DNA of 64,000 nucleotides from contig CABIYX010000012.1 of NCBI GenBank assembly GCA_902363045.1, forward strand, positions 19,809 through 83,808, written 5' to 3'. Positions 1 to 64,000 of the stretch are shown piece by piece. Source of the DNA: Clostridiales bacterium (lineage in GTDB: Bacteria > Bacillota > Clostridia > Oscillospirales > Oscillospiraceae). A program made the position numbers and the translations under genes. The notes beneath the pieces are model-generated. The model saw only the letters and a list, made by a program, of their open reading frames with translations. It had not been told where the DNA came from and made no database searches. Position 1 is the stretch's first letter; every line of letters starts with the position of its first letter.

Positions 1-738
1 GACCATAGCCCGCACATCCTCCGGGTCGGTGATCTCATCCGCCGCCAGCACCTGGGGATTCATGGAGCGCAGCAGGAGCATCAGGGCCAGCGCCTTGGGG
101 CAGCCCTCCAGCACATCGGTGCGCCCCCCTACCTCCAGCTGTGGCCGCCCGTTCCACAGGGCGGCCACCTCCCCCCGCTCGTCGGCCACGCCCACCCGCT
201 GGGGCGCCATGCCATCCCCGTCTGAGGCCGCCCGGATCAGATCCCGGAGCAGCGTGGTCTTGCCCGCCCCCGGGGGCGCCAGGATCAGGGTGCTGTACAG
301 CGTCCCCTCCCGCCGGACCAGCCTGTCCGACACCGGGCGGGCCGCCCCCACCGCCTGCCGTGCCACCCGGACCGCCGCCGAGGACAGACGGCGCAGCCCC
401 CGCAGCTCCCCGTCCCGGACCACCGCCGTACCGCACAGCCCCACCCGGTGCCCCCCCTCTATGGTGAGGTAGCCCCGGCGGAGCTGGTCGGCCACAGTGT
501 GGAAGGAGGCCCGGCTGGCCAGCTCCAGAAGCTGCTCCAGCTCCTGCCCCATCACCGGCTCCCCTCCCAAGGGGCGCTCTCCCTCCGGCAGCACCGCCGT
601 CATGGGCCGCCCCCACCGCAGCCGCAGCTCCTCCACCCGGGTCCGCTGCTCCGTTGGGAGGGCCATGGCCTCCTGCCTCAGACGCAGCGGGAGGACCCGC
701 GCCGCCTGTTCAAATCCTTGGATCTTCTTCTCTTCCAT
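1..738 (-). CDS. spoIIIAA: Stage III sporulation protein AA, 5' part (runs off left edge)
   Basis: The first 246 codons are present and the frame is still open at base 1, so the C-terminus lies outside the window. SpoIIIAA is the AAA-type ATPase of the SpoIIIA-SpoIIQ channel between mother cell and forespore. Walker A is visible at residues 154-162 (APPGAGKTT) and a Walker B-like LAADE at 231-235, followed by ITDPEDV as in the family. The family is normally about 300 residues. The ATG at 738 is the first start, with a weak AAAGG about 13 bases upstream. spoIIIAB and later genes would be expected to the left. Identification is firm. Confidence 0.93.
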   Translation of the reverse strand, partial: MEEKKIQGFEQAARVLPLRLRQEAMALPTEQRTRVEELRLRWGRPMTAVLPEGERPLGGEPVMGQELEQLLELASRASFHTVADQLRRGYLTIEGGHRVGLCGTAVVRDGELRGLRRLSSAAVRVARQAVGAARPVSDRLVRREGTLYSTLILAPPGAGKTTLLRDLIRAASDGDGMAPQRVGVADERGEVAALWNGRPQLEVGGRTDVLEGCPKALALMLLLRSMNPQVLAADEITDPEDVRAMV

Positions 739-816
739 ATTTCGTATCACCGGCCTTTGCCCTACATCCTATGTGGACAGGCCGTTGGATATGACTCCCT
801 CGCTCCGCCCTCTTTT

Positions 817-902
817 TGTGATATTTTTCGCACATCCTTCTTGACAAGTATCTCCTGATGTGATATATTTCGCTTATCAAATGCGAGAAATATATCGCAT
901 CA
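817..902 (+). promoter_or_regulatory. Promoter with overlapping palindromic operator for the DUF3796/XRE pair
   Basis: A TTGACA (841-846), 17-base spacer and TATATT (864-869) form a near-consensus promoter. The -10 box lies inside the left arm of an inverted repeat: TGATGTGATATATTTC from 856 and its partner GAAATATATCGCATCA ending at 902. A third half-site, GTGATATTTTTCGC, sits at 819-832. The natural reading is autorepression by the XRE protein encoded second in the operon. The sites are seen directly; the regulator assignment is inferred. Confidence 0.75.
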
Positions 903-918
903 GAAAGGAGACCTCCGC

Positions 919-1272
919 ATGAAGCACCCGTTCAACTGCATGGGCCTGCTGGCCCTCCCCGCTCTGGCGTCCCTGCTCTTCCTGCCGACCGGAGACCCGG
1001 CTTTCCTGGGATTTTTGGGTTTTCTGGTCTTTCTCCGCTATTTCTGGGTCAATCCTGACGAGCTGTTCCTCCTCACGCTCCGCCAGGCGGCCACCGCCGC
1101 CTTTGTGGCGGAATGTACCCTGCTTGGCCCCCTGCTGCTGTTCTTCCATTTCCTGTCCCCGGACCGCAGCCCCATGCCCCAGGCGCTGGGACTGAGCTTT
1201 GGCCTGTCCATCATCCTCTTCTGCCTGTACCACAGCTGGCTGGAGTGGAAGGAGGCCCGGGGAAGCCTATGA
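919..1272 (+). CDS. DUF3796 family membrane protein
   Basis: A 117-residue, very hydrophobic protein with about four predicted membrane segments (roughly 7-25, 27-46, 57-82 and 88-108). The N-terminus (KHPFNCMGLLAL), the FLGFLGFLVFLRYF stretch and the following PDELF match the DUF3796 pattern, a family of small Firmicute membrane proteins usually encoded beside a small HTH regulator. A good AAAGGAG precedes the ATG. The stop overlaps the start of the XRE gene (ATGA), so the two are translationally coupled. No biochemical role is established; a membrane stress or signalling role is only a guess from the pairing. Confidence 0.8.
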   Translation: MKHPFNCMGLLALPALASLLFLPTGDPAFLGFLGFLVFLRYFWVNPDELFLLTLRQAATAAFVAECTLLGPLLLFFHFLSPDRSPMPQALGLSFGLSIILFCLYHSWLEWKEARGSL

Positions 1273-1466
1273 GCCTGACCACAAAGCTTCGGGAGTACCG
1301 GGCCCGGGACAAGCTGAGCCAGGAGGAGCTGGCCCAAAAGGTGGGAGTCCGGCGGGAGACCATTGGAAATCTGGAAAACGGGAGGTACAACCCCTCCCTC
1401 AAGCTGGCCATGGACATCGCCAATGTGTTCGGCTGTACGGTGGAGGAGCTGTTTCAATTCCACTGA
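1269..1466 (+). CDS. Small XRE/Cro-family HTH transcriptional regulator
   Basis: A 65-residue protein that is almost only a helix-turn-helix domain: LSQEELAQKVGVRRETIGNLENGRYNPSL is the typical XRE recognition region, followed by the helix ending VFGCTVEELFQF. The start ATG overlaps the DUF3796 stop, so it is the second gene of a two-gene operon. Regulators of this size and neighbourhood usually control their own promoter, and the palindrome at 856-902 over the promoter fits that. DNA binding is clear from the motif; the target is inferred. Confidence 0.88.
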   Translation: MSLTTKLREYRARDKLSQEELAQKVGVRRETIGNLENGRYNPSLKLAMDIANVFGCTVEELFQFH

Positions 1467-1497
1467 CAGAGCGGCGGCGCAAGCCAACTCCGCATAC

Positions 1498-1541
1498 AAA
1501 ATGAGCCGGGCGTCTGCTGATGCAGGCGTCCGGCTCATTTT
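1498..1541. terminator. Bidirectional intrinsic terminator
   Basis: AAAATGAGCCGG pairs with CCGGCTCATTTT, with inner CGTCTGC/GCAGGCG pairing. The A and T runs on both sides let it serve the XRE gene on the plus strand and the convergent Asp23 gene on the minus strand. Confidence 0.85.
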
Positions 1542-1552
1542 CTTATTTGCGA

Positions 1553-1933
1553 TCAGGCCTTGGCTGCGGCGGGGAAGGTGATCCCGCCCACGTTGACGTT
1601 CACGGCGGCGATCTCCAGGCCGGTCATGGACTCCACGGCGGTTTTCACCGCGTCCTGCACCGCCTTGCCCACCTCGGGGATGGTGTGGCCATAGGCCACC
1701 AGAATGGACAGCTCGGCAGTCACCGTCTCATCCGTCATCTGGATGTGGACGCCCTTCGCCAGCGTCTTTTTGCCCAGCAGCTCGGCAATGTCGCTGCCCA
1801 GGTTGGCGGCCAGACCGCTGACCCCCTCCACCTCCAGGGTGGCGGCGGCGGCAATGCCGGCCAGCACTTCTTCAGAAATATGGATATTGCCCAGCTCGTC
1901 AGAGCGGGAGACATAGTCCTTGTTCTCACTCAC
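1553..1933 (-). CDS. Asp23/Gls24 family envelope stress protein
   Basis: A 126-residue acidic protein with the Asp23 pattern: GNIHISEEVLAGIAAAATLEVEGV, an internal amphipathic stretch, and the ending with VNVNVGGITF. Members are abundant cytoplasmic or membrane-associated proteins linked to alkaline and cell-envelope stress in Firmicutes; the molecular function is not settled. A strong AAGGAG lies upstream of the ATG, and a promoter is seen at 1988-2016. It is a single-gene unit here. The first paralogue in many Clostridia sits near acetyl-CoA carboxylase or nusB, which is not the case here. Confidence 0.88.
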   Translation of the reverse strand: MSENKDYVSRSDELGNIHISEEVLAGIAAAATLEVEGVSGLAANLGSDIAELLGKKTLAKGVHIQMTDETVTAELSILVAYGHTIPEVGKAVQDAVKTAVESMTGLEIAAVNVNVGGITFPAAAKA

Positions 1934-1987
1934 GGATGGTCACGCTCCTTATAATACGTTACGATTCCTGCTCGGGTATTTTTTGTT

Positions 1988-2016
1988 ATTGTACCACGCA
2001 AACAGGGATTTGACAA
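1988..2016 (-). promoter_or_regulatory. Promoter of the Asp23 gene
   Basis: On the minus strand TTGTCA (2016-2011), a 17-base spacer and TACAAT (1993-1988) form a good vegetative promoter about 55 bases upstream of the start. Confidence 0.65.
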
Positions 2017-2063
2017 CCGAAACCTGAAAAAGTCCGGGACTGGCGGCGGGTCCCGCCGAAGTC

Positions 2064-2267
2064 TTTGCTTTTTCTGAAATACATGGTATAATATCTGCCA
2101 TCGCGGCTGCGATGGCCTGCTGTCCAGTCCCGGCCCGCGGACCGGAGCGCCCATCAGAAGCTCCGCCCGCGCCAAACCGGAGGGCCGGTCGCATGAGACC
2201 GCCTTCTCCGGTCCATGCTAGGAGCAAGCGCCGACACGGGGAGCGCCCCGAAGAAAGGAAAACGCCG
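2064..2267 (+). promoter_or_regulatory. Promoter and long 5' leader of the M16-lgt-folD operon
   Basis: TATAAT at 2087-2092 has a weak -35 (TTTGCT, 2064-2069, 17-base spacer). The predicted start lies at a perfect hairpin, GCCATCGC-GGCT-GCGATGGC (2097-2116). The following leader of about 150 bases is GC-rich and unassigned. The whole 1934-2267 gap otherwise holds only the divergent Asp23 promoter. Confidence 0.55.
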
Positions 2268-3551
2268 ATGACTCAGGTAACACGACGGGAACTGATGCCC
2301 GGTGTGTGGCTGCGCGCCATCCACACCGATAAATTCAAAAGCTCCTATTTGGGGCTGACCATGCTGACGCCGCTGGAGCGGGAGACCGCGGCGGCCAACG
2401 CCCTGATCCCTGCGGTGCTCCGCCGGGGCACCGCCTCTCACCCGGATCTGGAGGCCCTCTCCGCCGCTCTGGACGAGCTGTATGGCGGGGCCATCGAGCC
2501 GGTGGTCCGCAAAAAGGGAGAGACCCAGTGCGTGGGCTTTGTGGCCAGCTTTCTGGATGACGCGTATGCTCTGGAGGGGGAGCCCATTCTGGAGCCCGCC
2601 GCCGCCCTGCTGGGCGAGCTGCTCCTCTCCCCCCGGACCGAGGGAGAAGGCTTCCTGCCCGACTATGTCCGGCAGGAGCAAAACAATCTGATCGACCGGA
2701 TCCGGGCCCAGGTGAACGACAAGCGCCGCTACGCCAGCGCCCGTCTGTGCCAGCTGATGTGCCGGGAGGAGGCCTTCGGCGTGGACAAGCTGGGGGATGA
2801 GTCCCACGCCGCCGCCATCACCCCGGAGAGCCTGTGGGCCCGGTATCAGCAGCTGCTCCGCACAGCGGAGATCGAGGTATACTACTGCGGCTCCGCCCAG
2901 CCGGAGCGGGCCGCCCGGGCGCTGACCGCCGCCCTGTCCGGGCTGTCCCGGGAGGAGGAACGCCTGGAGCCCGAGTGCGAGGTTCGCCTCCACGCCGGAC
3001 CGGAGCCCCAGCTGGTGGAGGAGCGCCTGGAGGTATCCCAGGGCAAGCTGGCCCTGGGCTTCCGCACCGGCGGCATCACCTGCTGGGAGGAGGAGTACCC
3101 CGCCCTGGTGCTGTGCAACGCTATCTTCGGCGGGACGCCCCTGTCCAAGCTGTTTTTGAATGTGCGGGAGAAGCTGTCCCTCTGCTACTACGCCAGCTCC
3201 GTGCTGGAGAAGATGAAGGGGCTGGTGCTGGTGTCCTCCGGCATTGAATTTGACAAGTACCAGCAGGCCAAGGATGAGATCCTGGCCCAGCTGGAGGCCA
3301 TCCGCCGGGGCGAGATCGAGGACTGGGAGCTGGAGGGAGCCCGCCGCACCCTGATCAGCGGCCATCTGTCCACCCTGGACGACCAGGGGCGGCTGGAGGA
3401 ATTCTGGCTGGGCCAGGCGGCCGCCGGTCTGGACACCGGCGTGGAGGAGCTGGCCGGACGCCTGGCCTCCGTCACCCGGGAGCAGGTGGCCGCGGCCGCC
3501 CGGAGGCTGGAGCTGGACACCGTGTATTTTCTGAAGGGACAGGAGGACTGA
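2268..3551 (+). CDS. yfmF: M16-family peptidase-like protein, YfmF type (inactive partner)
   Basis: 427 residues from the ATG at 2268, preceded by AGAAAGGA; the frame is open further upstream but without homology-like sequence or a ribosome site. It has the M16 fold pattern (DELYGGAIEP near the N-terminus, a C-terminal half with NAIFGGTPLSKLFLNVREKLSLCYYASS) but no HXXEH zinc motif, so it should be catalytically inactive. It lies 4 bases from an active M16 gene, as in the Bacillus yfmF/yfmH pair that NCBI names for EF-P 5-aminopentanol modification. M16 enzymes often work as an active/inactive pair. The EF-P link is family knowledge and is not shown here. Confidence 0.85.
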   Translation: MTQVTRRELMPGVWLRAIHTDKFKSSYLGLTMLTPLERETAAANALIPAVLRRGTASHPDLEALSAALDELYGGAIEPVVRKKGETQCVGFVASFLDDAYALEGEPILEPAAALLGELLLSPRTEGEGFLPDYVRQEQNNLIDRIRAQVNDKRRYASARLCQLMCREEAFGVDKLGDESHAAAITPESLWARYQQLLRTAEIEVYYCGSAQPERAARALTAALSGLSREEERLEPECEVRLHAGPEPQLVEERLEVSQGKLALGFRTGGITCWEEEYPALVLCNAIFGGTPLSKLFLNVREKLSLCYYASSVLEKMKGLVLVSSGIEFDKYQQAKDEILAQLEAIRRGEIEDWELEGARRTLISGHLSTLDDQGRLEEFWLGQAAAGLDTGVEELAGRLASVTREQVAAAARRLELDTVYFLKGQED

Positions 3552-3555
3552 GGCC

Positions 3556-4839
3556 ATGGAGCAGATCAGATTTGAGCGGATCGGGGAGGAGATGTTCCAC
3601 CAGGTCCTGGACAACGGGCTGAATGTGTTCGTCTTCCCCAAGCCGGACTTTCAAAAGAAGTACGCCTTCTTCGCCACCAGCTACGGCGGGATGGACCTGC
3701 GCTTCCGGCTGAACGGGACCTGGCATGACACCCCCGCCGGAGTGGCCCACTACTTGGAGCACAAGATGTTCGACACCAGAGAGGGCAACGCGCTCCAGCA
3801 GCTGACGGCCAACGGGGCCTCCCCCAACGCCTTTACCAGCAACGCCATCACCGGCTATTATTTTGAGTCCACCGAGCATTTTGAGGAGAACCTTCGGACC
3901 CTGCTCTCCTTCGTCTCCATCCCCTATTTCACCCGGGAGAGCGTGGAAAAGGAGCGTGGGATCATCGGCCAGGAGATCGGCATGATCGAGGACGACCCCA
4001 ACTGGAAGGTGTTCGTCAACCTGCTGGGCGCCCTGTATGAGCATCACCCCATCCGCACCAGCGTGGCCGGCTCTGTGGAGTCCATCTCCCACATCACAGA
4101 GGAGACCCTGTACGCCTGCCACAAGGCGTTCTATGACCCGGCCAACATGGTGCTGTGCGCGGCGGGGGATCTGGATCCCCAGGAGGTGTGCCGCCTGGCA
4201 CGGGAGGTCCTCCCTGCCCAGGCAGGCCCCATCGCGGAAAAGGACTACGGCCCCGAAGAGCCCCCCAGGGCGGCCCGGAGCCTGGCAGAGGAGCGCATGG
4301 CGGTGTCCTGCCCCATCTTCCAGCTGGGCTGCAAGGGGGACGCTCCAGAGCGGGGAGAGGCCGGACTGCGGCAGGAGCTGCTGGGCGACCTGGCCTGCGA
4401 GGTCCTGCTGGGCACCTCCACCCCCCTGTACGCCCGGCTGTATCGGGAGGGGCTGGTGAACCGTGGCTTCAGCTATGGCTATGACAGCGTACCCGGCGCG
4501 GCCTTTCTGGCCGCAGGGGGCGAATCCCGGGACCCGGAGGCCGTCCGGGACGCGGTGGCGGCGGAGGCTGCCCGCATCGCCCGGGAGGGTGTGGACCCCG
4601 CTCTATGGGAGCGGGTGAAGAAGGGGGTCTACGGCAGCCGGGTGCGCAGCCTCAACTCCTTTGAGACCCTGTGCATCGGACAGGCCCAGAGTTTCTTTGC
4701 CGGCAGCTGCCTGCTCCACTTCCCGGAGGTGTTCCGCCAGATCACCCGTGAGGATGTGGAGGCGCTGATCGCCCGCTGGGTGGTCCCGGAGCGTCTTGCC
4801 CTCTCGGTCGTCCGGCCCGGAGAGGGGGCGCCGGTATGA
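3556..4839 (+). CDS. yfmH: M16-family zinc metallopeptidase, YfmH type (active partner)
   Basis: 427 residues. The inverted zinc motif HXXEH is present at residues 65-69 (HYLEH), with the downstream glutamate in the ERGIIGQEIGMIEDDP region (about 140-155). The rest follows the YfmH pattern (NAFTSNAITGYYFEST, then RTSVAGSVESI). The product should be a cytoplasmic metallopeptidase working with the preceding inactive homologue. The gene starts 4 bases after yfmF and its stop overlaps the lgt start (ATGA), so all are one transcription unit. Confidence 0.9.
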   Translation: MEQIRFERIGEEMFHQVLDNGLNVFVFPKPDFQKKYAFFATSYGGMDLRFRLNGTWHDTPAGVAHYLEHKMFDTREGNALQQLTANGASPNAFTSNAITGYYFESTEHFEENLRTLLSFVSIPYFTRESVEKERGIIGQEIGMIEDDPNWKVFVNLLGALYEHHPIRTSVAGSVESISHITEETLYACHKAFYDPANMVLCAAGDLDPQEVCRLAREVLPAQAGPIAEKDYGPEEPPRAARSLAEERMAVSCPIFQLGCKGDAPERGEAGLRQELLGDLACEVLLGTSTPLYARLYREGLVNRGFSYGYDSVPGAAFLAAGGESRDPEAVRDAVAAEAARIAREGVDPALWERVKKGVYGSRVRSLNSFETLCIGQAQSFFAGSCLLHFPEVFRQITREDVEALIARWVVPERLALSVVRPGEGAPV

Positions 4840-5801
4840 TCCATGTCGTCACGTTTCCCGGCCTGGGGCTGGAGTTTACCCTGAACCGGGTGGCCTTCCA
4901 CCTGTTTGGACGGCCGATCTTCTGGTATGGCATCATCATCGCCTCCGGGATGCTGCTGGCGGTCTATCTCTGCTCCCGGTGGGCGCCGCGTTTCGGCATC
5001 GTGCCCGACCACATTCTGGACATGATGTTTTTTGCTGTCCCGGCAGCCCTGGTATCGGTCCGGGCCTATTATGTGATTTTCAATCTGGATCTGTACCGGT
5101 GTGGAGATGGCTCGCTGGACTGGGGGGCCATCCTTCGGTACAGCGATGGCGGACTTGCCATCTATGGGGCTATCATCTCCTCGGTCATCGTGCTGCTGAT
5201 CTTCTGCAAGGTCCGAAAGGTCAGCTTCCTGGCCTTCGCTGATTTGGGGGTACACGGTCTGTTCATCGGCCAGTTCATCGGCCGGTGGGGCAATTTTATG
5301 AATGTAGAGGCCTTCGGCGGCACCACCACGCTGCCCTGGAGGATGTGCGGGCCGTCCATCGCCGAGTACCTGCTCCAGTCCGGCTATGTGGATCAGGCCG
5401 GGTACGAGGCCGTCCTCAGCGGAGCATTGGGGGTACATCCCACATTTTTCTACGAATCCATGTGGAACCTGGCGGGCCTGTTTTTGGTCTACCAGCTGGG
5501 AAAGCGGTGGCGGAAATATGATGGCGAGTGCTTCTTGTTCTATCTGTGCTGGTACGGTCTGGGCCGTGCCTGGATCGAGGGCCTTCGGACCGACAGCCTG
5601 TACTTCTTTGGGCTGGAGCTGTTCGGAATGCCCATCCGGGTGTCTCAGATGGTGGCGGCGGCGTGCTTCCTGATTGCGGGCGCGCTCCTGCTGTACCAGC
5701 GCTTCCGCCCCCACGACCCGGCACAGCTGTATGTGAACCGCCTCAGGATACAAGCGGCCACTCAGGAAACAGAGAAACAAGAGACAAAGAAGGAGGAGTG
5801 A
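4836..5801 (+). CDS. lgt: Prolipoprotein diacylglyceryl transferase
   Basis: 321 residues, polytopic. Lgt transfers diacylglycerol from phosphatidylglycerol to the lipobox cysteine of prolipoproteins in the cytoplasmic membrane. Diagnostic stretches are the [15 protein letters not shown] segment (29-43), GGLAIYGAI (105-113) and the signature [13 protein letters not shown] (149-161) holding the essential Arg and Asn. The length is slightly above the usual 260-290 because of a polar C-terminal tail (about 295-321, rich in Gln, Glu and Lys). It overlaps yfmH by 4 bases and is followed after 2 bases by folD. Confidence 0.95.
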
Positions 5802-5803
5802 CC

Positions 5804-6649
5804 ATGGCGGCGACGATCATGGACGGAAAGGCCCTGGCGGCCAAGGTGAAGGAGGAGGTCCGGGAACAGACGTCCAAAATGGAGCGCAAGCCCGGTCTGG
5901 CCGTGGTATTGGTGGGGGATGACCCCGCCTCCCGGGTCTATGTCAACGGGAAAAGGCGGGACTGCGGCGAGTGCGGCATTTACAGCGAGGAGTACGCCCT
6001 CCCGGCGGAGACCAGCCAGCAGGAGCTGCTGGAGCTGGTGGAGACCCTGAACGGGCGGGAGGACATTGACGGGATCCTGGTCCAGCTGCCTCTGCCCAGA
6101 CACCTGGACGAGAAGGCTGTCCTGCTGGCCATCCGGCCGGACAAGGACGTGGACTGCTTCCACCCCTTCAACGTGGGGCAGCTGATGATCGGCGAGGCAT
6201 ACCTCCGGCCCTGTACCCCGGCTGGCATCATGCGGATGCTGAAGGAGTACGGGATCGATCCCGAGGGAAAGCACTGCGTCATCGTAGGCCGCTCCAATAT
6301 CGTGGGCAAGCCCCAGGCCATGCTGATGCTGCAGGAGAACGCCACTGTAACGGTGTGCCACACCAGGACACGGGATCTGAAGGCCGAGTGCCTCAAGGCG
6401 GACATCCTGGTGGCCGCCGCCGGGCGGGCGGGCCTGATCTCCGGCGACATGGTGAAGGAGGGGGCCGTGGTCGTGGACGTGGCCATGAACCGCAGCGAGG
6501 CCGGAAAGCTGTGCGGCGACGTGGTCTATGACGAGGCGGCGGAGCGCGCCTCCTATATCACCCCGGTGCCCGGCGGCGTGGGCCCCATGACCCGGGCGAT
6601 GCTGATGGAGAACACCCTCCGCGCGGCATGGCAGCACGGGAAGCGGTGA
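5804..6649 (+). CDS. folD: Methylenetetrahydrofolate dehydrogenase / cyclohydrolase FolD
   Basis: 281 residues, the normal length. FolD interconverts 5,10-methylene-, 5,10-methenyl- and 10-formyl-THF. The catalytic lysine is in SRVYVNGK (K50), the substrate loop is in [10 protein letters not shown], the dinucleotide-binding motif is GRSNIVGKP, and the C-terminal signature is PGGVGPMT. The ATG at 5804 follows AGGAGG at good spacing; it is the last gene of the M16-lgt-folD unit and is followed by a terminator. Confidence 0.96.
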
Positions 6650-6684
6650 GCCGGAGCCCGGCGCTTCGCCGGCGAACGCGGGCA

Positions 6685-6720
6685 TAAAAAAGCGCCCGGT
6701 GGGAGAACCGGACGCCTTTT
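6685..6720. terminator. Intrinsic terminator after folD
   Basis: AAAAAAGCGCCCGGT pairs with ACCGGACGCCTTTT across a GGGAGA loop (one mismatch), with A and T runs on the two sides. Confidence 0.8.
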
Positions 6721-6872
6721 GTGTGGAAGAACCGGCCGTGCAGCACAACCAGTCCGCTGTTTAATATATCGGCTTCCGGCAAAAAAGTCAACTCAATTTC
6801 CGTAAAGATCCAGTCAATTTTCTCAGCACCCGTTCAACCGGGCAGGCGGCAGGAAATTTTCTTTTTCCCCTC

Positions 6873-6901
6873 TTGCGCAAACGGCTGGGACGCTGTATAA
6901 T
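6873..6901 (+). promoter_or_regulatory. Promoter of the thiamine operon
   Basis: TTGCGC, 17 bases and TATAAT lie about 20 bases before the first TPP aptamer, so the transcript would begin just ahead of it. Confidence 0.7.
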
Positions 6902-6919
6902 AAGCCCAACTTCATAAAG

Positions 6920-7100
6920 CACCGGGGAGCTTGTATCGGCAGGCTGAGAGGAAGTTGTCCAACTTCGACCCGGCGGGTGTGTCCGCGGCGCCCTTCCAGG
7001 CAGTCCGGTCCGCCCAGCACCTGATGCGGGTAATGCCGCCGGAGGGATCTGCACTGTACTCTGTTACGGAGACGCCGGTCCCAGGCGTCTCCGTTTTTTT
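6920..7100 (+). promoter_or_regulatory. TPP riboswitch 1 (THI element) with intrinsic terminator
   Basis: The conserved THI-box parts are in order: GGGGAGC (6924-6930), GGCTGAGAGG (6942-6951), ACCTGATGCGGGTAATGCC (7019-7037) and GAGGGA (7042-7047). Between GACCC and ACCTGAT about 50 extra bases form an enlarged P3 arm, which is common in this class. A terminator follows, GGAGACGCC / GGCGTCTCC (7068-7092) and seven T. Thiamine pyrophosphate binding is expected to cause termination. Confidence 0.88.
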
Positions 7101-7111
7101 GCACAATTTCA

Positions 7112-7259
7112 TAGCAGGGGAGCTTGTGGGCCATTGGCCCGGACAGGCTGAGAGGGAGCTGGAAGCTCCGACCCTTTGACCTGATTTGGATAATGCCAAC
7201 GTAGGAACCACAGTCCGCGCCGCGGGGGAACTCCAGTCAGGAGGACCCCGCGGCGTTTT
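7112..7259 (+). promoter_or_regulatory. TPP riboswitch 2 (THI element) with intrinsic terminator
   Basis: A second, compact THI element follows only 15-20 bases after the first terminator: GGGGAGC (7117-7123), GGCTGAGAGGG (7146-7156), GACCCTTTGACCTGATTTGG with TAATGCCAACGTAGGAA up to about 7208. It is followed by CGCCGCGGGG / CCCCGCGGCG (7218-7255) and TTTT just before thiS. The two aptamer-terminator units are in series on one transcript. Confidence 0.92.
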
Positions 7260-7280
7260 ATGTTTCAGGAGGGATCGCCC

Positions 7281-7475
7281 ATGGTAAAGATCAATGGAAC
7301 TGAATTTGAACTGGCCGGACAGACCGTGGCCCAGTATCTGGCTCAGGCCGGATGGGACTCCGCCCGTCTGGCGGTGGAACGCAATGGAGACATCGTCCCC
7401 CGGGCCCAGTATGGAGAGACCGTTCTGGAGGACGGGGACGTTCTGGAGATCGTCCGCTTTGTGGGGGGTGGTTAA
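7281..7475 (+). CDS. thiS: Sulfur carrier protein ThiS
   Basis: 64 residues with the beta-grasp ubiquitin-like pattern and the essential C-terminal Gly-Gly (FVGGG). ThiF adenylates the terminal glycine, which becomes a thiocarboxylate that donates sulfur to ThiG for the thiazole ring. The ATG at 7281 follows AGGAGGG; an in-frame upstream ATG at 7260 overlaps the terminator stem and is unlikely. It is the first gene of the operon and ends 1 base before thiF. Confidence 0.93.
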   Translation: MVKINGTEFELAGQTVAQYLAQAGWDSARLAVERNGDIVPRAQYGETVLEDGDVLEIVRFVGGG

Positions 7476-7476
7476 T

Positions 7477-8118
7477 ATGACCTCACTTCCCTCCCGGGAA
7501 TCGATCCGTCTGGCTCGGGAGGCCAGACATGGGCCAGAGCTTCAAGAGCGCTTCTCCGCCGCCTCCGTGGCCGTCTGCGGACTGGGCGGACTGGGCTCTA
7601 ACCTAGCCCTCTGTCTGGCACGGGCCGGAGTGGGCCGGCTCCACCTCATCGATTTTGACCGGGTGGACCTGTCCAATCTCCACCGCCAGCAGTACTTCAC
7701 CGCCCAGCTGGGGCGGCCCAAAACAGAGGCCCTGCGGGACATCCTGGCCGCCGCCGCCCCCGACGTCACCGTGACCATCCACACCGCCCGGGTGACTGAG
7801 GACAACCTGGACGCCCTCCTGGCGGACTGCCGGATCGTCTGCGAGGCCTTCGACACCCCGGAGGACAAGGCCCTTCTGGTCAACGCCGTGCTGGAGCGCT
7901 TCCCCGACAAGTATGTGGTGGCCGCCTCCGGCATGGCGGGCCTGGGCCCGGCCAATGAGATCCGCACCCGCCGCATCACCCCCCGTTTCTACCTCTGCGG
8001 CGACGGGACCAGCCAGCTCACCCCTGGTGGTGGGCTCCTGCCCTCCCGGGTGATGCTCTGCGCCGCCCACCAGGCCCACGCCGTCCTCCGTATTCTGGCG
8101 GAGGAGCCGGACGTCTGA
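7477..8118 (+). CDS. thiF: ThiS adenylyltransferase ThiF (short clostridial type)
   Basis: 213 residues from the ATG at 7477; an open upstream extension overlaps thiS and is rejected. It is a Rossmann-fold E1-like enzyme with the nucleotide motif CGLGGLGSN (34-42) and DFDRVDLSNLHRQQYF, where the Asp, Arg and Gln contact ATP. It adenylates the ThiS C-terminus. It is shorter than E. coli ThiF (about 250) and I do not see the paired CXXC zinc motifs, consistent with the thiF family 2 of anaerobes. Position between thiS and thiG supports the role. Confidence 0.9.
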   Translation: MTSLPSRESIRLAREARHGPELQERFSAASVAVCGLGGLGSNLALCLARAGVGRLHLIDFDRVDLSNLHRQQYFTAQLGRPKTEALRDILAAAAPDVTVTIHTARVTEDNLDALLADCRIVCEAFDTPEDKALLVNAVLERFPDKYVVAASGMAGLGPANEIRTRRITPRFYLCGDGTSQLTPGGGLLPSRVMLCAAHQAHAVLRILAEEPDV

Positions 8119-8162
8119 ATATCACGCTGAAAACACAATGAATACAGAAAGAAGGACATACC

Positions 8163-8930
8163 ATGAACGACACACTGATGCTTGGCGGACGGGAGTTCCA
8201 CTCCCGCTTTATCCTGGGCTCCGGGAAGTATTCCCTGAAGCTCATTGAGGCTGCCGTCCGGGACGCCGGGGCGGAACTCATCACCCTGGCGGTCCGCCGT
8301 GCCAACACCCGGGAACAGGAGAACATCCTGGACTACATCCCTAAGGGGGTGACCCTTCTGCCCAACACCTCAGGCGCCCGGAACGCGGAGGAGGCCGTCC
8401 GGATCGCCCGGCTGGCCCGGGAACTGGGCTGCGGCGACTTTGTCAAAGTAGAAATCATGCGGGACAGTAAATACCTCCTGCCGGACAACAACGAGACCGT
8501 CCGGGCCACGGAGCTGCTGGCCCGGGAGGGCTTTGTGGTCCTGCCCTATATGTACCCCGACCTCTACGCCGCCCGGGCCCTGGCCGACGCCGGCGCCGCG
8601 GCGGTGATGCCCCTGGCCGCTCCTATTGGCTCCAACAAGGGGCTGGCCACCCGGGATTTCATCCAGATCCTCATTGATGAGATCGATCTGCCCGTCATCG
8701 TGGACGCGGGCATCGGCCGCCCCTCCCAGGCCTGTGAGGCCATGGAGATGGGGGCGGCGGCCATTATGGCCAACACCGCCCTGGCCACCGCCGGGGACCT
8801 GCCCCTCATGGCCTCCGCCTTCCGCCAGGCCATCGAGGCAGGCCGGAAGGCCTATCTGTCCGGCCCCGGCCGGGTGCTCAGCCGCGGGGCCGCCCCGTCC
8901 GATCCCCTCACCGGCTTTCTTCGGGACTAA
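8163..8930 (+). CDS. thiG: Thiazole synthase ThiG
   Basis: 255 residues, full length. ThiG condenses deoxyxylulose 5-phosphate, dehydroglycine from ThiH and the ThiS thiocarboxylate into the thiazole. The TIM-barrel pattern is clear: [18 protein letters not shown], the Schiff-base lysine in DFVKVEIM (K95), and [27 protein letters not shown]. The start is preceded by AAAGAAGGA. Confidence 0.96.
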
Positions 8931-8944
8931 GGGGGCGGGACAGC

Positions 8945-10198
8945 ATGGAAAACCATTTTCTGGTGGACTCTGAATTTCTCTCCCCCCAGGCCCTGGCCCG
9001 GAAGCACCAGCTGGAGACCGACCCCTCCTCCCGGAAGAGCCACATGGAGTATCTGCCCGGCATGGAGCAGCTCCAGTCTGACATCCGGGACAAGGTGATC
9101 GGACAGATGGAGTCCTATGACCCCGCCCGCTATACCGCCCGGGATGTGCGGGCCGCCCTGGACCATGAGACCTGCTCCGTGGAGGACTTTAAGGCCCTTC
9201 TCTCCCCTGCCGCAGAGCCCTTTCTGGAGGAGATGGCCGCCCGGGCCCGTCTGGAAACCAGCCGCCACTTCGGCAATACCGTCTATCTCTTCACCCCCCT
9301 GTACATCGCCAATTACTGCGAAAACTACTGCGTCTACTGCGGCTTCAACTGCTACAACCACATCCAGCGGATGAAGCTGGATATGGCGCAGATCGAGCAT
9401 GAGATGCAGGTCATCGCCGACAGCGGCATGGAGGAGATCCTGATCCTCACCGGAGAGAGCCGCGCCCAGAGCGATGTGGAATATATCGGCGAGGCCTGCA
9501 AGCTGGCCCGGAAGTACTTCCGCATGGTGGGGCTGGAGATCTACCCCGTCAACACCGACGAGTACCGCTATCTCCACCAGTGCGGGGCCGACTATGTCAC
9601 CGTTTTTCAGGAGACATACGATGCCGACAAGTACGAGACCCTGCACCTGATGGGCCACAAGCGGGTGTGGCCCTACCGCTTCGACGCCCAGGAGCGCGCC
9701 CTTCGGGGCGGGATGCGCGGGGTGGCCTTTTCTGCCCTGCTGGGGCTGTCCGACTTCCGGAAGGACGCCCTGGCCAGCGCCCTGCACCTCTACTATCTCC
9801 AGCGCAAATATCCCCACGCCGAGATGTCCCTGTCCTGCCCCCGCCTGCGCCCCATCGTCAACAACGACAAGATCTCCCCTCTGGACGTGGGGGAGCGCCA
9901 GCTGTGCCAGGTGCTGTGCGCCTACCGTATCTTCCTCCCCTTCGCCGGGATCACCGTCTCCTCCCGGGAGAGCGATCGCTTCCGCAACGGCATCGTCCGG
10001 ATCGCCGCCACCAAGGTGTCCGCCGGCGTCTCCACCGGCATCGGGGACCACGAGAGTAAATATACCGGGAAGGAGGGGGACGGAGCCCAGGGGGATGAGC
10101 AGTTCGAGATCGATGACAGCCGCAGCTTTGACCAGATGTACCGGGATATGGAGTCCGAGGGGCTCCAACCCGTCCTCAATGACTACCTCTATGTCTAA
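8945..10198 (+). CDS. thiH: 2-iminoacetate synthase ThiH (radical SAM)
   Basis: 417 residues. A radical SAM tyrosine lyase that makes dehydroglycine for ThiG, which marks the anaerobic thiamine route (the aerobic one uses ThiO). The cluster motif CX3CX2C is at C125-C129-C132 (CENYCVYCGF). Later landmarks are LTGESRAQSDVEY, the GLEIYPVNTDEY region and STGIGDHESK near the end. It lies 14 bases after thiG, and its stop overlaps the next start by 8 bases. Confidence 0.95.
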   Translation: MENHFLVDSEFLSPQALARKHQLETDPSSRKSHMEYLPGMEQLQSDIRDKVIGQMESYDPARYTARDVRAALDHETCSVEDFKALLSPAAEPFLEEMAARARLETSRHFGNTVYLFTPLYIANYCENYCVYCGFNCYNHIQRMKLDMAQIEHEMQVIADSGMEEILILTGESRAQSDVEYIGEACKLARKYFRMVGLEIYPVNTDEYRYLHQCGADYVTVFQETYDADKYETLHLMGHKRVWPYRFDAQERALRGGMRGVAFSALLGLSDFRKDALASALHLYYLQRKYPHAEMSLSCPRLRPIVNNDKISPLDVGERQLCQVLCAYRIFLPFAGITVSSRESDRFRNGIVRIAATKVSAGVSTGIGDHESKYTGKEGDGAQGDEQFEIDDSRSFDQMYRDMESEGLQPVLNDYLYV

Positions 10199-10814
10199 GC
10201 TGATCTGTGTCACCAGCCGCACCTTGTGCCCCTCCCCCTTTCTCCCCCGTCTGGAGGCCATCGCCCGGGCCGGAGCCGGGGCCATCCTCCTCCGGGAGAA
10301 GGACCTGACACCGGAGGAATATGCCTCCCTTGCCTGTCCAGTCTTAGCCCTGTGCCGTCAGGCCGGGATCCCCTGCATCCTCCATAACCATCCGGAGGCC
10401 ACCCTGACCCTGGGTGCGGACGCCCTCCATCTGCCCATGCCCGCCCTCCGGGGCCTGGACGAAGCGGTCCGGGCCCGTTTTGCCCAACTTGGAGCCTCCT
10501 GCCACTCTCTGGAGGAGGCCCGGGAGGCTCAGGCCCTGGGCTGCACATATATCACTTTGGGACACATCTTCCCCACCGGCTGCAAGCCGGGCGTCCCGCC
10601 CCGGGGCGTGGAGCTGCTCCGGCAGGTCTGCCGGGCAGTCCCTCTCCCGGTGTATGCCATCGGCGGGATCTCTCCGGAGCTGTTCCCCGCCGTGCTTCAG
10701 GCCGGGGCCGCGGGGGCCTGTGTGATGAGCGGCCCCATGACCTGTCCCGACGTCCGGGCCTATTTCCAGTCCTTTCAGGACCGCGCCCCCGGCGCAGAGA
10801 GGAGCCAGCTATGA
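10191..10814 (+). CDS. tenI: ThiE/TenI-superfamily protein, TenI-type thiazole tautomerase more likely than thiamine phosphate synthase
   Basis: 207 residues from the ATG at 10191 overlapping the thiH stop. Homology searches would probably call it thiamine phosphate synthase, but residues favour TenI. The catalytic His of Bacillus TenI (GHVFET) is kept as [10 protein letters not shown] (H125), where ThiE has GPxFPT. The ThiE pyrophosphate-site residues are altered: the Gln of QxRxK is Leu (LLREK), the Asn-Asp pair is Asn-His (HNHPEA), and the QxD is lost (LPMPAL). The end VMSG also matches TenI. It would tautomerise the ThiG product. A separate ThiE must then lie elsewhere. Confidence 0.75.
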
Positions 10815-11599
10815 AAACAGCCCTGTCCATTGCCGGCAGCGACCCCAGCGGCGGGGCCGGCATCCAGGCAGACCTCAAGACCATGACCATGCATGGGGTG
10901 TACGCCATGAGCGCCGTCACCGCCCTCACCGCGCAGAACACCACCGGCGTCCGGGGGGTACTGGAGTGCTCCCCAGAATTTCTCGCCCTCCAGCTGGACT
11001 GTATCTTTTCTGACATCGTCCCGGACGCTGTGAAAACAGGGATGGTATCTTCCGCTCCCCTCATCCGGGTCATTGTGGATCGGCTGATCCACTACCAGGC
11101 TCAAAACCTGGTGGTAGACCCAGTAATGGTGTCCACCAGCGGCTCCCGCCTGCTGGAGGAGGCAGCATTGGAGGCACTGCGGGAGCGGCTGCTCCCCCTG
11201 GCCATCCTCATCACACCCAACATCCCAGAGGCGGAGGTTCTCTCTGGTCTGAGCATCCAGGATGAGCAGGGAATGGAGGAAGCAGCCCGGATCATCGGCG
11301 ACTCTTGCGGCTGCGCCGTGTTGTGCAAAGGGGGGCACGCCATCCAGGACGCCGACGATGTGCTTTATAACCGGGGACAATTACGCTGGTTTCGGGGTGA
11401 GCGGATCGATAATCCCAACACCCACGGCACTGGCTGCACCCTCTCCTCCGCCATCGCCGCAAACCTGGCTCTGGGCCTCCCCCTGGAGGAGTCCGTGGCC
11501 CGGGCCAAGGACTACCTCTCCGGCGCTCTGCGCGCCATGCTGGATCTGGGTGCCGGCTCCGGTCCCCTGAACCACGCATACCCTCTGACAGAACACTGA
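10811..11599 (+). CDS. thiD: Hydroxymethylpyrimidine / phosphomethylpyrimidine kinase ThiD
   Basis: 262 residues. ThiD phosphorylates HMP and HMP-P to HMP-PP in the pyrimidine branch. Ribokinase-fold landmarks are [18 protein letters not shown] (6-23), [19 protein letters not shown] and the anion-hole motif [13 protein letters not shown]. The ATG overlaps the stop of the preceding gene by 4 bases. Length is normal. Confidence 0.96.
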
Positions 11600-11633
11600 A
11601 AGCCCCGTTAAAATAACAGAAGGAGACTGCCAC

Positions 11634-12941
11634 ATGAATCGAAACTATACCACACAGATGGATGCCGCCCGCCGCGGCATCCTCACCCCTGAATTGGAGA
11701 TTGTTGCCCGGAAGGAGCAGATGCGCCCTGAGGAGCTCATGCCACTGGTGGCAGAGGGCAAGGTCGCCATCCCCGCAAACCGCCTGCACACCTGCCTGGA
11801 TGCCCAGGGAATCGGTTCTATGCTCCGCACCAAGATCAATGTAAACCTGGGAGTCTCCCGGGACTGCAAGGACTATGATGTGGAGATGGAAAAGGTCCGC
11901 TCCGCAGTGTCTATGGGTGCAGAAGCCATCATGGACCTGTCCAGCCACGGCGACACCCAGCCCTTCCGCCGGAAACTCACCGCCGAGTGCCCCGCTATGA
12001 TCGGCACTGTTCCTGTTTACGACAGCGTCATTCACTATCAGCGAGATCTGGATACCTTATCTGCCCGGGACTTTATTGACGTGATCCGCCTCCATGCCCA
12101 GGACGGAGTGGACTTCGTCACCCTCCACTGCGGCATTACACGAAAGACCATCGACCAGATCCGGAAGCATAAGCGGAAAATGAATATCGTCTCCCGGGGC
12201 GGCTCCCTGGTGTTCGCCTGGATGTGCATGACCGGGGAGGAGAACCCCTTCTACGAATATTATGATGAGATCCTGGACATCTGCCGGGAGTACGATGTGA
12301 CCATCTCCCTGGGGGACGCCTGCCGCCCCGGCTGTCTGGCCGATGCCACCGACGTGTGCCAGATCGAGGAGCTGGTCCGGCTGGGCGAGCTGACCCGCCG
12401 TGCCTGGGACAAGGACGTGCAGGTCATGGTGGAGGGCCCCGGCCATGTGCCTCTGGACCAGATCGCCGCCAACATGAAGGTCCAGCAGACCATCTGCATG
12501 GGCGCCCCCTTCTATGTACTTGGCCCTCTGGTCACCGACATCGCCCCCGGTTACGATCATATCACTGCCGCCATCGGCGGAGCAGTAGCCGCTATGCATG
12601 GGGCCGCCTTCCTGTGCTATGTCACCCCCGCCGAGCACCTGGCCCTCCCCAACCTGGATGACGTGAAGCAGGGCATCATCGCCAGCAAGATCGCCGCCCA
12701 CGCCGCCGACATCGCCAAGGGCGTCCGGGGCGCCCGGGAGATCGATGACAAAATGGGGGACGCCCGCCGCGCCCTGGACTGGGAGGGCCAATGGGCCTGT
12801 GCCCTGGACCCGGAGACCGCCAGATCCATCCGGGCCGGCCGCGCCCCGGAGCACGATGACTCCTGCTCCATGTGCGGCAAGTTCTGCGCCGTGCGCAGCA
12901 TGAACAAGGCTCTCAATGGGGAGCACATCGATATTCTCTGA
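11634..12941 (+). CDS. thiC: Phosphomethylpyrimidine synthase ThiC (short anaerobe type)
   Basis: 435 residues, the short form without the N-terminal extension of E. coli ThiC. It is a radical SAM enzyme that rearranges 5-aminoimidazole ribotide into HMP-P. The C-terminal cluster motif is CSMCGKFC, i.e. CX2CX3C instead of the CX2CX4C of E. coli, as in archaeal and clostridial Thi[20 protein letters not shown] and [20 protein letters not shown] are family signatures. It is the last gene of the operon, 34 bases after thiD, with its own AGAAGGAG. Confidence 0.96.
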
Positions 12942-12981
12942 TCTCACCCGGCTGAACCTTTCCTGTCTCTTGCCCTCGAAT

Positions 12982-13017
12982 GAAGGACCAGGCCGCCAGG
13001 CCTGGTCCTTCTTTTTT
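12982..13017 (+). terminator. Terminator of the thiamine operon
   Basis: GAAGGACCAGGCC / GGCCTGGTCCTTC with a 4-base loop followed by six T. Confidence 0.93.
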
Positions 13018-13087
13018 CAAGCAGTCCCGTTTTTCCGCTTCCGTCATAGGATAGAGGGAATGACACTGATTTGGGAGGTACCGTTAC

Positions 13088-13684
13088 ATGGATCAGCAGC
13101 TGTCGGAACGCGGCCTTTCGCTGCGCCCCTTTGACCCCGAGGTCTTTGCCCGGGTCTGGAGCCGGGTCATGCCCGACCAGGCCCTCAGCCCCATCCAGCC
13201 CGCGCTCCCCGCGCTCCGTTCCCCGACGCGGGCCGCCTCCGCTCCGGAGCCCTCCCCCGCCCCCTCCTGCCTGGGGGAGGGCTCCGCCCGGTATGTCCCA
13301 CAGCTGGAGGCGCTCATGGATCAGCTCCACACCGCTCTGAGCTCAGTCCGCCAGCTGGCCCGCCGGGGCGGAGGCTGGGCCGCCCGCCTGCTGGCCTCCC
13401 TCGCCGCCGACCAGCAGCGGCAGCTCCGCCGCCTGGCCGCCGCCTATTTCCTCATCACCGGCCGGCGCTACGTCCCCAAGGGGCAGGGCGCTTGCTCCTC
13501 CGGGCCGCTGTCCTCCGCCCTGCGCGCCCTGTTTCAACAGGCCCAGCAATGCGCCGCCCAGGCCGCCGGTCTGGCCCGGACCGTCTCAGATGATCCCTGT
13601 CTCAGCCGCCTGCTGGAGGACATCCAGGACGAGGCACAGTCCCACGCCGCCCAGATCCGGGTCCTTCTGGAGGGGCTTCTGTAA
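13088..13684 (+). CDS. Ferritin-like / spore-coat-like four-helix protein, function unknown
   Basis: 198 residues. The first 65 are Pro/Ala/Ser rich (a linker-like stretch with RSPTRAASAPEPSPAPS), the rest is helical with repeated Gln/Ala heptads: LEALMDQLHTALSSVRQL, LASLAADQQRQLRRLAAAYFLITG, and a C-terminal EDIQDEAQSHAAQIRVLLEGLL. The pattern resembles ferritin-like proteins common in Oscillospiraceae, but no full set of metal ligands is evident. GGGAGGT precedes the ATG. CATAGGATA at 13045-13053 resembles a mother-cell sigma -10 box, so expression during sporulation is possible. Function is unassigned. Confidence 0.6.
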   Translation: MDQQLSERGLSLRPFDPEVFARVWSRVMPDQALSPIQPALPALRSPTRAASAPEPSPAPSCLGEGSARYVPQLEALMDQLHTALSSVRQLARRGGGWAARLLASLAADQQRQLRRLAAAYFLITGRRYVPKGQGACSSGPLSSALRALFQQAQQCAAQAAGLARTVSDDPCLSRLLEDIQDEAQSHAAQIRVLLEGLL

Positions 13685-13777
13685 AAATTCCCCTGGTCAC
13701 GGGCCGCCTCCTGTGGTAAAGTGGGGACAGACGCGCCCTCCGCCGGACGGAGCCCGCGCCGGAAAGGGGCTGCTGCC

Positions 13778-14743
13778 ATGATCCGCACCACACACTTCCG
13801 CTATCCCTCCGCCCGGGACGGCTGTTCCATCCACGCTCAGGAGTGGGCCCCGGAGGGACCGCCCCGGGGGATCGTTCAGCTGGTCCACGGGATCTCAGAG
13901 CACATCGGCCGCTATGATGAGACCGCCCGTTTTTTGGCGGAGCACGGTCTTTTGGTGTGCGGCGGGGACCATCTGGGCCACGGACAGACGGCGGCCGATG
14001 GCTCCTACGGCTTCTTCGCCCCGGAAAACGGCTGGTCCCTGGCGGCCCGGGACGTCCGCTCCCTGCGGGAGCTGGAGGGGGCGCGCCACCCGGACCTCCC
14101 CTATTTTCTCCTGGGGCACTCCATGGGCTCCTTTCTCACCCGGACCTATCTGATCCTGTGGCCGGGCACCGTGTCCGGCGCGGTGCTGATGGGCACCGGG
14201 CAGGAGCCCGCCCCCCTGATCGCATTGGGCAGGCGTGCCGCGGCCCTGGAGTGCCGCCGCCTGGGTCCCCGCGGGGTCAGTCCGCTGGTACACTCCCTGT
14301 CGCTTGGAGCGTACAACAGGCGGTTCCGCCCCAACCGCACCGCCTCCGACTGGCTCTCCCGGGATCCGGCGGAGGTGGACGCCTTTCTCGCCGACCCCCT
14401 CTGCCAGTTCCGGCCCACCGTCTCCCTGTTCCGGGACATGATGGGCGGGCTCCACCTGATCGCCCGGCGGGACCAGCTGGCCCGGATGGATCCCTCCGTC
14501 CCGGTCTGCTTTCTCTCCGGCCAGGAGGACCCGGTGGGCGGCATGGGCCGCGGCGTGGAACAGGTGGTCCGAATGTTTCAGGACGCCGGCTGCCGGGACC
14601 TCTCCCTCCACCTCTATCCCGGGGCCCGGCATGAACTCTTCCATGAGCAGAACCGCCGGGAGGTGTGGGCCGATCTGCTGGACTGGCTGGAAGACCGTCT
14701 GCCGCCCTCCGGCCCACTTGACGGAGGAACGCCGAACGGCTAA
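13778..14743 (+). CDS. Alpha/beta hydrolase, monoacylglycerol lipase / S33 type
   Basis: 321 residues from the ATG at 13778 behind GGAAAGGGG. The nucleophile elbow GHSMG is clear, preceded by the oxyanion-type LVHGISEHIGRYDETARFLAEHGLLV and GGDHLGHG, the hallmark of the lysophospholipase/monoglyceride lipase group. The acid and His of the triad are probably in SGQEDPVGG and in YPGARHELFHE. No signal peptide is seen, so it is cytoplasmic. Natural substrate unknown. It stands between two unrelated genes. Confidence 0.85.
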   Translation: MIRTTHFRYPSARDGCSIHAQEWAPEGPPRGIVQLVHGISEHIGRYDETARFLAEHGLLVCGGDHLGHGQTAADGSYGFFAPENGWSLAARDVRSLRELEGARHPDLPYFLLGHSMGSFLTRTYLILWPGTVSGAVLMGTGQEPAPLIALGRRAAALECRRLGPRGVSPLVHSLSLGAYNRRFRPNRTASDWLSRDPAEVDAFLADPLCQFRPTVSLFRDMMGGLHLIARRDQLARMDPSVPVCFLSGQEDPVGGMGRGVEQVVRMFQDAGCRDLSLHLYPGARHELFHEQNRREVWADLLDWLEDRLPPSGPLDGGTPNG

Positions 14744-14775
14744 AATACAAAAGAATTGTATAAGGAGGGGTTTTT

Positions 14776-15789
14776 GTGACCTATCAAGACGTACTGGCGG
14801 CCGCCCGCACCTGCAGCGGTCCCTACTGTAAAGCCTGCCCGGTATGCAATGGCCGGGCCTGCGGCAGCACGATGCCCGGTCCGGGCTCCAAGGGCACCGG
14901 CACCGTGGCCGTCCGCAACTACGAGGCATGGCAGTCTCTCTGCCTCAACATGGACACCATCTGCGAGAACAAACCGGTGGACACCCGCTTCTCTTTCTTT
15001 GGCGAGACTTATCAGCTCCCCGTCTTTGCCGGCCCTGTGGGCGCGGTGAACCTCCACTATGGGGACAAGTTCAACGACATGGAGTACAACAACATCCTGG
15101 TCCCCGCCTGTGCGGATGCAGGCATTGCCGCCTTCACTGGCGACGGCACCAACCCGGATGTGTTCACCGCCGCCGCTGCCGCCATCGGCGCCGCCGGGGG
15201 CCGGGGCATCCCCACGGTGAAGCCCTGGGACCGGGATACCCTGTACGCCAAGCTGGACAGCGCCAAGGCCTCCGGGGCCAAGGTGTTCGCCATGGACATC
15301 GACGCCGCCGGCCTGCCCTTCCTCAAGGGGCTGACACCTCCCGCCGGCTCCAAGACGGTGCAGGAGCTGCGGGAGATCATCGAGTATGTCAAGCTCCCCT
15401 TCCTCATCAAAGGCATCATGACCGCTGCGGGGGCCCGGAAGGCCCTGGAGGCCGGCGCCTCCGGCATCATCGTCTCCAACCACGGCGGCCGCGTCCAGGA
15501 CGGCGTCCCCGCCACCGCCCAGGTCCTGCCCGCCATCGCCGACGCGGTGAAGGGGCAGATGACCATTCTGGTGGACGGCGGCATCCGCACTGGTGTGGAT
15601 GTGTGCAAGGCCCTGGCCCTGGGGGCCGATGGCGTGCTGCTGGCCCGCCCATACGTCACCGCAGTCTACGGCGGTGGGGCGGAGGGCGTCCGGCTGCTCA
15701 CCCAGAAACTGAAGGGCGAGCTGGAGGACACCATGGCCATGTGCGGCGTTCACAGCCTGTCCGAGATCTCACGGGAGCTGCTGTTCTAA
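14776..15789 (+). CDS. Alpha-hydroxy-acid oxidizing protein (FMN) with Cys-rich N-terminus
   Basis: 337 residues, starting at GTG 14776 behind AAGGAGGGG. It has the FMN-dependent alpha-hydroxy acid oxidase barrel: PVFAGPVGAVN, the catalytic region SNHGGRVQDGVPATAQVLPAI with His and Arg, and ILVDGGIRTGVDVCKALALGADGVLLARPY for FMN phosphate. The first 30 residues hold C13-X4-C18-X2-C21-X2-C24-X4-C29, absent from glycolate or lactate oxidases and reminiscent of an iron-sulfur or zinc site. Such proteins in anaerobes may use an electron acceptor other than oxygen. Substrate unknown. Confidence 0.85.
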   Translation: MTYQDVLAAARTCSGPYCKACPVCNGRACGSTMPGPGSKGTGTVAVRNYEAWQSLCLNMDTICENKPVDTRFSFFGETYQLPVFAGPVGAVNLHYGDKFNDMEYNNILVPACADAGIAAFTGDGTNPDVFTAAAAAIGAAGGRGIPTVKPWDRDTLYAKLDSAKASGAKVFAMDIDAAGLPFLKGLTPPAGSKTVQELREIIEYVKLPFLIKGIMTAAGARKALEAGASGIIVSNHGGRVQDGVPATAQVLPAIADAVKGQMTILVDGGIRTGVDVCKALALGADGVLLARPYVTAVYGGGAEGVRLLTQKLKGELEDTMAMCGVHSLSEISRELLF

Positions 15790-15834
15790 GCCCCCGCCAG
15801 CCGCAAAACAAATCCCGCCGGCCCTGTCGGCCAA

Positions 15835-15874
15835 CCCGCCCGGTATCGGAGATACTGGGCGGGATTTTGTTTTT
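15835..15874 (+). terminator. Terminator after the alpha-hydroxy-acid oxidase gene
   Basis: CCCGCCCGGTATC / GATACTGGGCGGG with a GGA loop and then ATTTTGTTTTT. An upstream AAAACAAATCCCGCC could pair as an alternative stem. Confidence 0.88.
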
Positions 15875-15950
15875 CCCCGCAGGCCGCCGTTTTTATTTTT
15901 TGTATATTTCGTCATTTTTTATTCTTTTCATATAAATTAATATGTGCATA

Positions 15951-15979
15951 TTGAAAGAGAAAGCACTCTGTGATATAAT
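15951..15979 (+). promoter_or_regulatory. Promoter of the M14-LysM gene
   Basis: TTGAAA, 17 bases and TATAAT, giving a leader of about 115 bases. The gap 15875-16100 is AT-rich upstream of it. Confidence 0.7.
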
Positions 15980-16100
15980 ACGATCAACCATTTGGAGCGA
16001 GGCTTTGGACCACCGGAAAGGAGAAAAAATGTTGTGTCAGGCGTCCACTCCCGCTCCTCATCGGCCCTGTTCTCAGCTTGAAAAGAAAAGGAGTGTTAAC

Positions 16101-18377
16101 ATGAAAGCGACCCGAACCCACCAATGGACCAGCCTGCTGCTGTCCGGAGCGCTCGTAGCCGGCATGATGATCACCCCCTCCCTGGCTGCAGGCGGCGCAG
16201 AATTGGAATTCCAGTATCCCTCAGACGTCAAGGCCGAGGACGTCACCATCACCGTACATGAAGGTGTTCCCGCCGACAGCGGCGAGGACGCCGTCAAGGC
16301 CCTGCCCGAGGTGAAAAAGAACGCAGAGGGCGACTATCTGGTCAGCGAGCCCGGCACATACAGCTACTGGGTCCGGGGCGATGGCTACTACAATGTTTGC
16401 AAGATCTTCAACGTAACGCAGAAGGACCTGGACGCCGGCTCTCTGAAGCTGGAGGTGGAGACGGGGAAGATGGCCTATACAGGCTATGAGCCCACCTCTC
16501 CCAACCTGGCAAACGTGCCTGAGAACTATGACCAGGGCGCCCGGGACTCCCTGCTGATCCTCTGGTCGGACGAGGTGCTGGACGAGTACTTCTCCACCGA
16601 CACGCTGAAGAATTTCAAGGAATATGACACCCCCTTCTTCACCAAGGACCGGGCCGACCATCAGTTCACCACCCAGGATGAGATGATGAGCTATCTGACG
16701 GCGAAGGACCAGGCGGAAGAGGATATGTACCTGTACAGCCTGGGCAAGACCCCCGCCTATCAGTATGATATGCCCATCGCCGTGTTCACCGAGACTGATC
16801 TGTCCTCCGCCAAGTCTCTGGAGGAGGCTGGCGAGCTGGTCAGCGCCAACGGCAAGCTCACGGTCTGGATCCAGTCCCAGATCCATCCCAATGAGCCCGC
16901 CGCGGGCGAGGGTGCGCTGGTTATGGTCTCCGACCTGTGCGGCAGCTATGGCGAGGAAGTGCTGGATGATGTCAACGTGATCGTCATCCCCCGCATCAAT
17001 CCCGACGGCTCCTATCTGTTCACCCGCGCCACCTATCAGGGCTTCGATATGAACCGGGACCACATGGCCCTCAAGGCCCCGGAACTGGCCTATCTGCACA
17101 CCGCTTACCGGTACTTCATGCCGGAGGTGGTCATGGACGGCCACGAGTTCACCTTCTACGGCGTCACCAAAGACGGCTACATGAAGAACGCCGATGATAT
17201 GCAGTCCACCCCCGCCAGCAGCCTGAACAACGATCCTCTGGTCAATCAGCTGGCTGAGGAGGCCGTGGACGGTCTGCACAAGAACGCCGTTGACTCCGGC
17301 CTGCGGATCTATCACTACGGCACCACCGTGAACAACCCCATCGGCCGTGCCTACTATGGCCTGTATAACTCCATCTCCATCCTGGTGGAGACCCGCGGCA
17401 TCGGCGCCGGCTCCACCAACTTCGCCCGCCGGGTCTACTCCCAGCAGAACGCCGCCCACTCCATCATTGATTACGCTGTGGCCAATGATGACGCCATCAA
17501 TAAGGCTGTGGCCGACGCCCGCGCCCAGGTCACCGCAGACGGCAAGGTCTTTGATGCTGAGGACACCGTGATCCTTCAGCAGGTCGCCTCCGGCAAGACC
17601 CAGTCCCCCACCGCTCTGACCACCTATCAGTACAGCATGGACGGCAGCGATGTCAAATCCTCCTCCGCTACCCTGTCCATGAACGACACCGTGGTGCGCA
17701 GCCGCATCCGTCCCACCGCTTATGTCATCCCCAAGGACATCCCCAACGCGGAAAAGATCCTGTACATCCTCCAGAATCAGGGTGCGGAGTACTATGAGCT
17801 GGAGCCCGGCTCCACTGCCCAGCTGAAGCAGTACTACTATGTGGGCGAGTACACCTACAATGAGAAGAAGGCTGGCTTCACCGCTGATCTGCGGGACGCC
17901 GCCAATGTCACCTTTGAAAAGGGCGCGTACGTCATCCCCATGGATCAGGTCTCCGGCAACGTCATCGCTATGATTATGGAGCCTGACGTCAACGACTCCA
18001 ACGGCTACGACGGCACCCTGGTGCAATACGGCGTAGTCTCCTATGACGAGACCACCAAGAATTTCCCCATCTACCGCTATGAGGGCAACGACCCCCGGAC
18101 CACTCTGGTCAGCAACGCCGCTGAGAAGCCTGTGGAGCCTGAGACTCCCGAGCAGCCCGCCGAGCCCGAGAAGCCTGTGGAGCCCGAAAAGCCCGCTGAG
18201 CCCCAGCAGCCCTCCGGTTCCTACACCGTGAAGGCCGGCGATTCCCTGTGGTCCATCGCTCAGAAGCATCTGGGCACCGGCACCAAGTGGGAGGTCATCT
18301 ATAAGGCCAACCAGAAGCTGATCCAGAATCCCAACCAGATCCAGATCGGCCAGGTCCTCACCATCCCCGCCGCATAA
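16101..18377 (+). CDS. Secreted M14-family zinc carboxypeptidase with C-terminal LysM
   Basis: 758 residues from the ATG at 16101 behind AAAGGAG; an in-frame extension upstream to 15942 lacks a ribosome site. A signal peptide covers about 1-30 (LLLSGALVAGMMITPSLAAGG). The M14 catalytic core has the zinc pair H262-P-N-E265, substrate-binding D-M-N-R-D at 316-320, a probable third ligand H348 in DGHEF, and the catalytic-type Glu E430 in LVETRG. A Pro/Glu linker (about 675-705, PEKPVEPEKPAEP) leads to one LysM domain at 709-757. It should act on peptide or peptidoglycan substrates at the cell wall. Confidence 0.88.
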   Translation: MKATRTHQWTSLLLSGALVAGMMITPSLAAGGAELEFQYPSDVKAEDVTITVHEGVPADSGEDAVKALPEVKKNAEGDYLVSEPGTYSYWVRGDGYYNVCKIFNVTQKDLDAGSLKLEVETGKMAYTGYEPTSPNLANVPENYDQGARDSLLILWSDEVLDEYFSTDTLKNFKEYDTPFFTKDRADHQFTTQDEMMSYLTAKDQAEEDMYLYSLGKTPAYQYDMPIAVFTETDLSSAKSLEEAGELVSANGKLTVWIQSQIHPNEPAAGEGALVMVSDLCGSYGEEVLDDVNVIVIPRINPDGSYLFTRATYQGFDMNRDHMALKAPELAYLHTAYRYFMPEVVMDGHEFTFYGVTKDGYMKNADDMQSTPASSLNNDPLVNQLAEEAVDGLHKNAVDSGLRIYHYGTTVNNPIGRAYYGLYNSISILVETRGIGAGSTNFARRVYSQQNAAHSIIDYAVANDDAINKAVADARAQVTADGKVFDAEDTVILQQVASGKTQSPTALTTYQYSMDGSDVKSSSATLSMNDTVVRSRIRPTAYVIPKDIPNAEKILYILQNQGAEYYELEPGSTAQLKQYYYVGEYTYNEKKAGFTADLRDAANVTFEKGAYVIPMDQVSGNVIAMIMEPDVNDSNGYDGTLVQYGVVSYDETTKNFPIYRYEGNDPRTTLVSNAAEKPVEPETPEQPAEPEKPVEPEKPAEPQQPSGSYTVKAGDSLWSIAQKHLGTGTKWEVIYKANQKLIQNPNQIQIGQVLTIPAA

Positions 18378-18455
18378 TCATAACAAAAATGATCAAGGAG
18401 GCGGCCCGACAGGGCCGCCTCCTTCCCAATGATCCTTTGGACTGAACGAGTCAGC

Positions 18456-18490
18456 AAACACCTCCGTCACTTTGATGGAGGTGTTTCTCT
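18456..18490 (+). terminator. Terminator-like hairpin after the M14 gene
   Basis: AAACACCTCC / GGAGGTGTTT with an 11-base loop and TCTCT. A second GC-rich hairpin without a T run lies at 18395-18424. Confidence 0.65.
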
Positions 18491-18595
18491 ATGCAAACCG
18501 CTCAATAATCTTGGAATTTCATAATTCTATTATATTTCTATGTTTCAATCAATGTGTGAGCAATCTCAGAGGAGCGCGAGTTTCCTCCCTTTTAG

Positions 18596-18641
18596 TTGAC
18601 ATTGTAGACCTTTTCTGCTACAATTAGTCTACAAAGTAGAC
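18596..18641 (+). promoter_or_regulatory. BlaI-type promoter/operator
   Basis: TTGACA (18596-18601), 17 bases and TACAAT (18619-18624) make a consensus promoter. TTGTAGAC lies in the spacer just after the -35, and a perfect palindrome GTCTAC-AAA-GTAGAC covers 18627-18641 around the start point. These are the expected half-sites for the BlaI repressor encoded next. Confidence 0.8.
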
Positions 18642-18664
18642 CAACAATCTGTGAGGTGAACGAT

Positions 18665-19045
18665 ATGGAAGCCCTGACCCTGACCAACAGCGAGTGGTAT
18701 GTGCTGGACTGCCTGTGGGAGCGCTCCCCCATGACGGTGATGGAGCTGGTGTCCGCTCTCCATGAGAAGGTGGGCTGGGCCAAGAGCACCACCATCACTA
18801 CCCTGCGGCGGATGGAGGACAAGGGCCTGCTCCACTGTCAGGTGGAGGGCCGCGCCAAACATTACACCCCGGCGGTGGAGCGGCAGAGCGCCGCCCGGCG
18901 GGAGACCCGCTCCTTCCTGGACCGGGTATATCAAGGCAGTGTGGGGTTGATGGTTTCCTCGCTGGTCCAAGATGAGGCCCTGAGCCGGGAGGAGATCTAT
19001 CAGCTCTATGAAATCTTACGCCAGGCAGAGGAGGGAACAAAATGA
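18665..19045 (+). CDS. blaI: BlaI/MecI/CopY family transcriptional repressor
   Basis: 126 residues from the ATG at 18665 (GAGGTG upstream; a GTG at 18656 overlaps that ribosome site). A winged helix at 5-75 (TNSEWYVLDCLWERSPMTVMELVSALHEK, then STTITTLRRMEDKGLL) and a C-terminal dimerisation helix are typical. It overlaps the M56 gene by 4 bases. In this family the M56 sensor triggers cleavage of the repressor. The resistance target is not evident: there is no beta-lactamase nearby, so the pair may control other envelope genes. Confidence 0.92.
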   Translation: MEALTLTNSEWYVLDCLWERSPMTVMELVSALHEKVGWAKSTTITTLRRMEDKGLLHCQVEGRAKHYTPAVERQSAARRETRSFLDRVYQGSVGLMVSSLVQDEALSREEIYQLYEILRQAEEGTK

Positions 19046-21111
19046 CCGGACTGACCGCACTCCCCAGTCTGATGCCCACCCTGATCCCCTGGACCTTTAC
19101 CTCAATTCTTCTGATCCTGGCGGTGCTGGTTGTACGGAAGTTCACCCAAAACTGGCTCTCCTCTGTAAACCGCTATGCCCTGTGGTTGGTGGTGCTGATC
19201 CGGCTGCTGGTTCCCATACAGCTCCCCTTCCTCTCCTCCTTAGGGGCAGTGGACTTTGCGCCCCAGATGGAGAATTCTCCGGTATATGCCTTCCCCACCG
19301 GCCACATAGATGCACCAGAGAGTTATATTCAGCATATCTGGGAAGACCAGGGAGAGGACCCGGTCATGAGCGCCGGCGTCGCCAGCCGCAGCTTCCCCGC
19401 TCTGGGAGGAATCGGCTTTGATTATTACAACGGCGGCACAATCCTGGAAGAGAACGGTTATACCGATTACGCCTTTTTCTCCACTGTCCCCCGTATCCTG
19501 TCTATCCTGTGGGGAGCAGGAGCGGTGGTGATGCTCCTGTGCCTAGCCGGGAACAACCTGCGCTTTGCCGCAAGGCTGCACCGCTCCCGCTGTCCCTTGG
19601 ACATCCCCGAGTTTCCCCTTCCCGTTTACCTGATGGAAGGCCTGTCCTCCCCCTGTCTGTCCGGCCTGTTTCACCCCGCCATCTACCTCACCCCGGAGGT
19701 TGCGGAGAACGAAACGGCCCTGCGCCATGTACTGGCCCATGAGGCAACCCACTACGCCCACAAGGACCACATCTGGTCCGCCCTCCGGTGTACCGCCCTA
19801 GCCCTTCACTGGTATAATCCCCTGGTGTGGCTGGCGGTTTCCCTGTCCAAGGCGGACGGGGAGCTGGCCTGCGACGAGGGGGCAGTCCGGCGGCTGGGCG
19901 AGGAGGAGCGCATCCCCTACGGCCGGACCCTGGTGGACACGGTGGCCTGCCGGTCCCAGCGGCCCGCCGATCTGCTGTCCTGCTCCACCACAATGGCAGG
20001 AGGAAATAAGACCATCCAACAGCGGGTGGCCCTCTTAGTGAAGAAGCCGGAAACGAAAGCGGCGGCCATCTTGGGGGCGTGTACGGCACTGGCTTTGGCG
20101 GCGGTGTTCACCTTCGGGGGCGGCGTTTCCTCTCCGCACAGCTATGTGGGGTATTATGACCAATTCTGTTCCCAGGTCCGGCAAGCCAGCGCCATACAGA
20201 TAACCCCTCCTTTCCGATTCAGCGTCTCCTTTCCAGAGCCCATCACCGCGCCCTCCCTGCTGGAGGCTGCCCGGGCCGACCTGCTCTGCGCCCGGGCTCC
20301 CACATCCAAAGAAGCCCGGCGCCGCTGGAATGAGGATGATCTTTTCCACGACGCCTACCAGATCACCCTGACGCTCTCCTCCGGTCAGACGGCCCCATAT
20401 CTGCTTTATCAGCCCGGCGGCCTCTCCTGGACAAGCAGTGGGGAAAATTTGGTCTATGTTCTCTCCGGAGATCCCCTCCAAACCACAGGCGTTCTGGACA
20501 CTTATGCGGTCCAGGCCCTGGTGGGATGGGCGGAACAGCAAAAGGAACATCAGAAAGATCCTGTCCCCCTCACTTTCGAGGAACCGGCCTACTTCAACGA
20601 CGGCTTCTTTTTTGACAACGGGACCGGAAACGGCGGGGACGACTACCTCCATTTCTCCATTCGGAATATGTTCCTCACCTCCCAGCATGACACGCCCCAG
20701 GACATCGATCTGTTTGGATTATTTTATTGCGGAAGCGCTCAGCCTTCCGCCCCCATGAGTCAGGAAGAGCGCCAGCTGGTGATCGACCGGGGCTATGGCG
20801 GAACAGATCCAGACTGTGGCTGCACCAAAATCACCCGGCAGGAGATGGACGCCGTTTTGTGGGAGTACACTGGCCTAACTTTGGAGGAGACCCGCCAGGT
20901 CGGACTGAAGCAGTTCACCTACCTGCCGGAGTACGACGCCTACTATCACTTCCACGGGGACACCAACTACACACTGCCCATCTTCTCCCGGGGATCCCGC
21001 CAGGAAGATTTGATCCATCTTGACTACGGAGATCGCAGGCTGACCCTGCGGCAGACCGGAAATGGCTATCAGTTCTGTTCCAACCGCTCCCTCACCGCCC
21101 TTCCAGAGTAG
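19042..21111 (+). CDS. M56-family membrane metallopeptidase (BlaR1/MecR1-like sensor)
   Basis: 689 residues. The N-terminal half carries the four-helix M56 membrane peptidase with HEATH at 233-237 (H233, E234, H237), inside LAHEATHYAHKDHIW, and the downstream ELACDEGAVRRLG region. A further membrane segment is near 340-360. The C-terminal 320 residues are extracytoplasmic and do not show a penicillin-binding SXXK domain as in BlaR1, so the signal sensed is unknown. It is coupled to blaI. The rest of the cluster gives no cue. Confidence 0.88.
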   Translation: MTGLTALPSLMPTLIPWTFTSILLILAVLVVRKFTQNWLSSVNRYALWLVVLIRLLVPIQLPFLSSLGAVDFAPQMENSPVYAFPTGHIDAPESYIQHIWEDQGEDPVMSAGVASRSFPALGGIGFDYYNGGTILEENGYTDYAFFSTVPRILSILWGAGAVVMLLCLAGNNLRFAARLHRSRCPLDIPEFPLPVYLMEGLSSPCLSGLFHPAIYLTPEVAENETALRHVLAHEATHYAHKDHIWSALRCTALALHWYNPLVWLAVSLSKADGELACDEGAVRRLGEEERIPYGRTLVDTVACRSQRPADLLSCSTTMAGGNKTIQQRVALLVKKPETKAAAILGACTALALAAVFTFGGGVSSPHSYVGYYDQFCSQVRQASAIQITPPFRFSVSFPEPITAPSLLEAARADLLCARAPTSKEARRRWNEDDLFHDAYQITLTLSSGQTAPYLLYQPGGLSWTSSGENLVYVLSGDPLQTTGVLDTYAVQALVGWAEQQKEHQKDPVPLTFEEPAYFNDGFFFDNGTGNGGDDYLHFSIRNMFLTSQHDTPQDIDLFGLFYCGSAQPSAPMSQEERQLVIDRGYGGTDPDCGCTKITRQEMDAVLWEYTGLTLEETRQVGLKQFTYLPEYDAYYHFHGDTNYTLPIFSRGSRQEDLIHLDYGDRRLTLRQTGNGYQFCSNRSLTALPE

Positions 21112-21178
21112 GGCGGCAGTTCAACGTCTCCCTGCACTGCGCCGAGGGGCCCTCCCCCCACTGAACGCTCTCTTTCCC

Positions 21179-21210
21179 CTCCGCCCGCACCATCTGCGGG
21201 CGGAGTTTTT
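21179..21210 (+). terminator. Terminator after the M56 gene
   Basis: CTCCGCCCGC / GCGGGCGGAG with a 7-base loop followed by five T. Confidence 0.9.
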
Positions 21211-21442
21211 ATGCATTTCGACAGTTTACTTTTCTTTTACATATTCCCACATTTTGATTTCATAAGGTTGAAATGCACAATTTTACGACGTTAAAAGACT
21301 GTTTTTCCTCTCCTCTTTCCTGTTAAGAAGTCGTTAAAATTGTTGTTTTTCCCCTCAACTGCCAGTATCATAGTACAGAAGAAAACTGGGATCCGGCGGT
21401 CCATCCCCGGATCAATCGTACAGTCAGGAGTTACAGGTCACT
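21211..21442 (+). other. AT-rich leader before the activase-related gene
   Basis: Together with the terminator this makes a 331-base gap. It is AT-rich and contains two similar stretches, ACGACGTTAAAAG (about 21284) and AGTCGTTAAAATTG (about 21330), then TATCAT near 21366 as a possible -10. No small gene is visible. A GTCAGGAG stretch precedes the ATG at 21443. Confidence 0.4.
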
Positions 21443-24379
21443 ATGAGTCTGCGCATCGGCATCGACATCGGCTCCACCACCGTCAAGGTCGTGGTGCTGG
21501 ATGAACAGAACAAGCTGCTGTTCCGCTCCTATGAGCGGCACTACTCCAAGACCCGGGAACGGGCCTGCGAGACCCTCCATTCCATCACCGGTCTGCTGGC
21601 GGGCAAACAGGTGAAAATGGTCATCACCGGCTCTGCCGGTCTGGGTGTGGCCAATGCCTCCGGCATTGACTTTGTGCAGGAGGTCTACGCCACCGCCGCC
21701 GCGGTCAATACATACATCCCCAAAACGGACGCCGTCATTGAGCTGGGGGGCGAGGACGCCAAGATCATCTTCTTCGGCGGCGCTCTGGAGGAGCGGATGA
21801 ACGGCTCCTGCGCCGGGGGCACCGGGGCCTTCATCGACCAGATGGCCACTCTGATGAACGTGACGGTGGGCGAGCTAGACGCCCTCTCTCTGAAGCATGA
21901 AAAGATCTATCCCATCGCCTCCCGCTGCGGTGTGTTTGCCAAAAGCGACATCCAGCCCATCCTGAACCAGGGCGGGCGGAAGGAGGACGTGGCCGCCTCC
22001 ATTTTCCAGGCGGTGGTGGACCAGACGGTGGCCGGCCTCACCCAGGGCCGGGAGCTGAAGGGCAGGATCGTCTTTCTGGGCGGCCCCCTCCACTTCCTCA
22101 TGGGCCTGCGGGAGCGGTTTGTGGAGACCTTGAAGCTGGACGGGGATCACGCCATCTTCCCTGAGGACGGCGACTGCTTCGCCGCCATGGGCGCTGCCCT
22201 GTGCGCCACCGACTATGCCCCCGTTCTCTTTGAGGACGCGCTGAAAAAGCTGGAGGAGAGCGTGGACACCACCACACTGGTGGACACCATGCCCCCTCTG
22301 TTCCGGGATGTGGGCGAGTACGGCGCCTTCTGCGCCCGGCACAACGCCAAGCGTCCGCCTCAGACCGACATCAAAACCTACCGCGGCCCCGCTTGGCTGG
22401 GCATCGATGCCGGCTCTACCACCACCAAGCTGGCCCTCATCACGGAGAACGGCGGCCTGCTGTACACCTATTACCACTCCAACCAGGGCAATCCGGTGGC
22501 CATCGTACTGGAGCAGCTGCGGACCATCTACGCCATGTGCGGCGACCGCATCCAGATCCGTGGGGCGGCGGTCACCGGCTACGGCGAGGACCTGATCAAA
22601 AACGCCTTCTCCTGTGACCTGGGCCTGGTGGAGACGGTGGCCCACTACCGGGCAGCCGCCCACTTCGAGCCCGAGGTGGATTTCATCATCGACATCGGCG
22701 GCCAGGACATGAAGTGCTTCAAGATCCGCAACCAGGCGGTGGACTCCATCATGCTGAATGAGGCCTGTTCCTCCGGCTGCGGCTCCTTTATCGAGACCTT
22801 CGCCAAGGCCCTGGGCTATTCCATCGCAGACTTCGCCAAGCTGGGCCTGTTCGCTCAGCACCCGGTAAACCTGGGCTCCCGCTGCACCGTATTTATGAAC
22901 TCCAGCGTCAAGCAGGCCCAGAAGGACGGAGCCAGCGTGGAGGACATCTCTGCAGGTCTTTCCATCTCCATTGTAAAAAACGCCATTTACAAGGTCATCC
23001 GCGCCGCCTCCCCCGACGATCTGGGACAGCACATTGTGGTCCAGGGCGGCACCTTCCACAACGACGCGGTACTCCGGGCCTTTGAGCTGGAGCTGGGCCG
23101 GGACGTCACCCGCCCCACCATCTCGGGCATCATGGGGGCCTTCGGCGCGGCCCTGGCCGCCCGGGACCTGAACCTGGAGCAGAGCGCTCTGCTCTCTCCT
23201 CAGGCCCTGGAGAAGTTCACCCACACCGCCAAGCCGGCCACCTGCGGCCTGTGCACCAACCACTGCTCCCTCACGGTCAACGCCTTTGACGGCGGGCGGC
23301 GGTTCATCTCAGGCAACCGCTGCTCCCGCCCTCTGGGGGAGGAGCCCACCCGGCATCCCGACCTGATGCGGTATAAATATGCAAAGCTCCGCTCCCTCCA
23401 TGGCAAGGGCAGCGGGGACGGCTCCCGGGGCAGGATCGGCATCCCCTTCGGCCTGAATATGTATGAAAATCTCCCCTTCTGGTTTGAGCTGTTCACCCGC
23501 CTCAACTTCGAGGTGGTCCTCTCCCCGGAGTCCAGCCGGAAGCTCTATCTGAAGGGACAGCGCACCATCCCCTCGGACACGGTGTGTTATCCCGCCAAGC
23601 TGCTCCACGGCCATGTGGCGGCCCTGGCGGAGCAGGGGGTGGACGCCATCTTCTACCCCTGTATGCCCTATAATTTCAACGAGGGCGTCAGCGACAACAA
23701 CTACAACTGTCCGGTAGTGGCCTACTATCCAGAGCTTCTGGCCGCCAACGTCCCCGATTTAAAGCGGGTCCGGTACCTGTACCCCTACTTCGGCCTGCAC
23801 CGTCCCCGGGATTTCGAGCGGAAGGCCGGTGAGTGGTTCTTCAACGAATTCCAGATCCCAAAGCGGGAGACTGCCGCCGCAGCCAAGGCGGCATACGCAG
23901 CCTACGAGGCTTATAAGGACGATCTGCGGCAGACTGCCCGGACCTACATCGTCCAGGCTCGGGCAGAGGGCCGCCCCATCCTGGTGGTGGCCGGCCGGCC
24001 CTATCACATGGACCCGGAAATCAATCACGGCATCAACGACCTGATCACCTCCTTCGGCTTCACCCTCATTACGGAGGACTCCGTGGCCTGGCTGGAGGAT
24101 AAGGCCCCCCGCCATGTGCTCAACCAGTGGACCTATCACGCCCGGATGTACAACGCGGCCCGGTATGTGTGCACCCAGCCGGACATGGACCTGATCCAGC
24201 TGGTCTCCTTCGGCTGCGGCATCGACGCCATCACAGGAGACGAGATGCGCTCCATCCTGGAGGGCGGAGGCAAGCTGTACACCCAGCTGAAGATCGATGA
24301 CATCAGCAATCTGGGCGCTGTCAAGATCCGGATTCGGAGTCTGATCGCGGCCATTGAGGCAAGAAAGGCCAATTCTTAA
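21443..24379 (+). CDS. Large BcrAD/BadFG-type activase-related protein (two ATPase domains plus DUF2229)
   Basis: 978 residues. Two tandem ASKHA ATPase domains of the 2-hydroxyacyl-CoA dehydratase activase family: domain 1 starts GIDIGSTTVKVVVLD with the cluster region NGSCAGGTGAFIDQM; domain 2 starts GIDAGSTTTKLALI with DIGGQDMKCFKIRN and EACSSGCGSFIETFA. Then a Cys motif C601-X2-C604-X3-C608 and a DUF2229-type domain (about 645-970). In many Clostridia these are joined to a dehydratase-like part in a single protein of about 1400 residues; here the last part is the next gene. The reaction is not known; an ATP-driven low-potential electron transfer role is inferred. Confidence 0.82.
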   Translation: MSLRIGIDIGSTTVKVVVLDEQNKLLFRSYERHYSKTRERACETLHSITGLLAGKQVKMVITGSAGLGVANASGIDFVQEVYATAAAVNTYIPKTDAVIELGGEDAKIIFFGGALEERMNGSCAGGTGAFIDQMATLMNVTVGELDALSLKHEKIYPIASRCGVFAKSDIQPILNQGGRKEDVAASIFQAVVDQTVAGLTQGRELKGRIVFLGGPLHFLMGLRERFVETLKLDGDHAIFPEDGDCFAAMGAALCATDYAPVLFEDALKKLEESVDTTTLVDTMPPLFRDVGEYGAFCARHNAKRPPQTDIKTYRGPAWLGIDAGSTTTKLALITENGGLLYTYYHSNQGNPVAIVLEQLRTIYAMCGDRIQIRGAAVTGYGEDLIKNAFSCDLGLVETVAHYRAAAHFEPEVDFIIDIGGQDMKCFKIRNQAVDSIMLNEACSSGCGSFIETFAKALGYSIADFAKLGLFAQHPVNLGSRCTVFMNSSVKQAQKDGASVEDISAGLSISIVKNAIYKVIRAASPDDLGQHIVVQGGTFHNDAVLRAFELELGRDVTRPTISGIMGAFGAALAARDLNLEQSALLSPQALEKFTHTAKPATCGLCTNHCSLTVNAFDGGRRFISGNRCSRPLGEEPTRHPDLMRYKYAKLRSLHGKGSGDGSRGRIGIPFGLNMYENLPFWFELFTRLNFEVVLSPESSRKLYLKGQRTIPSDTVCYPAKLLHGHVAALAEQGVDAIFYPCMPYNFNEGVSDNNYNCPVVAYYPELLAANVPDLKRVRYLYPYFGLHRPRDFERKAGEWFFNEFQIPKRETAAAAKAAYAAYEAYKDDLRQTARTYIVQARAEGRPILVVAGRPYHMDPEINHGINDLITSFGFTLITEDSVAWLEDKAPRHVLNQWTYHARMYNAARYVCTQPDMDLIQLVSFGCGIDAITGDEMRSILEGGGKLYTQLKIDDISNLGAVKIRIRSLIAAIEARKANS

Positions 24380-24452
24380 GGCGCGGGGACCCAGCGCGCC
24401 GCAGAACGAAGGCGTGTCCAGCGGTCACGCCCCGCAAGAAAGGAACATTTCT

Positions 24453-25796
24453 ATGGCGAAATTAGTATATGACGAGACCGGCCGCCTCCTGTTCACCAAG
24501 GAAATGAAGGAGGAGTACACCATCCTCATGCCCCAGATGCTGCCCATCCATTTTGGGATGTTCCGCAAGCTGCTGGAGCTGGAGGGCTACCATGTGGACC
24601 AGCTGAACAACGACGGCCGCTCCGTGGTAGACGAGGGGCTAAAGTATGTCCACAACGACACCTGCTACCCCGCTCTGCTGGTCATCGGACAGTTTATGGA
24701 CGCCATCAAGCACGGAGGCTACGACCCCCACAAGGTGGCCCTGTTCATCACCCAGACCGGCGGCGGCTGCCGGGCCAGCAACTACATCCATCTGCTGCGC
24801 AAAGCCCTGGCCAAGGCGGGGATGGACTATATTCCCGTGATCTCCGTCTCCTTCGGTCTGGAGAAAAACCCCGGCTTCAGCCTGAGCGTGGACCTGATCC
24901 GCAAGCTGGTGTACGGCATGATGTACGGCGACCTGATCATGTGGGTGTCCAACCAGGTCCGCCCCTACGAGGTGGAGGCTGGTGCCGCCGACGCCATGGT
25001 GGAGCACTGGACCCAGCAGCTGGTGGACCGCTTCCAGGCCGGCAAGGGCATGAGCCGCAAGCAGATGCGCCAGATCTTTGACGAGATCTGCGCCGGCTTT
25101 GCCTCCATCCCGGTCAGCGGGGAACAGAAGGTTCGGGTGGGCATCGTGGGCGAGATCTATGTAAAATTCTCCTCTCTGGGCAACAACCACCTGGAGCAGT
25201 TCCTCCTGTCCGAGGGGGTGGAGCCTGTGGTCCCCGGCCTGACCGACTTTATGATCTTCAAAATCTACAACCGGGTAGCTGATGTGGACCTGTACGGCGG
25301 AAAGCTGGTCAAGAAGGCCGCCTGCCGCGCCTTCATGTCCTATATCCAGAGTTGTCAGAGGGACATGATCCAGGCCCTGGAGCGCTCCGGACGGTTCCGT
25401 GCCCCCGGCACCTTTGATGACCTGCATAAGCTCATCCACGGCTATCTGGGCGACGGCAACAAAATGGGCGAGGGCTGGCTGCTCACCGCCGAGATGCTGG
25501 AGCTCATCCACACCGGAACCGGAAATATCGTCTGCACCCAGCCCTTCGGCTGTCTGCCCAACCACATCGTGGGCAAGGGGATGATCCGCAAGCTGAAGGA
25601 TGACTACCCCATGAGCAACATCGTCGCCATCGACTACGACCCCGGCGCCACCCGGATCAACCAGGAGAACCGCATCAAGCTCATGCTGGCCAACGCTAAG
25701 GGCCTGGCTCAGCATCAGGATGCCGTCCCCCACAGCAGCGAACCCGTCCCGGTGGAGAAGCCCCGCTCCCTCACCCACGCCGGAGCCCACGCCTGA
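24453..25796 (+). CDS. 2-hydroxyacyl-CoA dehydratase-like protein, partner of the activase-related protein
   Basis: 447 residues from the ATG at 24453 behind AAGAAAGGAA. Cysteines in conserved settings (HNDTCYPALLVIGQF, ITQTGGGCRASNYI, CTQPFGCLPNHIVGKGM) suggest iron-sulfur cluster ligands as in the dehydratase / double-cubane group. It corresponds to the C-terminal third of the fused giant protein found in other Clostridia. The genes are 73 bases apart and form one unit. It is separate from the true HgdABC set at 49-52.6 kb, so it probably does not serve glutamate fermentation. The last 25 residues are a polar tail. Confidence 0.8.
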   Translation: MAKLVYDETGRLLFTKEMKEEYTILMPQMLPIHFGMFRKLLELEGYHVDQLNNDGRSVVDEGLKYVHNDTCYPALLVIGQFMDAIKHGGYDPHKVALFITQTGGGCRASNYIHLLRKALAKAGMDYIPVISVSFGLEKNPGFSLSVDLIRKLVYGMMYGDLIMWVSNQVRPYEVEAGAADAMVEHWTQQLVDRFQAGKGMSRKQMRQIFDEICAGFASIPVSGEQKVRVGIVGEIYVKFSSLGNNHLEQFLLSEGVEPVVPGLTDFMIFKIYNRVADVDLYGGKLVKKAACRAFMSYIQSCQRDMIQALERSGRFRAPGTFDDLHKLIHGYLGDGNKMGEGWLLTAEMLELIHTGTGNIVCTQPFGCLPNHIVGKGMIRKLKDDYPMSNIVAIDYDPGATRINQENRIKLMLANAKGLAQHQDAVPHSSEPVPVEKPRSLTHAGAHA

Positions 25797-25824
25797 GCAC
25801 TTCGGACGGCCACACAGAACCAAC

Positions 25825-25869
25825 AAAACGCTCCTTTTCCGGTCTGTCCCCGGAAAAGGAGCGTTTTTC
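25825..25869. terminator. Bidirectional terminator between convergent genes
   Basis: AAAACGCTCCTTTTCC / GGAAAAGGAGCGTTTTT with a short loop; serves the dehydratase-like gene and gap. Confidence 0.93.
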
Positions 25870-25890
25870 AATATTTGATGAACGGCCCGG

Positions 25891-26898
25891 TCAGCGGTGG
25901 TCCACCGTATACATATAGTCGATCAGATCCAGCACTTTGTTGGAGTAGCCCCACTCGTTGTCATACCAGGCGATGAGCTTCACAAAGCGGTCATTCAGCA
26001 TAATGCCCGCGGTTTCATCCAAAATGGAGGTATGGGGGTTCCCGATGATGTCGGAGGAGACGATCTGGTCCCGGGTATAGGACAGGATCCCCTTCATGGG
26101 ACCGGCAGCCGCCTGATGGACCGCCTCGCAGATCTCCTCATAGGTGGTGGAGGTACACAGGCGGGCCGTCAGATCCACCACAGATACGTCATTGGTGGGG
26201 ACACGGAAGGACATTCCGGTCATCTTCCCCTTCAGCTCCGGCATGACCAGCCCCACCGCCTTGGCCGCGCCGGTGGAGGATGGAATGATATTCCCGATCA
26301 CAGAGCGGCCCGTCCGCCAATCCCGGCCCGCCCGGGCGTCCACCGCCTTCTGCTTGGCTGTGGAGGCATGGATGGTGGACATGAGCGCCTCTTCGATTCC
26401 GAAGTTGTCCTGAAGAGGGGCCAGGCAGTTGGTAGTACAGGAGGCATTGGATACCACTTTCATATCAGGGGTATAGGTCTGGTGGTTGACGCCCATGACG
26501 AAGGTGGGCGTCACATCATCCTTGGCTGGGGCGGTGATGACCACCTTTTTTGCCCCGCCCTTAAAGTGCAGAGAGCCCAGCTCCTGAGTGTTGAACGCGC
26601 CTGTGGACTCAATAATGTACTCGGCTCCGCAGTCAGACCAGGGGATCTCCCCCGCGTCGCTCTGGCTGAACACACGGATCTTGTGCCCATTGACGATCAG
26701 ATTCTCCTCGTCGTGCTCCACCGTTCCATGGAAGGTATGGAACACCGAGTCATATTTGACCATATATTCCATATAGTCCAGATCCGCTTTTCTCAGGTTG
26801 ATGCCCCGAAGCTCAAATTTTTCTCCCCGCTCCAGCATGATCCGAAGCGCGATGCGCCCGATCCGACCAAACCCATTGATACCAACCGGAATACCCAT
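25891..26898 (-). CDS. gap: Glyceraldehyde-3-phosphate dehydrogenase (unusual coenzyme loop)
   Basis: 335 residues. The active-site motif SNASCTTNCLAP (C154) and the NAD fold start GINGFGRIGR are clear. It interconverts glyceraldehyde 3-phosphate and 1,3-bisphosphoglycerate. The residue after the second beta strand, Asp in NAD-specific enzymes (IND), is Leu and is followed by Arg-Lys (I33-N34-L35-R36-K37), which suggests NADP or dual coenzyme use; this is inference. It is alone, not with pgk or tpi. TGGAGGT precedes the ATG. Confidence 0.93.
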   Translation of the reverse strand: MGIPVGINGFGRIGRIALRIMLERGEKFELRGINLRKADLDYMEYMVKYDSVFHTFHGTVEHDEENLIVNGHKIRVFSQSDAGEIPWSDCGAEYIIESTGAFNTQELGSLHFKGGAKKVVITAPAKDDVTPTFVMGVNHQTYTPDMKVVSNASCTTNCLAPLQDNFGIEEALMSTIHASTAKQKAVDARAGRDWRTGRSVIGNIIPSSTGAAKAVGLVMPELKGKMTGMSFRVPTNDVSVVDLTARLCTSTTYEEICEAVHQAAAGPMKGILSYTRDQIVSSDIIGNPHTSILDETAGIMLNDRFVKLIAWYDNEWGYSNKVLDLIDYMYTVDHR

Positions 26899-26929
26899 GA
26901 CACACTGACCTCCATTTTAATTTTTGTTT

Positions 26930-27202
26930 TAATTGCTTATTTTACCACCTTACTCTTTTCTTAATTATATATCATATTTATTTTTTGTCCATACCATCTT
27001 CATTTTTTCTTTTCAATGTCAAATTCCTCTTTATATCTTTTCAATTTTAATATTTATATTTTTCTTCATATTCATTTTAATAAGCTAATTAAAATCCTAA
27101 TTATTCCATATCAATATTTTCTTCTCCGCGATCCGCCATTCCCCTCAACGCACGGTGTGAGCGCCCCTCTGCCTTCCCACACGGTCGGAGAGGGGCGCTC
27201 AC
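26930..27202. other. AT-rich island and inverted repeat between gap and cdd
   Basis: About 200 bases (26930-27130) are strongly AT-rich, unlike the rest of the window. No convincing gene is present. At 27157-27202 GTGAGCGCCCCTC pairs with GAGGGGCGCTCAC; there is no adjacent T run, so it may be a weak terminator for cdd or a repeat. Confidence 0.6.
26964..26991 (-). promoter_or_regulatory. Promoter of gap
   Basis: On the minus strand TGGACA (26991-26986), 16 bases and TATAAT (26969-26964), about 65 bases before the start codon. Confidence 0.65.
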
Positions 27203-27240
27203 GATGTTCTTCTTTTTAAAAAGGGCCCATTCATGCTACG

Positions 27241-27645
27241 CTATTTGGCTCCCTCCAAAGAGTGGGGACCAAAGCCATGGGGCAGCAGCTCCTCCAGAGC
27301 GGCGGTTTGGAAGGCCCCATCTCCCCGGGCGGCCAGCACCCGAAGCCCGGGTGAAAACTCATACAGCATCTGCCGGCAGCTGCCGCAGGGCCAGCAGTAG
27401 TCCTCCCCGCGCCCCGCAATGGCAATGGCGGTCCAGTCGTCCCGGTGTCCCTCGCTGACCGCCTTCAGCAGGGCGGTGCGCTCGGCACAGATGGTGGAGC
27501 CGAAGGCGGCATTCTCCACGTTGCAGCCGGTAAACACGGCGCCGTCCCGGCACAGCAGGGCGGCTCCCACAGGAAAATGAGAATAGGGTACATAGGAAAA
27601 TCGATGCATGGAAAACGCGCGGGCTACCAGCTCCCGGTCGGTCAT
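27241..27645 (-). CDS. cdd: Cytidine deaminase
   Basis: 134 residues, a homotetrameric-type enzyme converting cytidine and deoxycytidine to uridine forms for salvage. Zinc motifs CAERTA and PCGSCRQ are intact, as is the substrate-binding VPYSHFPVGAALL region with the GCNVENAAFGSTICAERT signature. The start has GGAGGGA upstream. It is a single gene on the minus strand with its own promoter. Confidence 0.95.
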   Translation of the reverse strand: MTDRELVARAFSMHRFSYVPYSHFPVGAALLCRDGAVFTGCNVENAAFGSTICAERTALLKAVSEGHRDDWTAIAIAGRGEDYCWPCGSCRQMLYEFSPGLRVLAARGDGAFQTAALEELLPHGFGPHSLEGAK

Positions 27646-27700
27646 ATACGCTCCCTCCTGATCCTCTGCCCGTTTCCTTCTCCGGGCACTTGTTTTCTCT

Positions 27701-27729
27701 ATTATAACGCGTGCGGGTCAAAGCCACAA
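27701..27729 (-). promoter_or_regulatory. Promoter of cdd
   Basis: TTGTGG (27729-27724), 17 bases and TATAAT (27706-27701) on the minus strand. Confidence 0.6.
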
Positions 27730-27938
27730 GCACAGAACGCCAGGGCTTCCCTTGCCGCCTGGCTCTGGCGGGGGAAGCGCTTCAGGCCATACTGCCCACT
27801 TCCCCGGAAGGCACGCGGACCGGATCAGGCCCCCATATAGTCCCTCCCAAATAAGCTCAACCGCACAGCCCGATCTTATTTTCCCCCGTTCGTCTGTGCA
27901 TTTCTCACAAAATCAGCGCAAATATATTTTGTATTGAA

Positions 27939-28002
27939 CGCAAAAATACTGTGCCAAAAAACACAAGATATAGTGGACAAGTTCACCCAGGTGTGCTATA
28001 AT
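27939..28002 (+). promoter_or_regulatory. NrdR-box-like sites and promoter of nrdD
   Basis: ACACAAGATATAGTGG (27961-27976) fits the NrdR consensus (ACACwAtATaTwGTGT). A weaker match, CGCAAAAATACTGTGC, starts 22 bases upstream at 27939, about two helical turns. The promoter is TGGACA (27974-27979), 17 bases, TATAAT (27997-28002), so the better box touches the -35. In the gap 27646-28090 the rest holds only the cdd promoter and a GC hairpin near 27747-27778. Confidence 0.72.
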
Positions 28003-28090
28003 CAGGTCCCGAAGCACCGTCCGGCCTCTGGCCGTTTTCTCATAGCGCGGCGCGGAAGCGCCCGGATCTTAACAGGAGAGGAGACCCCAA

Positions 28091-30217
<2,127 letters not shown>

Positions 30218-30219
30218 GT

Positions 30220-30577
30220 CAATTAGGAATGAGGAATTGGAGTGTCCGGCTCTGCCGGACACTCCAAGTTTATCGAAAAGCTCGACTGCAAGGAGTTCCA
30301 TCGTCCGCACTGCGGCCGCCGCGAAGCGGCGGCACTTAACGCGGGGATAGCAACGGAACAGAATCGGATCCCATCATTTTTGTGGGCACAGGGTGAATCG
30401 CCCCGAAGGGGCAAGAGAGGGACCTCTGTGGGATATATAACACTTTTCGCGCAAGATGGGCGGCTTTTTCGTAAGAATCCAAGGTCATCTTGCGTGCTTG
30501 CTTTTCCGGCACTCCAGCTCACGGGCCAGGAGATCCCTAATTCCTAATTCCTAACTCCTAATTCCTAATTTCTAACT
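30220..30577. repeat. Repeat element with terminal inverted repeats between nrdD and nrdG
   Basis: Left end CAATTAGGAATGAGGAATTGG (30220-30240) is complementary in kind to the right end, about five copies of ATTCCTA(A) at 30535-30577. Inside are a perfect hairpin AGTGTCCGGC-TCT-GCCGGACACT (30241-30263) and a second inverted repeat CGCAAGATG / CATCTTGCG (about 30450-30494). An open frame of 101 codons in it has no gene-like features. It looks like a small non-autonomous element of the kind scattered in related genomes; copy number cannot be seen here. Confidence 0.6.
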
Positions 30578-30597
30578 CAACAAACCGGAGGTTTTCC

Positions 30598-31122
30598 ATG
30601 AACTACGCCGACATCCGCCCCATCGATGTGGCCAACGGGCCGGGCATCCGGGTCTCCCTGTTTGTCTCCGGCTGCACTCACGCCTGTCCGGAGTGCTTCA
30701 ACCCAGAGGCCTGGGACTTCTCCTACGGCCAGCCCTTCACCCAGTCCGAGGCCGCGCAGATCCTCCAGGCGCTGGAAAAGCCCTATATCAAGGGACTCTC
30801 CCTCCTGGGGGGCGAGCCCTTCCACCCCGCCAACCAGACCGCCGTGCTGGATCTTGTGCGTCAGGTGCGGGCCAGATTCCCGGACAAGGACGTCTGGTGC
30901 TATTCCGGCTATCTGTTTGAGGACCTGGCCGCCGGCCGCGTGGGAGAGCACAGCCGGGAGCTTCTGGAGCTGCTGGATGTTCTGGTGGACGGTCCCTTTG
31001 TGATCGGACTGAAAAACCTGGGGCTGCGGTTCCGTGGCTCCTCCAACCAGCGCATCCTGGCCGTAGGCCCCTCCCTGGCCCGGGGCGCCCCCGTTCTGTG
31101 GGATGAAGACTCTGTGGAATGA
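30598..31122 (+). CDS. nrdG: Anaerobic ribonucleotide reductase activating protein
   Basis: 174 residues. Radical SAM enzyme that makes the glycyl radical of NrdD. The motif CX3CX2C is at C26-C30-C33 (GCTHACPECFN), followed by LLGGEPFHPAN. The N-terminus MNYADIRPIDVANGPGIRVSLFVSG is typical. CCGGAGG is upstream. The repeat element separates it from nrdD, so it may depend on readthrough or on a promoter in the element. Confidence 0.95.
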   Translation: MNYADIRPIDVANGPGIRVSLFVSGCTHACPECFNPEAWDFSYGQPFTQSEAAQILQALEKPYIKGLSLLGGEPFHPANQTAVLDLVRQVRARFPDKDVWCYSGYLFEDLAAGRVGEHSRELLELLDVLVDGPFVIGLKNLGLRFRGSSNQRILAVGPSLARGAPVLWDEDSVE

Positions 31123-31150
31123 AAAAAGACCGCTCACGCGGTCTTTTTTT
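31122..31150. terminator. Bidirectional terminator, nrdG / phoR
   Basis: AAAAAAGACCGC-TCAC-GCGGTCTTTTTTT between two convergent units. Confidence 0.93.
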
Positions 31151-31169
31151 ATGCCCTGCGGGCCGGTTT

Positions 31170-32822
31170 TCATTTGGGAAAGCTGAGGCGGATGGAGGTC
31201 CCACGGTCCACCTGGCTGTTTAGATAGATCTGCGCGTTGTGGAGCAGCGCGCCGTGCTTGACGATGGACAGACCAAGCCCCGTGCCCCCGATCTCCTTGG
31301 AGTGGCTCTTGTCCACCCGGTAAAAGCGCTCGAACACCCGGCTCTGGTCCTCCGGAGGGATGCCAATGCCCGTGTCCGCCACGGTGACCTCCGGGCCTTC
31401 CGCTCCCTGTCCCACCGTGAGGGTCACACGGCCGCCGGTCCGGTTATACTTGATGGCGTTTTCACACAGGTTATAGACCATCTCGTCCAGCACCCGGCGG
31501 ACGCCCTGTACCTGGACCGGCGTTCCCAGGACCTCCACCGCGACCCCCGCGCTCCGGGCCGCTGTCTCCAGCCGGCGGGCCACCTCCTGAGACAGAGACA
31601 GCAGCTCCACCGGCTCCCGCTCCAGACTCTCCGCCCCCTCGTCCAGCTGGGACAGCCGGAGGATGTCCTCCACCAGGGCGATCAGCCGCCGTGCCTCCTG
31701 ATAGATGTCCCCGGCAAAGTCCCGGATGTCCTCCGGCTTCACCATCCCCCCCTGCATGATCTCCGCGATCCCGGAGATGGCGGTGAGGGGCGTTTTCAGT
31801 TCGTGGGAGACATTGGCGGTGAACTCCCGCCGCAGTTCCTCCCGCTTCTCCTGCTCCGTGACGTCCATCAGCACCAAAACGGCTCCCGCCGGCTCGCCAT
31901 CCTCCCAAACCGGGTTGGCCAGCAGCTGGCAGCACCGCCCGTTCATCTGAAGCACCTGCCGGCTCCGGCGGCCCTCCAGCACCTCGTCCACCGCCTGACG
32001 GAAGTGCTCCTCCCGGTTGAGAAAGAGGGCGTTGACCTCTCCCACCGGCTCCTCCGCTCCCAGCAGGCGCAGCGCGCCCGAGTTGTGGGACAGGACATGA
32101 CCCTGCCGGTCCAGAAGCAGGAAGCCCTCGGACATATTTTCGGTCAGGGCGGAAAACTCCGTCTGCTTCTGCTGGAGCTGACTCATCTGCTGCTTGATGG
32201 TGTCGTTCTGCCGCTTGATCCGGGTGAGGAGGGGGGCCAGCTCGTCATAGGCATCGCAGTCCTCCGGATGCTCCAGGTCCAGCTCCACAATGGGCTGGAT
32301 GATCCTCCGGGACAGCCGGGAGGCCAGCACGGCCGACAGCAGCAGGGCCAGGACCAGGATCACCAGAATGGGCTGCACCATGGCCAGCAGCAGCAGCCAT
32401 ACTGTCCGCTGACTGCTGGCCAGGCGGATCACCGTACCGTCTGACAGGCGGCGGGCGCTGTACAGGGTTTGCTCCGCCAGGGTGGAGGAGTAGCGGGTGG
32501 CAGTGCCCAGCCGGTTGTCCTGGGCCTCCTGGATCTCCTCACGGTCGTTGTGGTTCTCCATGGCGTCAGTGTCGGCGGAGCTGTCAAACAGCACTGTGCC
32601 GTCGGCAGCCACCCAGGTCACCCGGTTCTCTGTCTCCAGGCCGTCCAGATAGTTCAGCCCCTCCAGCTCCACGCCCCGGGCCACCAGCCAGGTCTCCGTT
32701 CCTAGCTCCTCCATCAGCTGGTCTCTGAAGTATTGATAGAGCACCCCCATGAACAGGGCGATGGACAGAGCCATCACTGAGACGGCCACCGCCATGGAGT
32801 TGCGAAACAGCTTTGCGGTCAT
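31170..32822 (-). CDS. phoR: PhoR-type sensor histidine kinase
   Basis: 550 residues from the ATG at 32822 (AGGGAAGG upstream); the ATG at 32837, overlapping the phoB stop, is an alternative. Membrane segments at about 8-30 and 145-170 flank an extracellular region, followed by a HAMP-like linker, a coiled coil, a PAS domain (FSALTENMSEGFLLLDRQG) and the kinase core: H box SHELKTPLTA, N box, and ADTGIGIPPEDQSRVFERFYRVD. It should sense phosphate limitation through the Pst/PhoU system and phosphorylate PhoB. Confidence 0.9.
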   Translation of the reverse strand: MTAKLFRNSMAVAVSVMALSIALFMGVLYQYFRDQLMEELGTETWLVARGVELEGLNYLDGLETENRVTWVAADGTVLFDSSADTDAMENHNDREEIQEAQDNRLGTATRYSSTLAEQTLYSARRLSDGTVIRLASSQRTVWLLLLAMVQPILVILVLALLLSAVLASRLSRRIIQPIVELDLEHPEDCDAYDELAPLLTRIKRQNDTIKQQMSQLQQKQTEFSALTENMSEGFLLLDRQGHVLSHNSGALRLLGAEEPVGEVNALFLNREEHFRQAVDEVLEGRRSRQVLQMNGRCCQLLANPVWEDGEPAGAVLVLMDVTEQEKREELRREFTANVSHELKTPLTAISGIAEIMQGGMVKPEDIRDFAGDIYQEARRLIALVEDILRLSQLDEGAESLEREPVELLSLSQEVARRLETAARSAGVAVEVLGTPVQVQGVRRVLDEMVYNLCENAIKYNRTGGRVTLTVGQGAEGPEVTVADTGIGIPPEDQSRVFERFYRVDKSHSKEIGGTGLGLSIVKHGALLHNAQIYLNSQVDRGTSIRLSFPK

Positions 32823-32833
32823 ATTCCCTTCCC

Positions 32834-33535
32834 TCATTCTCCGCGGGCAGTCCCCGCCTGATTGTCCGTACTGATCTTATAGCCCACGCCGCGCACAGTC
32901 TCGATGCAGTCGCCGGAGCGCCCCAGCTTCTGCCGCAGGGTCCGGATGTGGACGTCCACCGTGCGGCTGGCCCCGTCGAACTCATAGCCCCAGATGGTGT
33001 TGAGCAGCTGATCCCGGGTGAACACAGTCCCGGCCCGCTCCATCAGCAGGCACAGGACCTGAAACTCCTTCAGCGTCAGGGTGACCTCCCGCTCCCCGTC
33101 CCGGACGATGTGCTGGGTGGGATCCACAAACAAGGTGCCCAGGGAGTAGGTACGGCTCTGGGGCTCCCGCTGTCCGCCGTGGCGCAGGGCGGCCCGGATC
33201 CGGGCCATCAGCTCCATCATCCCGAAGGGCTTGGCCACATAGTCGTCCGCCCCCTCATCCAGGCCCAGCACCTTGTCATACTCCGTGCTCTTGGCAGTGA
33301 GCAGGATGACCGGCAGAGACCGGAAGGCCGGCATAGCGCGCAGGCGCTTGAGCACCTGGAGCCCGTCCTCCTCCGGCAGCATGATGTCCAGCAGAAGCAG
33401 GTCCGGCGTCCGCCGCTCCAGCGCCTCCCAGAGCTGGGAGGGGCGGTCAAAGCCCTCCGCCTCCATCCCCTGGCTCTGAATGGTATAGACCACCAGCTTT
33501 CGGATGCTGGCGTCATCCTCTAAAATATAGATCAC
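32834..33535 (-). CDS. phoB: PhoB/PhoP-type response regulator
   Basis: 233 residues from the GTG at 33535, preceded by GAGGTGG; the longer open frame to 33637 has no ribosome site. A receiver domain (phosphoacceptor Asp about 52 in LLLDIMLPEEDG; Lys in VAKPFG) precedes an OmpR/PhoB winged helix (TLTLKEFQVLCLLMERAGTVFTRDQLLNTIWG; DVHIRTLRQKLG). Adjacent to phoU and pst, it is the likely activator of pstS through the Pho-box-like sites at 37895-37911. Confidence 0.92.
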   Translation of the reverse strand: MIYILEDDASIRKLVVYTIQSQGMEAEGFDRPSQLWEALERRTPDLLLLDIMLPEEDGLQVLKRLRAMPAFRSLPVILLTAKSTEYDKVLGLDEGADDYVAKPFGMMELMARIRAALRHGGQREPQSRTYSLGTLFVDPTQHIVRDGEREVTLTLKEFQVLCLLMERAGTVFTRDQLLNTIWGYEFDGASRTVDVHIRTLRQKLGRSGDCIETVRGVGYKISTDNQAGTARGE

Positions 33536-33591
33536 GTTGCTTCCACCTCTCGCGGCGGAGGATGGTCCTTGCCCGCCCTCCGCGGGATTTC

Positions 33592-34236
33592 TCAGTCCAG
33601 CACGCTGTGCTGTCCGGTGAGGGAGTACTCCACCCACTCGGCGATGTTCACCGCATGGTCTCCGATACGCTCCAGATATTTGGCGATCATCAGCAGGTCA
33701 ATGCACGCCTCTCCACTGTCTCCCTGCCCAAGCAAACGAATCAGTTCCTGCTTTACCTCCAGGAACAGGCGGTCCACCTCATCATCCCTGTAAACTACCG
33801 CCTGAGCCAGGCTCAGGTTCTTTCGCACAAAGGAATCAATGCTGTCGGTGACCATGACGATGACGTTTCGGGCCATCTCAGCGATGGGCACCCGGCTGAT
33901 GACCGGGCTGTGGGCAATATCCAGGGTGATCTCCGCGATGTCCGCCGCCTGGTCGCCGATACGCTCCATGTCGGAGATCATCTTCAGCGCAGCAGAGATG
34001 GCGCGCAGATCCTTGGCCACCGGCTGCTGCTGAAGCAGCAACTTCATGCACAGGTTCTCGATGTCCCGCTCCTTCTGGTCGATCTCCCGCTCAGCAGCGG
34101 CCGCGCTCTCCCGCAGGGCATCGTCCCCGTCCAGCAGGGCCTTCGTGGCGGCGGAGATAGCCTCCTCACACAGGGCCCCCATTTTGATCAGCTCCACATT
34201 CAGCAGCTCCAGCTGCTCATTGAACCTGTTCCGCAT
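33592..34236 (-). CDS. phoU: Phosphate signalling protein PhoU
   Basis: 214 residues, two three-helix PhoU repeats with metal-binding E/DXXXD motifs visible in SDMERIGDQAADIAE and KYLERIGDHAVNIAEW. PhoU links the Pst transporter to PhoR and represses the Pho response when phosphate is plentiful. The start overlaps the pstB stop by one base (TAATG). Confidence 0.96.
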   Translation of the reverse strand: MRNRFNEQLELLNVELIKMGALCEEAISAATKALLDGDDALRESAAAAEREIDQKERDIENLCMKLLLQQQPVAKDLRAISAALKMISDMERIGDQAADIAEITLDIAHSPVISRVPIAEMARNVIVMVTDSIDSFVRKNLSLAQAVVYRDDEVDRLFLEVKQELIRLLGQGDSGEACIDLLMIAKYLERIGDHAVNIAEWVEYSLTGQHSVLD

Positions 34237-34994
34237 TATCCGAACCTCCCGGTGATGTAATCTTCCGTCTTTTTATTCTGAGGCATGGAGAACATCTGCT
34301 CGGTATCTCCGTACTCGATCAGCTCCCCCATGAGGAAAAAGGCGGTTTTATCGGAGATGCGGGCGGCCTGCTGCATATTGTGGGTCACCATGATGATAGT
34401 ATAATCCTTTTTCAGCTCGGCGGCAAGATCCTCGATCTTAGAGGTCGAGATGGGATCCAGGGCGGAGGTGGACTCGTCCATCAGCAGCACATCGGGCTTC
34501 ACCGCCAGGGCCCGGGCGATGCACAGCCGCTGCTGCTGGCCGCCGGACAGACCCAGGGCCGACTTTTTCAGCCGGTCCTTCACCTCGTCCCAGATGGCCG
34601 CGCTCCGGAGGGACTCCTCCACCAGCTCGTCCAGCTTCACCTTGCTGTGGATCCCATGGGTCCGGGGCCCATAGGCCACATTGTCGTAGATGGACATGGG
34701 AAAGGGGTTGGCCTTCTGGAACACCATGCCGATGCGGCGGCGCAGGCCGGTGGCGTCCTGGCCGGGGGCATAGACGTCCTCCCCCCGATAGAACAGGGAG
34801 CCGTTGATCTTCACCCCGGGGATCAGGTCGTTCATCCGGTTAATCGTCCTCAGGAAGGTGGACTTACCGCAGCCGGAGGGCCCGATGAGGGCGGTGATCT
34901 GGTGTTCCGGGATCTGGATGCAGATGTCCTTGAGGGCGTGGTTCTCGCCGTAATATAAATTCAGCTGTCGGGCAGACAGGATGGTATGTTCCAT
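34236..34994 (-). CDS. pstB: Phosphate ABC transporter ATP-binding protein PstB
   Basis: 252 residues. Walker [13 protein letters not shown] signature [16 protein letters not shown], Walker [14 protein letters not shown] and the H-loop [13 protein letters not shown] are intact. The N-terminal [14 protein letters not shown] is typical of PstB. It powers high-affinity phosphate import with PstA and PstC. Confidence 0.97.
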
Positions 34995-35047
34995 TCAAAT
35001 TGCTCCTTATGTCGGATCAGGGCCGGACTGCGCGGGCCCGGCGTCCC

Positions 35048-35896
35048 TTATTTCTTCAGCCGCCGCCCCACAAGCCCGGCGGCCAGGTTGATGACCAGGG
35101 TCAGGATCATCAGGATGGCGGCGATGGCAAAGGCGATCTCCGTCTCTCCCCGCTCATTGGCATACAGATAGAGGGCTACCGTTAGTGTGGCGGAGGAGTT
35201 GTTCAGCGACTGGGCAAAACTGTACAGCACAGTGCCGAAGCCCGCGGTGAACAGCAGGGCGGCGGACTCCCCCACGATCCGCCCCACGGCCAGGATACAG
35301 CCGGTGACGATGCCGTCCACGGCGTTTGGCAGCACCACGGTGCGGATCATGTGCCACTTCCCCGCGCCCAGGCCCAGCGCACCCTCTCGATAGCTCTGGG
35401 GGACGGTTTTCAGGGACTCCTGAGTGGTGCGGATGATGGTGGGCAGGATCATCACCACCAGGGTCAGGCCGCCGGCCAGGATGCCCGCCTTCAGTCCCAT
35501 GAGCTGGAGAAATACCATCATGCCCACCAGACCGTAGATAATGGAGGGGATGCCGGTGAGGGTCTCGGCAGCAAACTCGATAAGCCCGGCCACCCGGCGG
35601 TTGGCAGCGTACTCCGTCAGATAAATGGCCGCCCCTACCCCCAGGGGCAGGACGATGACCATGGCGACCAGGATGATGTACACAGTGCTGGCGATGTGGG
35701 GCAGGATGCCCACAGTGCCTCTGAGCACGCTGCTCTGAGTGGACAGCAGCTCCCAGGTAATCCGGGGCAGCCCCCTGGCAAAGATGTACCCGATGATAAA
35801 TACCAGCAGAGCACACACCAGGCCGCCGCACAGCCACAGCAGGGCCCGGAGCCCCCGGTCATAGATCCAGCGGCGGGCAGACAGCTTTTTTCCCAT
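35048..35896 (-). CDS. pstA: Phosphate ABC transporter permease PstA
   Basis: 282 residues, six predicted membrane helices. The permease EAA-type loop is in YREGALGLGAGKWHMIRTVVLPNAVDGIVTG. The N-terminal ALLWLCGGLVCALLVFIIGYIFARGLPRITWELL matches PstA. It starts 3 bases after pstC ends on the minus strand. Confidence 0.95.
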   Translation of the reverse strand: MGKKLSARRWIYDRGLRALLWLCGGLVCALLVFIIGYIFARGLPRITWELLSTQSSVLRGTVGILPHIASTVYIILVAMVIVLPLGVGAAIYLTEYAANRRVAGLIEFAAETLTGIPSIIYGLVGMMVFLQLMGLKAGILAGGLTLVVMILPTIIRTTQESLKTVPQSYREGALGLGAGKWHMIRTVVLPNAVDGIVTGCILAVGRIVGESAALLFTAGFGTVLYSFAQSLNNSSATLTVALYLYANERGETEIAFAIAAILMILTLVINLAAGLVGRRLKK

Positions 35897-35899
35897 GCC

Positions 35900-36847
35900 T
35901 CACCCCTCCTTCCGGTTTTTCACGCACACGTTGAGGATCACATTGATGATCATAATAAACAGGAACAGGACCAGTCCCACGGAGTACAGGGCCTGCTGCC
36001 AGAGAGAGCCCACCGCGGCGTAGGACATCTCAGAGGCGATGGCGGTGGTGAGGAAACGCACCGGGGTAAAGAGGCTCTCGGGCATATTGGGCACATTGCC
36101 GGACACCATGATGATGGCCATCGCCTCGCCGATGGCCCGCCCCACCCCCAGCACCACCGCCGTGGCCACGCCGGAGCGGGCCGCGGGGAGGGAGACGCGG
36201 AAGATGGTCTCGATGTGAGTGGCGCCCAGGGCCAGGCTGGCCTCCTCATACTCCCGGGGGACCGCCTTCAGGGCGGTCTCCGCCACATTGATGATGGAGG
36301 GCAGGATCATCACCGCCAGGACCACGATGGCGGCCAGCAGAGTGGCGCCGGAGGCCAGCTGGAAGGTCCTTTGGATGGCGGGGACCAGCACGATCATACC
36401 CACCAGGCCATAGACGATGGAGGGGATCCCCGCCAGCAGCTCCACAGCGGCACGGATCACCCGGGCCGCCTTGGGAGGGGCCACCTTCGCCAGGAACATG
36501 GCCGTCAGGATCCCCACAGGCACGCCCACCAGCACGGCTCCGGCGGTACCGGCCACCGAGGTGAGGATAAAGGGCAGGATCCCGAACTGGCCCTGCTTTC
36601 CCGCCCACTCCGTGCCGAACAGGAAGTCGGTGATCCCGATCTCCAGCACAGCGGGCAGCCCCGCGATGATCAGGTAGACACAGATAAACAGCACACAGCC
36701 CACCGCCACACAGCCGCACAGCAGGAAAAGCAGCTTCACGCCGAACTCCAGGGTATCCCTTCTCCGCTTGGAGCCCCGCCCCGCCGGTTTGCCGGGGATG
36801 GCGGTCGTCACTCCGTCAGCCACAGCCGCCAAGATTTCATGTTCCAT
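35900..36847 (-). CDS. pstC: Phosphate ABC transporter permease PstC
   Basis: 315 residues with a polar N-terminal stretch (about 1-30) and six membrane helices. The EAA loop reads EYEEASLALGATHIETIFRVSLPAARSGVATAVVLGVGRAIGEAMA. FGTEWAGKQGQFGILPFILTSV is a PstC signature. It pairs with PstA to form the membrane channel. Confidence 0.95.
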   Translation of the reverse strand: MEHEILAAVADGVTTAIPGKPAGRGSKRRRDTLEFGVKLLFLLCGCVAVGCVLFICVYLIIAGLPAVLEIGITDFLFGTEWAGKQGQFGILPFILTSVAGTAGAVLVGVPVGILTAMFLAKVAPPKAARVIRAAVELLAGIPSIVYGLVGMIVLVPAIQRTFQLASGATLLAAIVVLAVMILPSIINVAETALKAVPREYEEASLALGATHIETIFRVSLPAARSGVATAVVLGVGRAIGEAMAIIMVSGNVPNMPESLFTPVRFLTTAIASEMSYAAVGSLWQQALYSVGLVLFLFIMIINVILNVCVKNRKEG

Positions 36848-36922
36848 AGAAAGTTCCTCTCTCTCGTCATAGGGACAGCCCCCGCCCGAAACGGGCGGAG
36901 GCTATTCCTGTTTTCTCCGGTC

Positions 36923-37798
36923 TCAGGCCAGGGGGACCGCGCCCGCCTGACGGATCAGGTCGGAGGCGTCCGCGGAGACAGCCCAGTCAAAGAAGGCCTG
37001 GGCGGCGGGGCTGAGGGTCTCGCTCTCACGGGTCACCATCACGAAGGGGCGCTGGATCTGGTAGGAGCCGTCCAGAACGGTCTCCTCCGTGCAGGGCACG
37101 CCGCCCACGGTGATGGCCTTGATACCCTCCTTGCCCTCCACGGCGGACAGGGAGGCATAGCCGATGGCCTGGGGATTGTTTTTCACCGCCTCAATGACCG
37201 CGCCGGTGGAGGTCAGCTCCTGGGAGAGAACGCAGGCATCCTCGGTGCCGGTGATGGACTCAAAGCCGTCCCGGGTGCCGGAGCCGCCCTCGCGGCCGAC
37301 ACAGGCAATGGTGCCGGCGTCTCCGCCCAGCTCAGACCAGTCGGCAATCTCGCCGGTGAACACCTGGGCGATCTGCTCCACAGTCAGGTCCTCCACCTTG
37401 GAGCCGGCGTTGACGATGACCGCAATGCCGTCCAGCGCCACGTTGGTGCCCTTCAGACCGGCGGCAATCTCCTCATCCTTCAGGGCCCGGGAGGCCAGGC
37501 CGATGTCAGCCGTGCCGTTCTTGGCGGCCTCGATGCCGGTGCCGGAGCCGGTGGGGTCGTAGGATGCCTTCACCCCGGGATTGTCGATCATAAACTGCTC
37601 CTCCAGGATCTGGATCACTTTTTCCATGGAGGTGGAACCATTGGCCGTGATGGTGCCGCTCAGCTCGGCCGTCTCCTGCTGCGCGGGGGCGCTGCCCTGA
37701 GGATCGGAGGCGCTGCTCCCACTGTTGGAGGAGCCGCAGCCGGCCAGCAGGCCGAAGGTAAGGACCATGGACAGGCCAAGGCAGGTAAACTTTTTCAT
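36923..37798 (-). CDS. pstS: Phosphate-binding lipoprotein PstS
   Basis: 291 residues from ATG 37798; ATGs at 37804 and 37807 are also in frame, and AAGGAG lies so close that 37804 or 37798 are the better starts. A lipoprotein signal peptide ends at the lipobox LLAGC (Cys about 19). Phosphate-binding motifs are NGSTSMEKVI and GREGGSGTRDGFE. It captures phosphate for PstCAB and is the first gene of the unit. Confidence 0.94.
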   Translation of the reverse strand: MKKFTCLGLSMVLTFGLLAGCGSSNSGSSASDPQGSAPAQQETAELSGTITANGSTSMEKVIQILEEQFMIDNPGVKASYDPTGSGTGIEAAKNGTADIGLASRALKDEEIAAGLKGTNVALDGIAVIVNAGSKVEDLTVEQIAQVFTGEIADWSELGGDAGTIACVGREGGSGTRDGFESITGTEDACVLSQELTSTGAVIEAVKNNPQAIGYASLSAVEGKEGIKAITVGGVPCTEETVLDGSYQIQRPFVMVTRESETLSPAAQAFFDWAVSADASDLIRQAGAVPLA

Positions 37799-37856
37799 GT
37801 TCATCATTCTCCTTTTTATGAACGGTAACTTGCTCGTTTGTTTGACGTACAAGCGC

Positions 37857-37911
37857 AGTATAAAAAACGAATGTAAAATGGGCAACCTGTATTCTGTTAA
37901 ATCTGTGTAAA
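37857..37911 (-). promoter_or_regulatory. pstS promoter with Pho-box-like repeats
   Basis: On the minus strand TTTACA-N5-TTAACA (37911-37895) matches the 11-base-period PhoP/PhoB repeat, with a further TTTAACA about 60 bases upstream near 37970. TTGCCC (37885-37880), 17 bases and TATACT (37862-37857) follow as the promoter, so the boxes lie just upstream of a poor -35. Confidence 0.72.
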
Positions 37912-37977
37912 ACCACAGGTTTTTCACGTTTTTCCTCATTTTTCTCTGGAAAAGCGTCTGTTAAACGGACCGCAATG

Positions 37978-38012
37978 TAAAAAGCGCCCGGGATCCAGGA
38001 TCCCGGGCGCTC
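37978..38012 (-). terminator. Terminator of the DUF378 gene
   Basis: On the minus strand GAGCGCCCGGGATCC / GGATCCCGGGCGCTTTTTA. Confidence 0.85.
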
Positions 38013-38062
38013 CAGCTGATTCAATTTTTCCGCCAAAGAAATACGCTCCGATCTTTGCCGCG

Positions 38063-38269
38063 TCAGGCGTGCCGGTCCGTCGTGTCCCGGAAGAGCAGCG
38101 AGATACACCACACCGCCGACAGGCCCACAACTGTATAAATGATCCGGCTGATCAGGCTGGCCGAGCCGCCGCAGGCAAAGGCCACCAGATCGAACTGAAA
38201 CAGCCCGATGCAGCCCCAGTTCAGCCCGCCGACGATCAGCAGCGCCAGAGCGATCTTATCCATCACCAC
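38063..38269 (-). CDS. DUF378 small membrane protein
   Basis: 68 residues, two membrane helices (about 5-30 and 38-58). The pattern DKIALALLIVGGLNWGCIGLFQFDLVA followed by ISRIIYTVVGLSAVW is the DUF378 signature. Function unknown. Single gene; AGGAGGT lies upstream of the start. Confidence 0.92.
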   Translation of the reverse strand: MVMDKIALALLIVGGLNWGCIGLFQFDLVAFACGGSASLISRIIYTVVGLSAVWCISLLFRDTTDRHA

Positions 38270-38395
38270 AGCTTCTTACCTCCTCCCAATTGGGTTTCAG
38301 AGGTATTCTTCCCCAGCCGGAAAAAAATATACCAACGCGTCCGAGACTGCCGACCGCCTGCGGTCAGCCGGAAAAAATATTATTTGAGGTTTCTC

Positions 38396-38468
38396 TTGCA
38401 TATCAGAGTCAAATTCGGTATGATAAAGAAAGTCATTTGTCCGTCATCCGGCGGACTTTCTTTTTTAG
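38396..38468 (+). promoter_or_regulatory. brnQ promoter with overlapping terminator-like hairpin
   Basis: TTGCAT (38396-38401), 17 bases and TATGAT (38419-38424). AAAGAAAGTC (38425-38434) pairs with GACTTTCTTT (38454-38463), and an inner GTCCG/CGGAC also pairs, followed by a T run to 38466. The hairpin lies at the transcript start and ends 14 bases before the ATG, so it could attenuate brnQ or merely block readthrough. Confidence 0.5.
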
Positions 38469-38479
38469 GAGGTATCACA

Positions 38480-39754
38480 ATGGGCACAGGCAGCATTCTC
38501 GTCTCCGGCTTTGCTCTCTTCGCCATGTTCTTCGGGGCCGGAAATCTGATTTTCCCCCCTTACCTGGGCATGACCGGCGGCAGTCAGTGGATCGCCGGCT
38601 TTCTCAGCTTTTTTCTGGTGGAGATCCTCTCCTGTGTGGGCATTCACGCCATGCTCCACGGCGGCGGCAGCATCCGGGCCATGCAGAAGTCGGTGGGCGC
38701 GGCTCCGGGCGCAGTGCTGAACACTGCGGCCATTCTATGCACCGGCGTATTCATCGCGCCGCCCCGCACCGCCGCCACCACCTATGAAATGGCCATCCAG
38801 CCGCTGACGGACAAGCTGGACCTGCTCCCCTTCTCCATTCTGTTTTTCGCTGTGGTCCTTCTGCTGACCATCCGGCCCACCCGGGTGGTGGACATTGTGG
38901 GCCGGTGCCTGACGCCGGTGCTGATCCTGGGGATTCTGGTGCTGATCCTGGCGGGCATCCTGCACCCCATCGGGCCCATTGAGCCGCCCGTCTCTCCCAA
39001 CATCGTCCAGGACGGCCTTCTGGCCGGGTATCAGGCCATGGACATCATCTCGGTGGCCGGCTTTGCCGTCATCATTCAGGACACCCTGGCCCAGTCCGGT
39101 CTGAGCACCTGGCCCCAGCAGCGCCGCCATGTGGCCGGGACAGCCTGTGTGGCCGGGATCCTGCTGGCGCTGGTATACAGCGGTCTGACCTATCTGGGCG
39201 CCACTGCCGGCGTGTTTCTGGACCGCGGACTGGATCAGGCCGGTCTGATCGTCGCCATTACCCACCAGCTTCTGGGCCGCTTCGGCGTGATCGTCCTGGC
39301 CATCGTGGTGGGCTTTGCGTGTCTGACCACCTCCATCGGCCTGTTCGGAGCCACCGCCTCCTATTTTCAGCGGATCACCCACGGCCGCCTCTCCTACCGC
39401 GTCAATATCGTGATCCTCAGCGTGATCGGCTGCGCCATCTGCAACCTGGGTCTGTCCACCATCATCGAGGCGGCCTCCCCCATCCTGTCGGTCATCTGTC
39501 CCCCCTTTATGACCACGGTGGTCCTCCTGTTCTTCCAGGACTATATCCACCGCGCCGGGCTCTACAAGGGGGCGGCCCTGGGCGCCACCGCCGCCAGCCT
39601 TCTGCTGGCCCTGCACTCCTATTTCAAACTCTTCCCCCTGGCAGAATACCTCCCCTTCTATGACTACGGCTTCGGCTGGCTGATCCCCGCCATTGCCGGC
39701 GGCGTGCTGGGCTGGCTGCTCTCCAAGCCGGACTCCGCCAGCGCGGAGCCTTGA
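38480..39754 (+). CDS. brnQ: Branched-chain amino acid transporter BrnQ (LIVCS family)
   Basis: 424 residues from the ATG at 38480 behind TTAGGAGG; the open frame upstream to 38069 is not credible. About 12 membrane helices. The N-terminus FALFAMFFGAGNLIFPPYLG and the following GIFIAPPRT-type motif (TGVFIAPPRTAATTYEMA) are LIVCS signatures. It should import Leu, Ile and Val with sodium or protons. Leader hairpin noted separately. Confidence 0.94.
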   Translation: MGTGSILVSGFALFAMFFGAGNLIFPPYLGMTGGSQWIAGFLSFFLVEILSCVGIHAMLHGGGSIRAMQKSVGAAPGAVLNTAAILCTGVFIAPPRTAATTYEMAIQPLTDKLDLLPFSILFFAVVLLLTIRPTRVVDIVGRCLTPVLILGILVLILAGILHPIGPIEPPVSPNIVQDGLLAGYQAMDIISVAGFAVIIQDTLAQSGLSTWPQQRRHVAGTACVAGILLALVYSGLTYLGATAGVFLDRGLDQAGLIVAITHQLLGRFGVIVLAIVVGFACLTTSIGLFGATASYFQRITHGRLSYRVNIVILSVIGCAICNLGLSTIIEAASPILSVICPPFMTTVVLLFFQDYIHRAGLYKGAALGATAASLLLALHSYFKLFPLAEYLPFYDYGFGWLIPAIAGGVLGWLLSKPDSASAEP

Positions 39755-39776
39755 CCCCTGTTCAAAAAACTCAAAC

Positions 39777-39815
39777 GGAGCAGGCCCACTCCCCTGTGGG
39801 CCTGCTCCATTTTTG
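39777..39815 (+). terminator. Terminator of brnQ
   Basis: GGAGCAGGCCCAC-TCCCCT-GTGGGCCTGCTCC then ATTTTT. Confidence 0.93.
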
Positions 39816-39998
39816 CGCTGAGCCCTTCGGAATTCTGTGCAAAAGGACGCCCAGCCCACCAGGATCCCCGGCTCTGCCGCTCCCCCGTTGGGGGACAAAA
39901 TTGTTTGAAAGCTCTCGACCGCCGCCGGCTCCTGTGGTATAATCCAGGCAGGATCACCCGGCTCCGCTCCGGAGGCCGCAGAAGAAAGGATGAACGCC

Positions 39999-40769
39999 AT
40001 GTATCAGATCAACAACTTTACCAACAACGATGACGTCAAGCTCCTCGACTCCATGGGCCCCTTTACCGTGATAGAATACCAGAAGGATCTCAGTGTCATG
40101 CCCGGCAGCGCCCAGCTGGCTTATTACTGCAACGCCATGAATGTGCGCAAGCGCCAGGTCATCTGCGACCTGAGCAAGGCCAACATCACCCTCCAGGCCG
40201 GAGCCATGCAGTGGACGGTGGGCAACGTCAACGCCACAACCGGCGTCAAGGGAGTGGGCGACCTGTTCGGCAAGGCTCTCCGGGGCAGTGTCACCGGCGA
40301 GAGCGCCATCAAGCCGGAGTATACCGGAGACGGCACCCTGGTCCTGGAGCCCACCTACAAGCATATCCTCCTGCTGGATCTGGCCGACTGGAACGGCTCC
40401 ATCGTTCTGGACGACGGTCTGTTCCTGGCCTGCGACTCCAAGCTGAAGCACAAGGCGGTTATGCGGTCCAACTTCTCCTCGGCGGTGGCCGGCAACGAAG
40501 GCCTGTTCAACCTGGGCATCGTGGGCAGCGGCGTGGTCTGCCTGGAGTCCTTCTGTCCCAAGGAGGAGCTGGTGGAGATCACCCTTCAGGACGACGTGCT
40601 GAAGGTGGATGGCAACATGGCCATCGCCTGGAGCGGCAGCCTGAATTTCACCGTGGAGCGCTCCGGCAAATCCCTGGTCGGCTCCGCCGCCTCCGGCGAG
40701 GGTCTGGTCAATGTCTACCGCGGCACGGGCCGGGTGCTGCTGGCCCCTGTGCTGGACGGCGCGGTCTGA
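39999..40769 (+). CDS. AIM24 family protein
   Basis: 256 residues from the ATG at 39999; the ATG at 39990 overlaps the GAAAGGA ribosome site. The beta-rich AIM24 / TRAP-like fold shows in the pattern LQAGAMQWTVGNVNATTGVKG, followed by GTGRVLLAP near the end. No signal peptide. Bacterial AIM24 proteins have no agreed role. A TG-extended TATAAT at 39938-39943 is the likely promoter. Confidence 0.85.
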   Translation: MYQINNFTNNDDVKLLDSMGPFTVIEYQKDLSVMPGSAQLAYYCNAMNVRKRQVICDLSKANITLQAGAMQWTVGNVNATTGVKGVGDLFGKALRGSVTGESAIKPEYTGDGTLVLEPTYKHILLLDLADWNGSIVLDDGLFLACDSKLKHKAVMRSNFSSAVAGNEGLFNLGIVGSGVVCLESFCPKEELVEITLQDDVLKVDGNMAIAWSGSLNFTVERSGKSLVGSAASGEGLVNVYRGTGRVLLAPVLDGAV

Positions 40770-40786
40770 TCTGAACGCAAAATTTT

Positions 40787-40819
40787 ACAGCCCTCCGAAT
40801 GGTTCGGGGGGCTGTTTTT
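40787..40819 (+). terminator. Terminator of the AIM24 gene
   Basis: ACAGCCCTCCGAA-TGG-TTCGGGGGGCTGT then TTTT. Confidence 0.9.
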
Positions 40820-40926
40820 CATCCCCGGCCCGTTTTTCTCACCAGACCCCTGAACCGGGAATAGGATAGAGCATCGAACAGAAAGGAGGCCGGACCCACC
40901 GCCCCTCGGCGGGCCCGATCCATACT

Positions 40927-41829
40927 ATGAGTCATCTCTCTCGATCCAGCTCCGGCAGGTCTGCCGATGATGGAGTTCCTGTCATTCCACTTCCCAATCC
41001 CGGTGAGGGTGGGCCCGTGGACTCCGGCGGCGGCGTCCCCGTGATCCCTCTCCCCAACCCTGGCGAGGGTGGGCCTGTGGACTCCGGCGGCGGCGTCCCC
41101 GTGATCCCCCTCCCCAACCCCGGCGAGGGTGGGCCTGTCTATCCAGGCGGCCAGGGGGGAGGAATTCCCACCGTCCCTGTGTGGCCTGCCGCGGCTCAGG
41201 CCCGCTTTCTCCACGCCGCTTACGGCTATCCCGCCTTTCAGATCCTCATTGACGGCATTCGGGCCGTCCGCTTCCTGGGGAGCGGCAGTCTCACCCCCTA
41301 CCGCCGTCTGCGGGCCGGGTATCATACCGTGTCAGTGGCCGGTCTGGACGGCTACATTTACCTGCAAAAGAGCATCCCCTTCGATGCCGGAAGCGTCTCC
41401 ACCTTAGCCGTCATCCTCCGAACCGGCGGTCTGGAGCTGCTCCAGATCTCAGACCGGTGCTGTCCGCCCACCGGCCGCTATTCCAACCTTCGGGTCAGCA
41501 ACCTGGCCTATTACAGCAATCCCTTGGATGTTCTTCTGGCGGATGGCCGGGTGATCTACGCAGACGTCCGGTTTAAGGAGACCACCAGCTATAAACGCAT
41601 CCGTCCCGGCACATACGAATTCTTCTTTGCCGAGACAAACCTCACTCCCCCGCCCTTTCACGCGGACATTGAGACCCTGGACTCCGCCCTTCTGGGCTCC
41701 ACTCCCCCTGTCAATGTGGTGGCCTCCGACTATGTCGCCGTCTCCAGCCGCACCAACTACACCATTTTCCTCCTTAGTACCGGGACCACCCCGGACGCGG
41801 TCCAGGCGCTGACCACGGCGGACCGGTGA
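40927..41829 (+). CDS. DUF4397 domain protein with three N-terminal 20-residue repeats
   Basis: 300 residues. Residues 16-75 are three tandem 20-residue repeats of the form GVPVIPLPNPGEGGPVDSGG, then a Gly/Pro stretch. The C-terminal 200 residues match DUF4397 (RFLHAAYGYPAFQILIDGIRAV; later VRVSNLAYYSNPLDVLL-like second half). No signal peptide. The AGAAAGGAGG ribosome site at 40880-40889 is 37 bases from the ATG, with a hairpin between. TAGGATAGA at 40862-40870 resembles a mother-cell sigma -10 box, so a spore-surface role is possible but unproven. Confidence 0.78.
   Translation: MSHLSRSSSGRSADDGVPVIPLPNPGEGGPVDSGGGVPVIPLPNPGEGGPVDSGGGVPVIPLPNPGEGGPVYPGGQGGGIPTVPVWPAAAQARFLHAAYGYPAFQILIDGIRAVRFLGSGSLTPYRRLRAGYHTVSVAGLDGYIYLQKSIPFDAGSVSTLAVILRTGGLELLQISDRCCPPTGRYSNLRVSNLAYYSNPLDVLLADGRVIYADVRFKETTSYKRIRPGTYEFFFAETNLTPPPFHADIETLDSALLGSTPPVNVVASDYVAVSSRTNYTIFLLSTGTTPDAVQALTTADR
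40972..41151 (+). repeat. Three 60-base tandem coding repeats
   Basis: Copies at 40972-41031, 41032-41091 and 41092-41151. Copies 2 and 3 are nearly identical; copy 1 has more synonymous changes. They keep the reading frame and encode Pro/Gly-rich units, so length variation by slippage is expected. Confidence 0.9.
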
Positions 41830-41848
41830 CCGGACCGGGATAAAACAC

Positions 41849-41915
41849 TTGACATCCTGTCCCCTTCGTGCCATAATATTCGTGTAATTATCGTGATTAA
41901 AACGATAATATCGTT
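41849..41915 (+). promoter_or_regulatory. Ureohydrolase promoter with IclR-type operator
   Basis: TTGACA (41849-41854), 17 bases and CATAAT (41872-41877). Just downstream are ATTATCGT (41887-41894) and the palindrome AAACGAT-AAT-ATCGTT (41900-41915). The same palindrome lies in the promoter of the NRAMP-like gene. Confidence 0.75.
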
Positions 41916-41942
41916 AACTTGAGATAAAGGGGTGTGTTCAAT

Positions 41943-42923
41943 TTGAAAACGGTACCTACCATCTATCAGCCCGGTGTCGTCCCAAATGAAATTTACAGCG
42001 GCGTTCCCTCCTTTATGGGAATGCCTACCGCCAAAACGGCGGAGGAATTGAAGCAGTATGACTTTGCGGTCATGGGTGTGCCCTTCGAGGGCGGCTGCAC
42101 CTATGGCGGCTTCTCCTCCTGTGTGGTGGCCCCCAAGACCATCCGCTCCGTCTCCACCCGCTATGTGGGCTATCTCCCTGACTACGATTTCGATACCTTC
42201 GACTATATGAGCTGCTGCGACTACGGCGACATCCCCATCCAGAACGGCAGCTATGAGTACAGCTTCGCCTCTATGCGGAAGGGGATCGGCGAGATCCTGG
42301 ACGCCGGCTGTGTGCCCATCACCTTCGGCGGCGACCACTCCATCTCCTATCCGCTGATCAGCGAGCTGTGCGCCCGCCACAAGAAGCGCGTGGGTGTGTT
42401 GCATTTCGACGCCCATCTTGACACCATGCCTGCCTTCGGCGATGACCTGTACTCCCGCTGCTCCCCCTTCAACCGTCTGTATGGAGACGAGAACTTCGAC
42501 TCCACGAAGATCGTTCACATCGGCATCCGCGGCCCCCGCAACCACCATCAGGAGCGCATCGAGGCCCAGAAGGCCGGCGCCACTGTGATCACCGCCCGTG
42601 AGATCAAGCTCAACGGCTGGCAGGCCTCCATCCAGAAGGCCATCGACATCGTCAGTAAGGACACCGATGTGATCTACGTCACCGTCTGCTCCGATGTGCT
42701 GGACGCCGCCGCCAATCCCCAGGGCCCCTTCGATCCCTGCGGCCCCACCTCCTTCGAGGTCGCCATGATGCTCCACGAGGCCGGCAAGGCTGGCGCGGGC
42801 GCCTTCGACTTTGTCGAGATCTATCCGGAGACCTGCGGCACCCACCAGTCCGCCCACACGGCCTGCTGGATGGCCCTCTATTTTATGAACGGCGTGGCGC
42901 AGCACCGTTTTGCCAACAAGTAA
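41943..42923 (+). CDS. Arginase/agmatinase-superfamily ureohydrolase with altered metal site
   Basis: 326 residues from TTG 41943, chosen because AAAGGGG at 41926-41932 is too close to the GTG at 41934 (329 residues). The ureohydrolase fold is clear: GGDHS (129-133), DAHLD (156-160) and VEIYPE near the end. The second metal motif, SxDxDxxD in the family, reads TVCSDVLD, so the first Asp is Cys249 while Asp251 is kept. The family hydrolyses guanidino compounds to urea and an amine; the substrate cannot be told. It shares an operator with the NRAMP-like gene. Confidence 0.82.
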   Translation: MKTVPTIYQPGVVPNEIYSGVPSFMGMPTAKTAEELKQYDFAVMGVPFEGGCTYGGFSSCVVAPKTIRSVSTRYVGYLPDYDFDTFDYMSCCDYGDIPIQNGSYEYSFASMRKGIGEILDAGCVPITFGGDHSISYPLISELCARHKKRVGVLHFDAHLDTMPAFGDDLYSRCSPFNRLYGDENFDSTKIVHIGIRGPRNHHQERIEAQKAGATVITAREIKLNGWQASIQKAIDIVSKDTDVIYVTVCSDVLDAAANPQGPFDPCGPTSFEVAMMLHEAGKAGAGAFDFVEIYPETCGTHQSAHTACWMALYFMNGVAQHRFANK

Positions 42924-42952
42924 CACCCGTACTTTTTCCCCTCTCTTTCTAT

Positions 42953-42988
42953 AAAAATGGGACCGCCCACCGGGCGGTCCCATTTTTA
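42953..42988. terminator. Bidirectional terminator, ureohydrolase / IclR
   Basis: AAAAATGGGACCGCC-CACC-GGGCGGTCCCATTTTT. Confidence 0.94.
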
Positions 42989-43016
42989 TACGCATTCACT
43001 AGCCAAGGCCTTCCAG

Positions 43017-43787
43017 TCACAGCAGCTCCTCCCGGACAAAGGCGGCAAACTCCCGCATAGGCGGAAGGGCCTGCTGCGCCACCTCCTGCACCACGGAGGA
43101 GGAGGCTACGATGCTCACCGTTCCATACAGGCTGCCGTTGCCCCGCAGGATGGGCACCGCGATACAGCTGATCCCCACCCCGAACTCGTCAAACTCTGTG
43201 GAGTAGCCCCGCAGGCGGATCTGCTCCAGGTCCGCCTCCAGTTCCTCCCGGGTGGTCATGGTGTGACGGGTATACTTGTTGGGGGCGAAAGTGCGGTAAA
43301 ACGCCTCCCGTCTGGGCTGGTCCATGTAATAGAGCACCAGCTTGCCGGAGGCCGTAGCATTCAGGGTAAACACCGCATTGAGGCGGGTCAGGAAAATATA
43401 GTGGGAATCGATGGGGTTGACCACCTCCACCGCAAAAATATTGTCGTTGCTGATGATCTGCATCCGGGCTGATACCTGAAAGCGGTCGGCGATCAGCTCC
43501 AGGCTCGGACGCACCCGGCTGCGCAGGCGGTCAATGTCGTTGGCCCCGGCCAGGTCCGCCTTCGGCAGGAAGGCCAGTCCCAGCATATAGCAGTTCCCAT
43601 CTGCCACATGCTCCAGGTAGCCGTTGGCCACCAGGGTATTCACCAGCCCCCGGACCGTGTTGATGTTCAGCTCCAGCTTGGCGCTGATCTGCGGCAGCGT
43701 CAGCTTCAGCTCGTGCTCATCGAAGCAGTTGATGATATCGATCGCCCGCTGGACAGATTGAATCACCCGTACCTCTTTCTCAGGCAT
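43017..43787 (-). CDS. IclR family transcriptional regulator
   Basis: 256 residues: an N-terminal winged helix (VIQSVQRAIDIINCFDEHE, then LPQISAKLELNINTVRGLVNTLVANGYL) and a C-terminal GAF-like effector domain (about 85-250). IclR proteins bind palindromes near promoters and respond to small metabolites. It lies between the ureohydrolase and the NRAMP-like gene, both of which carry the AAACGAT-N3-ATCGTT palindrome, so it is the likely regulator of both. GAGGGAT precedes the ATG. Confidence 0.93.
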   Translation of the reverse strand: MPEKEVRVIQSVQRAIDIINCFDEHELKLTLPQISAKLELNINTVRGLVNTLVANGYLEHVADGNCYMLGLAFLPKADLAGANDIDRLRSRVRPSLELIADRFQVSARMQIISNDNIFAVEVVNPIDSHYIFLTRLNAVFTLNATASGKLVLYYMDQPRREAFYRTFAPNKYTRHTMTTREELEADLEQIRLRGYSTEFDEFGVGISCIAVPILRGNGSLYGTVSIVASSSVVQEVAQQALPPMREFAAFVREELL

Positions 43788-43853
43788 TTCGGATCCCTCG
43801 CAATCTCGGTTAGACCCATTGGTAAACCACCAGGTACAGGTCCTTTTTTGTGT

Positions 43854-43882
43854 ATTTTACAATAATTTCTTGCTCACGGCAA
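43854..43882 (-). promoter_or_regulatory. Promoter of the IclR gene
   Basis: TTGCCG (43882-43877), 17 bases and TAAAAT (43859-43854) on the minus strand. I do not see the AAACGAT palindrome here. Confidence 0.55.
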
Positions 43883-43940
43883 TAGTTTTTCCAATCTCTT
43901 GTTAAGATTCACATTTTTCTTCTTCCTCTCTCTTTTTTTC

Positions 43941-44003
43941 TTGACAATCTGCCCCCCTCCCATTATAATGATAATATAGTTTTTGAAACGATATTATCGT
44001 TTC
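43941..44003 (+). promoter_or_regulatory. Promoter and IclR-type operator of the NRAMP-like gene
   Basis: A consensus TTGACA (43941-43946), 17 bases and TATAAT (43964-43969), followed at about +10 by the perfect palindrome GAAACGAT-ATT-ATCGTTTC (43985-44003). Confidence 0.8.
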
Positions 44004-44080
44004 AAGTGTGAGTGGAAAGAAGCGTGAACAGAGCAGGACCGGGGCCGCCCGGTCAATCAAAAATTAAGGTGGGGATCTCT

Positions 44081-45301
44081 ATGGAAATCAAAGACCGGTA
44101 CACACTGAAGGACAAGCTGAAGGCAATGGGCCCCGGTATTCTGGTCGTCGGCTCCTTCATTGGTCCAGGTACTGTCACCAGCGCCACAAAAGCCGGTGCG
44201 GGCTATGGCTACGCGCTGCTGTGGACAGTGGTATTCTCTGTCATCGCCGTCATCGTCATGCAGGAGATGGCCGCCCGGCTGGGTATCGTAACCCAGAACG
44301 GACTGGCTGAGGAGCTGGTCAAGGACCTGTCCGACCGTCCCCCCCTGAAATGGCTCATGGTGGCTCTGGTTGCGGCCGCGATCACGCTGGGCGGATTTGC
44401 ATACATGGGCGGCGACCTCACCGGCACCGCCATCGGTCTCTCCGCCATCACCGGGATCCCCTCCAACATCATCGCCCCCATTTGGGGCTGCTGCATCCTG
44501 GTGATCATCAACATCGGCGACGCGGTCAAGTCCTTGGAAAAGCTGCTGTCCGTCTGTGTCTCCATAATGGCCATCGTGTTTGTTGTGACCATGATCGTGG
44601 TCAAGCCTGACCTGGGCGCAATGCTTGCGGGCGCGTTTCCCACCGTTCCCGAGGGATCTATTATGACCTGCGTCTCCCTCATCGGCACCACCGTCGTCCC
44701 CTATAATATGTTCATCCACGCCACCTCCTCCCGCAAGACCTGGCACGACCCCAAGCAGCTCCCCCTGGCCCGGTTCGACACCACCGTTTCCATGATCATT
44801 GGCGGCCTGATCACCGGCTCCGTGATGATCACCGCCGGTACTGTGATGCGCGGTATGGAGGTCAACTCCGCCATTGATATGGCGGTCCAGCTGGAGCCAA
44901 CTCTGGGCAGCTTCTCCGTGCCCTTCCTGGCCATGGGCCTGATCGCCGCCGGGATCTCCTCTGCGGTCATCACTCCTCTGGGTGTGTCCTATGTTCTGGC
45001 CGGTCTGTTTGGCTGGGAGATGAACAAAAAGGATAAGCGCTTCTTCTGGACGAACATTGCCGTGGTCGTGGCCGGCATCATCGTGGCCGCCACCGGCTTC
45101 AACCCCATTTGGATCATCATGACCGCCCAGGCCGTCAACGGCATCTTCCTCCCCATTATCGTGTTTACCCTAGTCTATGTGACCAGCCGCAGCCGCGTTA
45201 TGGGCCAGTACAAGAACAACATGATCCAGAATGTGCTGGGCGCCGCGGTGTTCCTGATCTCTCTGGTTATCGGCATCAACAGCCTGACTTCCCTCTTCTG
45301 A
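44081..45301 (+). CDS. NRAMP-family transporter lacking the canonical metal-site residues
   Basis: 406 residues from the ATG at 44081 behind AAGGTGGGG; about 11 membrane helices. The NRAMP fold is visible (GPGILVVGSFIGPGT, AGYGYALLW; TTVVPYNMFIHATSS). The helix-1 DPGN of Mn/Fe transporters is G28-P-G-T31, and the helix-6 MPHN is V206-P-Y-N209, so Asp, Asn and Met ligands are all missing. NRAMP relatives with such changes carry Mg or substrates not yet known. Co-regulation with a ureohydrolase suggests an organic or unusual cation; this is inference. Confidence 0.82.
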   Translation: MEIKDRYTLKDKLKAMGPGILVVGSFIGPGTVTSATKAGAGYGYALLWTVVFSVIAVIVMQEMAARLGIVTQNGLAEELVKDLSDRPPLKWLMVALVAAAITLGGFAYMGGDLTGTAIGLSAITGIPSNIIAPIWGCCILVIINIGDAVKSLEKLLSVCVSIMAIVFVVTMIVVKPDLGAMLAGAFPTVPEGSIMTCVSLIGTTVVPYNMFIHATSSRKTWHDPKQLPLARFDTTVSMIIGGLITGSVMITAGTVMRGMEVNSAIDMAVQLEPTLGSFSVPFLAMGLIAAGISSAVITPLGVSYVLAGLFGWEMNKKDKRFFWTNIAVVVAGIIVAATGFNPIWIIMTAQAVNGIFLPIIVFTLVYVTSRSRVMGQYKNNMIQNVLGAAVFLISLVIGINSLTSLF

Positions 45302-45317
45302 TTCAAGGGAATGGCTC

Positions 45318-45366
45318 AAAACGCCCGCCGCTCCCCATGTTCGGGACCGGCGGACGTTTCAATTTT
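45318..45366 (+). terminator. Terminator after the NRAMP-like gene
   Basis: AACGCCCGCCG / CGGCGGACGTT (one mismatch) and then TCAATTTT; a moderate terminator. Confidence 0.6.
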
Positions 45367-45471
45367 ACAGGCACGATGGACAAGCTCCTCCACATCGCAT
45401 ATAATAGAGATATGAGTTGCACCCGGGGACGCGGCGAAGGCCGTATCCCTCACAGAAAGGAATGGAACGTC

Positions 45472-46389
45472 ATGGAAGAACTGTTGGATGCCCTGCTCCG
45501 GGAATGTCAGCCCTACACAGCTCATGGAAAAGTCGCCACCTACATCCCGGAACTGGCCAAGGGCGACCCAAGCGACCTGGGGATCTACGTCCTGCGCAGC
45601 GATGGACGGCACTACCAAGCCGGCTCCTATCGCAAGCACTTTACCATCCAAAGCGTTGTCAAACCGATCCTCCTGCTTCTCGCCCTGTTGGACAACGGCG
45701 AGGAGGTGGTCCGCGCCAAAGTGGGCGTAGAGGCCACCGGAAAGCCCTTTGACGCCATCAATGTGACCGACTCTCCCCTGCTCAGCGCCCACCTGAACCC
45801 CATGGTCAACATGGGCGCCATCGCCATCTGCACCCTGATCCACGGCTCCAGCTATGAGGAGCGCTTCCAGCGGCTGCTCAATTTCACCCGGCAGCTGGCG
45901 GGTAACCCGGAGATCGACCTGGACGAGGCAGTCTACCTCTCTGAAAAGCGCACCGGCAGTAAAAACCGTGCTCTGGCCTTCCTTCTGAAGTCCTATGGAA
46001 TGCTGGAGGACGGTGTGGAGGAGGTGCTGGACTGCTACTTCAAGGCCTGCTCCATCCGGGTAAACAGCAAGGACCTGGCCAATATCGCCTTTGTCCTGGC
46101 CAACCACGGCAAGGCCCTCCAGTCGGACGAGCAGCTCTTCCCGCCGGAATACGCCCGCTATGTCAACGCCATCATGATGACCTGCGGGATGTATGACGGC
46201 TCCGGAGACTTCGCCATCCGGGTGGGCATCCCGGCCAAAAGCGGCGTGGGCGGCGGCATCATGGGAGTCGTCCCCACCCGAATGGGGGTGGGGATCTTCG
46301 CCCCGGCCCTGGATGAGAAGGGCAACAGCGTGGCCGGCATCCAGGTCCTGGAGCGTCTTTCCAGACGGATGTACCTGAGCATTTTCTGA
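45472..46389 (+). CDS. glsA: Glutaminase A
   Basis: 305 residues, beta-lactamase-like fold. The catalytic Ser-X-X-Lys is in IQSVVKPI; NPMVNMGAIAI, SEKRTGSKNRALAFLLKSYGM and PAKSGVGGGIMGVVP are GlsA signatures. It hydrolyses glutamine to glutamate and ammonia. ATG 45472 has AGAAAGGA 11 bases upstream. Next to the glutamate-fermentation cluster, it would supply its substrate. It has no visible IclR-type palindrome. Confidence 0.95.
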   Translation: MEELLDALLRECQPYTAHGKVATYIPELAKGDPSDLGIYVLRSDGRHYQAGSYRKHFTIQSVVKPILLLLALLDNGEEVVRAKVGVEATGKPFDAINVTDSPLLSAHLNPMVNMGAIAICTLIHGSSYEERFQRLLNFTRQLAGNPEIDLDEAVYLSEKRTGSKNRALAFLLKSYGMLEDGVEEVLDCYFKACSIRVNSKDLANIAFVLANHGKALQSDEQLFPPEYARYVNAIMMTCGMYDGSGDFAIRVGIPAKSGVGGGIMGVVPTRMGVGIFAPALDEKGNSVAGIQVLERLSRRMYLSIF

Positions 46390-46410
46390 CGCCCTCTGCT
46401 TTGATACTGC

Positions 46411-46493
46411 AAAAGGCCGGTCCCTGTGGACCGGCCTTTTTATGATGATCCTAAAAAATATCGGACAGAGCGTACGCTCTGTCCGATATTTTT
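46411..46493. terminator. Two consecutive perfect hairpins, glsA / gcdB
   Basis: First AAAAGGCCGGTCC-CTGT-GGACCGGCCTTTTT (46411-46442), serving both strands. Then a 40-base perfect palindrome from AAAAATATCGGACAGAGCGT to its complement (46454-46493), also flanked by A and T runs. Confidence 0.93.
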
Positions 46494-46508
46494 GTCTGAG
46501 AAACAGGA

Positions 46509-47690
46509 TCAGCCGCCAAACACCTTGATCATGAAACCGGCCGCACAGGCGGAACCGATCACGCCGGCCACGTTGGGACCCATGGCGTGCATGAGCAGGA
46601 AGTTGGAGGGATTCTCCTTCTGACCCTCGACCTGGGAGACACGGGCAGCCATGGGCACAGCGGACACACCGGCAGAGCCGATCAGGGGGTTGACCTTGCC
46701 GCCGGTCACGACGTACATCAGATCGCCCAGCAGCAGGCCGCCGGCGGTGGACAGCAGGAAGGCGGTCAGGCCCAGCGCCACGATACCCAGAGTCTGGGGA
46801 GTCAGGAACTGATCCGCAGTGGCCTTGAAGCCCACAGACAGGCCCAGGGGGATGGTGACGATGTTGATCAGAGCGTTCTGGGCAGTATCGGACAGACGCT
46901 CGGTAACGCCGCACTCACGGAACAGGTTGCCCAGCATGAGCATACCGATCAGAGGAGCGGTATCGGGGATCAGCAGCACCACGAAGATGGTCACAGCGAT
47001 GGGGAAGATGATCTTCTCGGTCTTGGAGACCACACGCAGCTGGCTCATCTTGACCTGACGCATCTTCTTGGTGGTCATCAGGCGCATCAGAGGAGGCTGG
47101 ATCAGGGGGATCAGAGCCATATAGGAGTAAGCCGCAATGGCAATGGCCGGCAGCAGCTCCACAGACAGCTTGGAGGCCGTCAGAATAGCCGTGGGGCCAT
47201 CCGCGCCGCCGATGACGCCGATGGCAGCAGCGTCAGCGGGAGTAAAGCTGATCACGCCGCCGGTGATGGGGCCCAGGACCAGAGCCATCAGGAACGCGGC
47301 GAAGATGCCCAACTGAGCGGCAGCGCCCAGCATCAGGGACATGGGGTTGGCCAGCAGAGGACCGAAGTCGGTCATAGCGCCAATTCCCATAAAGATGATC
47401 GACGGATAGATGGCATACTGGACGCCCTGATAGAGCACCCACATAAAGCCTACCGTACCGCTGTGCGTTACCGGGTCATAGACGGGCTCGGCAAACAGGC
47501 CGGTGACAGGCAGGTTAGCCAGCAGCATACCGAAGGCGATGGGGACCAGCAGCAGGGGCTCAAAGCCCTTGCCGATGCCCAGGTACAGCAGGACGCAGGC
47601 AATGAACAGCATGATGATGGTCTTGATGTCCAGAGCGGCAAAGCCGGAACCCTGTGCAATCTTGGTGACAACTTCAACTAAGAAATCCAT
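46509..47690 (-). CDS. gcdB: Glutaconyl-CoA decarboxylase subunit beta (Na+-translocating)
   Basis: 393 residues, polytopic (about 10 helices). The sodium decarboxylase beta signature GVIGGADGPTAILTASKL is intact, including the conserved Asp of the sodium channel. It decarboxylates carboxybiotin and pumps sodium out, turning glutaconyl-CoA decarboxylation into ion-motive force. It is the last gene of the gcdC-gcdD/C-gcdB unit. AGGAGGGG lies upstream of the ATG. Confidence 0.94.
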   Translation of the reverse strand: MDFLVEVVTKIAQGSGFAALDIKTIIMLFIACVLLYLGIGKGFEPLLLVPIAFGMLLANLPVTGLFAEPVYDPVTHSGTVGFMWVLYQGVQYAIYPSIIFMGIGAMTDFGPLLANPMSLMLGAAAQLGIFAAFLMALVLGPITGGVISFTPADAAAIGVIGGADGPTAILTASKLSVELLPAIAIAAYSYMALIPLIQPPLMRLMTTKKMRQVKMSQLRVVSKTEKIIFPIAVTIFVVLLIPDTAPLIGMLMLGNLFRECGVTERLSDTAQNALINIVTIPLGLSVGFKATADQFLTPQTLGIVALGLTAFLLSTAGGLLLGDLMYVVTGGKVNPLIGSAGVSAVPMAARVSQVEGQKENPSNFLLMHAMGPNVAGVIGSACAAGFMIKVFGG

Positions 47691-47705
47691 ACTTTACCCC
47701 TCCTT

Positions 47706-48377
47706 TCAACCGATGGTGACCAGAAGGTCATCGGTGTTCACAGTGGCGCCTACATTGACGGCCACAGACTTGACGGTGCCGTCCACGGGAGCGGAGACCT
47801 CGATCTCCATCTTCATGGCCTCCAGCACGATCAGCACATCGCCGGCCTTCACAGCCTGGCCAGGCTTGCACTCCACCTTGAAGATGTTGCCGGGCATGGG
47901 GCTGTTCACTGCGGTCTCACCGGCGGCCACAGCGGCGGGAGCCGCGGCAGGGGCGGGGGCCGCAGCGGGAGCGGGCGCCGCAGGCGCAGCGGCAGGAGCC
48001 GGAGCGGCCACGGGAGCGGCAGCCACAGGGGCGGCGGCAGGAGCCGCGCTCACACTGGTAATGCGGAAGGAGTTGGGAGACATCCCGGAGTCCTCCGCAA
48101 TGGCGGCCATCATCACGGCCACCAGCTCGCCCTCATCCACTGCGGGGGCCGCCGGGGCGGCAGCCGGAGCGGGGGCGGCGGCCTTCTTCGCCGCGGGAGC
48201 CGCGGTGGGCTTCTTTCCCTCGATAGTAGCCACGATCTTGGAAATGACCCAAATGACCGCCATCAGCATGGCCAGCATGACGAATACCACCAGCAGGCCG
48301 GAGGCGGCCACCAGCAGAGCCTCGCCGACGCTCAGCGGTTCAAAAGGGTTAATAATCGCTTTCTCAACACTTGGCAT
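47706..48377 (-). CDS. Decarboxylase delta (OadG-like) subunit fused to a biotin carrier domain
   Basis: 223 residues. Residues about 15-50 are an OadG/GcdD-like membrane anchor (EALLVAASGLLVVFVMLAMLMAVIWVISKI), then an Ala/Pro linker (about 55-144) and a biotinyl domain with the acceptor lysine K189 in EAMKM. Separate delta and biotin carrier subunits are usual; here they are one chain. The last 79 residues are 95 percent identical to those of the next biotin carrier. In Clostridium symbiosum two carriers, GcdC1 and GcdC2, are known. I give no symbol because the fusion covers gcdD and a second gcdC. Confidence 0.88.
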   Translation of the reverse strand: MPSVEKAIINPFEPLSVGEALLVAASGLLVVFVMLAMLMAVIWVISKIVATIEGKKPTAAPAAKKAAAPAPAAAPAAPAVDEGELVAVMMAAIAEDSGMSPNSFRITSVSAAPAAAPVAAAPVAAPAPAAAPAAPAPAAAPAPAAAPAAVAAGETAVNSPMPGNIFKVECKPGQAVKAGDVLIVLEAMKMEIEVSAPVDGTVKSVAVNVGATVNTDDLLVTIG

Positions 48378-48634
48378 GGATCATGTCCCCCCTATCAGCC
48401 CAGGGTGACCAGCAGATCGTCCGTGTTCACAGTGGCGCCCACATTGACGGCCACAGACTTGACGGTGCCGTCCACAGGAGCGGAGACCTCGATCTCCATC
48501 TTCATGGCCTCCAGCACGATCAGCACATCGCCGGCCTTCACGCTCTGACCCACAGAGCACTCCACCTTGAAGATGTTACCGGGCATGGGGCTGTTCACCG
48601 CGGTCTCACCGGCGGCGACCGCAGCAGGAGCGGC
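47706..48634 (-). repeat. Duplicated biotinyl-domain coding sequence
   Basis: Bases 47706-47945 and 48395-48634 encode the same 79 residues with 4 changes, and the DNA is nearly identical as well, including synonymous positions. This indicates a recent duplication or gene conversion between the two carriers. Confidence 0.85.
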
Positions 48635-48814
48635 AGCGGGAGCGGCAGGAGCAGCGGCGGGAGCGGGGGCAGCGGCGGGAGCGGGAGCTGCCACGGGCGC
48701 GGCGGCCACAGGAGCGGCAGCTACGGGGGCGGCAACAGCAGCAGGAGCAGCGGCGCCGGTCTTCTCCACGGTCACGCTGTACACCTTACCGTTGACGGTC
48801 ACATTGTAGTTCAT
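48395..48814 (-). CDS. gcdC: Glutaconyl-CoA decarboxylase biotin carrier subunit (gamma)
   Basis: 139 residues: a short N-terminal beta segment (NYNVTVNGKVYSVTVEK), an Ala/Pro linker of about 40 residues, and a biotinyl domain with K105 in EAMKM. It shuttles carboxybiotin from GcdA to GcdB. The linker would let it swing between the two. It is first in a unit with its own promoter at 48937-48966, 17 bases before the fused delta gene. Confidence 0.93.
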   Translation of the reverse strand: MNYNVTVNGKVYSVTVEKTGAAAPAAVAAPVAAAPVAAAPVAAPAPAAAPAPAAAPAAPAAAPAAVAAGETAVNSPMPGNIFKVECSVGQSVKAGDVLIVLEAMKMEIEVSAPVDGTVKSVAVNVGATVNTDDLLVTLG

Positions 48815-48890
48815 AGTTGTTTTCCCCTTTTCTCAAAAATATGGCTTCATGTCCTTCCGACCGGATCGGCCGCCGGACGTTTGCCACGAT

Positions 48891-48966
48891 TCCCCACCTG
48901 TCATTTTTGCTCAGGTGGGGAACCGAAATTGGGTTCATTGTATCATTTTTGCAGGATAACTGTCAA
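48891..48966 (-). promoter_or_regulatory. Promoter and 5' leader hairpin of gcdC-gcdD/C-gcdB
   Basis: TTGACA (48966-48961), 18 bases and TACAAT (48942-48937), starting about 40 bases after the hgdB stop. TTCCCCACCTG / CAGGTGGGGAA (48891-48922) forms a leader stem near the transcript 5' end without a T run, so it is not a terminator and may stabilise the mRNA. Confidence 0.7.
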
Positions 48967-49003
48967 GAATCTCCGCAGATTTTTTATCCTGCCGGCTTAC
49001 CCC

Positions 49004-50140
49004 TTACAGGACATCCGCAAACGCCTGGATGGCGGTGCTGGCCTGACCAAAGTCCCGCATCTGCTGATCCACACCCAGCTTGATGTGGGGAATATCGGCG
49101 GCGTCCAGCGCCTTCTTCAGGTAGGGATACTCCATCTCCTCCGGGTCGCAGAACTGCTGCATGAACAGCACCAGGCCCTGAGCGCCGGACTTCTTGATCT
49201 TATCCACCACAAAGTCGGCGCGGCGGTTCTGCTCAGAGTGCTCATCATAGAGGAGGATGTCATAATCCTGGTCGGCAAACTGCTGGGCCAGGGCCATCAT
49301 GGGATCGCCCTCCTCGCTGGCGTCCACACGGAAGGAACGGCTCTCCTGGGCCACATCGTCAGCGGCGATGGCGATCTTGTTGTCGTCGAAGATCTGCAGC
49401 AGCTTGGGATTGTCGCAGATGATGCCGGAGGTGACGATCTTCTTGCCCTTCCAATCGGCGGCGGGCAGCTTAGCCAGCTCGGCGTTCAGGACCTCCAGCT
49501 TCTCCGCATAGGCGGCGGGCTCCATGAACCAGGCGGCACGCAGCACGGCGGAGCGCTTCACAGCGGAGACCACATCGCAGTGCTCGTTGGCCAGCTGCAC
49601 GAAGGCGCGGCGGGCGGCGCGGTTCTTGTTCATCACCTTGATGGCGGCGCGCAGGTCGTCATCAGTGATGGTCTTGCCGGCAATCTTCTCCAGCTCAGTC
49701 TTGATGTGCTGATACTGATCCATAGTGAACTGCAGGCCGAAAGCGGGCTTGCGCTGCTGAGGATGGGCCAGGAAGATGCAGGGCAGCTTGCCCTCCATGG
49801 CCACGCGGAAGTTCTGGCTCATGGGACGCAGGGTGTCGCAGATGGTGGGAGTGATGAGGCCGTCCAGCTGATCCAGGGTGCCATCCAGCAGCATCTCCAG
49901 GGCCAGCTGAGCGATGGTGCAATAGAAGGTGGCGCAGTACTCCTTGGCATGGGCGATGGTCTTCTTGTTGCTGCCCCAGATGCCCATGGGAACCATACCT
50001 GCAGCGACTACCAGCTCCACAGGAGCGTAGTAGGGCAGCACGCCGATGACCTTCTTACCTTCCTTCTTGTACTGAGAGAGGATCCGGTAAGGATGCTCGG
50101 AAATCTCCGCAAACTCGTTCAGAAAAACTTCGGTGCTCAT
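49004..50140 (-). CDS. hgdB: 2-hydroxyglutaryl-CoA dehydratase subunit beta (HgdB/HgdD type)
   Basis: 378 residues, the 2-hydroxyacyl-CoA dehydratase D-component family. It holds one [4Fe-4S] cluster; cysteines in TPTICDTLRP, GIICDNP and MQQFCDPEE contexts fit. With HgdA it removes water from 2-hydroxyglutaryl-CoA to give glutaconyl-CoA after one-electron activation by HgdC. It overlaps hgdA by 4 bases. Confidence 0.93.
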   Translation of the reverse strand: MSTEVFLNEFAEISEHPYRILSQYKKEGKKVIGVLPYYAPVELVVAAGMVPMGIWGSNKKTIAHAKEYCATFYCTIAQLALEMLLDGTLDQLDGLITPTICDTLRPMSQNFRVAMEGKLPCIFLAHPQQRKPAFGLQFTMDQYQHIKTELEKIAGKTITDDDLRAAIKVMNKNRAARRAFVQLANEHCDVVSAVKRSAVLRAAWFMEPAAYAEKLEVLNAELAKLPAADWKGKKIVTSGIICDNPKLLQIFDDNKIAIAADDVAQESRSFRVDASEEGDPMMALAQQFADQDYDILLYDEHSEQNRRADFVVDKIKKSGAQGLVLFMQQFCDPEEMEYPYLKKALDAADIPHIKLGVDQQMRDFGQASTAIQAFADVL

Positions 50141-51600
50141 TTCTCAGCGCCCTCCTTCGCAGCTTGATTGGCCTCCATGGCCTCGACCAGACCCTGAACA
50201 CGGGTCTCATACTGGGCCTCGTTGAAGTTCCGGGGATCGGCCTGGTCGCCGTCAAATCCGGCGCAGGGCACACCCAGATCCTTGGTAAAGCGGCGCTGCA
50301 TCTCGGCCATGTAGCCGGACCAGGGCTTACAGGAGCGGTTATAGTGGACCAGAACACCGTCCACCTTGTTGTCCCGGCAGATGCCCTCACGCCAATCCAC
50401 GCCCTGCTCGATACACACGGAGTTGGGGGCCTTATAGTAGGCGCGGGCCATCTCGTCCAGCCCGTTGTACACGAAGCCGAAGGCGGGAGCATACACCACG
50501 GCGGTGACGTTGACACCGTTGGCCTTCAGAGGCTTGAACAGGTTGGGCAGCTTGGGCCAGCAGGGAATGCCCTCGAACATCACGCGGTACTTCTCGGGGA
50601 AGGGAGTGGTGGTGGTGCCTTCCTTGATGGCCTTCTCCAGGTCCTTCTCCAGCAGCTCGAAGGCCTCGGCGGCCTGGGGCTTGGCGCGGGCGGTCACGAT
50701 GTCGGCCATGTGGTTGAACAGGTCGAAACCAGAGTAGGGAGCGGGCTTGTACTGCAGGTAATCGCAGACGCGCAGCCAGGCGCTGGCGGTGCGGTTGGCG
50801 TTGGCACAGGCCTGGTCGAACTTCTCCTGGTCGAACTTCTTGCCGGTCAGCTTCTCCAGTTCCTTAATAGCCTGGTCAAACTGGGCGCGGACATAGGCCA
50901 CGTTGGTGTCGTGGACCTCCACGGTGTTGTTGTAGGGGATGTCGATCATGATCAGGGGAATGTTGCACATACGGGCGATGTTCTCATACCACTTGGTCAT
51001 GCAGTTGCAGATGTTGTTGCAGCACAGCACGAAGTCGGGCTGGGGGATCCGCATCTGACGGTAGGGCTTGATGGCCTCCCGGCGGAAGTTCTTATAGGCG
51101 ATCTCCTTCTCGGTGGTCTCAGGCAGAGCCTCGATCTCGAAGATGTCATCCAGCACGGTGTAGGGCACCTGGGTCTTGGGGTCCTTCTTGGGCTTGCCGG
51201 TCTCGGGGTCGATGACCACGTTTCCGTTCTCGTCCTTCAGGGGCTTGCCGCTGTTGGGGTTGATGATATACTCCAGGGTCTCGGGGTCGAACTTGCGGGA
51301 AGCGCGCTTGCCGGCGGCATAGGCCAGGCTGATGCGGGCGTAGCCGCAGATGTCGTTGTCAAAGCCCAGATCCTCGGCGGCCTGACACATGATCTCGCCG
51401 TCGCGGTTGGCGGCGATGCCGGCGGCCTGGTTCTCGGGATACATCACGTCCAGATCAAAGGCGGCGGCCAGCTCACAGGGGAACTTGGAGCTGGACCAGC
51501 CCACCAGCTTGCCCTCAGCATGGGCGCGGCGGGCGTCGGCATGGACGTCGTCCACGACCTTGCGCAGAGCCTTTACGCCAGGACTTACTTCTTTAGCCAT
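50137..51600 (-). CDS. hgdA: 2-hydroxyglutaryl-CoA dehydratase subunit alpha
   Basis: 487 residues, close to the Acidaminococcus subunit. FVLCCNNICNCMTKWYENIARMCNIP holds the cluster cysteines, and the late GVLVHYNRSCKPWSGYMAEMQRRF is a second conserved Cys region. AGGAGGA precedes the ATG. A polar insert near 118-150 (rich in Asp, Pro, Gly and Lys) is within family variation as far as I can tell. Confidence 0.94.
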   Translation of the reverse strand: MAKEVSPGVKALRKVVDDVHADARRAHAEGKLVGWSSSKFPCELAAAFDLDVMYPENQAAGIAANRDGEIMCQAAEDLGFDNDICGYARISLAYAAGKRASRKFDPETLEYIINPNSGKPLKDENGNVVIDPETGKPKKDPKTQVPYTVLDDIFEIEALPETTEKEIAYKNFRREAIKPYRQMRIPQPDFVLCCNNICNCMTKWYENIARMCNIPLIMIDIPYNNTVEVHDTNVAYVRAQFDQAIKELEKLTGKKFDQEKFDQACANANRTASAWLRVCDYLQYKPAPYSGFDLFNHMADIVTARAKPQAAEAFELLEKDLEKAIKEGTTTTPFPEKYRVMFEGIPCWPKLPNLFKPLKANGVNVTAVVYAPAFGFVYNGLDEMARAYYKAPNSVCIEQGVDWREGICRDNKVDGVLVHYNRSCKPWSGYMAEMQRRFTKDLGVPCAGFDGDQADPRNFNEAQYETRVQGLVEAMEANQAAKEGAEK

Positions 51601-51655
51601 TGTAAATTCCTCCTAACCGAATTTTGTTGTGAGGTTTGTAGTTACGCTTTGGGGA

Positions 51656-51832
51656 TCATTTGTCCTTTGTGAACGCTCCGATTCCTGCAATCACAAGACC
51701 CGCCACACCAACCAGCATGGCAAACTGACCTTGAGTCAACACATCACCAACCAGCGGTCGGAACCAAATGTCAGACATCAGAAACAGAATAGCAAACAGA
51801 ATCAAAGCGATACCAAACAGGACCTTTTTCAT
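51656..51832 (-). CDS. 58-residue two-helix membrane protein within the hgd operon
   Basis: Reads MKKVLFGIALILFAILFL, a short loop DIWFRPLVGDVLTQG, a second helix FAMLVGVAGLVIAGIGAF and ends TKDK. The ATG overlaps the hgdC stop (ATGA) and AAGGAG lies 8 bases upstream, so it is almost surely translated. It lies 55 bases before hgdA. I know no function. It could link the dehydratase set to the membrane-bound decarboxylase, but that is only position-based. Confidence 0.75.
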   Translation of the reverse strand: MKKVLFGIALILFAILFLMSDIWFRPLVGDVLTQGQFAMLVGVAGLVIAGIGAFTKDK

Positions 51833-52623
51833 CCCTTCTGCTCCTTCAGATACTTCTGATAGGCAAACAGGGCGGCGCCCAGAGCGCCGTTATACTGGGT
51901 GAGGGGCGAGGTGTGGATGGTGTGGCCCAGCTGCTCCTGAAGGGCGTTGACGATGCCGATGTTCTGGGCAACGCCGCCGGTCATGACCACCTGGTCCCGT
52001 ACGCCCACCCGGTGCGCCAGACCGGCCACCCGGTTGGCCACAGAGTGGTGGATACCGTTGATGATGTCGCACTTGTTGGTCTCCATGGACAGCTGGCTGA
52101 TAACCTCACTCTCGGCGAACACAGTGCAGGTGGAGCTGATCCCCACATACTTGGTGGACTGGGAGCCCAAGGTCCCCAGATCCTCCACCTTCACCTCCAG
52201 AACCCGGGCCATCACGTCCAGGAACCGGCCAGTGCCGGCGGCACACTTGTCGTTCATCACGAAGTTGGTCATTACGCCGTTGTCGATCTGGAGCACCTTC
52301 ACATCCTGGCCTCCGATGTCGATCACAGTGTGGACATCGGGGAACAGGAAGGTGGCGCCCCGGGCGTGACAACTCAGCTCGCTCATCTGGTGATCGGCGA
52401 TCTCCTCCAAGGAGTTCCGGCCATAGCCGGTGGCCAGGGTATAAGCCATATCCGCCTCGGTCTTGCCGGCATTCTCCAGCACCTCGGCAATGGCCCGCTG
52501 GGGCCCGCTGGTGCCGGCGCCCACCGCGATCAGGGACTTGGCCACGATCTCCTTGCCGTCTTTCAGCATCACACACTTGGAGGCGGTGGACCCGATGTCA
52601 ATTCCTAAGGTATAAATACTCAT
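51829..52623 (-). CDS. hgdC: 2-hydroxyglutaryl-CoA dehydratase activase
   Basis: 264 residues from ATG 52623 (GGAG upstream); the longer frame is not supported. ASKHA ATPase: GIDIGSTASKCVML, DIGGQDVKVLQID and TGGVAQNIG motifs. The homodimer-bridging [4Fe-4S] cluster cysteines are in NDKCAAGTGRFLD and SSTCTVFAESE. ATP hydrolysis drives an electron onto HgdAB at very low potential. It is oxygen-labile in known members. Confidence 0.95.
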   Translation of the reverse strand: MSIYTLGIDIGSTASKCVMLKDGKEIVAKSLIAVGAGTSGPQRAIAEVLENAGKTEADMAYTLATGYGRNSLEEIADHQMSELSCHARGATFLFPDVHTVIDIGGQDVKVLQIDNGVMTNFVMNDKCAAGTGRFLDVMARVLEVKVEDLGTLGSQSTKYVGISSTCTVFAESEVISQLSMETNKCDIINGIHHSVANRVAGLAHRVGVRDQVVMTGGVAQNIGIVNALQEQLGHTIHTSPLTQYNGALGAALFAYQKYLKEQKG

Positions 52624-52690
52624 ATTTGATGATTCTCCATGCTTTGAAATTTCGTTCGGGGAACCCTCCACCCCAAAAACGCTGTTCTCC

Positions 52691-52717
52691 GGGCGCGGGA
52701 GCATCGCCCCCGCGCCC
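52691..52717 (-). other. Intercistronic GC hairpin, gcdA-hgdC
   Basis: GGGCGCGGG / CCCGCGCCC with a 9-base loop and no T run, in the gap between two co-transcribed genes. Likely affects mRNA processing or stability. Confidence 0.55.
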
Positions 52718-52729
52718 GCGTTGAAATCC

Positions 52730-54493
52730 TTACTTCTTCAGGCTGTCGTAGTCCTTGATGGTGCGGGGCAGCAGCATCTGATGGAAGGGGCAGATGCTCT
52801 CGGGGTTCTGGTAGCAGGAATCGGTGAAGGCCACGATGTAGTTGCGCATCATGGGCATATCCACGATCTCGTCCACCAGGCCGGCCTGGGCACAGAACAG
52901 GGGCTTGGACTTGACATCATAGTCATCGATCAGGGCGTTCATCTTGTCGATGGTGGGCTGCAGATCCTTGCCCGCCTTCTGATCCTTGGCCAGACGGCCG
53001 GTGTACATGGCGTTGGCGGCGGTCTTGCCGTTCATGACGTTGATCTCAGTGGCGGCAGTGCCCAGAGAGAAGGCGTTGTTGTCGTTGCCCTGAGGGCCGC
53101 CCAGGACGTAGTGGGCGGCGGCGGTGCCGCGGCGCAGGGTGATCTCCATCATGGGCAGCTTGCTGTTCTGGATGGAGTAGATCAGGGACTGGCCCAGGCC
53201 CAGCAGCTCGGCGACCTCGGCGTCATCACCCACGTCGATGCCGGTGGTATCCTGGATCCAGATCATGGGCAGGCGGTCACGGGCGCACAGGGTGACGAAC
53301 TCGTTCATCTTGATCAGGCCCTGGCGGTACAGCTTGCCGCCGGCGCCCATGGACTGGCCGTACTTCTCCATCTTGTACTCGGGGTAGTTGGGGAACACGC
53401 CCTGCTGGTTGGCCACGACGCCCACCAGAAGGCCGTCCACCTTGGCGATGCCGGTGATCATCTCAGGACCGTAGCCCTTCTTGTACTCCATGAACTGGCT
53501 GCCGTCAAACAGGCGGGCAATGACGGAGTACATATCATAGGGACGGTTCTTGTTGTTCAGCACCAGGTCATACAGCTCCACGTCGGAGGCGGCGGGAGAC
53601 TGGGGCTCATCCACGCGGAAGAACTCCAGGTCGTAGGTGGGCAGCATATCCACATACTTCTTGATGCCGGCGATGACGCCCTCCTGCTCGTTGTACACCT
53701 CGCGGAAGAAGCCGGTGACGCCGTAGTGGATGGAGACAGATCCGGGAGGATCGGCACGCAGGCCCTTGGTGGCCTCGATCTGGGCCAGGGCGGCCTCCAT
53801 GTCCACATGGGGCTTGGGGTTCATGCCGCCCACGATGCCGGCGCCGCCCACGGCCATGTTGGCCTTCTCATGGGCGATCAGCACGGTAGGAGAGATGGAG
53901 TGGTAGCCGCCGCCGGCGGGGTTGGTGCCGTGGATGCCCACGATGACGGGGATACCCATCTGGTTCAGTTCGGAGTTGCGGTAGAAGGGAGTGCCGCCGC
54001 CCCGGCGGTTGGGGTACACCTTCTCCTGCTTATCCAGCTCCACGCCGGCACACTCCAGCAGGTAGATCAGGGGAATGCGCAGACGCTTGGCAGTGTCAGA
54101 GCCGCGGAGCAGATTGTCCGCCTGGCCAGGCACCCAGGTGCCGGCGTGCTTCTTGTTGTCGGAAGCGATGATGCAGCACCACTTGCCGTTGACGCGGCCC
54201 AGGCCCTTAACGATGGAGGTGGTACCGGTCTTGTTGTGCTCAGGGTTATACAGGCTGTTCAGGGGGCACCAGGTGCCGGGATCCACCAGCAGGGCGATGC
54301 GCTGCATGGCAGTGAGCTGGCCCTTGGCATTCATAGCCTCGTCGGCCTTGCCGTTGTTCAGGCCCTCCACAACGTGGGCGTGGATGTCGTCCTCGATGGC
54401 CCGCAGCTCGGCCACATTCTCCGCGTTGGCGCGGACGGGCTTGCCGACGGTGGGCATATTCTGGAAATAGCGGGGCATGGAATAATTACCCAT
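52730..54493 (-). CDS. gcdA: Glutaconyl-CoA decarboxylase subunit alpha (carboxyltransferase)
   Basis: 587 residues, the acyl-CoA carboxyltransferase with two crotonase-fold halves. It moves the carboxyl group from glutaconyl-CoA to biotin, giving crotonyl-CoA. Landmarks are GTNPAGGGYHSISPTVLIAHEKANMAVGG and VGVVANQQGVFPNYPEYK in the two halves. It is placed between gctB and hgdC, away from its partner subunits. TAGGAGGAG precedes the ATG. Confidence 0.95.
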   Translation of the reverse strand: MGNYSMPRYFQNMPTVGKPVRANAENVAELRAIEDDIHAHVVEGLNNGKADEAMNAKGQLTAMQRIALLVDPGTWCPLNSLYNPEHNKTGTTSIVKGLGRVNGKWCCIIASDNKKHAGTWVPGQADNLLRGSDTAKRLRIPLIYLLECAGVELDKQEKVYPNRRGGGTPFYRNSELNQMGIPVIVGIHGTNPAGGGYHSISPTVLIAHEKANMAVGGAGIVGGMNPKPHVDMEAALAQIEATKGLRADPPGSVSIHYGVTGFFREVYNEQEGVIAGIKKYVDMLPTYDLEFFRVDEPQSPAASDVELYDLVLNNKNRPYDMYSVIARLFDGSQFMEYKKGYGPEMITGIAKVDGLLVGVVANQQGVFPNYPEYKMEKYGQSMGAGGKLYRQGLIKMNEFVTLCARDRLPMIWIQDTTGIDVGDDAEVAELLGLGQSLIYSIQNSKLPMMEITLRRGTAAAHYVLGGPQGNDNNAFSLGTAATEINVMNGKTAANAMYTGRLAKDQKAGKDLQPTIDKMNALIDDYDVKSKPLFCAQAGLVDEIVDMPMMRNYIVAFTDSCYQNPESICPFHQMLLPRTIKDYDSLKK

Positions 54494-54525
54494 GTTAACT
54501 CCTCCTATATGTGTTTGATTTCAGC

Positions 54526-54553
54526 GGGCGCGGCGGCTCGGGCCGCCGCGCCC
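54526..54553 (-). other. Intercistronic GC hairpin, gctB-gcdA
   Basis: GGGCGCGGCGGC-TCGG-GCCGCCGCGCCC, no T run; similar in kind to the hairpin at 52691-52717. Confidence 0.6.
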
Positions 54554-54573
54554 GGGGATCATAAACTCTCGGA

Positions 54574-55377
54574 TCAGTTCTTGGGGACCTTGATGAATGC
54601 CTGGCCGGGATCGATCTCCTCGCGGATGAGCTTGATGATCTCAGGACCGGGGCCCTCCATCAGCTCGGCGCGGGACACGTCCACCTCAAAGCCGGTGTTC
54701 TCCTGGACCATCTCGGGAGAGGAGAACGGATAGTAATAGGCCAGATACATCCGCTTGGTCTCCTCGTCGAACTTCATGATACCCAGATCGGTGACCACCA
54801 TCTGAGGACCGCGGTTGCCGGGCAGGCCGACCTTCTCACGGCCGCCGGGGCCGTCCATCCAGCCGCAGGAGGTGATGTAGTCGATCTTCTCCATAAAGCG
54901 GCGCTTCTGGTGCTGCATCATGATGATGGTGTTGCAGTAGGTGGCGATGCCGTTGGCGCCGCCGGAGCCGGTGAAGCGGGTCTGGGGCTTGACATAGTCG
55001 CCCTTGCCGTAGATGCAGGTGGAGTTCACGTTGCCGTAGGGATCGATCTGGGCGCCGCCGATGAAGGCGACCAGGCGGTCCTCGTCGTGCAGCCACTCGT
55101 TGGCCTCAAAGCCAATGAAGCGGATGTTGGGCCACTGCACGGCACAGTGAGCCATGAAGCGGTTGTCACCCACGGAGCGGGGGACCTCCACAGGGGAGCA
55201 GTCCATCAGGCCGCTCTCCACGATGGGGTGGCAGGAGGGGCAGACCGCCCGCTTGGCCAGGGAGGCGCCGATCAGGGGAAGGCCGGTGCCCACGATGACG
55301 ATCTGGTTCTCTTTGATGTTCTTAGCAATGGCGTAAGCCTGCATTTCCTGCTTGGTATACTTTGTATAATCAGACAT
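54574..55377 (-). CDS. gctB: Glutaconate CoA-transferase subunit B
   Basis: 267 residues from ATG 55377; the ATG at 55383 is only 2 bases from GGGAGG. With this start the catalytic glutamate in PIVESGLMD is residue 54, the same number as the known Acidaminococcus Glu54 that forms the CoA thioester. It transfers CoA from acetyl- or glutaconyl-CoA to 2-hydroxyglutarate with GctA. Overall length is normal. Confidence 0.95.
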   Translation of the reverse strand: MSDYTKYTKQEMQAYAIAKNIKENQIVIVGTGLPLIGASLAKRAVCPSCHPIVESGLMDCSPVEVPRSVGDNRFMAHCAVQWPNIRFIGFEANEWLHDEDRLVAFIGGAQIDPYGNVNSTCIYGKGDYVKPQTRFTGSGGANGIATYCNTIIMMQHQKRRFMEKIDYITSCGWMDGPGGREKVGLPGNRGPQMVVTDLGIMKFDEETKRMYLAYYYPFSSPEMVQENTGFEVDVSRAELMEGPGPEIIKLIREEIDPGQAFIKVPKN

Positions 55378-55400
55378 TGTCATAACCTCCCAACTTCAAC

Positions 55401-56498
55401 TTAGTGTCTGGTGGAATAACCCAGGTGGGGCTCGTTCTTCAGGCGCATCAGACGGGAACCGCCCACCTTGTCCAGCAGCTCCTCATTGTCCTTCACGCTG
55501 TAAACCCACTTCTCCAGGTAATCCTTGAAGGTCTCAGGGATAGCCACGCCGGCGGCGGCGTCCTCAGCGGCCTTCTTGGCCTTGGCAGCGGCCTCGGCCA
55601 GCTTGGCGTCATCGGGCTTGGCGGCGGCGGCCTTCTCCGCCTTGGCAGCGGCCTTGGCCAGCTGAGCCTTGGCGTCCTCGGCGTCCTGATACTTGGAGGC
55701 CTTGTCGTACTCCTTCAGGGCGTGGGAGTCGTTGTCATAGTAGTTGTAGCACTGGGAGGGCCAAGCGCCGTAGGGGCAGTGGACCACAGCGCTGACGCAC
55801 TCGCCGAAGATGCGGGTCAGGGTGGGATCGCGGCGGATGTACTCATCGCTCACCAGCTCCTCGCAGGTCACGATGACCTTGCGGGCAGCCACGGCCACGT
55901 CAACGTCGTGGAACTCGTCGCCCTCGATGATGCAGGTGCCGTCGGGGCTGGCCTTCTGCACATGGATGATGGCGGTGTCCAGCTTGGGCACGGGGACCGC
56001 GACCACCTTCTCGCCGGGCTTGAAGGGGTTGTCGATCTCGACGCACTTCAGGTCATCCACCTTCTCCAGGGCCTTGCGCTGCTCCTCGCTGATGCCCCAG
56101 TACTTCATCAGGCCGGAGCCCTGCATCAGGCGGACGGGCAGGAAGGGCAGGCCCAGGGAGGCGGCATGGAGCTGGAGCATCAGGACATCCTGGGAGTAGT
56201 CCTCATAGGTCAGCTCGCCCTTCTCGATAGCGGCGCGGAAGCGGCGGGAGACGTTGGTGTAGCCGGAGTTGGCGGTGTAGCAGTTGATGTATGCCTTGAC
56301 GCGGCCTTCGCCGATCATCATATCCCAGTCGCCGCCGGCAGGACCGGCCCAGACGGTGAAATCCGTCTGACCCTGGCGCAGGATCTCGCCCACCGCAGCG
56401 TAGGGCTTCCGGTTCGTCGTAAAGCCGCCGAAGCAGATGCAGTCTCCGCTCTCGACGAATTTCGCGACCGCGTCGTGCAAGGTGTATACTTTGTTCAT
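55401..56498 (-). CDS. gctA: Glutaconate CoA-transferase subunit A with Ala/Lys-rich insert
   Basis: 365 residues from ATG 56498, about 45 longer than the Acidaminococcus subunit. FGGFTTNRKPYAAVGEILR and GPAGGDWDMMIGEGRVKAYINCYTANSGY are typical. Residues about 268-319 are an extra Ala/Lys/Glu-rich helix (AKAAAKAEKAAAAKPDDAKL and similar), which looks like a coiled or single alpha helix. It is the first gene of the operon. The ribosome site is poor (GGGGG). Confidence 0.93.
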   Translation of the reverse strand: MNKVYTLHDAVAKFVESGDCICFGGFTTNRKPYAAVGEILRQGQTDFTVWAGPAGGDWDMMIGEGRVKAYINCYTANSGYTNVSRRFRAAIEKGELTYEDYSQDVLMLQLHAASLGLPFLPVRLMQGSGLMKYWGISEEQRKALEKVDDLKCVEIDNPFKPGEKVVAVPVPKLDTAIIHVQKASPDGTCIIEGDEFHDVDVAVAARKVIVTCEELVSDEYIRRDPTLTRIFGECVSAVVHCPYGAWPSQCYNYYDNDSHALKEYDKASKYQDAEDAKAQLAKAAAKAEKAAAAKPDDAKLAEAAAKAKKAAEDAAAGVAIPETFKDYLEKWVYSVKDNEELLDKVGGSRLMRLKNEPHLGYSTRH

Positions 56499-56587
56499 AA
56501 ATAAAACCCCCATTACACTAATTGTTTTTGATGTACTTCCCGCGGCGCTTGTGTCCGCGGCTCTAGAAAGAGGTATGCGCGGTTTAT

Positions 56588-56673
56588 CAAGGGCCAGTGT
56601 AGCACAAGATATGCAAAAGGTCTTTGGGAAATTTGGCAAAAAGTTTGCATATCTTCGCTTCCTATGCTATAAT
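56588..56673. promoter_or_regulatory. Divergent gctA / araC control region with 12-base inverted repeat
   Basis: AAGATATGCAAA (56606-56617) and TTTGCATATCTT (56644-56655) are perfect complements 26 bases apart. The right arm contains TTGCAT (56645-56650), the -35 of a plus-strand promoter with TATAAT at 56668-56673 (17-base spacer) for araC. The left arm overlaps the -35 area of a minus-strand promoter whose -10 may be TACACT (56601-56596). Expected binding site of the AraC protein. Confidence 0.7.
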
Positions 56674-56752
56674 ATCATAGAAAACAAAAAGAGGCAAGTA
56701 TTTTCAGAATTTTTTTCCTATTTTAAACAGTACATCCATAGGAGGCCCCAGA

Positions 56753-57595
56753 ATGACCAATGTGGATTTCCACCTTCAGCTCAATCACAACGACACCTGG
56801 AGCATGAGCCGCCTGCATTTCCACGACTACTGCGAGCTGCTGCTCCCCCTGACCAGCCCGGGCAATATTTTTGTCAACGACCAGGTCTATCCCCTGCGCC
56901 GCGGAACGCTTTATCTGATTGGGGAAAATACCCTGCACCGCACCATCGCCACCGGTTTTCACGCCCGTTATGTGCTTCACATCGGTCTGAAAGCGCTCAC
57001 CGCGCTGTCCACTCCCCAGACAGACTTCACTCAGATCGGAAACGCCTCGTTCCTCCGGGCCGGGATGACCAACGAGCAGATGATCGGTATTATCGAGCGC
57101 TTTCAAGCCCTGGAGCGCAACAAAAACGACGGCAGCTTCGGCAGCGACATCCACCAGACCGTGGCCCTTCTGGATCTTTTGATCCAGGTGGCCCCCCTGC
57201 TCAACGCCGCCACCGCCGGAGAGGCCATCCGCAACAAGGATTTTCTCCGGGTCGCCCCCATTCTGGACTATATTCGGGACAATCTGGCCGAGCCCCTCAC
57301 ACTGGACCAGATCGCCGGAAAATTTTTCATCAGCAAGCACTATCTCTGCCGGGTCTTCAAATCTGCCACCGGCTTTTCGGTGATGGAATACATCATTTAC
57401 AGCCGGGTGCTCCGGGCCCGCCAGCTGCTCAAGGAGGGGGTCAGCGTGCAGCAGGCCGGGGAGCTGTCCGGATTTTCCGACAACTCTCACTTCATCCGCA
57501 CCTTCGGCCACCTCACCGGCACCTCTCCGGGCCGCTATGCCCGGGAGTACCTCAGCAGCAACGCCCTGGTCCTTCCCGACGGCTCCAAGCACTGA
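56753..57595 (+). CDS. AraC family transcriptional regulator
   Basis: 280 residues. N-terminal cupin-like sensor (HFHDYCELLLPL, VNDQVYPLRRGTLYLIGENTLHR) and C-terminal double HTH (LTLDQIAGKFFISKHYLCRVFKSATGFSVMEYI; GELSGFSDNSHFIRTFGHLTGTSPGRYA). Divergent from the gct-gcd-hgd operon, it is the likely activator of glutamate fermentation. TAGGAGG is upstream. Its own -35 lies within the putative site, so autoregulation is likely. Ligand unknown. Confidence 0.9.
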   Translation: MTNVDFHLQLNHNDTWSMSRLHFHDYCELLLPLTSPGNIFVNDQVYPLRRGTLYLIGENTLHRTIATGFHARYVLHIGLKALTALSTPQTDFTQIGNASFLRAGMTNEQMIGIIERFQALERNKNDGSFGSDIHQTVALLDLLIQVAPLLNAATAGEAIRNKDFLRVAPILDYIRDNLAEPLTLDQIAGKFFISKHYLCRVFKSATGFSVMEYIIYSRVLRARQLLKEGVSVQQAGELSGFSDNSHFIRTFGHLTGTSPGRYAREYLSSNALVLPDGSKH

Positions 57596-57680
57596 GCCAC
57601 GCTGTGTCAACATCTGCAAATTTTTGTCCAAAGCCTGATTTTGTGCAGTTCTCCAGATTTTATCCGCCGCTTCACCATAA

Positions 57681-57712
57681 GAGAGCCCGGGCCGCCGGCC
57701 CGGGCTCTCTGC
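57681..57712. terminator. Hairpin between araC and the phosphatase gene
   Basis: GAGAGCCCGGGCC-GCC-GGCCCGGGCTCTC. The T run is short, so it is a likely but not strong terminator for the two convergent genes. Confidence 0.65.
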
Positions 57713-57716
57713 CGCT

Positions 57717-58184
57717 TTATGGATGGAGCGTCCCTCGGATCTGATCCAGCAGCCCCTGACACCCCGCCAGGACGTCCTGGTAGGTCTCCTCAAAGTCTCC
57801 GGTATACCAGGGATCGGCGATCTCCTCCCCCGGACGCCCGGCGTGGTCCAGCAGCAAGGACAGCTTCCCCTCCGGGTCCCCGCCCAGCATCCGCCGCATA
57901 TTGCGCAGATTGGCATGGTCCATTCCCACCAGATAGTCATACGCCTGGTAGTCCTCCTCCCGGAGCTGCCGGGCCGTCTTTCCGGCGCAGCCGATCTGGT
58001 GCTCCGCCAGCTTGCGCCGGGCCGGCGGGTAGACCGGATTTCCGATCTCCTCCGTGCTGGTGGCAGCGGACGCGACACGCACCGCCCCCTCCAGCCCCGC
58101 CTTACGGGCCAGATCCTTCATCACAAACTCCGCCATTGGGCTTCTGCAAATATTGCCGTGGCAAATAAATAGGATCCCGATCAT
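57717..58184 (-). CDS. Low-molecular-weight protein-tyrosine phosphatase
   Basis: 155 residues. The P-loop CX5R is at C8-R14 (CHGNICRS), and the general acid Asp is in DPWYTGDFEETY (about 123). Such enzymes remove phosphate from tyrosine or arginine; in Firmicutes they can oppose BY-kinases or the McsB arginine kinase. No partner kinase is nearby. The gene has a clear AAAGGGAG upstream. Confidence 0.94.
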   Translation of the reverse strand: MIGILFICHGNICRSPMAEFVMKDLARKAGLEGAVRVASAATSTEEIGNPVYPPARRKLAEHQIGCAGKTARQLREEDYQAYDYLVGMDHANLRNMRRMLGGDPEGKLSLLLDHAGRPGEEIADPWYTGDFEETYQDVLAGCQGLLDQIRGTLHP

Positions 58185-58232
58185 GTTTTATCGCTCCCTT
58201 TCAGTCTTCGTATGTTCATTATGAATGTAACG

Positions 58233-59045
58233 TCAAATGTTTTCTTGAATCCGGATCATAATTTTTGTGATATAATCCGCTTCATCAGAAATCACAAAAT
58301 CGTTCAAACCGACCTCATAAGCGTATCCGGTCAGCTGTAACTGTTTTTCTGCGGCATACTCCAGCATTTGCTGATACAGAATCGGTAATTGATCCCACGT
58401 CCCCTTTTGATAACCACAAAGGTATGTTCCCTTTGGTCTGAGCAGATGATCTGAACCGGGCTTATCGCTCAGGGCGACCGTATATATCCCCTCGTATCGA
58501 TCAAACTGCCCCTCATATACGCGATCAAGGGAAATAAAGCTCCCCATTCCCATGCGTATTTGTTCTATCCCCCAGATCTCTTTCAGGTGATAAAAAAGCT
58601 GCGCGATGTCATCTTCTGAAACATGATAGGGATAGACCAAAAGCCGCTCCGACCGGCATTCTTCTATTCTGATCTCCCGCTCCCGCAAAGCTTCGCAAAA
58701 AGCGATCCGCTCTTTCTTGCTCTGTATGACAGCCTTAATATCCTTCAGCCTTTGAATTTGCCGGTCGATTTCTTTTTCTTTTTCGTTCACGATTTTTAAG
58801 AAGGCGGCAGGCGTGGGATCCTTCCGATACGTCTCGATTTCCCCAATGCTCATATTTAATTCTTTCAGCATTCGAATATATTCAAACTCTATGCTTTGTG
58901 AAACGTCATAATAGCGATAGCCATTTTCAGCTTTCGTCAGCGGGCGGAAAAGACCGATCTCATCATAATAATGCAAGGTACGTTTATTGACTTCATGCAG
59001 CCTGGCAAATTGGGCCGTTGTGAGCCGTTTGATTTCTTTTCTCAT
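58233..59045 (-). CDS. MerR family regulator with GyrI-like effector domain
   Basis: 270 residues from ATG 59045. MerR HTH and wing (TTAQFARLHEVNKRTLHYYDEIGLFRPLTKAENGYRYYDVSQ), a coiled-coil (about 75-120) and a C-terminal GyrI-type domain (about 120-270) as in BltR/BmrR multidrug regulators. Base composition is lower in GC and codon use is freer than in the neighbours, which points to acquisition. It is divergent from the GNAT gene, whose promoter has the MerR-type 19-base spacer. Confidence 0.92.
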   Translation of the reverse strand: MRKEIKRLTTAQFARLHEVNKRTLHYYDEIGLFRPLTKAENGYRYYDVSQSIEFEYIRMLKELNMSIGEIETYRKDPTPAAFLKIVNEKEKEIDRQIQRLKDIKAVIQSKKERIAFCEALREREIRIEECRSERLLVYPYHVSEDDIAQLFYHLKEIWGIEQIRMGMGSFISLDRVYEGQFDRYEGIYTVALSDKPGSDHLLRPKGTYLCGYQKGTWDQLPILYQQMLEYAAEKQLQLTGYAYEVGLNDFVISDEADYITKIMIRIQENI

Positions 59046-59062
59046 TTTCCTGTCTCTCCTTA

Positions 59063-59093
59063 TTGACATTACAGCTGCTGTACACTTTATCAT
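59063..59093 (+). promoter_or_regulatory. MerR-type promoter with 19-base spacer
   Basis: TTGACA (59063-59068), 19 bases and TATCAT (59088-59093). The spacer contains the dyad TACAGC-T-GCTGTA (59070-59082). Overlong spacers with a dyad are the mark of MerR-activated promoters. Confidence 0.82.
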
Positions 59094-59128
59094 ACAGGAT
59101 AGAACCAATGAAAACAAGGAGAAAAACG

Positions 59129-59755
59129 ATGCAAATCAAATTACGGGAATATCAAACACAGGATTTTGAGGCTTTGGAAGCGATCATCAGAGAAACCTGG
59201 CATTATGATGATTTCAGCAGTCCGAAAACGGCAATTCAATTGGCAAAGGTCTTTTTGAGCAGTTGCTTAACAAACTATACGTTTTCAAGAGTAGCGGTCG
59301 TGGACGGAACTGTGGCAGGCATCATACTGGTCAATCAGATCGCCAAGCACAAATGTCCGCTTTCAAACAGATTGCTGCAAATCAAGTCCATACTATCCCT
59401 GTACAGTTCAAAAGAGGGGCGGGACGCTTCAAAAATCTTTAGCAGCGTCAATGGGATCGATCAGCAATTACGAAACGAAACAAACAGGACCTATCCGGCA
59501 GAACTGGCCTTGTTCGTTGTCAGTTCTTCGTGCAGAGGAAACGGGATCGGAAAAATGCTTTTTCGATCCGCGCTGGACTATATGCGGCAAGAAGAATTAG
59601 AAGAATTTTACTTATTTACAGACACAAGCTGTAATTATGCTTTTTATGAACATCAGGGGATGAAAAGACGATCAGAAAAGAAACATATATTTACCGTCAA
59701 GGGACAGCAGGCGGAAATGAATTTCTTTCTTTATGACGGTCAATGCCAAAGTTAA
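59129..59755 (+). CDS. GNAT family N-acetyltransferase
   Basis: 208 residues from ATG 59129 (AAGGAGA 6 bases upstream). The acetyl-CoA site is in LALFVVSSSCRGNGIGKMLFRSALDYM (V..RGxGIGKxL). C-terminal NYAFYEHQGMKR is typical. Substrate unknown; being under a MerR/GyrI regulator it may modify a toxic compound. Low GC like its regulator. No other gene follows in the unit. Confidence 0.88.
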   Translation: MQIKLREYQTQDFEALEAIIRETWHYDDFSSPKTAIQLAKVFLSSCLTNYTFSRVAVVDGTVAGIILVNQIAKHKCPLSNRLLQIKSILSLYSSKEGRDASKIFSSVNGIDQQLRNETNRTYPAELALFVVSSSCRGNGIGKMLFRSALDYMRQEELEEFYLFTDTSCNYAFYEHQGMKRRSEKKHIFTVKGQQAEMNFFLYDGQCQS

Positions 59756-60131
59756 CCGTTTTTCTTTTGATCGCCTGCTTCAGAAGAGGATACGCCCGGT
59801 CAAGAGCTTACCGCCACTGGCGGCGCCTGAGCTCTTGTCCGGGCGTTCTGATCGCTGTGTCTTTCCACAAAGAGGAAAACAGCCGCTTATCCCCATCATC
59901 AAAACTCATACGGCGGAACATCTGCATCGATTGAGATAATAGTCCCCTCCCCAACCTGACAGCCCCCCTCCATAATAAAAAATCGCTGCCCGGCATAGCC
60001 CTCCTCATAGTGACGATTTTGAACAGGCTTGATTTTTCACTCCGTCCGGAAAATTACGGATATAGGGATTGCAACGGCGAAAAAAAACGAGTACAATGAG
60101 GAGAAACTGTTGTAAATGAGGTGTAGAATCC
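59756..60131. other. Gap with inverted repeat and azlC promoter
   Basis: CGCCCGGTCAAGAGCT (59793-59808) pairs with AGCTCTTGTCCGGGCG (59830-59845) with one mismatch, perhaps terminating the GNAT gene. TTGCAA (60069-60074), 17 bases and TACAAT (60092-60097) is the azlC promoter. Short open frames in between look incidental. Confidence 0.6.
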
Positions 60132-60848
60132 ATGAATCGAAAAGCCTTGGCCGCCGCCTTTCCGGCGACGGTTCCGGTTTTGATGGGGTATCTGGCCATC
60201 GGCATGGCCTTTGGTCTGATGCTGGAGACAGCGGGCTACGGCGTGGGCTGGGCTCTGCTGATGAGCGTGACCATTTATGCGGGCTCGGGGCAGTACCTGG
60301 GCGTCTCACTGCTGGCCACCGGGGCTTCACTGAGCCAGGTGGCGTTTTTGACGCTGATGATCAATTTCCGGCATCTTGTGTACGGCTTGTCCATGCTGGA
60401 GAAGTTCCGTGGAATGGGCGCCCGGAAGTTTTATATGATTTTCTCCCTGACCGACGAGACCTATGCCCTGCTCAGCTCCGCCCGGGCCCCGGCCGGGGTA
60501 GAGGAGCACGACTACTACTTCGCCGTATCCATGCTGGATCACAGCTACTGGATCCTGGGGTCCGTGCTGGGCTCTGTGCTGGGCTCCGCTCTGGGGGTGG
60601 ACACCACCGGGGTGGACTTCGCCATGACGGCGCTGTTCCTGGTCATCGCCGTAGGCCAGTGGAAAAAGGCCGGGAGCCACCTCCCCGCCCTGCTGGGAGG
60701 CACGGCCACTCTCCTCAGCCTGATGCTGGTGGGTGCGGAGGAAATGCTTCTCCCCGCTCTGGGGATGATCGTTCTGGCGCTGACCGCCCTGCGTCCCAAG
60801 CTGGATGACTGCTATGAGGCGAAAAAGGAGGAAGTACCATGCAATTGA
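60132..60848 (+). CDS. azlC: AzlC family branched-chain amino acid exporter, large subunit
   Basis: 238 residues, about seven membrane helices. FPATVPVLMGYLAIGMAFGLML, the SVTIYAGSGQYLGVSLL segment and NFRHLVYGLSMLEKF are AzlC signatures. With AzlD it exports branched-chain amino acids or analogues. Overlaps azlD by 10 bases. GAGGTG lies before the start. Confidence 0.94.
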   Translation: MNRKALAAAFPATVPVLMGYLAIGMAFGLMLETAGYGVGWALLMSVTIYAGSGQYLGVSLLATGASLSQVAFLTLMINFRHLVYGLSMLEKFRGMGARKFYMIFSLTDETYALLSSARAPAGVEEHDYYFAVSMLDHSYWILGSVLGSVLGSALGVDTTGVDFAMTALFLVIAVGQWKKAGSHLPALLGGTATLLSLMLVGAEEMLLPALGMIVLALTALRPKLDDCYEAKKEEVPCN

Positions 60849-61174
60849 CCGCCGCAGAAACTCTGGCCTCCATCGCCGTCATGTCCGCTGTGACCTTTTT
60901 GACCCGGGCCCTGCCCTTTCTGCTGTTCGACCGCGGAGAGCATCCCCCCAAAATCGTGCTGTACCTGGGCAAGGTCCTGCCCCCCGCCATCATCGCCATG
61001 CTGATCGTCTACTGCATGAAGGGGGTCACCTTCTCCACCCCGGCGGGGTGGATCCCCACTCTGCTGGCGGGGGCGGCTGCGGTGCTCCTCCACCTTTGGA
61101 AGGGCAACGACCTGATCTCCATCTTCGGAGCCACCGGACTCTATATGGTCCTGGTCCAGGGCGTGTTCGCATGA
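60839..61174 (+). CDS. azlD: AzlD family transporter, small subunit
   Basis: 111 residues, four helices. The MSAVTFLTRALPFLLF start and the LGKVLPPAIIAMLIVYCM stretch match AzlD. GGAGGAAG precedes the ATG. Co-translated with azlC. Confidence 0.93.
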   Translation: MQLTAAETLASIAVMSAVTFLTRALPFLLFDRGEHPPKIVLYLGKVLPPAIIAMLIVYCMKGVTFSTPAGWIPTLLAGAAAVLLHLWKGNDLISIFGATGLYMVLVQGVFA

Positions 61175-61198
61175 TCCAAATGGAACAACAGATGAAAC

Positions 61199-61239
61199 GG
61201 GAGCGCTCCGGCTTTGGCCGGGGCGCTCCCTCCTCTTTT
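61199..61239 (+). terminator. Terminator of azlCD
   Basis: GGGAGCGCTCCGGC-TTT-GGCCGGGGCGCTCCC (near perfect) then TCCTCTTTT. Confidence 0.85.
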
Positions 61240-61247
61240 ACACAGAC

Positions 61248-62696
61248 TTAAATTCTTTTCCAAACCGCGCCGCCGGGTACGTCGGTGACCTCGACGCCCT
61301 TCGCCTTCAGCTCATCCCGGATCCGGTCGGCCTCGGCAAAATTTTTGGCCTTCTTGGCCTCGCCCCGGGCCAGCACCAGGGCGTCGATCTCCGGGTCGCC
61401 CTCTCCGGCGACGGTGTAGCCCCCGGCGGTCCGGGCAGACTTGGCCCTGGCCTGCTCCTCCCGCACCCTGGCCGCCTTGTCCAGCAGGTCCAGAGACAGC
61501 ACCTGGTCAAAGCTGTCCAGGATGGCCAGCTTGGTCGCCCCGTTGGTCTTGGACTTCAGCACGTCGTACAGGGCGGTCACGCCCATGGAGGTATTCAGGT
61601 CGTTGCCCACCTGATTGGCGAATTTTTCCTTATATTCCGTCAGGGCACTCCCGTCCACATCCCCGTCCCCGGGATCCACCGCGGCGATCTTCGCCACCAG
61701 CTTCTGATAGGCCCCGGCGGCGTTGTCCAGATTCTCCCAGGAGAACACCAGCCCCTTGCGGTAGTGGCTCTGGAGGCAGAAGAAGCGGTAGGCCAGAGGG
61801 TCGTACCCCTTCTCCTCCAGAAGGGAGACGGTCAAAAACTCCCCCTTGGACTTGGACATCTTGCCGGAGTTGGTATTCAGGTGGTGGACATGGAACCACT
61901 GCTTGCACCAGGGGTGGCCCAGATAGCTCTCCGACTGGGCGATCTCGTTGGTGTGGTGGGGGAAGGCGTTGTCGATGCCGCCGCAATGGAGGTCCAGATA
62001 CTCCCCGTTGTACTTCAGGGAGATGCCGGAGCACTCGATGTGCCAGCCGGGGTAGCCAACGCCCCAGGGGGAATCCCACTTCAGGGCCTGGTCCTCGAAC
62101 TTGGACTTGGTGAACCAGAGGACGAAGTCGTTCTTGTTGCGCTTGTTGGCGTCCTCCTCCACGCCCTCCCGGACGCCCACGGCCAAATCCTCCTCGTCGT
62201 GGTCGTTGAACACATAGTACCGCTCCAGCTTGGAGGTATCAAAGTACACGTTGCCTCCCGCCAGATAGGCGTAGCCCTTGTCCAGCAGGCCGGAGACAAT
62301 TTTGATAAAGTCATCGATCAGGCCGGTGGCGGGCTGGACCACATCGGGGGTCTTGATGTTCAGCTTGGCACAGTCGGAGAAAAAGGCGTCCGTGTAGAAC
62401 TGGGCGATCTCCATGACGGTCTTGTGCTCCCGGCGGGCGCCCTTGAGCATCTTGTCCTCTCCGGTATCTGCGTCAGAGCTCAGGTGTCCCACGTCAGTGA
62501 TGTTCATCACCCGGTTCACATCGTAGCCCGACCAGCGCAGGAACTTCTCCAACACATCCTCCATGATATAGGAGCGCAGGTTCCCGATGTGAGCAAAGTG
62601 ATACACTGTCGGGCCGCAGGTGTACATCTCCACATGGCCCGGGGTGTGGGTGGTAAAGGTCTCTTTTTTGTGGGTTGCAGAATTATATAACAGCAT
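61248..62696 (-). CDS. cysS: Cysteinyl-tRNA synthetase
   Basis: 482 residues from ATG 62696 (ACGGAGGAG upstream); the longer frame reads through the repeat and is rejected. Class I signatures: HIGN-type HFAHIGNLRSYI and KMSKSKG. The zinc-binding CGPTVY, WHIECS and GGIDNAFPHHTNE parts are intact. The C-terminal anticodon domain ends VTDVPGGAVWKRI. It is 153 bases after cysE on the same strand and probably under the same T-box. Confidence 0.96.
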   Translation of the reverse strand: MLLYNSATHKKETFTTHTPGHVEMYTCGPTVYHFAHIGNLRSYIMEDVLEKFLRWSGYDVNRVMNITDVGHLSSDADTGEDKMLKGARREHKTVMEIAQFYTDAFFSDCAKLNIKTPDVVQPATGLIDDFIKIVSGLLDKGYAYLAGGNVYFDTSKLERYYVFNDHDEEDLAVGVREGVEEDANKRNKNDFVLWFTKSKFEDQALKWDSPWGVGYPGWHIECSGISLKYNGEYLDLHCGGIDNAFPHHTNEIAQSESYLGHPWCKQWFHVHHLNTNSGKMSKSKGEFLTVSLLEEKGYDPLAYRFFCLQSHYRKGLVFSWENLDNAAGAYQKLVAKIAAVDPGDGDVDGSALTEYKEKFANQVGNDLNTSMGVTALYDVLKSKTNGATKLAILDSFDQVLSLDLLDKAARVREEQARAKSARTAGGYTVAGEGDPEIDALVLARGEAKKAKNFAEADRIRDELKAKGVEVTDVPGGAVWKRI

Positions 62697-62719
62697 CAAA
62701 ATCTCCTCCGTACTTTGAG

Positions 62720-62882
62720 GAATGCAGAATACAGGAATGCAGAATGAACTCTGCGCTGCAAGCTGTACCCGGCAATTCCAGAATTTAAAACTTGAACTTG
62801 TTTTTACAAAATAAAACCGATTCTGGGACAAAGCAGGACCGAAACAGACTCATTCATTCTGCATTCTGCACGCTGCATTTTC
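62720..62882. repeat. Inverted-repeat element between cysE and cysS
   Basis: Left end holds GGAATGCAGAAT twice (62720-62750); right end holds ATTCATTCTGCATTCTGCA (62852-62870) and more. The arms are inverted copies of the heptamer GCAGAAT. It resembles the nrdD-nrdG element in architecture, with a different heptamer. The end of cysE runs into it. Confidence 0.55.
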
Positions 62883-63539
62883 CCGCGTCTTTTTCTGCTC
62901 CAAAAACTTCTCGTCCAGCAGCCGTTCCAGCAGCTCCACCCGCTGAGAAAGGGCGGCCACACGCTCTAGCATGGGATCCTCCACGCTGGTCTGGTCCACC
63001 TCGTCGGCGTAGTGGGTGGCATGGCCCGCAATGCGGACGATCTGCGCCGGAATGCCCACGGCGGTGGCGTCCGGCGGGACCTCGCTGAGCACCACCGCGT
63101 TGGAGGCGATCCGGGCGTTGTCCCCAATCCGAAAGGGACCCAGCACTTTGGCTCCGCAGCTCAGAAGCACATTGTTCCCCACAGTGGGGTGGCGCTTTCC
63201 CTGGTCTTTTCCTGTACCTCCCAGGGTGACGCCGTGATAGATCAGGCAGTCGTCCCCCACCTCGGCGGTCTCGCCGATGACGATGCCCATGCCGTGGTCA
63301 ATGACCAGGCGGCGGCCGATCTTCGCCCCGGGGTGGATCTCGATTCCTGTCCAGAAGCGGCTCCACTGGGAGACGCACCGGGCCAGAAACTTCCGGTTAT
63401 GGCAGTACAGCCAGTGGGCCAGCCGGTGGTACAGGGTGGCATGGACGCCCTGGTACAGCAGGAATATCTCCAGCTTGGAGCGGGCGGCCGGGTCCCGGCG
63501 CTGGTAGGCCTCCAGCGTCTCATTCAATGCTTGAAACAT
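62850..63539 (-). CDS. cysE: Serine O-acetyltransferase (EpsC/CysE)
   Basis: 229 residues from ATG 63539 behind GGGAGGT. The left-handed beta-helix hexapeptides are clear (IHPGAKIGRRLVIDHGMGIVIGETAEVGDDC), with catalytic His and Asp in IDHGMG and the YHGVTLGGTGK loop. It makes O-acetylserine for cysteine synthesis. The last residues, ACRMQNE, are encoded by the heptamer repeat, so the natural C-terminus may have been altered by the element. Confidence 0.94.
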   Translation of the reverse strand: MFQALNETLEAYQRRDPAARSKLEIFLLYQGVHATLYHRLAHWLYCHNRKFLARCVSQWSRFWTGIEIHPGAKIGRRLVIDHGMGIVIGETAEVGDDCLIYHGVTLGGTGKDQGKRHPTVGNNVLLSCGAKVLGPFRIGDNARIASNAVVLSEVPPDATAVGIPAQIVRIAGHATHYADEVDQTSVEDPMLERVAALSQRVELLERLLDEKFLEQKKTRENAACRMQNE

Positions 63540-63587
63540 GACAGGCAACCTCCCATAGTTCGGGTGCTGCGGACGGCCGTGGCAAAA

Positions 63588-63817
63588 GAAAAACCCCCTA
63601 CGCCGTCCACGCGGCATAAGAGGCGATCTCTCGCGGTTCCACTCTCATTTCTCACTTGTCTGACCGGTAACGGGGTCAAATCGGACGGCATTACCCGCCG
63701 CGCTCCCGGACGCACTTCACACCCTCCGCCGCAGGCCCCCTTTCAGCCGGTGAGGGGCCCTCTCTGTTCTTTGGATCAGGCGCTACTTTTCCGTTCTCCG
63801 CGCTTTTTGTTCTACAA
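63588..63817 (-). promoter_or_regulatory. T-box leader of cysE-cysS, cysteine type
   Basis: The T-box core AGAGTGGAACCGCG is at 63645-63632 on the minus strand. A terminator follows, CCTCTTATGCCG / CGGCGTAGGGGG (G-U pairs) then five T (63622-63588). The stem I region has AGTA near its 5' side and GAAGTGCGTCC, giving TGC (63714-63712) as specifier codon, so it should sense uncharged tRNA-Cys. This matches its two target genes. Confidence 0.88.
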
Positions 63818-63823
63818 GACAGT

Positions 63824-63870
63824 ATATTAACATTCCCGCCGCGCTGTGTCAAGCGCGGCGGGATTTTTTC
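63824..63870 (-). promoter_or_regulatory. cysE promoter with overlapping inverted repeat
   Basis: TTGACA (63852-63847), 17 bases and TAATAT (63829-63824). CCCGCCGCGC / GCGCGGCGGG (63835-63862) surrounds it so that TTGACA falls in the loop, and six T follow on the plus strand (to 63869). It may be a plus-strand terminator, an operator, or both. Confidence 0.7.
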
Positions 63871-63923
63871 CTCTGTTCGGATTGTAGGACTACAATACAT
63901 ATTGGACAGTTGAATAAAAAGGG

Positions 63924-63998
63924 ATGAAGGATAAGGTCTCATCGGTTATAGTTGAAGTTGCGAGCAACAACCGCACGAGAGGAGACCAAATCCTTCAT
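63924..63998. repeat. Structured inverted repeat at the right edge
   Basis: ATGAAGGATAAGGTCTC (63924-63940) and GAGACCAAATCCTTCAT (63982-63998) pair at 15 of 17 positions, with inner CGGTT/AACCG and GTTGC/GCAAC. The minus strand reads a 19-codon frame (MKDLVSSRAVVARNFNYNR, stop) followed by a stem ending CCCTTTTTATT. It may be the end of a gene or mobile element lying outside the window, or a small leader peptide with a terminator. It cannot be resolved here. Confidence 0.45.
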
Positions 63999-64000
63999 GA

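Follow-up and report, generated by a model that had tools for sequence, protein, structure and literature searches.

NRAMP-fold transporters encoded together with a set of C-N hydrolases and a dedicated regulator have been described in Corynebacterium glutamicum (pxpTABC/PxpR) and Bacillus subtilis (ycsFG-kipIA-kipR). According to the C. glutamicum study, deletion of PxpT abolished growth on 5-oxoproline, and PxpR represses the pxp operon and binds 5-oxoproline (PMC13274462). The B. subtilis work reports YcsG as a manganese importer, renamed mntG, whose overproduction raised cellular manganese, and KipR as necessary for manganese induction of the ycsG operon (PMC10448178). The 64,000-nucleotide stretch of DNA analysed here (hereafter the window), from a gut bacterium of the Clostridiales, carries a comparable combination, consisting of an NRAMP-fold transporter of the YcsG/PxpT type, a hydrolase and an IclR-family regulator. 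It differs from pxpTABC/PxpR in its regulator, since PxpR belongs to the GntR family (KipR we take to be an IclR-family protein), and from both 5-oxoproline systems in its enzyme, which has an arginase fold and is not an ATP-dependent 5-oxoprolinase. We consider it quite probable, from the sequence evidence presented below, that one IclR acting at two tandem-operator promoters holds off an importer of an organic compound and a C-N hydrolase until a ligand releases it.

Palindromes with a W3 spacer have been described for the IclR family, as have tandem sites at distances of 18-22 bp (PMC8222616). Neither "Nramp" nor "ureohydrolase" occurs in the main text of that article, and we found no open-licence paper combining IclR with NRAMP and ureohydrolase, or IclR with agmatinase and NRAMP; in the part of a Salmonella IclR paper that was available, NRAMP refers to mouse genotypes (PMC12445098). 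The window regulator (43017-43787, minus strand, 256 aa) has both the helix-turn-helix and the C-terminal ligand domain of the family above cut-off (PF09339, 44.5 bits, cut-off 22; PF01614, 85.4 bits, cut-off 24). Its candidate sites resemble group 1 (WTT-11-AAW type) of Suvorova and Gelfand (2021, PMC8222616) in being 15-17 bp palindromes with a 3-nt A/T centre arranged in tandem at 20 bp, and in the three-half-site arrangement at the hydrolase promoter. They deviate from the group-1 core YCRY-W3-4-RYGR by a change of C to G (YGAY-W3-RTCR) in the window and its relatives, geometry and W3 centre being in agreement, and the outer bases are AA, not TT, in the window group. The spacing is 20 bp at both window promoters, with one of the four boxes only a half-site, and five such pairs occur in the relatives.

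The gene of the ureohydrolase family is preceded by a promoter at 41849-41877 (plus strand; TTGACA, 17 nt, CATAAT; 11/12 consensus matches) and the transporter gene by one at 43941-43969 (plus strand; TTGACA, 17 nt, TATAAT; 12/12), the hexamers of both being invariant in five orthologous loci. Among the nine promoter-like matches found between 41700 and 45500 (shuffle mean 2.1), the transporter promoter ranked best and the hydrolase promoter tied for second with that of the glutaminase gene. Just downstream of both promoters, as an earlier note on this DNA had claimed, lies the same palindrome, and the iclR gene is located between the two sites on the other strand. At the hydrolase promoter it reads AAACGAT-AAT-ATCGTT (41900-41915), with the candidate main operator AACGATAATATCGTT at 41901-41915 (about +18 to +32; 13/15 columns identical in the five loci). 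At the transporter promoter it reads GAAACGAT-ATT-ATCGTTTC (43985-44003) and has the perfect 8-base arms previously noticed, which actually extend to 10 bases (43983-44005); the candidate main operator here is AACGATATTATCGTT (43987-44001; about +12 to +26; 15/15 columns identical).

Each main operator is accompanied by a candidate upstream box at a distance of 20 bp. That of the transporter promoter, AATGATAATATAGTT (43967-43981), lies at exactly this distance, overlaps the -10, differs from AACGATNNNATCGTT at two positions and is identical in the five loci in 11 of its 12 columns beyond the -10. Unlike the other three boxes, that of the hydrolase promoter is a good half-site only, TAATTATCGT (41885-41894, plus strand; 10/10 columns identical), in register (41881-41895) and placed at the expected transcription start; its ATTATCGT and the ACGATAAT of the main box are perfect inverted repeats of each other over 8 bases. 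The candidate iclR promoter (43854-43882, minus strand; TTGCCG-17-TAAAAT; 9/12, weak) has no palindrome on it, and its TATTNTACAATA stretch (plus-strand reading) is kept in the five loci. A bidirectional terminator-like hairpin (42952-42991), read by eye and absent from the scan list, separates the hydrolase gene from the iclR gene that converges on it.

The geometry of +10 to +30 proposed earlier overlooked the tandem upstream boxes. With operators in tandem, the upstream one placed over the start site or the -10, the arrangement suggests occlusion of the start site by a pair of dimers and not only a roadblock at +10 to +30. Two IclR dimers, probably on one face of the DNA, would thus bind the tandem 15-bp operators (AACGAT-W3-ATCGTT and, 20 bp upstream of it, the weaker box) at these two promoters and no others, cover both the -10/start region and the beginning of the transcribed sequence, and keep both genes off. 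Activator sites typically stand at -40 to -60, outside which these boxes fall, occupying the -10/start region and downstream DNA, and the two promoters are close enough to consensus to need no help. Activation of both promoters by IclR, alone or combined with repression, is therefore improbable, even if the family comprises activators and dual regulators (PMC8222616) and manganese induction of the ycsG operon required KipR (PMC10448178). Under repression, the reading that we prefer, IclR would be freed from the DNA by a small organic ligand, for which the imported compound or its product is the likeliest candidate, and importer and cytoplasmic hydrolase would then be made together.

The candidate regulatory elements are strongly conserved. 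In the five-way alignment of orthologous loci, the -35, -10 and boxes of both promoters together are identical in 73 of 76 columns, compared with 94 of 270 elsewhere (the ribosome-site stretch of the transporter gene, 16/24 identical, being set aside from this comparison), and they stand out against diverged flanks. The palindrome is kept in all four other genomes where this close IclR was found. It is also specific: the G001 genome, whose IclR is 99% identical to that of the window, contains exactly two copies of AACGAT-W3-ATCGTT, both at these promoters (the base composition of its 17-kb locus predicts about 0.07). A scan of contigs returned a sole locus, that of Clostridiales bacterium CCNA10, 99% identical. 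Within the window, exact matches are likewise confined to the two promoters; with up to three mismatches there are 15 matches for 6.2 expected, a number reached in 2 of 100 shuffles, so relaxed matches carry little weight. With one mismatch allowed, 11 genomes contained 58 places (27 for the reversed-pattern control). No extra targets were added from these relaxed searches (up to three mismatches in the window, one in the genomes), which gave only about twice the control, and the one-mismatch matches outside the locus in G001, G026 and G027 were dropped, none having a spacer entirely of A/T. The same 11 genomes include eight of the genus without this close IclR, of which seven lack the exact palindrome and the eighth, G022, has one copy with a spacer not all A/T. 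The earlier note's observation is confirmed and now stands on firmer ground, and its interpretation is supported in part.

These distributions bear on whether the palindromes might serve another regulator or form hairpins in RNA leaders, with IclR as a bystander. A perfect inverted repeat within a transcribed leader is able to fold (as seen by folding without a shuffle control), but the upstream box of the transporter promoter overlaps the -10 and is hence not fully transcribed, for which reason RNA hairpin control was set aside as the main reading, and no riboswitch or other known RNA family of Rfam matched the leaders at gathering score. Together with the near absence of exact copies from genus genomes without the close IclR, and with related boxes that accompany this IclR clade at six further loci, including some with divergent genes or changed gene order, this makes a bystander role highly improbable.

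Those six distant loci pair an IclR with this hydrolase, and five of them also keep the transporter, so that co-inheritance of regulator, enzyme and transporter is directly observed. Their intergenic cassette DNA (2,809 nt) contains 10 copies of a related core, GAY-W3-RTC, whose Y/R degeneracy was picked after inspecting these loci, against a shuffle mean of 0.59 (0 of 300 shuffles reach 10) and 10 copies in the 82,999 nt of remaining DNA of the same loci. Ten pairs of sites lie within 80 nt, and five of these pairs, which come from four of the six loci, have a spacing of exactly 20 bp, for a mean of 0.008 in shuffles. Against the proposal count the weaker matches to the core in G784 and G840, and the lack of a box at the iclR promoter of the window, whereas several relatives have sites near iclR. 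Searches of the taxonomic families around G129 (2 genomes) and G784 (41 genomes), and of the order around G236 (7 genomes), yielded no additional cassette loci. In a tree of 38 IclR proteins, the 11 from cassettes form one clade (support 98/94); L022 is absent from it (no ORF), the sequences of L012 and L026 are incomplete, and a number of the outside rows sit on long branches. The recognition helix reads INTxRG in the window group and KSTxHG in five of the six relatives, and the operator half-site differs where the helix differs, with AACGAT in the former and TTYGAY in the latter. Given a palindrome that is specific, is conserved in four of four genomes and has a cognate variant alongside IclRs of this clade in the six distant cassettes, control of the two promoters by one IclR is very likely, and binding of the window IclR to the candidate sites is well supported by these comparisons.

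The enzyme (41943-42923, plus strand) has the domain (PF00491) and fold of the arginase/ureohydrolase superfamily. Its listed reading frame starts at GTG 41934; the TTG at 41943 is the more likely start, since G026 and G027 have ATG at that position. Five metal ligands are kept (H135, D159, H161, D163 and D254, numbered from GTG 41934), but not the full set of six, the usual D-x-D being C252-x-D254. Cys takes the place of the first Asp in every aligned clade member, with 20 of 20 sequences in one alignment that included the window's own cluster. Among proteins from cassettes or loci with Liv-type genes, 11 of 11 have Cys, and four of four readable distant homologues have Asp (a comparison made without the hydrolases of G026, G362 and G368, and with L045, one of five distant-homologue loci, dropped as unreadable). 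In G368 the hydrolase is present, with 62.6% identity, under a longer antisense ORF. The replacement of Asp by Cys may go along with a different metal, or only one metal ion, and with a different substrate. The window enzyme is about 25% identical to guanidine hydrolase (7esr, 9fek), metformin hydrolase (8snf), proclavaminate amidinohydrolase (1gq6), formimidoylglutamase (3m1r) and agmatinase, and reaches no equivalog cut-off (agmatinase, 104.9 of 174.3 bits; formimidoylglutamase, 103.6 of 229.15 bits). A formimidoylglutamase of the histidine pathway, which would make the system a Hut regulon, is accordingly rather improbable: its model scores no better than that of agmatinase, the metal motif is C-x-D and not D-x-D, and imidazolonepropionase (hutI) is above cut-off in 7 of 13 hydrolase genomes and missing from the near-complete G027, G129, G236 and G400. 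A plain 5-oxoproline regulon was also rejected, YcsF/PxpA occurring in 9 of the 13, so that neither pathway strictly tracks the cassette. We favour an enzyme that would open an amidine-like compound and pass its nitrogen to glutamate metabolism.

The transporter (44081-45301, plus strand; PF01566, 285 bits) raises the question of what is imported. NRAMP metal ligands are contributed by D-P-G-N in TM1 and M-P-H in TM6. A solved relative (10ky) has both motifs, where the window protein has G-P-G-T in TM1 and V-P-Y-N in TM6. None of the 18 NRAMP-fold proteins aligned, those of the window and G001 among them, keeps the D, N, M or H residue; 17 of them share G-P-G-T and V-P-Y-N, and G395 has G-T-G-T with V-P-Y-N. 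The "NRAMP-like" gene product is thus probably not a metal transporter. If it supplied manganese or another divalent metal, IclR could couple metal uptake to a metal-dependent ureohydrolase; arginase-fold enzymes do require metals. In support of such a role, the protein belongs to the Pfam Nramp family and passes, like its G129 relative, the general model NF037982 "Nramp family divalent metal transporter" (79.9 bits, cut-off 50), and YcsG/mntG raised cellular manganese when overproduced (PMC10448178). Against it stand the replaced ligands, the failure to reach the MntH subfamily models (NF001923, 183.5 of 430 bits; TIGR01197, 113.3 of 272.5 bits) and the lack of growth on 5-oxoproline after PxpT deletion (PMC13274462). 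In addition, at four more hydrolase loci (G236, G400, G634 and G731) Liv-type ABC importer genes adjoin the hydrolase, and no copy of this transporter was found on stretches of 5.9-19.9 kb. Because a Liv-type importer replaces the transporter there, uptake of an organic substrate is likelier than metal supply, which we regard as unlikely. The tie between hydrolase and transporter in one response, suggested by the earlier note, therefore persists in a modified form, linking the enzyme with a likely importer of its own substrate.

Also in favour of an organic substrate, ten of 11 distant transporter relatives (38-45% identity, G001 aside) adjoin YcsF-like and PxpC-like genes in 5-oxoprolinase-type clusters, Pfam names confirming such neighbours for some of the ten, and in G784 YcsF, CT_C_D and CT_A_B genes (pxpABC-like) adjoin the cassette itself. 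In some relatives the module is extended by an M20 protein resembling N-carbamoyl hydrolases and by another resembling ATC hydrolase, a hint that the ring of a cyclic amidine or of a hydantoin-like compound may be opened and the product taken down to glutamate. More tentatively, and with the odds somewhat against it, the cassette may represent a previously undescribed scavenging route of gut and other Firmicutes, combining an NRAMP-fold carrier of an organic amidine or ureido acid, a Cys-site arginase-fold hydrolase and an IclR clade with co-changed helix and operator (TTYGAY to AACGAT). As a switch, it would be a well-defined local regulon of textbook kind with two targets. It offers a handle on two orphan groups, namely arginase-fold enzymes whose metal site is altered, and transporters of NRAMP fold which database models label as metal transporters but which are probably organic carriers; the ligand of IclR, once found, would reveal the substrate of either group. 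The joint change in recognition helix and operator would also make a clean natural case for studying DNA recognition by IclR proteins.

The next gene, encoding glutaminase A (45472-46389, plus strand), was excluded from the regulon and probably has its own promoter at 45377-45405. It adjoins the transporter gene in G001, G027 and G362, and iclR in G840.

The iclR gene (43017-43787, minus strand; Pfam HTH_IclR/IclR_C) is convergent with a hydrolase gene (Pfam Arginase) and divergent from an NRAMP-fold transporter gene (Pfam Nramp). The hydrolase gene, listed at 41934-42923, probably starts at TTG 41943, because the related genomes G026 and G027 have ATG at the same place. A near-consensus promoter precedes both the hydrolase and the transporter gene, as the earlier note had claimed: TTGACA-17-TATAAT (43941-43969, 12/12 hexamer matches) before the transporter gene, the top of nine promoter-like matches in the region, and TTGACA-17-CATAAT (41849-41877, 11/12) before the hydrolase gene, joint second with a match before a glutaminase gene. 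The two palindromes of that note were recovered at their positions by reading the sequence and by pattern search. A further box lies exactly 20 bp upstream of the main box at both promoters: AATGATAATATAGTT (43967-43981), which overlaps the -10 of the transporter promoter, and a single good half, TAATTATCGT (41885-41894), which together with the hydrolase main box forms a perfect 8-base inverted repeat in a three-half-site arrangement.

The exact palindrome, AACGAT-W3-ATCGTT, is specific to this locus. The nearest genome, G001, which has the same locus and a 99% identical IclR, contains two copies, both at the regulon locus; the base composition of its 17-kb locus predicts about 0.07. The genome-wide search that the note had suggested, covering G001, G026, G027 and eight other genus genomes, revealed no exact copy in seven of these eight; the single exact copy of the eighth (G022) contains the spacer TAC. 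At the locus, G026 and G027 each have one exact copy and another with a single mismatch. The same holds for G362, from outside this search set, whose copies lie at the two promoters. Allowing one mismatch yields 2-10 places per genome (total 58) versus 0-6 (total 27) for the reversed-pattern control, so these places are mostly background. The cassette itself is patchy, with a transporter of at least 90% identity in 4 of 64 genus genomes and of 65% in a fifth.

Alignment of the window with G001, G026, G027 and G362, about three lineages since window/G001 and G027/G362 are near copies, showed 6/6 identical columns in the -35 and in the -10 of each promoter. The hydrolase boxes have 10/10 and 13/15 identical columns, the transporter boxes 11/12 (the portion past the -10) and 15/15, and the remainder of the aligned stretches 30/79 and 64/191, a background that excludes the stretch ahead of the transporter start codon (16/24). 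The regulon is real with high probability and, judged by the exact pattern, small, comprising two promoters.

Six further loci encode an IclR 32-38% identical together with a hydrolase of the same clade; the transporter (56-65% identity) is also present in G129, G765, G784, G840 and G368, and Liv-type ABC genes take its place in G236. In G129, G765, G784 and G840, genes for EutA-like proteins separate the hydrolase gene from the transporter gene. Our searches did not find the window's exact palindrome in these six loci, and their intergenic DNA has other palindromes, such as TTCGATATTGTCAAA in G368. The core GAY-W3-RTC has 10 matches in 2,809 nt of cassette intergenic DNA, at least one per locus (shuffle mean 0.59; none of 300 shuffles attains 10). 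The other 82,999 nt of these loci likewise have 10 matches. This enrichment is partly post hoc because the Y/R degeneracy was picked after viewing these loci. The spacing is freer of this choice: a distance of exactly 20 bp is seen in five of the 10 relaxed-site pairs within 80 nt, two of them from G129 and the others from G840, G368 and G236 (one per locus), with a shuffle mean of 0.008 and more than one in 0 of 500 shuffles; a 40-bp pair consists of the outer members of the G129 triple.

We built a tree from 38 IclR proteins: 11 encoded in cassettes, including some near copies, and 27 taken from relatives' genomes or from transporter loci that lack the hydrolase, some of these outside rows being long or partial. 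The cassette proteins form one group (support 98/94; present in 98% of bootstrap trees). In the recognition helix, the window group has N-I-N-T-x-R-G, whereas five distant relatives have N-K-S-T-x-H-G and G236 has N-I-S-T-V-H-G; therefore, recognition helix and operator differ together. On this sequence evidence, the window IclR very probably binds the boxes. They agree with the IclR motif of Suvorova and Gelfand (PMC8222616) except at the core base, YGAY versus their YCRY. This kind of regulon is already known, and its novelty is what it controls. In the open-licence PMC collection searched, we found no paper bringing together IclR, NRAMP and ureohydrolase or agmatinase. If +1 is set about 7 nt past the -10, the transporter boxes span approximately -9 to +26 and the hydrolase boxes -3 to +32. 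A protein on these boxes would occlude the start site, in addition to forming the roadblock at +10 to +30 of the earlier proposal. The IclR is likely to act as a repressor.

The hydrolase belongs to an arginase-fold clade with a C-x-D instead of D-x-D metal site (20 of 20 aligned sequences), whose named sources include Peptoniphilus, Eubacterium and Oscillospiraceae and which is patchy (E <= 1e-50 in 4 of 398 genomes of the phylum). The transporter could import metal or an organic substrate. The D-P-G-N and M-P-H of a solved relative are replaced by G-P-G-T and V-P-Y-N, residues found in all but one of 18 aligned proteins (including window and G001), the exception being G395 (G-T-G-T). Among 11 relatives at 38-45% identity, all but that of G395 adjoin YcsF-like and PxpC-like genes (Pfam LamB_YcsF and CT_A_B in G724), and growth of C. 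glutamicum on 5-oxoproline is reported to require PxpT, a YcsG relative (PMC13274462). Against an organic substrate, manganese import is reported for YcsG (PMC10448178), and the window protein passes the NCBI general NRAMP metal-transporter model (79.9 bits, cut-off 50); it does not reach the MntH cut-off (183.5 versus 430 bits). Liv-type permease and ATPase genes adjoin hydrolase relatives in G236, G400, G634 and G731, with no copy of the NRAMP-fold transporter on the stretches fetched around them. M20 and ATC-hydrolase-like proteins are also encoded nearby in G236 and G400, the G236 M20 protein exceeding the hydantoinase/carbamoylase cut-off. In G368, NRAMP-fold, hydrolase, M20 carbamoylase-like and ATC-hydrolase-like genes form a row on one strand (L062 5057-9081), divergent from iclR, which suggests a fuller pathway than the window's. 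Since NRAMP-fold and Liv-type transporters interchange beside one enzyme set, we moderately favor an organic substrate.

A glutaminase A gene (45472-46389), with its own promoter-like site TGGACA-17-TATAAT, lies directly past the transporter gene, as in G001, G027 and G362; in G840 it adjoins iclR. Farther on, genes for OAD_beta, the Na+-pumping decarboxylase beta subunit (46509-47690), and a 2-hydroxyglutaryl-CoA dehydratase D-component (49004-50140) flank two Ala/Pro-rich biotin-carrier-like ORFs (named by eye); the 46509-50140 genes are likely a glutamate fermentation set near the regulon. G001 carries a whole YcsF/PxpA copy (712448-713164) and a second one apparently split into two overlapping pieces (L105, L106; C1:161368-162077). 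A DUF4397 protein (40927-41829; 300 aa, 320 aa in G001) has three near-identical N-terminal repeats of the GEGGPVDSGGGVPVIPLPNP type.
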